Shown here piece after piece: positions 1-36,913 of a stretch of DNA of 36,913 nucleotides. The DNA comes from Saccoglossus kowalevskii (taxonomy: Eukaryota; Hemichordata; Enteropneusta; Harrimaniidae), in the NCBI RefSeq assembly GCF_000003605.2, contig NW_003116455.1, forward strand, positions 731,983 to 768,895, in the 5' to 3' direction. A program made the translations under genes and the position numbers. Under the pieces are notes generated by a model. It worked only from the letters and a program-made list of their open reading frames with translations, made no database searches and was not told the DNA's origin. How positions within the stretch are numbered: position 1 is the stretch's first letter; every line of letters starts with the position of its first letter.

Positions 1-469
1 AACTTGTCAGGCTAGTAGAGTCCATGAGTGTAGCAATTCTTATTATCTTATATATTTGACATTAGAATGCAGAGATTTCAAAATGTACCGGTACTGAAAA
101 TGTCCACTTCGGCATTTGCAATCTGTGCATTGTAAGTTGCTATGGAGATGCATTTCATCATTTCTTGTATGCATAATTGTTTCCATGCGGAACCTTCGAG
201 GAGCACTGATTTAGTTTGCTTAGATATAGTGTAGCCACCTGTAGCTTTTGAAACATGTGTGAGTAGAAGCTGTGTCTTGCTGCCAGGTCTTCAGGGGTCA
301 GTTACCCATCTCCCCATCAAGGAGGGTGGAGGAGGTCCAGTCTGCGTAACTGAAGCGGTGATGCACCCTGGTGAAAACACAAGCAGCCAAAACGGCATCC
401 CACTACAGAGTTAGCCCCTACCAAGAGTGCCAGATGACACTGCAGGATATCACACAGTCTTGCGATGTC
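1..469. other. Gene-free left edge
   Basis: No exon, RNA gene or repeat is recognised here. A minus-strand open frame at 317-547 is short, matches no family I know, and overlaps the dispersed repeat that begins near 470. It could be downstream or untranslated sequence of a gene outside the window, but nothing shows this directly. Confidence 0.4.
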
Positions 470-812
470 TCTAATTTTGGTGAATATTTTTGTCATTTTT
501 GGTAAAAAGTGACATTTTCGACTTCTTGTTAAAAACCGCAAGTCCAATTGCTTTGATATTACATATATAGGTATTACATGTGGACCTCTCAGATTTGTTC
601 ATTTCATGATGATATCTTCAATTCTCTAATTTTAGTGAATATTTTTGTAATTTTTGGTGAAAAGTGGTATTTTTTTACTTCTTGTTGAATACAGCAAGTC
701 CCATTGCTTTGATACTATACATATTGTTCATTTTCTAATGATGTCTTCAGTTCTTTAATTGAAATGTGCATTGCTAACAGCGGAACTATCTCAGCCGACA
801 AGCTGCTTGTTT
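470..812 (+). repeat. Dispersed repeat family R1, copy 1
   Basis: This AT-rich stretch is closely matched by 14588-15115 in PIGO intron 2. Shared landmarks in order are TCTAATTTTGGTGAATATTT, CCGCAAGTCCAATTGCTTTG, a TTGTTCATTT block, and a 3' end reading CAGCGGARCTATCTCAGCCG followed by a GCTGCTTGTTT block. Inside the copy a unit of roughly 150 bp is repeated with divergence. No coding sequence is evident. The class is unknown. Confidence 0.7.
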
Positions 813-2584
813 AGTGTTGCAAGGGAAACCAATAAAGGAAATTGAGGTGTTTTACAAATACCCTTTTTAAATTGTGTGTGTGCAACAAACAAGGAACAAG
901 GAAGGGAATGGGTTTGGTGTGTCTGTCATGTGTGACAATCGGAAATCATGTTTTCAGTCACATCATAATGCGTTTTTCTTTTTTTTTGGCAATGAAACTT
1001 TGCAAATGATAGTGTTTTGATAGAAATTTTGCTTTTTGACAACAAATAATGCAACCATTTATGCCAGCAAATTTTTTATAATCACCGATTTTTTCTCTAA
1101 AAATTCAACGAGATCAAAATTTCATCGCAACTTTGTATTCTAAAAACAAGTGTTTTTTCAAAACTAATTATTTATCAAAAAAAACTTAGTGCTATCGTTC
1201 TGATTTTCCTCATGTTCAAGCAAAAACTAATCAGGTCTTGCACATTATCCCAGAGCATCTATGTACTAAGTTTTCTTAAAATCTGATAATTGGGTCTTAA
1301 GATCTTAGTGGAACAGCACACTAACCATTTTTATGGTATGGTGCAATAAGTCATGTGACCGTTTCAACCTTGCCAGCATCATCAAAAATGGAAGAGAATA
1401 GTATATTAAGCGAAAAATGTCTGTCGTTGTTGATAATACATGCAATTGTTAATGCGTGCACAATAACTTATTCTATTCCAAACTTTGTCACCTAATTCAT
1501 CAGTATAAAATCTTCCCTTAGTTCAAGCAACAGATGTCCTGAGTGAACATATCATGCAAAAATTGAGGAAGTAGTAGTCAAAATCTGATAAAATTTTTTG
1601 ACTGTTTCTGTTGGACTGATACACATTCAAAGGTCACTCGTCCCTCCATTGTTGTATGTGTTCAATAAAGTAAATCATTTATCTTGTAATCAATATCATT
1701 GGTAATGTATCTCAGAATCCCATAGGAATACTAGACTGGGTTTCACATGGTTTGTTGCACAGTCTGATACACATTTGCAAACCTACCAATAAAATCTTAA
1801 CAGAAAACAAGATGTCAGAAAATCAATATAAGCACTCCTATGAATTGGGTGCCAAACCTTTGATTTAAAAACGTACTTCAAAAACAAAGTTTGTAGTGTT
1901 TGAAGATGTAGATTCTCAGGAGGCAACAGTACTGCTGACTTCTCTTTCCACTGGACACCAACTATTTGTATTCTTTGGCAATTCAACATCTGTTCATTGT
2001 CAACTCTGATTAGCTGTATGCTTTACATGCATTCCAATCACTATAACTATTTGAGTTGATTTGTATACAAAGCAGAGCTTGCAACATGATAGTTATTTCT
2101 AGAGGGATTTTTTAACTTTACACTCGTCACAAAATGAATACAATAAGGCAGTTCATATTTGTCTCAGTAAATCATCAAGTTTTGACAGACACCTAGACAT
2201 AATACTTGGACTAAAGCCAGCTAAAATTTTCTGTTATCTTGCATGTTTTATGAATCTATTCACATCTAAATGCAGCACTTTTTTTCTGAGCTGAGGCATT
2301 TATTTTTATACTAAAATATCTGAATTACTTTGAATAAAGCTGGAAATTATGTTCCTTCAAATAATTAAACAAATTTAATAGCCACCAATGTTTTTGTAAG
2401 ATATTTACATCAATCGAGGACATTCCGTGGACTGCTTTCCCACTGCTGTTTCAATCCTAAAACTTGCATTCAAAATTAATTATGACAATGCATATTCATA
2501 TTGAAACAAACTAAAATAAAAGAAATATTATACAACAAGTCATTGTCAATGACACGTCCCCGTTTCGTTAATATTTAAGTGACA
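813..2584. other. AT-rich intergenic DNA, nothing recognised
   Basis: This stretch has many A/T homopolymers and no open frame resembling a known protein. A minus-strand frame of 68 codons at 1783-1989 has no recognisable motif and no convincing splice context. I see no repeat shared with the rest of the window. Confidence 0.4.
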
Positions 2585-3265
2585 TATACATTCAAAGCAG
2601 ATCATGACCGAAATGCACCTGCATATGTACAACACATTGTACTAAATCTGAACAAAATCCATCCATGCATGACTGAGATCCGGTTCCGGAATTGTGAAAA
2701 TACGTGATTTTGATGCATTTTCGGCCTTAAAATGGCCATCATTCATCTATTGTTAAGCGGATCATGAAACAAATGCACATATCTATTTGTGACATGATGT
2801 ACCATGTGTGTGTGAAGTTTGAACTTGATCAATCCAGACATGTCTCGGATACGGATCCAGAACGGAATTCTTTAAAACAAAATGGCCGCCAGTCGGCCAT
2901 TTCGAACCCGATCCAAAAAAAAAAAAATGACGTGCATCAAGGTCCTATTATGTTTAATGTATGTACCAAATTTGAACAAAATCCGTCCATGCATAACTGA
3001 GATCCGGGTCCGAAATGGTGAAAATGTGCGATTTTGATGCATTTTCGGCCTTAAAATGGCCGCTATTCGGCTATCGTTAATCGGATCATGAAAAAAATGC
3101 ATGTGCATATGTCCCATATAATGTGTGATGTACGAGTGAAGTTTGAACTTAATCGGTCCATGCATGTTCGAGATACAGGTGATCACGGACGCACGCACGG
3201 ACGCACACAGGGCAAAACATAAGTCCTCGTTTTCGGACTATGTCCGAACGGGGACTAACAAAGGG
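2585..3265 (+). repeat. Dimeric ~324-bp repeat, family R2, copy 1
   Basis: Two direct units are offset by about 324 bp. The block starting GATCCGG followed by GTGAAAATRYGTGATTTTGATGC begins at 2677 and again at 3001. The GAAGTTTGAACTT block begins at about 2812 and again at about 3138. The right end carries short ACGGACGCACGC-type repeats and a small palindrome, CGTTTTCGGACTATGTCCGA, near 3227. A diverged copy lies at about 22836-23220. The open frames on both strands here come from the repeat and are not credible genes. Confidence 0.75.
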
Positions 3266-4354
3266 CAAGGTCACCAGAGTTTAACTATGTTTACTAGTAA
3301 TATAGTAAATTTTTTCAAAGATGCTGCAACAAAATGTTCAGACTTATCAGCAAATTTATAGCTGACATACTGTTGAACCATGTTGCTATTGAGTTTGAAT
3401 TTTTAAAACTTGAAATATTTTCACTTTCCATTTTTAATATCGAAACAGTAACTGATGAACATTACATGACCCCCCAACCTCTACAAATTTGCTGCCACAT
3501 GAATTACCAATCAGGCACTGGGGGCATGTACTGCAGTGTCGTTGACTTTGCATGACACAGCTAATCATTCACATGTTTATTCACCAATATTGTTAGAGCA
3601 TGCATTTCTAAAAATTGCTCCAACCCCCTGCAGGCTTCTGGGCTTGGATCCCATTATATTTAAGTCTTAGATGCCACACTATTGAGGGATGGTTACATGC
3701 AGCTCCTCAGAATTTTCCACTGAGATTGGTAATGGTACGATCCATCTGTCACCGATTCAGATCAAGGTCATTACATCACTAAAAACCCTGGCATTACAAT
3801 CTAAGCTAATTATTTATTCTGAGCATGCTCAGTTGTTCTCTTAGTGCAGTAGGGATGAAAATCTTGAAAAAGACCCACTTAGCATTTTCAGATCTGTAAA
3901 AAAAAATTATGTGCATACTAGGTCGAGACTTGTTCATCAACCTGCCAAGTTTCATCGATATCTGCTGCTTAATTTGAGAAAATATTGGAGACTGAAAACG
4001 AAGATTGTTTTAGAAAGTCTAATAAACCAGACTTGGATAAAATAGACTGCAGGGTGTGGGCTGAATCAGTGCATGCATCCAAGTTGCATGTTCCACCAAG
4101 TTATTCAGGTGTAGACTCATCTGATTGCACCATGCTACTAATCAGGATACAAGTATCTGTACGTTTGGCTTTCTGGTTAGATTTGATTGACCTTGTTCCA
4201 ATCTGGTGACAGACAATGTGAAAGGTATACCCAGCAGCAAATCGTTCCAACCAGTTGATCATGTGATCGGCATACACCAGCAGCACACGCAAACAAGCCT
4301 AGTGACCGAATACTCTAAAACCCACATTATGTGTAATTTCTATTCCTTCCAATA
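3266..4354. other. Intergenic DNA, nothing recognised
   Basis: No exon, RNA gene or repeat is recognised between repeat R2 and the foldback element at 4355. The small open frames at 3334, 3985 and 4101 carry no motif and no supporting splice sites. Confidence 0.35.
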
Positions 4355-4534
4355 CTGTGGAATACTTTATTTTCGCTGAAAAGGTATTTTGGGCGTTTTG
4401 CTTGGAATTTATTTTCACTGATTTTTGTTGAGATTAATGTAAAATATAGGAAAAAATGTATATTCGCTGGATTTTATTTTCACGGAATCATCCCTTCAGC
4501 AAAAATAAATTCCAAACGAAAATAAAGTATACAG
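4355..4534 (-). mobile_element. TA-flanked foldback element, family F1 copy A
   Basis: This is a 180-bp palindromic element with ends CTGTGGAATACTTTATTTTC and AAAATAAAGTATACAG. It is flanked by TA on both sides, as expected for a Tc1/mariner-type 2-bp target duplication. Copies B (31459-31640) and C (34184-34377) share the same interior in the opposite orientation. There is no transposase, so it is non-autonomous (MITE-like). The superfamily assignment rests only on the TA flanks. Confidence 0.75.
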
Positions 4535-6472
4535 TATATAAACAGTTTCACCAATTTCAAATACAAACAAATGGCATAGTACAGTGTACAGGATTTATTT
4601 GTACAAGGTTGGTAGTTTCTATTAAGATAATAAACACTGCTACACACAAAAATCAGTTTTAGAAAAGCAACAAATACAAAAATATTTGTATAAGAATACA
4701 GAAATGTTAATGTTTGAATGAAAACGAACATGACAGATACAATATTGCATGAAATAACAGAACTTGGTAATGCAACAATAAGCTTATCAGTACAAGACTT
4801 AGTTCAGACATTCTTAGCCAGTTAATTATAGAAAGGTGTACCTTTTCTGAAAGCTTGTGAAGAATTTTATTTCAGATTTTATAGTTGCATCTTTTAGTAA
4901 CCCAGAATGTCTCAAACGCACCAACATTCGAATGATGTGGGAAAAATAGGTGTACATATATATTCAGACTGAAAAAAAATATATATAACCTACTTGCACA
5001 AAAAAATATTCACATTTCATTAACTATAGTTTTACAATAATCTGTACACAGACTGAATGTTTCCAGCAATTTTTACTTGCCAGGAATTCAGAGAATTGTC
5101 GTGCAGTTACAAGATCCGCACCATGATGCAACGAACAGTATTTACAATTTTCTACTTAAGACATTGCAGTACCTACTGGCACTTTCCGACTGATTATATT
5201 CTCCTGAAAGCTGATGACACCCCCTCCCCCAACTTAATCTAAACACCCACTACTTCTGGATCTTGAAACTACACACGACAATGTTAATTAGTTGAATTTT
5301 GGTTTTCAATGAAAATAATACTACCAGTTCAAGCACAACGATTATCACTATTAGGCCAGATATTCTACTTGGCATATAACACTCAGATTATCTGCGTTTG
5401 CTGTAAAGTAAACTCTTTTGCTAATGCCCTAATTTAAAGAGTACAATCTATATTAGAATTAAATGAATTTAAAGCAGGGGAGTCAACACCTGCGCATGCG
5501 TCAGATGGCCAGAGCATGTAATTGTTTACAAACAAGTGTCTATCCATGAGCCTTTGCGTTTTTAGCACGTGTTAACATCACTTGGGACTCAATTCCCATG
5601 CATGGATGGTGCAGTTGACGACCCTCTCGCTTTAATAAACAGGACTGCTGAAGGATTTATTCATTATAGTACCCCATCACATAAACCGAAAAATAGGATC
5701 TGGTCAATTCTGCTAAACAACTTCAAGTAACTGCTGTAGGCCACCCACTGTAGGTTATTGTATTCTGCTAGCAACAGAAATTCTATGGTGATAGTTTTGT
5801 AGTTTAACTTGAAGTTTATAACTCAAGTCATTAAAGAAATGTACAGTTTACAGCAGATTATGCGAGGAACACAAGAAATGTGCAGATCATTTTAAACCAA
5901 AAAGTGTAAACATCACTATTAAATGAGAACATTGAGAGTATAAAAAGGTAGAAATCAGTATGCGTCTTAGTCGCGTTTGAATAACGTACCAAGCGTGCGT
6001 ATATGGTACACAAATGAATATGTAACGATTGCTAACAAGATACAATGTAACATATCAATGCTTTGAACTTAAAGAATGATGTCTTACATTAATCAAAATT
6101 GGTAATAACTTGTTTATAATGAGTGTGGGGCAGCGGCTGCTGCTGCCATAAAATCCTTCTGTATTGTCACAAACGAGTCAATTCGGTAAAACACGGATAA
6201 CTATGAAGTGGACAGATCAACTATTTTTAGTAATATAATCCTTATATTGCAACATACTAATGCTTGGAAACTTAGTATCCTCGGCACCAACCATAGATAT
6301 GTTGTTAGTGCTCTGAAGTGTCATCTTTCGGTGTAAGAAAGTCACAAAAATAGTGTCATTTTCTTAGTTTATTTGGTGGGGTGGCACAAAAGGTTCTTTC
6401 AGTATTACTTCCCAACTTCAGAATACAGATGTTATTTTCCCCCCCAACAGTTCGCTTGGAATGTCATTGTCA
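4535..6472 (-). other. Downstream / possible 3' UTR of ENSA
   Basis: This non-coding stretch lies 3' of the ENSA stop codon. On the minus strand an AATAAA is present at 6373-6368, about 100 nt past the stop, and is a candidate proximal poly(A) signal. Further TTTATT (AATAAA on minus) motifs near 5654, 4864 and 4592 could end longer transcripts. No other gene is recognised. A TGCGCATGCG motif (NRF1-like) sits at 5491-5500. Confidence 0.35.
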
Positions 6473-8892
6473 TTACATAGCAGCTAGCTTGCTTGCTGTA
6501 ATCGACGACTTTCTTTGTGGTAAATCTTCAGGCGTTGGAATGGAGTCTCCAGTCAATGGTACTCTGGCAGGAGGTGGGGGCATTTTTTCGCCATTACCAG
6601 CGTTGTTTGGTTTTCTGAGAAGCTGACCTGTCTGCTTTGCCATATTGTAATCACCAGAATCAAAGTATTTTGGCTGAAGGGAAACAACAGAAGAGTCAGG
6701 TCAAAGAAGAATAACAGATAATTTGATGTATATAGCTAGTAGACAATCTGGTTATTTTTAATTCCCTTTGGTGAACATTGCCTCCAACTATCTAAACAAC
6801 TGACTATGCAAATTTTGTTCAGACAACTTTTCTCTGGCGATACTTGTTAACCAATTAGAGCAGGCCTTACTAAAAAAAAGCAGTATACAACACAAGATCT
6901 TATTGGTGGTAGTTCCTGAATGCGACTTGCATAGGTTGTTAGTCAGATGTAGTTTACAGACAATCAGTGCCATCTCTTGCATTGGATTTTAATCAAATTC
7001 CTTTTAACAATTTGGGGTTATTGGGTTATATATACAAAAAAAAATCAAAATTTCACATTTATATTTATTATATAGGCTGAAAAAGATGGCATAATACAAT
7101 TTTGAAATTACTGACATATTTTATTTTAGTTATTGAAGCCGAATGAGTGGATAAGTATGTAAATGCATTAATTATTCACTGGGATTTAATTTCGCTATTT
7201 TCACTGATAAGTAAAATTCACCAAATTAAATCTATGTGAACAAGTAAAATAACAATAAAACTCATTTTCCTTGAAAAATTTGTGAAAATAAACACAGTGA
7301 ATATGCTCAAAACATCAAAACAGTGAAATTAAATGGTCAGTGAAAATAAATGGTTTTAGAGTAAGACAAATTTGAATGACCAGCTGAAATTATTAGTGCC
7401 CTGCTTGACGATTAATGAACAGGTAAAAACTGGTGTGAAACCTTACCCCTTTTTGTAACCTCTTTCTTAGAAAGTCTGATCCACCAGGCCTCTGCATTCC
7501 TGGATATTTGGATTTAAGTTTTGCTTCCTCCATCTGCTCCAGTTGGCTTTTCTGAAATTGTAGTTCAATATCAAATCAGTAAATTAACTTCTAAACTACA
7601 GGTCAACAATTCTACAAAGTATTACAGACGTTCCAGGCACTGATTTGACGCTGAAGTAGTGCTAGATGTTGATAACTTACTACAATAGGTTACACAGTTT
7701 GTTTTCAAAATTTACACAAGTTGTTAATTATGTTAATTTGTGTTTTAAAAGACAAGGACAATAGAATGATAGTCTATTCACAGACATCGATCCTGCTAAA
7801 TGCAGGTCAACAATATATGCAAATCTTAAACAAAATAAAATACAGAAAACTATATGCCGAACACGAGCGACCGGCATGGGCAGATCCCAATACTTGGTCA
7901 CCATAAATTTCATGAATTTATGTTATGCTTTTTTTAAATATACTGTAAACACAAATACCCTGTCCACAAGGTCTCGACCTTGTTGCTGACAGTTCTATTG
8001 ATTGCAGGAGTTCAGTTGTCTTGAAAAACATGGGCTCAGGACAATTTGGTCAAAATTCAATGGGTGGGAAATTAAAACAGAAACCACTTGGACATTTTGA
8101 AAAAAATATTAACAAACGCTAATGTATGGTGAACATCTGAAAAACAAGATTGGGATGTCAAGGGTTTCAAGACGACATGCAAAAATAATGAAGGGACAGT
8201 AAAATTAGGGAAGCTGTAAAGCATGCCATTGTTGCAGTCAGAGCAAAAATGAACTACTTGAAAATAATGGAATTGGATAATTGCACAACAAATAAGAATA
8301 TTATTGCAACTTGATCCATAATGATGTACACCATTTTAATGTGTGACCTTTGCTACTGCAGGTATTTTTATATTTCTGTAACTGGGGTCTTAACAAATAT
8401 GTTCATATCAAAGCACTATTTCTCCAGGATTGCTAACATTGTAATGATATACATCAACTACGAGGTGTTTAAATCGTGTAAATATGGGGGAAATATCGAT
8501 GTTACCGTTCCGGTAGTATGTATAATAGAATTTTAGGCCGGGAGTGTCGACGTGTAATGCAACGGCCGATCACAGCTGTAAATATAACATTGACAGCCAC
8601 AGTCTCGTTTGAATGAATTCCATCAATATTGTACAACAACAAAAGACGAGTTTCTCACCGAAAATACTGGGCGATGTAATTATGTTCGATACTACGTATT
8701 CCAAATATCGACCGCACAATGTAAAATACGTGAAAGCACCAACAACAAACAGTACTTGAATTCGGACACTGTTACTGACACGCGGGTACATAATACACAT
8801 TCGTGTACTGGATGCAATGACACTAGCGAGGTTAGCTAAAAACAATACCCATTATTGATGATAATTCTCACCTGTGACGTTTCAATACTCAT
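6473..8892 (-). CDS. ENSA: Endosulfine / ARPP19 family PP2A-B55 inhibitor
   Basis: Spliced coding exons on the minus strand are 8892-8872, 7551-7447 and 6673-6473 (21, 105 and 201 nt, all phase 0), giving 108 aa. Vertebrate ENSA and ARPP19 are about 112-121 aa. The conserved core is plain: [10 protein letters not shown] (residues 15-24), [13 protein letters not shown] (30-42) and [12 protein letters not shown] (44-55). S48 in FDSGDY is the Greatwall (MASTL) target. When phosphorylated the protein inhibits PP2A-B55 and so permits mitotic entry. Near the C-terminus are a TP site (T89) and RKSS (96-99), the PKA-type site. The residues just after [10 protein letters not shown] differ from the usual AKMKNKQLP. 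Splice sites are CAG|GTGAGA, GGG|GTAAGG and acceptors TTTCAG and CTTCAG. The first exon encodes only seven residues, so an alternative first exon is possible. ENSA and ARPP19 cannot be told apart for a single invertebrate copy. The gene is divergent from PIGO. Confidence 0.95.
6674..7446 (-). other. ENSA intron 2
   Basis: This 773-bp intron has a GTAAGG donor and a CTTCAG acceptor. It contains a foldback element of family F2 at 7156-7361. Apart from that nothing is recognised. Confidence 0.85.
7156..7361 (+). mobile_element. Foldback element, family F2 copy 1
   Basis: This copy shares TTCACTGGGATTTAATTTCG, AACAATAAAACTCATT and TGAAAATAAATGGTTTTA blocks, in the same order, with 27185-27381, and more loosely with 19935-20142. 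The ends are more decayed than in the other copies, so the boundaries are approximate. It is non-coding and MITE-like. Confidence 0.65.
7552..8871 (-). other. ENSA intron 1
   Basis: This 1320-bp intron separates the seven-codon first exon from the conserved core. The part nearest exon 1 (about 8470-8870) has more CpG and is open on both strands (8570-8845 minus, 8609-8839 plus). Neither frame resembles a known protein. It could hold an alternative first exon, but I cannot show one. Confidence 0.6.
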
Positions 8893-9395
8893 TTTTGATT
8901 ACAGTCGAGCCTGGTAGCGCGAAAAATATACAAATACGAGCAAGGTAAAGCTCAAGCTCTGAAAAATCCGTCACTGTAAAAATACGGATGTGACGTCACG
9001 GGTTATACTATTAATCTACATGGGGAAATGATTTCGAGTACTAAATAACATAAGTTATTACTGTTACGCTTGGAACAGTGGGTTGGACAAATTTCATTGT
9101 ACAATATTGTATTTCCAATTTACTATTTCTTATGCTTGAAGAACTATAATTACACATGATATTCCCTTAGATCAAAATATATAATCCCTACTCAAATAAT
9201 GGGAATTACAATCAACGGGATTTCCTAAACTGTTGCGAATGGCTATCCTGATTGGAGTGGCGATTTCACAAACAACTATTGATTTCAAAATGGCTGCGCT
9301 CACGAAAAAGTTTGATCTCACATGTTTTAACTATTTTTGACAGTGTTTGTGCTGTGTTTAACGTTTTCTTAACTGATGGTGTCAGTTTTGACAAA
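8893..9395. promoter_or_regulatory. Shared divergent promoter region ENSA / PIGO
   Basis: Only 503 bp separate the ENSA start codon (minus) from the PIGO start codon (plus). A full palindromic cAMP-response element, TGACGTCA, lies at 8991-8998, about 100 bp from the ENSA start. An inverted CCAAT box (ATTGG, 9251-9255) lies near the PIGO side. No TATA box is positioned convincingly for either gene. Bidirectional use is inferred from the head-to-head geometry. Confidence 0.6.
9290..9340 (+). other. Short upstream ORF in PIGO leader
   Basis: ATG at 9290 in the strong context AAAATGG opens a 16-codon frame (MAALTKKFDLTC...) that stops at 9338-9340, well before the PIGO start at 9396. If the transcript starts upstream of 9290, this uORF would be translated first. 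Transcription start is not known. Confidence 0.35.
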
Positions 9396-9399
9396 ATGA
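9376..9399 (+). other. uORF whose stop overlaps the PIGO start (ATGA)
   Basis: ATG at 9376 encodes MVSVLTK and terminates at TGA 9397-9399. This overlaps the PIGO ATG (9396-9398) as ATGA. The geometry would let ribosomes terminate on the main start codon, so it could gate PIGO translation. Confidence 0.4.
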
Positions 9400-12300
9400 G
9401 ATCTCACAACACTCAATTATTTCTAATGGTATGGATTTTCACCTTATACGTAACAGCGATCGTACTTTTCACCAAAGGATTTTTATTGAAACGCCTGGAA
9501 ATTCCTCAGAAAAGCACTTGCTCCGACTTTCAAGCTGATGGAAAATTTGATCAACATGGCGATTTCAGTCAGGGATGCTGGACTCAAAGGCGTTTCAAGC
9601 AAGCAGTTTTGCTTGTCATCGATGCGCTCAGATTCGATTTTGCTGTGCCTGATTCGAAATCAGACACTGCCTTTCAGAACAGACTTCCCTTTCTCAGTAG
9701 ATTGTTGGTCGAGAAACCATTACACTCGAGACTGTACGAGTTTTTAGCAGACCCTCCAACTACCACGATGCAAAGACTAAAGGGTCTTACCACTGGCAGC
9801 CTTCCCACTTTTGTAGATGCTGGAAGCAATTTTGCATCTTCAGAAATTGTAGAAGATAATTTCATATCCCAATTGACTGGTTTAGGTGGCAGTATCACCT
9901 TTATGGGTGACGACACATGGGAATCTTTATTTATTGGTAAATTCAAGAAAGCATTTCCATATCCTTCATTCAATGTTAAAGACTTGCATACTGTAGATAA
10001 TGGTGTTATTGAACATTTAATTCCTGAGATTATCAACAATGACTGGCATTTATTAATTGCCCATTTCCTTGGAGTTGACCATTGCGGTCATAGATTCGGT
10101 CCTTATCATTCTGCTATGAGTGAAAAACTTAGCCAGATGAATGATGTCATACGGTATGTACAACTGAGTGTACTCGATGGTTGGCAATGTCGACATATGC
10201 TAAAACATGGCAGTCATGTGGTACAATGTACCTACTTGTATTTCAATCAAGGAACAAACTGGACATCTCGACCAAAAAAAATCTTTATCTGTTTTTCATT
10301 GGACAAGTCGACCCAGTACGATTACGATCTTCGGTCGGCATAACTTTTGAAAACGTTATAAAGGGCAACACTCTCAAAGTTAAACTAGATAGAAGTTTGC
10401 ATTGCCACATTAGGATAGGGTCTGACACAGTCCCTTGTTAAAGAACTGTGGGTCGGGTCGAGATGTCCAGAGTGTCTGGGTCGAAGTGTCTCGGGTATAT
10501 TGTTGACTAAGCAATATATTATGCTTGGTATCGAAGATGCATCTGTATACCAAACTATCAAATCAACCGGATACAGCCGGTTGTGAGACATGACAAAACA
10601 AACGCAGCCAGTGATACATTTCGAAAATAAAAATGCAAAATAAAGTCAATCAGACGCGACAACCACGCACGTTGCAAATAAATAGAACACGTCTGACACA
10701 GTCTCACCAGCCTCTTTCACTCACGCAATATAATTATGCTATTTCCCAATGCACTTATATAATACATTGACGAAGAAAACAACACCGCAAGAAAAATGTA
10801 AATCAGGCTTGTAATTACTAGTAACTCAACTTGAGCGCAACACTGTAAAAGTGGACAAATTCAAACCGGCCATCAAATTCAAAATTCAAACTATCTCGTT
10901 GAATGTCAATCAAAAATAAACTTGATGTTTAGAAAGACAAAAACAACAATAACATATAAATATTACAAACAAGAGTGCAATAAAAGTTGGGAGCAAAGGA
11001 TGGTTAATGCATGTGGGAAAGTGATGAGTGAACTCGAATAAAATTTTGCTAATGTGAGAACTCGCTATATATCTGGTGGAGTACTCGCTAAAACATCAAG
11101 TAAATTTACCATTTCAAAGGGCACCCTTTCAAATAATTGTCTGCAATTGTGTGAACATGATGACGTGCAAACAAGGAACAGAGCTCGTGGTCCACCAAAG
11201 AAACTCGGTGATGGCACCATGAGAAGTATACAGCTGTTGAAAACAGACTCCTTCGATCTCATATGAGCACATTCACGTGGATGATGTATCATTTTCAACT
11301 ATTACCAACAACACTACGATAATAAAGACTTTCCGTTTTTGACATTGTAAAATTCTTTTGTTTTTATGCAGAAAATTACAGTATTTTTACCAAGTAGAAT
11401 CATATTTATTAAAGTTATTGTTCATACATGAGTTGTTGAACACACTACATATTTTGTAATTTCATCCAGCTCCTTTCAGTCACAGTTCAAGACAAATAAA
11501 TGGCACATATATAGAGAATATAGCAAATTATCTTTTTTCTCTGTAATATTCGTGTGTAATCAGTAATTATGAAAATAATTTATGGGTGCATATGGAATAC
11601 ATTTCGTTATTATTCTTAATATAAATTTCTTGTCAAAATAATTTTTTTCAGTTTTTTTTTCTCCAAAAATACGAAAGAATTTCATAATGTCGAGAACGGA
11701 AAGTTTTTATCGTAGTGTTCAACATAGTAAAATGTTGACTTCCTAAAAAATGCACAAGGATGACAAGACTATCGTTTTTCGCAGTAAATTTAATCTTCAC
11801 TCTATCTTGAAGGACTGCAGGAATTTGACCCTTACCGAATCATATTTATGAATTAATTGGGATTCAGCTACCCAGGTAACAGAGCAATATCTAAAGATGC
11901 AAAAAAAAAAAAACATTCTGTTTTGATGCTGAAATTGGCTCCAAGGTTGGATTCATTTTTGAGGTTAATTTAATTTTTGTAATGTTACACATGTTTTAGC
12001 ATTTTAGAACTTATTTTACGCGAGTCAAAAAGTTTTCTGCAGTGTAAGAAATAACGAGCAGAGAACTAAATGAGTATATGGCTTATACTAAGGTATGATT
12101 TTTAGCATCCCTTGTTTTAATACAGTGCACCAATAATTGTCTACCTTTTTTTTTTTTTTTTCATTTTCATTTTTGGAAAACACTTGTATGTGCTTGCTAA
12201 AAAAAGGCATTTTAGACGTCACAAGTGATTGAGAAATGTGAAAAAAACTTAACAAATACTCATTGTTATTTGGGAATGTTTTGCTACTGTCAAATTACTC

Positions 12301-15300
12301 AAATACAAAATGAATCTAATTCTATTTCCAACTTCAGCATCAGATTTTTTGGGTGTGCAGTTTGCCCTTTAACAGAACTGTATGGCATTCCAAATATAAG
12401 TAGGGTCAGCTTGTTGTCTGCTTTTAAAAGAGGTCTTGTTTCTTAAAATGTAAATGTCATTTTACCAAACCACAAGATTTGTTCAGGATCTCTATATCAC
12501 TGTATGTTTTTCTGTTATGTTAATGATGTGCCAAGGAATAAGTGTAACTGGTTGAGTCATGAAAAAATATGTTGCATGTCATATCACACTGGGTTGGGAG
12601 GTGCCAGAAATGCTAAAGAATAATGGGCGAATAATAGAATAATTGTATCTTGGTTGAACATTTGGAACGTAGCTTGTTCATACATCGCCTCGCATCAAAC
12701 ACATTCCCTGGAATGTGTTGATTGCATAACATATCCAGAACACTACAATAAGGGCAAAAAAAAAATTGTTTTGTTGTCCTCAGCGACCAACCGGAAAATA
12801 TGAAATATCGGGTCGCGTTTTTTTTTTTTTATGGTAGGCCGAAATATTAAAAGCTCACCATTTTAAGCAATAAATCCCGATTTTGAACCTCGGGTTGATC
12901 TGTACATATCGTAGTACAGAAATACAAAAGACTGGAAGAAACACTTTGATTTTTGTGTTTATATCTAGCATGCGTTTTATCGATTCCCATATACCTCGGA
13001 TATTTACGATACCCTTAGTTTTCACAAGTTTTCACATTATTATTTTCAATTTTTTTTGGGCCTAATTGCCTGTGAATTGTTAAAAACTGGCTGATTTCAT
13101 TATAATGATAATAATAATAATTCCATGACCTTTGAGTTTCTAAATGCCAATCTCTGTTACATACTCATACATGTATTACATGTAATCTTTTCGAGAGATG
13201 ATATAAAGTGCATGTTACCCATAATACACTGCACACAGTGATCTTAAATAATCATGCAATTATGTGACATGATGAATGTGTGGAAAATATTTATTGATTC
13301 TTATCGGTAGTATTTTTGAAATTGACAATTCTCAACTTGAAACATGGTTAAACAACATTAAACCTAGAAAGATAAACCTAATGGGAAAATAAACACTCAT
13401 CAGCAAGGAACACAGTCTACTGCATGATTGTAAAAGGGTAGCCTTGGCAGTCCTTATAATTACGAGATTGGATGGAAAGCCGAACAATTATCAGACCTCG
13501 GGAAGTAATTAATATAGCTGAAAATTGTAGTACAAATTTTTCGACAATTGCTTTAAATTATTTTTATACCATTAAAACTGTTCCAAGACCGTGACACCAA
13601 ACCAAATCAAATTTAACTATGGTTCTTCAGGCAAAATGGCAATCCTAAAAATCACTTGAGACTCCCCACAACTCAGTTGCTGTCCTGTGATTTTGTAAAA
13701 GGACGTAGAATACGTGTGGAGGGCTGTAGAATTTAATGTTCTGTTAATTTTTATTCCCAGGTAATTCCATATAAAAATACAAATCATGTGAAATAGCCTG
13801 AAACTTCATATAATTATTTAGAATTTGTTTGAATTTTGTACAATTTTTTGATTTGAGTTATAATAGCTGTAGTTTAAATAGTCTTAATTAATCTTGTTTT
13901 CTTTACACGTTTACATGCATGTCATTATTACAGAGAAAAGTCAAAACTTTCATTAGATTAGTAAAGACCATGTCCACTGACCTTATCTTATTTATTTATT
14001 TTACTTTATTTTTACTTTTTTTATTTACTTTATTTTTATTTTTTGAACTACCGGTAATTAATTAATTGATTTATTTGATGTAGATCAGTGGTGGAGACTA
14101 TATCCAATGAGACAGTGCTATTTATATTTGGAGACCATGGTATGACATCTACTGGGGATCATGGTGGCGATAGTGCTGATGAATTATCAGCTGCCTTGTT
14201 TGTTTATTCACCATCACAACTGATGCATCCTGACACTGTGTTACTAAACCCCTTACAGGTAGGTGGAGAGTGACTGTTACATGCTTAGTGAATTCCATCA
14301 GCATCACTGTTTGTTTGTTTGTTTGTCTAACGAAAACAATGAGGTTTTAAAACTTTTTCTTTTAAGGTAGGTTGAAAGACAGTTAAATTGTTGTTTTTCA
14401 TATTTTTATTATTTTCAAATCTACATATTCTAGTCTTTGTTCTGTAAAAAATTAAGTTTCTACTACAAGTGGAACTTATCAAAAAAGAGTAGATATTATT
14501 CAAAACAAATGCGCATGTGTGTGTTATTGTCTTTAATGGATTACTCTTTTTTAGCTCTGCTGTCGACTTTGTCGAGCGGAGCTTATCATATGAGTGATTG
14601 TCGTCCGTGTAAATGTTTTACTTTTTCGACTTCTTCTTGAAAACTACAAGCCTGAATGCTTTGATACTTGGTGTATATGTACTTTGGGTAGACCTCTCTT
14701 AGGTTTGTTCATTTCATGTTGATATCTTCAATTCTCTAATTTTGGTGAATATTTTTGGTAAAAAGTGATATTTTCGACATCTTGTTGAAAACCGCAAGTC
14801 CAATTGCTTTGATATTACATATATAGGTACTACATGTGGACCTCTCTCAGATTTGTTCATTTTGTAATGATATCTTTAATTCTCTAATTTTGGTGAATAT
14901 TTTTGTCATTTTTGGTAAAAAGTGATATTTTCTTCTTGTTAAAAACCACAATCATTTATGGTGAAAAATGATATTTTTGAATTCTTGTTGAAAACAGCAA
15001 GTCCCATTGCATTGATACTATGCATATTGTTCATTTTCTAATGATATATTCTGTTCTTTAATTGAAATGTGCATTGCTAACAGCGGAGCTATCTCAGCCG
15101 AGAGGCTGCTTGTTTGTTTGTTCCTGGGAAATAAACAAATAATATTTTGACATAAATTGAGTTTATATTGCAGTTGTGGCCATGCTCATTAATATTCATA
15201 AAAACCAACAACTTTCATTGAGCTGGTGTGATTCCTCAGTTTATTTCTTTAACTACTGGTGGAATAACAAAAACTAAAGATACTATCATGCAATGTTTTT

Positions 15301-18300
15301 TTTTGATAAATATGTTTTTATCTTACACTTTGCTATTATGTCCAGTGGTCCTGCAGATTATAAATAGGCTAATTTATTTCATTTTTCACACAGAAAAATT
15401 ACAAGACTCTGTCTCAAGTCGACTTAGTACCAACACTATCACTTTTACTCGGAACACCAATTCCTTTTTCCAATTTGGGCAGCGTCATGACTGATCTGTT
15501 CACATTTGAAGATAAATCTCCAAGTAGTAGTTACTCAGTGGCAGTTTTGAAATCCATCGAGGCACTGAGATTAAATTCTTATCAAGTCAAACGGTATATT
15601 GATGAGTATTCTCGGGTGTCTGATGAATTTCCTCATCAAAGAGCGACTGATTTACAAAGCAAGCTTGATGCAGCAGAAAGACTACTATCTGAGGGAAATT
15701 ATGAACAGTTGTCCCACATCCAGAACTTGTATATAGATTATTTAAATGGTGTGAAACACATGTGCCAGAGAATTTGGGCGAAATTTGATCTTGTTTTAAT
15801 AACCTGTGGAATTTTGATGATGGTGATTGCTATTACAAGCAGTGTCGCATTGGTACTATGTCTGAATACCACTATGGCAGTTCCTCAAATTTCACTGACG
15901 CTAAACGGTCATTTAAAATTGATAATAAAAAGTGGAATTTTCGGACTTGCATTTGGAATCTTTGCTGTTCTCCTACATACGCCACTCAGGTCAAATTGGG
16001 CGACCATTTTGTTCTTTTTGTTTGCACTTATCTCAAGTTTGACTTTTTTGTGTAAATTTTTTCTACTCGACAAATCATGTAAATTCAAACAGGTTTCCTG
16101 GGAGTCATTTATGGCAACAGTGTTGATGCTTTTTTATGCTGTAGCGATGACATCAAACAGTTACGTGGTACGCGAAGACGATGTGTGCGTATTTCTCATA
16201 CATACATTATTATTAACTGTATTTCTGTTGAATGTGAAGTATACAAGGACTAAACGGAAGTCTACTAGGAAATGGGATCTTGGAGTGTGGCTCACTCAGC
16301 CATTATCCAGAGTTATGTTTATAATATTAATAATTAGTGCTGCTGTGCGCCTGAGTGCACATTTCCGGGTATGCAGGGAAGAGCAGTATCCCGCATGCGA
16401 AAGTTCAGCATTCGCGCAATCACTGTCTAGTTTGCCACCTGCGCAAATCGTCTTCAAAAACATGCGATACTTTTTGTCACTTGCTTGTGTTAGTGTATTG
16501 CCTTTAGGTCTGCGTTTCTGGATGAGTCACTATGGCAACCTCAATGGATCATCCGCAGCTGTAACTTATGCGATCTACGGGTTACCCCTAGCAGCAGTGT
16601 GTGCGTCCTTCTACTGGGCATTGCAAGCCCTGCCTGATAAAACTGTGGATAGTCTCCCAGTGTGGCAGCAAGTTTTACTTCCAAGGATTGTGTATTCTGT
16701 ATTTGCTGTGGGTATCATTATAGTACTGTGGAAACCTCTAACTGTGTATGTGATTCACAGAGGAGAAAAAAAAAGAAACTCTAATTCTGAATCTGCATCA
16801 CTGGAGATACATCAAGATGAAGAACATGAAGTTGTGAAGAAAGTTTTTAAAAAGATGAAATCAAACTGGAAGAAACCATCAAACGACTTCAGCTCAGACA
16901 GCAGTGTACCCATGGTGTATGGCCTCGCTACGGTATACTCTGCTAGTTACTTATTGTTGGTAACTATTTTTATACTGGTATTGACAATACTCCTCGGTGA
17001 TGGGTTTGCTCCAGCCATGCTGCTGCTTTCTGTACAAATGTTTTTCTTGTTGGAATTATATGCTGTTATCTCTCATGTTAAGTTCAGGGATTCAGGCAGC
17101 TCAAAAGTCGGTAAGTAACTAAGTTCTGATTGTATGTTCAGTGACATTTAGGCCAGACTTTTATTATCCCTTGTTTCGCAAACCCGTCGAATGAACAGGA
17201 GCCGAAAATGAAATAAAAATATAATTTTATTTCAGCATAATTTCTCGCGCCTGCCGACTTGTAAATGCAAAAGGTTACTAAAAAAACTAATTTTTATCTT
17301 CATTTTTTTCACCGCCCGCCGCATAACAAATCTAAGTTGCATTTTCGTGGGAGTATCATGATCAAAGTACCAAATTAAAGTCTCGCGCAGATGAGAAACA
17401 AGGTTATACATGATGGAATAAAATTTTATTTCATTTCTTCTCTTCGATTAATGATCTCACTTACAATTCTTTGAAAATCACACAAATCTAATTTTTTTCC
17501 CGCCCTCCTCAAAAAAATTGCCTTATAAAAACTCGCAAGAAGATATAACTCTCAGGGCCAAAAATGGGCCTTTCAGTTTTTTATCCAACGATTTGTTTAA
17601 AAGGGGCACTATTGTTAGAACTGCACACATGGTGAGAACTCTCACAAAAATGAATGTTCACTTATTGATTGCGACTAGTTTTAAGAGCCCTACTAAAAAT
17701 CAGTGGCACATTTACTGACAAGCATGTAAATTCTAACTTGTAAATAGGTGATTTAACATTCAACTGCGAGATCTCGTGAGATGCATGAAAGACGCGCGTC
17801 GGACGTCTGCCTCAAAAAACAAACGATTTGATTTTGAACTCGAATTTCTTTATTTCGTAGCTCACATTAACCGACCGATCTTCGACAGAGGAATATTGCT
17901 TTCGAATACCCACACTTAATCGAAATTGTCTATCAAATGTGTACAGCACATTATTAAGCATGGAAATGTGCCCAAAATACTTCGCGTTTGTCGAATCCCA
18001 TGCGATGTTTGATGCCACTACGATGCTATGACCTTTGTTTGTCTTGTTTTTACGTTCGATTTTACACATAACGTGTGATTCTCGCAGTGAACGGAAAATG
18101 GTCTATTGTCAAGATTTTGTATGGGTCATAGTTAAAGGTGTTTTGTGACGTTATTTTATAGTGTGTAGTACCTGTACTTATAACCAGAGAACAGAAACAC
18201 AATTGAACAGTAGAATATGAAGGCCATTTTACTCATGGCACTGTGTCAATGTAATTTTACGTCGATACCTCATACTAGGTTTTTCATAATCATTACTTCT

Positions 18301-20425
18301 CAAGCAACGCCTTTCATATTCGTCTTACAGATAAATTTCACGATATCCCATGGTCTATCGTTGCTCTGTGGGCGTTGATGGCTTCGCAGTATTTTTTCGC
18401 AACTGGACACCAAGCTACTGTACCATCCATTAGGTTTGAATCTGCATTTGTTGGTTTCCATGGCGACTTTCCATTCTACCTCTACTTTGTAGCGGCATTA
18501 ATGATCGGTTTGAACACATATGCCGGACCTGTGATTTTTACAGTTTCCCTACCATTAATTATATTTTGGCCATATTCAAGAGGAACATTGTCGCAACAAG
18601 ATGGCAGTAATCGAGCAAACGACAAGGGAGAATTTCTTCTTCATGAGAATGAAGAAAAGTTTTCAGTTATTTGTTTTCGACTTTTCATGATGTATACAAT
18701 ATTTCTTGCTGTTAGAGTGAGTATCTTTGACATTAATTTTTGATATCAAAGTTGCAATCTCCCTTTATTATAACTTTATTGGGGACTACTATTTGATTTA
18801 CAAACATGCACGAATTGCAGAATAAAATTTTTCAATGAATTTTCTGAATTCATCAGAATTCTCAGTTACCAGTATTTAATTTGGATCACTGTATAAACTT
18901 GGGACAGGGGTGAAGCTTTGGCAATCGAATGTTTTCGAACACTAGTAAAATGAAATTTAAATAAGTTAGAAAGTGAATATTTAGTTTAAATTAAAAATGT
19001 GATGTTTTGCATTTATTTCCTGCAATCCATGTAAAATCTGACCTTAAAGTTGTATTGTCGACAAAATTTGTTTTTAAGCCTTTGTTTAATACATGTAAAT
19101 ACAGCAGCTACAAAATTGGCAGGACATCCTTCTTGCCAATAATCGAAAATCACCAAGCAGTTACAGGGCTTTGATTGTGATTGAGTTTTCAGCATCTTAG
19201 GGTGTCATCAAGTCACTGATTTGCATGCAGGATTCTCTGTTTGATAATGTGAAGTATTTTTCATTAAGACTAGTCTGGTAGGCACACCAGACTCTTGAAA
19301 TTTTTCTAACTGACCATTAGGTTCTTCCCATTTCAATTTATAGAATAATTTTCTTACTCATGTTACTGTAGCATTCAAGCAAACATCACATACTTCCTAG
19401 GTTAATTGTGTTTAGTGTGCTTTTGTAGCAGAATTCGATCAGCAATGCATGATGGGCTTTTATGATTACTTTTAGTGCAGACAATAAATAATGATGCAAT
19501 GCATCATGTTTTGATTAGTATAACTCACAAACTCTGTTCAAAATTAAAAGGGCTTCCAACTGAGTTTTTAAGATAAGTCGCATCATATCATATTATCGTA
19601 CTGTCTTCGTGCATACTTTGACGTATCTTCATAATAAACTCATAGTCATAACTATTTAATGTAAAAAATTTTGTTACTTCATCTTCATGAGCAACATTAG
19701 TTTTGGCAAATTCTGCAAATAATGGACAATTGAGTAGTTGTGTAATGTGACTTACAGTTAGAAGTCTCCAAGAATGGTATAATTTTTATTTTTACAACCA
19801 CAAATTGAGTTATGTGTTCATACTTGGTGTCTATTTGGTTCATCACGATGGCTTTTACTTCATGAAAAGTCATCAAGGTTGGTGTTGTAGTGAATTTCAC
19901 CTAGTATTTGTAACCATGGAGAACTCTACAAGTACTGTAAAGGGGGTAATTATTCACTGGGTTTTAATTTAGCTTATTTCGCTGACTGGAAAAATGCGCT
20001 AAATTAAAACCCAGTGAATATGTAAAATTTAGCATAGAACACATTATCTAAATGACGAAACCGTGAATTTAAAACCCACTGAATATGCCCGAAATGGTAA
20101 ATCAGTGAAATTTAAACCCAGTGAAAATTAGTCATTTTACAGTATGTGTAGTTGTTTATATTTCCTAGGATATTCTTTTATTTCAGTATTTGTTTGATTG
20201 TAATCTGTATTTTGTTTTCAGTTCCTAGGTACAATGGTATCAGCAGGTATTCATCGACGTCACCTTATGGTATGGAAAATCTTTGCTCCTAGATTTGTGT
20301 TTGAAGGTGTATCGTTTCTGCTTACAATGACAATTATATTCATTATTTATCTGATTCTTCTTAGACTGGATAAAGTTTTAAAAAATTGGTTTGACCAGCT
20401 TGTTATTAAATGCCACGAACAATAA
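9396..20425 (+). CDS. PIGO: GPI ethanolamine phosphate transferase 3
   Basis: Coding exons are 9396-10153, 14084-14258, 15394-17110, 18331-18716 and 20222-20425. All phases join cleanly to 1079 aa, against about 1089 in human PIG-O. The enzyme is an ER multi-pass membrane protein that, with PIGF, transfers ethanolamine phosphate to the third mannose of the GPI precursor. This group later joins the anchor to protein. An N-terminal membrane segment (about 9-28) leads into an alkaline-phosphatase-fold lumenal domain with IDALRFDF (D76), DPPTTTMQR (nucleophile Thr about 122-124), MGDDTW (170-175), [10 protein letters not shown] (223-232) and [15 protein letters not shown] (269-283), which together hold the metal site. 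The rest is hydrophobic multi-spanning sequence ending in the conserved [15 protein letters not shown] block. ATG 9396 is the first in-frame ATG; upstream in-frame codons are open but lack ATG. It is divergent from ENSA and convergent with NGRN. Confidence 0.97.
10259..10470. repeat. Short inverted repeat pair in PIGO intron 1
   Basis: CTGGACATCTCGACC at 10259-10273 is matched exactly on the other strand at 10456-10470. Further inside, an AAGTCGACCCAG block (near 10306-10317) matches in inverted form a sequence just outside the right arm. This suggests a rearranged foldback element of about 210-240 bp. No target duplication was found. Confidence 0.5.
11310..11719. mobile_element. 410-bp foldback (TIR) element
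   Basis: The left arm (11310-11360, starting AACACTACGATAATAAAG) and the right arm (about 11671-11719, ending TTTTTATCGTAGTGTT) are inverted copies over about 48 bp with few mismatches. Weaker inverted similarity continues inward. The 4-bp direct repeat CAAC (11306-11309 and 11720-11723) could be a target duplication. The loop of about 310 bp is AT-rich and non-coding, so this is a MITE-like non-autonomous element of unknown superfamily. Confidence 0.65.
14259..15393 (+). other. PIGO intron 2
   Basis: This 1135-bp intron has donor CAG|GTAGGT and acceptor TTCACACAG, phase 0. Most of it is copy 2 of dispersed repeat R1. It also holds a short (GTTT)n run near 14309-14325. The open frame at 15228-15494 is intron read-through into exon 3 and is not a separate gene. 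Confidence 0.85.
14553..15115 (+). repeat. Dispersed repeat family R1, copy 2
   Basis: From about 14588 this matches 470-812 and is longer, with about three tandem internal units of roughly 150 bp against about two in copy 1. The left edge near 14553 reads AGCTCTGCTGTCGAC and the right region contains ACAGCGGAGCT. These are short inverted matches that may be element termini. The class is unknown. Confidence 0.65.
17111..18330 (+). other. PIGO intron 3
   Basis: This 1220-bp intron has donor G|GTAAGT and acceptor CTTACAG, phase 1. It contains related pyrimidine-rich blocks (CTAATTTTT followed by C-rich CGCCCGCCGC near 17320, and a shorter form near 17500) and a CpG-richer stretch at about 17765-18070 overlapping an 85-codon antisense frame. 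No gene is recognised with confidence. Confidence 0.8.
18717..20221 (+). other. PIGO intron 4
   Basis: This 1505-bp intron has donor AGA|GTGAGT and acceptor TTTTCAG, phase 0. It contains the best-preserved family F2 foldback element (19935-20142), which lies 79 bp upstream of the last coding exon. Apart from that it is AT-rich with nothing recognised. Confidence 0.85.
19935..20142 (+). mobile_element. TA-flanked foldback element, family F2 copy 2
   Basis: The 208-bp element has ends CTGTAAAGGGGG and CATTTTACAG and TA on both sides. Inside is a perfect 22-bp inverted repeat (19952-19973 and 19998-20019) with a 24-nt loop that would form a strong RNA hairpin in the PIGO pre-mRNA. Further partial repeats of the ACCCAGTGAA type follow. 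It is non-coding. Confidence 0.75.
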
Positions 20426-20621
20426 CATTCTTGTGTCGTATGCGTTTTCCTAGAAAATTTGTTTTGTAAACTTTGTAATATTTGTAATCAATTTTGCACT
20501 GATTTGAAAAGATTCATTTTTTAAAAATAATCTGTCAGTGAAAAGTGTGATCAGTAGAGTTGTGTGTTCTAGTTGCTAGGCAACGATTTGTGCAATTCTC
20601 TGAATTTCAAAGGCAAAAGGA

Positions 20622-20657
<36 letters not shown>

Positions 20658-21378
20658 CTATTTTTTTTTTATTCATACCCACTGATGACACAATACAAAA
20701 TATTAATGAGGGGTTGAAATATAGCGTGGCATTTGGAAGATCGACAAATTATGGAGCTCATCCAGTCAAAAAAAAACAACATGTACAAAGTTCATGGAAA
20801 TAAGATAAAATAATTGTGAAGGAGAATGACACAGAGGATTTATGAAGAGAGTAGGAGATAGTGATATTGAAAATGATAGGGAAAACAAATTTTGTGAAGT
20901 ATATATGGTAATAAATATATTCGGATGGTGGCAGTGACAAATGTAGGGTAGCAGGCAGTTCAGAAACATACCAGGCAAATACTACTTCTATTTCAATACC
21001 TGAAATTGTGATGTCCATTTGTATAGTACCGATACTTTTCAAAACATCTCTGATGAGCAAGAATAAACTTAAAACATGTCAATTGATGATATTGGAATAA
21101 TAATAAGTTTATCATGCTTCAAAAATGTGGAAACTACATAAACTTTTAAAGAATATTTTGTTTACTTACTGGTAACAAAAGTTTTATAAAAGATATAGGA
21201 ATAATGTAAATATATATTGTTTGTATCACATGGGATTATAAATTTATTGCATTAAATGTAAACATGGTATTGATGATGTAGTATGTCATCACTATTTTCA
21301 AAATTAGTCCTGATTTGATGATTGAAGACATTATCTTGTGATTTGTCATCAGCCTTTTCACCACTTTGTCAAATTTAT
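20426..21378. other. PIGO 3' region and convergent spacer
   Basis: Non-coding sequence follows the PIGO stop. It contains the (TA)n tract at 20623-20655 and AATAAA motifs near 20911 and 21062 that could act as poly(A) signals for PIGO. The small open frames on both strands are low-complexity and are not supported. Confidence 0.4.
20623..20655. repeat. (TA)n microsatellite
   Basis: An uninterrupted TA dinucleotide run of about 16 units lies some 200 bp after the PIGO stop codon and probably falls in its 3' UTR. Confidence 0.95.
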
Positions 21379-21387
21379 ATATCCTTC

Positions 21388-21973
21388 TAGACTGGCGCAG
21401 TTGGGGTGATTTATTTGTTTTTGTGGTTTAAATAAAATAAAAAAATGGAGGTGTTAGCGCAAAATCCCCTGTAACTGCGAAATCACCCCGACTGGTTTAT
21501 TCTGCATGGCTCTCTATCGACACCGCAGGAACCCATCGATTTTCAAAAGGTAATTATGTTAATGAGTGTTCTAATTGACAATCATTTAAGCCAATCACAA
21601 CGTCTCTTCAACTGACCTCTGACCAAGAAGACGTCAGCTGATTGTAGCAGCCGATTTTTTTTTTTATTGTACGAGTAGTACGAGTTACTTTTTTGCACAT
21701 TGTGATGAATTAGAACCGACGACTACGACAAACTCGAATTTTAACATGCCGCCATGTTGGGTCTGCAGTGAACCTTTACCATGTTAACCTCATTATGCAC
21801 GCATTTCCTCGCCCACCTCATTATAATATGTGCATTCATGAATATTTAATAGCAATGAATTTCCTGCAGAATAAACCAGTCGTGGTGATTTTGCCCTAAC
21901 ACCTCCATTTGGCGAATTTTTTTGTTTTATTTAAACTAAAAATCAAATTAATCGCCTCGATTGCGCCAGTCGA
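21388..21973. mobile_element. Mutator-like non-autonomous element with 9-bp TSD
   Basis: The element is 586 bp. Its two ends, about 120 bp each, are inverted copies: the left starts TAGACTGGCGCAG and the right ends TTGCGCCAGTCGA. Both arms carry the blocks ATGGAGGTGTTAG and ACTGGTTTATTCTGCA, inverted relative to each other. The exact 9-bp direct repeat ATATCCTTC flanks it at 21379-21387 and 21974-21982. Long terminal inverted repeats with a 9-bp target duplication are typical of Mutator-like (MULE) elements. The interior has no transposase and no credible reading frame. Confidence 0.8.
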
Positions 21974-21982
21974 ATATCCTTC

Positions 21983-22835
21983 CATAAAATGATTGTGTGT
22001 ATTTGCTTATGTACGTAAAATAGCTGTATTTTAATGATTCAGTTGATAATAAATGCTATTATGTGAGCTTCGGTGATGTGTAATCTTTTCATCCAAAATT
22101 GTAACATTTTCAAAATAATTTGAATAATTCATTCTGCTTGTTCCCCAAAGTATTGAAATTGGAGGAAAACATTCAAAAAATGCACAAAATTGGTACAACC
22201 AAATCATCGAATATGTACAATTTATGTGCATTGCATGATGGGAAAAGGTAGACTGGACATGCATGACATTTGCGTCAAGTGAAGGACAACAAGAATTGCT
22301 CATACAACAGTTGTGCATACTTGAGTTAAAGGTCAAAGGTTACTAGTTGACTTTTTATGAAAGATTATTTTATGTACAATAACGTAGAATCTCTGTACAA
22401 CTATATTCCTGCTGATGAATGAACAGTTATCTATAGATTGTTCTATGGACATAATACAGGTTTGTTGATGTTATGTGATACATTTGGATGAATTACACAA
22501 TACAACTTTCAATTGTTTTCATATCACAGCCTAATGTTGGTGATCATTTCAAGTCCCATGTGAATAACATCAGAAACTGCCCTATTTATAATGATTCTGT
22601 TGAAGCAAAGAGCGAGTTTCTAATTATACTGGCCAGTTCTCTACATTAACAGCTCCCCATCAAATTAAAGGATTCCCCCAAGATCCACATGTAGAGGAAT
22701 ACTTTAATATCAAATGCCTCTGTCAACTAGTACAGTGACCCCTCGCTATGTCACAGGTGTTGGGATCCAAGAAAAAAAATTATTGAGAACAGACTGGTAA
22801 CTTTCACTTAAACATGTTAGTCAGTTGGAAACGAG
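21983..22835. other. Intergenic spacer, nothing recognised
   Basis: AT-rich DNA between the Mutator-like element and the R2 copy. A minus-strand open frame at 22031-22336 has no known motif or splice support. Confidence 0.35.
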
Positions 22836-23220
22836 GGACCAGTTATCAAGTTTGAACAAAATTCGTTCATGTACCAACGAGATCCAGGTCCACAATGATG
22901 AAAATGTGCGAGTGTTATTCATTTTTGGCCCTATAATGGCTGCCATTCGGCCATTTTGAATCAGATCAAAAAACAAATGCAGATACATATGTTCGATCCA
23001 TGTATGCGAGAAGTTTTAAACTTGATCGATCAAGGCATGTCAGATATATGGATCCACTACTTTATTTTTTTAAACAAAATAGCCACTTTTTAAATTCGTA
23101 AAATAAATTAATGTGCATCATGGTCTATATTTGTTCAATGTATCCACAATGTTTTAACAAATCTCTCCATACACAAGTGATATCAGGTTTCAAAATGGTG
23201 AAAATGTGTTATTTGGCCAT
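22836..23220 (+). repeat. Family R2, diverged copy 2
   Basis: This repeats the order of landmarks in 2585-3265: TTTGAACAAAATTCGTTCAT, GATCCAGGTCCA, a GTGAAAATGTGCG block, AAACTTGATCGATCAAGGCA, and then the beginning of a second unit ending GTGAAAATGTGTTATTTGG. It is clearly older or more decayed than copy 1. Confidence 0.65.
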
Positions 23221-24428
23221 CTTGTACTAATTCTACTCAATGATGAGGCGCATGTATTTTACCAAGGTCAAATACTAACCTATTGGTAGATGTGTATATA
23301 ATTCATTTCTAAATCAAGTGCAGTTAGACATACATGTACGTGCGTTTATTTCACATTTCCATCTGCCACTTCTATTGATTTGTTCATAGATGCCCCTCCC
23401 CCTGCCATTATATGACTTTAATATATGCCCAACCTTCACAGAAAGACCACCTCCCAGCTATGGATCGATTCCTTGGGTGACCATTATAGACAGGTTAGAC
23501 TGTAGTGTGTTTATGGGGTATGTGTACATCAAGTTTGCAAAACAGTGCAATTAGGATAATAGTAAGGACTCTAGATATAACACAAAATAAAAATATTTTT
23601 TTTTTCTATTCTTTAATCCCATTTTAAGGTGAAAAAGCTGACATACCAGATACATACTGATGCTGTTTAATTTTAATTAATAAACACTATTCTAGAATCT
23701 CTGTACTTTGAAGTCTACAAGATCCTCTACAAAAAAGAATTACAATTTCTTGCTCTATTAGAATAGCAACTATATGCAGGACCATTAAAATTAAACTTAT
23801 TTTGACCACAGTTGTACCACCACCATTTATGCAAGTCTATGCTTATTACGGCAACAGAACAAAATTTCTTTTACAGAACATTTTTTTTTCTATAATTGTC
23901 GCTTGTCTACAAGAAATAGTTTCCTAGTATACTGGTCATCTGTGTCTACTTCCGCATACGAAAACTTGCGTGGCTCAAGAAATTGCTGTCAATTCAATTG
24001 ACCAGTGAATTGTTTTCCCATGATTCAATCAGGGATTTTTTTAAACAGGGGTGCAGCGCCCTCATGCCATGGCCATGCACCCCTTATCCTGGGAAGCAGA
24101 TCCTCTGGCAACCATAAAATTCTGATTGACCAGGGATCACATGTGGCCAAAGTCTTCAACTGTGACCTGTCTGATAGTAATTTTGGCTCGAAGGAAGCCA
24201 TAGAATGCTCCATTTTAGAATTAACAAAAACTGCACACCCTGGTAGGGAGAATCCTACCCCCCCCCTCTGCTGGCACCGCTGAAATGCAGTGCTCCCTCT
24301 TGCAGTTTTTTTCTAGAAAAACCCCTGCAACTCGTAATTAAAATTTGAATGCTTATAAAACTGCCCCTAGAACCTCTGCATTTGTAGAAGATATTACTGA
24401 CCTCAGGAAGCACATAGGCTAACTCTAT
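23221..24428. other. NGRN downstream region
   Basis: Non-coding DNA 3' of the NGRN stop codon (minus strand). It contains A/T runs and a C-rich stretch near 24260. Open frames at 24005-24283 (plus) and 24025-24213 (minus) overlap one another and carry no motif. No poly(A) signal stands out close to the NGRN stop. Confidence 0.35.
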
Positions 24429-25818
24429 TTATATACGATAGAGAAAATTGCCTTCTTTATCATAAAACCGATTTCCACTTTTGATAATTTTCATGGGTTT
24501 TGCGTTTTTTAAGAATTTTACGTCAGATAACTTGAAGTCATATTCTTCATCACCAATATGAGGATCATCAATTTCATCCGTGTTTTCATCGTTATCATCT
24601 CTAATGTCAATTTCTGATATGTCAGAATCATAAATTGTCATATTATCAGTCTTATTTTGATTCTTGATTGCTTTCACTGCATCAGTATTCAGCTTTGTAT
24701 CACTGTGTTCCAATTTTTGATCAGATTCATTCAGTTGTTTTTGTTGCAATTGCTGAAGTTTTTCAGTAACTTGAACACTTGTAAGTGCAATTTTAGTAAA
24801 TGTACCAAGTTGATTATTTTGAAATTTTAATTTTGAATGATGTTTTGTTTTAGAGATCACCATCAGCGAATCAACTTCATCATCAGCACCGCTTTTCAAT
24901 GTTTTTTGACTTTCCTGTTTTTCCTGCGCCAGTAACCCAACATTACTTATCACCACCTCATCTTGTTTCCTCGCTCTCCTTACATTTGGAACATATTTAC
25001 TTTTTAAAATCCTAATAACGGCAATTTCAGAAACATCAAAACTTTTCGCTAGGCGCTTGACAGTCCACTCATCGGGGTGTTCTTGACTCAGGTATCTTAA
25101 TTGTTTCATTGCATCTCTGCTTAAAACTCTCACTTCTTTGAAACCCTTGGATAGTTCTTGTGTTGCTCTTGCTCGTATCATACCATACTGACGACGCCTG
25201 CTTTCTCTACAACATAGTAAACGTAAAATTGTGAATTAATAGCTTTATGCAAAGAAGATAAAAATGTTTATATTGGAACGTTTTGATGAAGGTACTGCAT
25301 TAAAAGCAAATCTCCAATAGATGTGCATTTAAATAAAAAATTATTTGTGGTATACTCTAACATTAAAAAATTACATAATTTGATCATAGAAACACATCAT
25401 CAACTTGATGATAGAAAGCAGGTGTTGGCACAAGTGATAACGGGGGGGGGGTTTACTTTAACCAATGCTTCAGAATGAGATGGTGACCCCCACCCTTGCA
25501 TGCCTCATATGTGTATTTCTGCATTATAAGTTAAATAATAGAACAGATATAGGAGTATGTCAAAAAAATATTTGCCACCCCGAGATTTCAGATGGGTGAT
25601 CTTTTTAGTGCTTACCTTTCGATTGCTCCAAGGTAATTTGGATCATCATGTTTAACATCCTCCTCGTTCCTCGCCACCCGCCGCTTCATGTCATTTAAGA
25701 CTCTCTCATATGAAGTGTATACTGCTGAACTAGATATGCACTTGGCGGACTTAACTTGTTTATAACTTAACTTCACCAGTTGTCTTACAATCATTATACC
25801 TGCGGAAGATGGCGTCAT
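24429..25818 (-). CDS. NGRN: Neugrin, mitochondrial rRNA/ribosome assembly factor
   Basis: There are two coding exons on the minus strand, 25818-25616 and 25206-24429, joined in phase 2 to give 326 aa (human neugrin 291). The family core is at about residues 100-142, including RYLSQEHPDEWTVKRLAKSF and the following VSEIAVIRILKSKY, a helical block like a helix-turn-helix. The very conserved C-terminus YDKEGNFLYRI (316-326) matches the neugrin ending. The N-terminus (MTPSSAGIMIVRQLVKLSYK) is basic and hydroxylated, fitting a mitochondrial targeting signal. A strongly acidic stretch lies at about 260-292. In mammals neugrin acts in mitochondria with pseudouridine synthase RPUSD4 and partners in 16S rRNA modification and large-subunit assembly. 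The function here is inferred from homology. M9 is an alternative start. The splice donor is GAAAG|GTAAGC and the acceptor TTGTAG. The gene is divergent from DCP2. Confidence 0.93.
25207..25615 (-). other. NGRN intron
   Basis: This 409-bp GT-AG intron contains a run of ten G on the plus strand (25442-25451), which is C-rich in the NGRN transcript. Nothing else is recognised. Confidence 0.9.
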
Positions 25819-26228
25819 TTTGAACTAAAAAAAACACACAATCCAATGTGCGTGCGATCAAGTCTTTGACTCGTACAGCTGTCTATTTGCGAGCGTTATG
25901 TTACTACTACTAAATCAGAGGTACGTGTACATTTAAATATAGAATTATTATATCATATTAGAATATACGTTATCAGAAGTTAAAAAACGTATACCATGCT
26001 GCGCAGTGATAATGGACATAGCAATCAAATCAGTATTATCAGAGGTACATTACCTCTGGTATTATAATGAATGAGATAGACTACCGTAGTGCCGCGAGAT
26101 TTCACGAGATTTGGACGAAAGTGAGGCTTCCGGTGTTCGAGGGAAATCCCATTTGAAAGTTTGTTTACCAGCTTTACCGTGTCGTCTTGTTCACTGCATG
26201 TGACTTGAACGTATCGTATTTCGACAGA
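25819..26228. promoter_or_regulatory. Shared divergent promoter region NGRN / DCP2
   Basis: 410 bp separate the two start codons. An ETS/GABPA-type site CTTCCGG is at 26127-26133, about 100 bp before the DCP2 ATG. Next to it is a GCGAGATTTCACGAGATTT stretch (about 26093-26111) resembling a degenerate TCTCGCGAGA element. Both are typical of TATA-less housekeeping promoters. No TATA box is seen. Bidirectional use is inferred from geometry. Confidence 0.6.
26198..26203 (+). promoter_or_regulatory. Start-stop minimal uORF (ATGTGA) before DCP2
   Basis: An ATG followed at once by TGA lies 25 nt upstream of the DCP2 start codon. Such start-stop elements can stall ribosomes in leaders of other genes. 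Whether this one is inside the transcript depends on the unknown transcription start. Confidence 0.3.
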
Positions 26229-29200
26229 ATGGAAAGCTCAAAACCACCAAGAGATGTTATTCCAGAAGAGATTTTGACTGACCTTTGCAGGTAACTTACT
26301 TTTTTTAGTGTATCATAGTAGTACTAAAATCATATTATCATGGGCAAGTTGTTGCCTGTAGTCCTGGTTTGGAATGACACTGACGATGATTGCGGATAGG
26401 CCTCTCTATCCTTGACCTTGACCATTTGCCTTCATGAATTTTCCGTGGTCTGAGAGGTACATGTATACATAGGTTTTGGGCTGTCGTTTATCCAGTAAAC
26501 ATACCTCCGAAACGTCCAGGGTGGTCCTGAGATTTAGTATAGTGTATTTATTTTAAGTTTTGCTGCAATGAACGCTGATTATAACATTTTTGTCTCCAGT
26601 ACTCACGATTGGGTGGAAAAAAAAACATTACAATTCCCCTGGGGGATATTCAAACGGCTACATGATACATGCGTACTAAATGCATCAAAAGTTCAGGTCA
26701 AAACCATTAAATAGGCTGTTCAGAAAATTATTGTTTTTGAATGTCAATTTCAATGGAAATCAAAAGACAAATCTACAACAGCAAACTTAAATAGGGGATT
26801 ACTTCCTGCCCAAGAGTAGACTTCTGTATCAAGTGTGAATCTGTTTCAATCAACTCGCTGGACAGTGTGAAAAACTCATTGTTCGTATCAGCTTTTTCAA
26901 GACTATAGTTGGCTCCTCACTGGTCTGGAAATAGCTATTGCTTTAGGTGTGAATCTGCAAATCTTTCAGGACCATCTGTACATGGGCCGATTGCTGAAGA
27001 ATTGTAGCTCTTTTTGTGTCGGCCTTTAGTCTGTGTGATGGTAAACCGTATGGTAAGAGTTTAATAAACATATTATTAATTGATGACTGTACTTGTATTT
27101 GCGATACCATTTGGCATTGTACATCTGTGTTTTGCAAGTATATTGGAGGAACCTCAACCCTTCTATGTTGATAAAATCTCAATACTGTAAATGCATTTAC
27201 TATACACTGGGTTTTAATTTTGCTATTTTCGCTGATACATGTAAGTAAAATCTGCTAAATTAAATCGACGTGAACATGAAAAATAACAATAAAACTCATT
27301 GTTTTCTTGACAAAATTTGTGAAATTAAAACACAGTGACTATACTCAAAACAACAAAATAGTGAAATAAATGGTTTTACAGTAACTAAAAATAACAAGTT
27401 TAAGTATACCAATTGTCTGTGAGCTCTCGTCTCACTGACTGGTCAGTGCATTAGGATTTCTGAATTTTTGGGTTATCATAACCCAGGGATTGCGTTAACC
27501 CCATATTCTGCTTCCTGAACTCCAATTATTGAAGAAGGACCCAGTTTTTCAGGAAAGCAGGGGTCCAATCTCTAATAAATTTATCCAGGGTCAAATTTCA
27601 AATTCTTAAAATTTTGTAAGTGGGACTCATCTTGCTGAGACACTAGCGCAATTCCATTAATCCATGATTTTGTTTTGGTTTATTATTTTGGTATTCTGAT
27701 TTTGGTTTCATAATTTTTTTTACCGACATGCACCAAGTCTCAACTTTTTATGGTTTAGTCATTATTACACACAGTGGTGCACAATAATATTTTGGGGTAT
27801 TTTGGCAAAATACCACTTGGTTGAAAGTTGAATAGTACATGTATTCAAATACACACTTCCAGTACTGTCTCAGTCGAGTACTAGTGGTAAGTACTGGCCC
27901 TGCCCCTCAAAATTAGGCAAAAATTACACAGGTAGTAAGGTAAGGTTTGTAAGTAAAAGGGTAATTCTTTCTGTGTTATTATAATATGACATTTAATTCT
28001 ATACATATTTGTTTTTCTTGTTTTCTTTAACAGTCGATTCCTCATCAACATTCCTGGAGAAGAAAGAGCTGATCTGGTCAGAGTTTGTTTTCAGATTGAA
28101 CTAGCACACTGGTTTTATTTAGATTTTTACTGTATAGAGAATCCTGAATTGCCTACCTGTGGAATCCGTGAATTTGCCCAAGTTAATATCCTTTTAAATT
28201 AACTCTTGGATGTGGTATGTGTAAAAAATATAACAGTGAAAGTGTTGAAGATATTTGTTGTGCATTGGGAGGGGATGGCTATAAAAAAAATGCAATACAA
28301 TGAGTAGTGCCTACTGGGGGACATCGGACTTTGTAGCAAAAATAGAAAACATTTTGGGCAATATCTGTCAATCATTACTCTGATTTGCAGCCGATGTTTA
28401 TATTTCTAGTTACAACTTATGTAAATGTGAAAACAAAGTGTGTAACCTATTGTAGAATGTTATATCATGGTACATCTTAGTACATCCATGGTTATATCTA
28501 TATCTAGTACTACTTCAGCGTCAAATCAGTGCCTGGAATTGCTGTAAATTTTACTGTTTATCCAACAACTCAGAGCAAAGTGTTCTTTACTCTGTAATTC
28601 TCTAAAAGAAATCTTTGAATCACAATTCCCGAATTACTGTCAGACACGATGTAATTCTATTTGCACATGCGTAACCTACACAGCAACGGGCGAGGGTAGG
28701 ACAAAAATATAAAAAGTCAAAGAAACACCGGTAGACATGCAACCCGGATTATGTCTGCTGCATATTTGAAATGAGGGCAGCTAGAAGAACTATTTAACAC
28801 AGCTGAGAAACACGGATTTCCAGTTGAAAAAATATTTTCAGAGTAAATAGACTGAAATAGAGAATGGTACATGTGTGTTTCGCAGAGAAAATATGGCCGT
28901 GACATAGTTTTTCAACTCCCAAAATGCCCACAAAAAATATGTAAATATTACGCTATAGCCAAAGATAATTTGCATGCTTGTTATCCTTGCTTAGGCAGAA
29001 TAGTGTGCACATTTTCAGAGGCTGGTACAAATTAATTGAAAAGATGATGGCAGTCTTATTTCAGGTGAATTTTTACGATGTGAGTTGAAAACATTGATGT
29101 TTGGTGTACTGCGATTCTGTGTGTTAGGTACATTCAAAAGCTTCCGCTATGTTGACCCCAGGTTTCGCAATATGCGCAAGCGCACAAACGATGAATGCGC

Positions 29201-32200
29201 AAGCGCTGTTCAATTCAGGAACCAGGAATTATTGGTTTATAGAATTGCTCAATGCCAATTTACAGCCGTTTGTAAGACTCTTGTGACCCAGATATTTTGT
29301 GCTGCTTCAAGCAGTTCCACTACATGTTTGTTTCTTTCAATAACATTTGTAGTAAAAAAATATGATTACAGTTTTTGTATAATTTGTCATGAATAATAAT
29401 ATATAGCACTCATTTGGGCAGACATATGTTATTTGTAGCTAAAAAGTACCAGCTTCTTTATTGAACACTCTCTGTTATATTTATGTGTATGGGTGTAAGC
29501 TCCTTGACTACTAATACTTTTCAGACACTGTCCTTATTTACATGAACACTCTCAGAATGTCAATGAAATTATTGCCAATTGGAAAGATTACAAGATGAGT
29601 GTACCAACTCACGGTGCTATAATAGTAGATGAAACATTACAACATGTAAGTTTACCTGCTGTTATTAAAGGGATGTTATGGTAGCAACTGTGGGAAAATG
29701 AGTTAATCAGACATTCTCTAAAAGTTACTAAGCATACTACCATAACAACCTATACTTTATCTAAAATTTTAGATATAGGTGAACACCGTAGTGGATATGC
29801 TGTGTCAGTGTTCGTCTATATGAAATACATGACAGTCCTGTTGCTACCGCGTATCATATGTACTATGCGAGGATACGTGAATTACTTAATTATTTTTCAA
29901 TTGCATGCTTTACTGTCATCGTCGTATTATTCTGAATATGTCATCGCATATTGTTTCGAACATGTGACTGCCATACTCTTTCGAACACCAAACAGCAACA
30001 TTGCCAGCTAAGTTGCTGTCTTGTTCGTAATGCGCATCTCTACACTGTTACATGATTTGTAACAAACCTTTTTTATGAGGGTGTGCTACTAGTATTTGGC
30101 TAAAGGTTAGCATTGAATGACGTGCATCAGACGTGATGTGCATTAGACTGTGCATTAGACATCTTGTTTTGATAACTTTTCCATTTATTATATACCGGCA
30201 GTAATTGAAAGGCAATTACATCATAATCTTCTATTTATATTCACAATGTTCAAGTCCCCCCACTCCTTGTTTGACATCTCCTGTTGAGGTTGGTTTGGTT
30301 CAACTTGTTCTAATCGCTTCATGACTGTAGTACTCTAAATTTCAGGAAACGTATCAAAAATAGAATTGACTTAATTTGTTCAGGGGCTGTTGATTCACGA
30401 CATGCAAAATAGGATTCCAAGGCAGGTCTTAAATATAGTTTATATATTTCTTTATATAGGTATTATTGGTACAAGGCTACTGGGCTAAAGCTAGCTGGGG
30501 GTTTCCAAAAGGTAAAGTGAACAAAGATGAAAGTGAACATCAATGTGCAATCAGAGAGGTACGAGTAAATATTCTTTGTGTTTTATTATACACTGTGTTG
30601 AAGTTTCTCCCAAACTCGGGTTGTTTTTTAGGTTCAAGTTACTGAAAGTATTTACCTTGTTTTATATACCGGTATATACTTTCATGGTTGTTAAAAACAA
30701 TACAAAGCATGTCACTGTCAAACCTGTGTTTAGGGACTTCATTAAAATGATCTTTATGGACAAAGGGGTATTTTAATGATATAATATTTCGTATAGAAAA
30801 TAATGATATAAAACTGCAACTGAAACAAGTTTATTTATGTTGATCAAAATCAAACAACTTTGACTTGAGAAAATTAAAAATTCCTTGAATTCTAATTATT
30901 ATTTTTGGCTCTAAACAAAGGCCAATCTGCAAAAATGTTGCTAAAACGCTTGTCACCTAAACAGTTGGTCTTTTTATATACACAGGTTGCTCATACATTA
31001 TGTTTTGTGACGAGGTACCATGCAACTAGGTTTATTGTTTACAAATTATAATCCACGACTGGCAGGATGCGTGTCGGTCGGTACATAATTATAATAACAA
31101 CTGGACAATAGTCCTGGTCGGAAGCATTTCCGTGGTGATCGCTAATTTTGACTGCCGGTCGCGGCCGACCGCCGCCGACCAGCGTGGCGAGATCCCTGCT
31201 AATAAGGGTCACTACAGGCAGCTGGTCACTAACACAAGTTTGACTGTAGTATCTGATCGTCTTTTCTATTGCCGAGTACTGTTAAATAAATAATAATTCA
31301 GAGAAAATGAATTTCATACAAAACACCCAAAAAGTTCTTTCAGTGAAAATTAATTCCAGCTAAAATATTTTACAGTACTATGCACCATGTGTTTTTAAAG
31401 CATTCTATATCGGTATTTGTGTTTCTAAAAACATCAACATGTGTCAAACTTTAAATTACTGTTGAATACTTTATTTTCGCTGGAGGGATGATTCCGTGAA
31501 AATAAAATCCAGCGAATATACTTTTTTTCGTATATTTCACATTAAACTCATCAAAAATCAGTGAAAATAAATTCCATACAAAACGCCCAAAAATCCTTTT
31601 CAGCAAAAATTTATTCCAGCGAAAATACAGTATTCCACAGTAAATTTTTACAAATTTTCTACCTAATATGCTTGATCAAGTAAGAGAGACCAAAAAAAAA
31701 ACAGACATACTAAAAAATAAAATTCTGTCATTTATTTGAATCTGAACCTGAAATACAGAACAATCTGGAGCTAACTTCTAAATTGTTTATTTCATGTTCA
31801 CCAATTGTAGGAACTTCATGTAGTGAAGTCCTACTAGGCAAGTTCAGTGTTTGTATTTTCATAAATAAAAGTAATTTACTTCTCATCAAGCGTATAAGGT
31901 AAATGGTGAAATAAAACCTTTGCTGAATATACGACTTGTGTTGCCATCAGTTCATGATCTTGTGCGCTTCCATCACACAACCTCAGTGCACAAAAGCTGT
32001 ATCCAGTCCATGAAGATTACTTAAATATGACGGTGTTTGCTAACATTTTTTCTTTTATATTTAATAGGTTTTAGAAGAGACGGGCTTTAATATCAGTAAT
32101 TACATAGACGAAAATGAATATATTGAAGAGCGAATAAATGAACAAATAGTTCGACTGTATATTATCCCATATGTGCCAGACGACACTAAATTTCAACCCA

Positions 32201-35177
32201 AAACAAGAAATGAAATAAAAGTGAGTTGTGTTTGTTTGTGCATTGTTATCACTGTCTATATTAATTTACTTTCTTACCGATCAAGAAAAATGAACAAAGA
32301 GAAGAAAAAGATAAAGCATGGTTGACTCCTATTTTGTTCATACAAATGTATTTCATCATTTAGAAAGAACTTATTTATATAGACTCTGTTTCAAATTTGG
32401 TATTTCTTTGTTATTTTCTTTCAATTTACCCAATGTAACCTACTTTTACATAGTGTCACTGTCATTACCATGCATCTTGTTTTATATGGGGTTTGGTGTG
32501 AGATAAGTATGGTTTCACTATGCATTTGTGAATCTGATGTATTTAGCAACTTCAGTGATTGTCCTTGTCCCAACATATCCTAAAGTGATTAGGGGTTTAT
32601 ATTGACTATTACCCACGGTCAGTGTTTCTCAAACTCCATCAGGATTCTTGATCTTTACTTGCAAAGTAAAATAAATGTTGTCAATATTGTGATTCTCTCT
32701 TATTAGTCTGTTGAATGGTTTCTAGTGGATGATCTACCATGCCATAAAAGAGACTCTACTCCTAAAGTAAAACTTAATATGAGTGCTAATAATTTCTTCA
32801 TGGTCATACCTTTTGTCAAGTAAGTATACAAATATTTAATTTGAAAGAATACACTAAACTGTGTTGTAACATTTATGTTCCAGTAAATTTTTGACCTGTG
32901 TATATTTTGGTCAGTTTAGCTTCAGTAGATAAAATGTGCAAATCTTTCCTTAAAAAATGTACAAACACATTGTGGTGACAAGAACTGACCTATAATGTAT
33001 TTTGGTTTGTAATTTGCTTTCTTTATTATGGTGACAAGAAGTATATGCACCCCATACAGACACACGTGACCTACTCAGAACACCTTTGACACATGTGACC
33101 TACTCGGAACAGCTGTACCACATATGACCTACTCAGACCAGCTTTGACACGTGTGACCTACTCAGACCACCTTTTTTCACATGTGACCTACTCGGACCAC
33201 CTTTGACACATGTGACCTACTCGGACAACCTTTGACACATGTGACCTACTCAGACCAGCTTTGACACATGGGACCTACTCGAACCACCTTTGACACATGT
33301 GACCTACTCGGAACACCTTTGACACATGTGACCTACCCGGAATACCTTTGACACATATGACCTACTCAGTCTCCCTTTGACACATGTGACCTACTCAGAC
33401 CACCTTTGACACATGTGACCAACTCAGACCAGCTTTGACACATGTGACCAACTCAAACCAGCTTTGACACATGTGACCAACTCAAACCGCTGTTAACACT
33501 TGGAACATGCCCAAACCATACTTAACACCTTTTACAATAATAATAATAATACTAAACATATTTATTTACCTTCATGTTTTCTTCCAGACCTCTAAAGAAG
33601 TGGATTGCAAAGAAAAAAGGCTCAGGTGATTCACAAGAACTAAAACAAACAAAACCTAAAACATCCGTCATGGCGGCCACCATGAGTGACAATAAACAAA
33701 TGACAGACAAACAACTAGCGGATCAACGACGACAACGCCAACAACGGCTGTTTGCACAGGCAAATAAAAATGAATTTACGGACTATTTGGAGCTGAAAGA
33801 AGGTCCTGGGAGTGGTGGTGTGAGAGGATCGTTACCACAGCAACCAAGGGGCAGAGGAAGAGGAATGACACAAAAACAGTACAAAATTTTGGTAAGTGAA
33901 TTTTTGATCTCATCCATGAATGAATATTGTTGAGGTCTTTCAATGTCTTTTTCTTTTAATAGATAACCATGTTTCTCTTCACCACAGTACTGTATATATG
34001 CAATCAATAGTGATAGAATGGATTTGTAGTGACATAATACTGTGAATCATATTAAATACCACCAGAGACAATTTCTTTGTAAATTTTATATGACAGTGAA
34101 AATCATGAAATTTTGTAGTAGTAAAAACTTCAAATTGTAGAAATACCATGGAAATCAATCGGTTTATAGTATAATGTAAACTACTGTAGAATAATTTATT
34201 TTCGCTTGGAATTTATTTTCTCGCTATTTTTGCTGAAGGGATGATTCCGTGAAAATAAAATCCAGCAAATATACATTTTTTCCTATATTTTACATTAATC
34301 TCATCAAAAATCAGTGTAAATAAATTCCAAGCAAAACGCCCAAAAAGCCTTTTCAGCGAAAATAAAGTATTCCACAGTATTTGTTGCACACAGCCATATC
34401 GTCTCAAGTATGGAGTAATATATATGTTCCTGTTAATGTGTCAATGTGTGATTTATGTATTATGTAACTCAAATTAAGAAATGAACATTTTAAAATAAGA
34501 GTACAAAATATGAAGGTTGGATATCATATGATTTCCAACACTTGAAAATTTTGAATGGTGCTGATTTTTAAATTGATAGCCCATGCATGTCTTTTATATA
34601 ATCATGATCTTCTTTTCCAGGCCCGTGATTCTGGCAAGGACGCAAGGAGATCGCTATTTGATGGTAAGTGTAGCCAACTACATGTAATTATGCATGTCAA
34701 AAAGTTCCTGTTTGATGGTCAAATCCTAAGATTAAAATTAATGCTAAGTTGCGGCTGATCTGCACTGGCTTGGAAGATGAATTCTGATTGGCTAAAAAAA
34801 CAAAAAAACTTGTGGCGTTGAATGCACGTTCATTGTCAGTATTGTTATGCAAATTCAAACTAGCTAATCATTTACAACCTTCCGAGCCAGTGCAGATTAG
34901 CCCCTAAGTTGACCTAAAAGTTTGCGTTTATAGTTTTTGAACTACCGGTATTGTTGTACAGACGCCATCACATAGATGGCTCATTGACCAAACTGAGTAC
35001 ACACATTCACAAACCAATGTCTTGTATTTTTATTTTCACACAGATAAAAAGTCAGACTTGGTTTCTGATGTCCAACCTGATACGGATCATCCTTTCACCT
35101 CTAGAGCTTTTCAGAATTTCGAGTTTGACTGGGATGCCATTTTAAAACATTGTGAGTTCCAGCCCAAACTTTTCTGA
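26229..35177 (+). CDS. DCP2: mRNA-decapping enzyme 2 (Nudix hydrolase)
   Basis: Nine coding exons: 26229-26290, 28034-28185, 29518-29645, 30460-30558, 32068-32220, 32707-32819, 33588-33891, 34621-34663 and 35044-35177. The joined frame is 395 aa (human 420). DCP2 removes the m7G cap from mRNA with DCP1/EDC4 in P-bodies. The regulatory domain, which binds DCP1 in the family, starts at the N-terminus and includes [16 protein letters not shown] and CGIREFAQ (about residues 38-70). The Nudix box fits the consensus exactly: G132, E138, R146-E147, E150-E151, G153, with [10 protein letters not shown] before it. PKTRNEI and [12 protein letters not shown] follow as Box B. Residues about 237-350 are polar and low-complexity with RGRGRG. 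The C-terminus keeps the family [14 protein letters not shown] motif (371-384), a conserved protein-interaction tail. Exon 2-exon 3 joins by an AT-AC intron (28186-29517). The gene is divergent from NGRN. Confidence 0.97.
26291..28033 (+). other. DCP2 intron 1
   Basis: This 1743-bp intron has donor GCAG|GTAACT and acceptor TTTAACAG, phase 2. It contains family F2 copy 3 (27185-27381). A 79-codon minus-strand frame at 26943-27182 has no recognisable family. Confidence 0.85.
27185..27381 (+). mobile_element. TA-flanked foldback element, family F2 copy 3
   Basis: This 197-bp element has ends CTGTAAATGCATTTAC and ATGGTTTTACAG, flanked by TA on both sides. The interior shares AACAATAAAACTCATT and other blocks, in the same order, with copy 1 in ENSA intron 2. 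It is non-coding and MITE-like. Confidence 0.75.
28186..29517 (+). other. DCP2 intron 2, predicted U12-type AT-AC intron
   Basis: The intron starts ATATCCTTTT, the canonical minor-spliceosome AT-AC donor. It contains CTCCTTGAC (29499-29508 region, branch A at 29507), an 8-of-9 match to the U12 branch consensus TTCCTTRAC. It ends AC at 29516-29517, ten nt past the branch A. Joining 28185 to 29518 gives FAQVIFRHCP, which aligns with vertebrate FAKAVFSHCP. The GT-AG alternative (GTTAAT at 28182, TTCAG at 29524) shifts frame and stops after six codons. The intron also contains two TGCGCAAGCGC motifs and an unsupported 103-codon frame. Confidence 0.88.
29646..30459 (+). other. DCP2 intron 3
   Basis: This 814-bp GT-AG intron is phase 0. 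It holds a small inverted pair (ATGTTATGGTAG near 29672 and CTACCATAAC near 29739) and a short GTGCATYAGAC-type direct repeat near 30121-30165. No gene is recognised. Confidence 0.85.
31300..31378 (+). mobile_element. Family F1, decayed partial copy
   Basis: This matches the right half of F1 copies B and C: a GAAAATGAATTTCATACAAA block, an ACACCCAAAAAG block and TTTTACAGTA at the end. The left half is missing or unrecognisable. Confidence 0.55.
31459..31640 (+). mobile_element. TA-flanked foldback element, family F1 copy B
   Basis: This 182-bp element has ends CTGTTGAATACTTTATTTTC and AATACAGTATTCCACAG with TA on both sides. The interior (GGGATGATTCCGTGAAAATA, AAAACGCCCAAAAA) is nearly the same as copy C in intron 7 and the reverse of copy A at 4355. 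It is non-coding. Confidence 0.8.
32221..32706 (+). other. DCP2 intron 5
   Basis: This 486-bp GT-AG intron (GTGAGT donor, TTATTAG acceptor) is phase 0. Nothing else is seen in it. Confidence 0.85.
32820..33587 (+). other. DCP2 intron 6
   Basis: This 768-bp intron has donor GTAAGT and acceptor CTTCCAG, phase 2. More than half of it is the 29-bp minisatellite at 33063-33529. An (AAT)n run is at about 33535-33551. Confidence 0.85.
33063..33529 (+). repeat. 29-bp minisatellite, about 16 units
   Basis: Head-to-tail units consist of CATGTGACCTACTCRGACCA followed by SCTTTGACA. About fifteen are well kept and the last is degenerate. Units differ at a few positions. The three units before the degenerate end share CCAACTC in place of CCTACTC, showing local expansion. 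The array lies wholly within DCP2 intron 6. Confidence 0.95.
33892..34620 (+). other. DCP2 intron 7
   Basis: This 729-bp GT-AG intron (TTG|GTAAGT, TTTTCCAG) is phase 0. It contains F1 copy C. The antisense open frame 33783-34007 is a shadow of exon 7. Confidence 0.85.
34184..34377 (+). mobile_element. TA-flanked foldback element, family F1 copy C
   Basis: This 194-bp element has ends CTGTAGAATAATTTATTTTC and ATAAAGTATTCCACAG with TA on both sides. It is close to copy B but with a fuller left arm. It is non-coding. Confidence 0.8.
34664..35043 (+). other. DCP2 intron 8
   Basis: This 380-bp GT-AG intron (G|GTAAGT, TTCACACAG) is phase 1. It contains a 152-bp hAT-like element that makes up 40 percent of it. 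Confidence 0.85.
34752..34903. mobile_element. hAT-like foldback element with 8-bp TSD
   Basis: This 152-bp element has arms inverted over about 40 bp. The left begins CGGCTGATCTGCACTGGCTT and the right ends AGCCAGTGCAGATTAGCCC. An exact 8-bp direct repeat CTAAGTTG flanks it (34744-34751 and 34904-34911). The 8-bp duplication fits the hAT superfamily, although the terminal bases are not the usual CAGNG. It is non-coding. Confidence 0.75.
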
Positions 35178-36402
35178 CAAACTTTTCTTGGGACAGTTAT
35201 TCAACATAAAAATACCTTGTACTATTGCCATCTATAGAGTCCGCATGCATGAGGAGCCAGTGTCAATCATGCATCAAAAAAAAACATACCATTATCTTTC
35301 AAGTCTAATTATAATGTATTTGAAAAATTTTGAATTTTTAAATTTCATATTTGCTCTATGATTAACACATGTGCGTACATACATGTAATTAACAAAGGTG
35401 TATCTTTGGTCAAAAAGGGTCATTTTAATAATCCAGTATACAATGAATGCACGTTTTGGTCTATGTGCTTTTTAATAGAACAAATATGGTATAGTGTTTT
35501 TTTTATTCTATATTGCAAGTGTTACAGATATAATACTGCAAAGAAATCTAGGTTATGATCTGAATTGTACAACCACATATTTTGTTGACATAAGTAACTT
35601 ATTGTCACTGACTTGTCGGAAAGTCTTTCGATATCACCCAAACGAACTGGGAAAATAAATTCAGACTAAAATATTCAACACTAATCTAAAGCATCTGGAT
35701 AAATAGATTGGCCCTTGCAGGCAATATATTCTATATATTGCCCATCTGAAAATTATTTACCCTATTTTAGGCTTTTCATTTGAGTGCTGACCATTATCGG
35801 TATTTTATCGGCTTTGCAGAATGGAGGATTATGGGTATGAACTGTCTGTTGGTGTTGTCATCCGCGTTTTTAATGTTAACTAACTCTGTGGTTGTAGTGT
35901 TGAGTAATTTTTATCTAGTCGTCATCAAACTTGTATATGTATAGAGTATTAAGGCTACTGTATTTGCTCAATTAATAGCGCATGTCTAGAGGAAGCTGTA
36001 CTTTGACCACACATTGATTTATTTTGATCATAAACATATCACTGTTATTTATATATGAACTAATAATAGAACAAATATGGTTACCTTAAAATCTCAGCCT
36101 CATTTTATCTGGCATGCGAAAATAATTTGATTTTTGCATGTAAAACAGAACTTTGAACGAAATGTTAACAAATTTCCAAATACTTCAATTCATAACAATT
36201 GCTTTGATTTTTTTCAACATTATGCACAGACCACGACATTGGTGTCACCGAGAGGAGCGCTCTCTGAATTATTACATTTTCATTTAAAGTTCTGTTGTCA
36301 CAGCTAATGATTATGTTAAAAATGTGACTGAAAAATGTCTACTTCACTTCATGCTTCTTTACTGTGCAAGACTGTGATTTGAGCCTTAAGTTTATTTTAT
36401 GA
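35178..36402 (+). other. DCP2 3' UTR / downstream region
   Basis: No reading frame of note lies after the DCP2 stop. AATAAA near 35654 is one candidate poly(A) signal. AT-rich with nothing else recognised. Confidence 0.4.
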
Positions 36403-36530
36403 GGTTATTACAAGGATACCGCAAAGTATGAATGAAGGCAGTACAGTAATCATATCAACAGACACATAGCGGAGTTCATTGTATTCCTGTACTGCCTGAG
36501 TGCATACTTTGCGGTATTTTCATGATAACT
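36403..36530. repeat. 128-bp near-perfect hairpin
   Basis: Arms at 36403-36450 and 36481-36530 are inverted copies with about ten mismatches. The best block is ATACCGCAAAGTATG paired with CATACTTTGCGGTAT, followed by GGCAGTACAG paired with CTGTACTGCC. The loop is about 30 nt. It could be a small foldback transposon or, if transcribed, a long double-stranded RNA hairpin. No clear target duplication is visible. Confidence 0.7.
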
Positions 36531-36864
36531 GTATTATACATCTTTTGCCTGCTTTTAGTAGTGTAATATTTTAATAAGATAATGGCTCAAAATAGCAACA
36601 AAGATCATTTTGTATTGTGCAACATTTGTTTTCAATATCTATATCTATTTTAGATGTGACATAAACGCGATGCACAATTTCTAAATTCAAACATCGTCAA
36701 CAACACTTTCTCACACATTCATGCAGCATTTTATGAACAGGTAACTTCTATTGTCTGTCAGATGTATAATAATGAATGATATATGTTGAAAATGACGATG
36801 CCTTAAAGTGTGGTAGTCGTCGCGCTGTACATGTGCAAGATATATGGGTCTCATATAAACAAAG
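36531..36864. other. Intergenic DNA before right edge
   Basis: No gene or repeat is recognised. CpG is somewhat raised in 36660-36830, which would fit a promoter for the open frame at 36865. Confidence 0.3.
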
Positions 36865-36913
36865 ATGGCAACTTTGAGTATTGCTCAGATCAACGAGTAT
36901 GAACTGGACGTTA
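36865..36913 (+). CDS. Possible first exon of a gene cut by the window edge
   Basis: ATG in the good context AAAGATGG opens a frame reading MATLSIAQINEYELDV that stays open to the last base. Sixteen codons are too few to identify a family, and an open frame of this length is expected by chance. The start context and the unbiased, coding-like residues make it worth noting. Confidence 0.25.
   Translation, partial: MATLSIAQINEYELDV

Follow-up and report, generated by a model that had tools for sequence, protein, structure and literature searches.

The window analyzed here, a stretch of 36,913 nucleotides from the hemichordate Saccoglossus kowalevskii, carries in its right part, on the + strand, a DCP2 gene whose predicted second intron begins with AT and ends with AC. 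Our spliced model consists of nine coding exons (26229-35177) that together encode 395 amino acids (Table 1). Pfam placed the Box A domain (PF05026) at residues 14-96 of the protein (E 1.1e-34) and, after it, the Nudix domain (PF00293) at residues 101-211 (E 1.7e-17). Searching the genome (572 Mb, 4830 contigs) with the Box A profile returned a single place, which is DCP2 exon 2. Among solved structures the top match was S. pombe Dcp2 (E 9.3e-72); the human chains among the structure matches start at query residue 98, past the junction of exons 2 and 3, and the alignment used at the junction is that with S. pombe. A first-pass annotation of this DNA had located the intron between the regulatory and catalytic domains of DCP2. 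This is wrong: the intron splits codon 72, which belongs to Box A and precedes the end of that domain by 24 residues.

We compared the ends of the intron with the U12 consensus given in the available portion of PMC2831892, in which the donor reads ATATCCTT, the branch site TCCTTAAC and the acceptor AC. The donor of intron 2, ATATCCTTTT, agrees with the U12 consensus at all 8 positions scored (positions 2 to 9), and the other 7 of the 8 DCP2 introns, all of them GT-AG, agree at 2-4 of 8. The branch site TCCTTGAC is an exact match to TCCTTRAC. U12-type introns usually have their acceptor about 10 nt past the branch A, as is the case here. The donor, the branch A and the AC acceptor were all found where the first-pass annotation had put them (Table 1). 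Elsewhere in the gene, a branch-like sequence matching at 7 of 8 positions, TCTTTAAC, stands right at the end of intron 1, the donor of which is of the major class. We also observed that the stretch at 29509-29524, TACTAATACTTTTCAG, looks like a good major-class branch site and acceptor; it overlaps the start of exon 3 and, with GT 28182 as partner, makes a frame-shifting GT-AG pair.

Table 1. Positions of the DCP2 exons, of the putative U12-type intron with its predicted signals, and of the U6atac genes.
Feature	Position	Strand	Basis or remark
DCP2 coding exon 1, ATG start	26229..26290	+	spliced model
DCP2 exon 2, phase 1 end at codon 72	28034..28185	+	spliced model; Pfam Box A; sole PF05026 place in the genome
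DCP2 intron 2, predicted AT-AC U12-type, 1332 nt, phase 1	28186..29517	+	termini, frame, join enumeration
Predicted U12-type 5' splice site ATATCCTTTT	28186..28195	+	motif count, consensus match, U6atac complementarity
Predicted U12-type branch site TCCTTGAC, branch A 29507	29501..29508	+	motif search
Predicted AC acceptor (intron ends TAC), branch A 10 nt before last intron base	29516..29517	+	motif and join enumeration
DCP2 exon 3	29518..29645	+	spliced model
DCP2 exon 4	30460..30558	+	spliced model
DCP2 exon 5	32068..32220	+	spliced model
DCP2 exon 6	32707..32819	+	spliced model
DCP2 exon 7	33588..33891	+	spliced model
DCP2 exon 8	34621..34663	+	spliced model
DCP2 last coding exon, stop TGA 35175-35177	35044..35177	+	spliced model
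U6atac gene 1	L002:1501-1625		AAAGGA donor-pairing stretch kept
U6atac gene 2	L003:1501-1631		AAAGGA kept; middle part 6 bases longer than in gene 1

The ends of the intron were examined through the reading frame, by the spliced translation and an enumeration of joins. Joining 28185 to 29518 yields FAQVIFRHCP, as had been claimed, and this sequence aligns without a gap to FSAKLFAHCP of S. pombe across the junction. If intron 2 is retained, the protein stops after FAQVNILLN. We enumerated all single joins that keep the frame between donors at 28100-28419 and acceptors at 29380-29526, and obtained 660 open joins with termini of any kind, including 15 AT-AC joins, 1 GC-AG join and no GT-AG join. 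A single GT-AG join was rejected on this count. Seven terminus classes were counted, with 36 joins between them, and 28185/29518 alone among these 36 matches the length of the S. pombe alignment. Taken by themselves, the U12 motifs are not unusual for 37 kb of DNA: ATATCCTTTT was found once (0.16 expected), RTATCCTT 5 times (2.49 expected), TCCTTRAC twice (1.67 expected) and TCCTTRAC plus YAC once (0.45 expected). The unlikely part is their location at ends that the frame has fixed. We estimated the chances by first-order simulation: 2.2e-4 for an occurrence of ATATCCTTT at any of 21 offsets on the frame-fixed side, and 1.7e-4 for TCCTTRAC followed 8-15 nt later by YAC or YAG near the end. If the two are independent, this simple simulation gives a joint chance of about 4e-8 for the donor and the branch/acceptor. 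The predicted class of intron 2, U12-type, AT-AC and phase 1, is well supported by these observations.

Three other ways of splicing this region were weighed. The first would make the intron a dual one, in which, besides the AT-AC pair, GT 28182 and the AG ending at 29524 are sometimes used to produce a frame-shifted, decay-prone mRNA, the ratio of the two spliceosomes then setting DCP2 output. This pair surrounds the U12 intron, 4 and 7 nt outside it, and TACTAAT precedes ACTTTTCAG; moreover, the product stops after FAQTLSLFT, confirming the early stop that had been reported for the nearby GT-AG pair. The donor at GT 28182 is weak, however, and GT and AG dinucleotides close to splice sites are common, which counts against a dual intron, and we regard it as quite unlikely. 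The second way replaces the U12-type intron by two ordinary introns that flank an 11-nt micro-exon at 29054-29064, with a donor after 28181 and an acceptor before 29525, to give FAQSYFRHCP. A micro-exon supplying the missing residues had been raised in the first-pass annotation and was searched for: among gap-free micro-exons of <=60 nt whose donor was a GT or GC within 28100-28205 and whose acceptor was an AG before 29441-29526, 25 solutions proved stop-free. The one at 29054-29064, which is followed by GT, is the only one among them with FR before HCP, and its 3' site, ACTAATACTTTTCAG, resembles a good major-class acceptor; another solution (29407-29417, GC donor) gives FAQHSFGHCP. Pfam Box A scoring was applied to 29054-29064 only among the 25, and gave 111.8 bits, 2.9 bits below the 114.7 bits of the AT-AC join, which is a small difference. 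The exon would be just 11 nt long, its donor GTTAAT is weak, and the U12 donor and branch site at the frame-fixed ends would be left to chance (about 4e-8 if independent). These unexplained U12 signals appear to be a stronger argument against the micro-exon than the Pfam score difference, and we consider this model very improbable. Finally, an AT-AC splice from the same donor to a nearby in-frame acceptor, with exon start at 29512 or 29509 and 2 or 3 additional residues, keeps the frame open but is hardly credible, because such an acceptor would be either 4 nt downstream of the branch A or the AC of the branch site itself, and the Pfam score drops to 108.3 and 107.5 bits, respectively.

We then asked what the genome holds of the minor spliceosome. 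Two U6atac genes were found (136.2 and 111.8 bits, cut-off 33), and positions +4 to +9 of the intron 2 donor are complementary to their AAAGGA stretch. A tRNA lies near the second of them (L003:2523-2595, - strand). One U4atac was detected (67 bits, cut-off 53). The profile of PDCD7, the U11-59K protein, matched one contig three times inside 5.3 kb, with scores of 40.1, 31.8 and 31.6 bits against a cut-off of 27; a stop interrupts the matched stretch in one of these matches. Searches with the U11 and U12 snRNA families were empty (40/36006 and 44/18940 candidates scored), as they were in the control genomes, and do not imply absence. A partial U12 snRNA probe hit 5 places, versus 7 for its control, and Rfam U12 matched 0/5 of them; the nearest of these loci (L013) is unlike U12 by eye. 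In the window itself Rfam returned nothing at the gathering score. As positive controls for U12 introns in this genome, we chose PHB2, KCMF1 and STX6 from the fly/human U12 table that appears in the part of PMC2831892 available. KCMF1 was not recovered: its four hits were weak (38-54%), scattered over four contigs and confined to the first 59 residues of the query. The N-terminal domain of STX6 had no match in the genome. PHB2 was not recovered either: its query gave four exon hits (47-54%) on one contig, and the piece in L004 presumably resembles prohibitin 1. Because these three genes were not recovered, a second U12 intron was not demonstrated in the genome.

Considering the splice signals and reading frame together with the protein homology and the U6atac, U4atac and PDCD7 of this genome, splicing of 28186-29517 by the minor spliceosome is almost certainly the best explanation. 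The donor ATATCCTTTT and the branch site TCCTTGAC would be recognised by U11/U12, and TCCTTT, positions +4 to +9 of the donor, would base-pair with U6atac. Ligation of GTTA to TTTTCAGA by the minor spliceosome would then produce FAQVIFRHCP. From the DNA we infer that this splice is used in cells and that retention of the intron would lower DCP2 output. The proposed dependence of decapping capacity on U12 splicing would hold in principle, because retention of intron 2 or use of the near GT-AG pair truncates DCP2; since both truncate it, failure of intron 2 would presumably be costly. A further step would make DCP2 a gene controlled by the minor spliceosome, in which the Box A frame exists only after U12 splicing, an overlapping major splice truncates the protein, and the level of the minor spliceosome sets decapping and mRNA decay in this lineage; we think this unlikely.

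Several other elements were observed in the window. A Neugrin gene lies on the strand opposite to that of DCP2 (24429-25181, - strand; PF06413, E 6.1e-26), with an upstream exon recognized by eye near 25620-25820 (- strand), and the two genes may have a common two-way promoter at about 25830 to 26229. Intron 6 of DCP2 contains a 29-bp tandem repeat of 14.8 copies (33059-33488), and a 148-bp unit is present in 1.9 copies at 14623-14905. Long reading frames occupy 9252-18743 (+ strand); the first scored just under the cut-off for Pfam Phosphodiest (22.2 versus 23), and Pfam assigned no family to the second. We take these frames to resemble PIGO (GPI ethanolamine phosphate transferase).

With this intron, a central mRNA-decay gene joins the likely minor-intron genes, and if splicing efficiency were limiting, the minor spliceosome would be linked with decapping. 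Gene finders that allow only GT-AG introns would break DCP2 inside Box A. Our literature search, the scope of which was papers rather than supplementary gene lists and databases, found none tying DCP2 to a minor intron, and in the accessible portion of PMC11765398 the DCP2 and minor-intron subjects are unconnected. As far as the excerpts of PMC2831892 and PMC10639083 go, the DCP2 intron has in common with the U12-type AT-AC introns of U12DB and later surveys the ATATCCTT donor, a TCCTTRAC-type branch site and the AC acceptor, and it is likewise not in phase 0 and stands as one among several major introns. Compared with the consensus branch TCCTTAAC in the excerpt of PMC2831892, TCCTTGAC has G for A, and no other difference from the consensus was seen. 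CBP20 of land plants, as described in the portion of PMC5932401 available, is likewise a cap-biology gene with one U12 intron dividing its coding region, but it encodes an unrelated protein and has the intron at another position; moreover, the CBP20 intron is conserved, and its conservation and splicing have been studied, whereas the DCP2 intron is predicted from sequence. The overlapping major and minor splice sites of the fly prospero twintron, in the part of PMC2831892 that treats it, are conceivable in DCP2 too; unlike in prospero, however, the possible major pair of DCP2 sits 4 and 7 nt outside the U12 pair and shifts the frame. The DCP2 case leaves general knowledge of minor introns unchanged, and the intron appears to be a new example of a well-known type, with no new mechanism.
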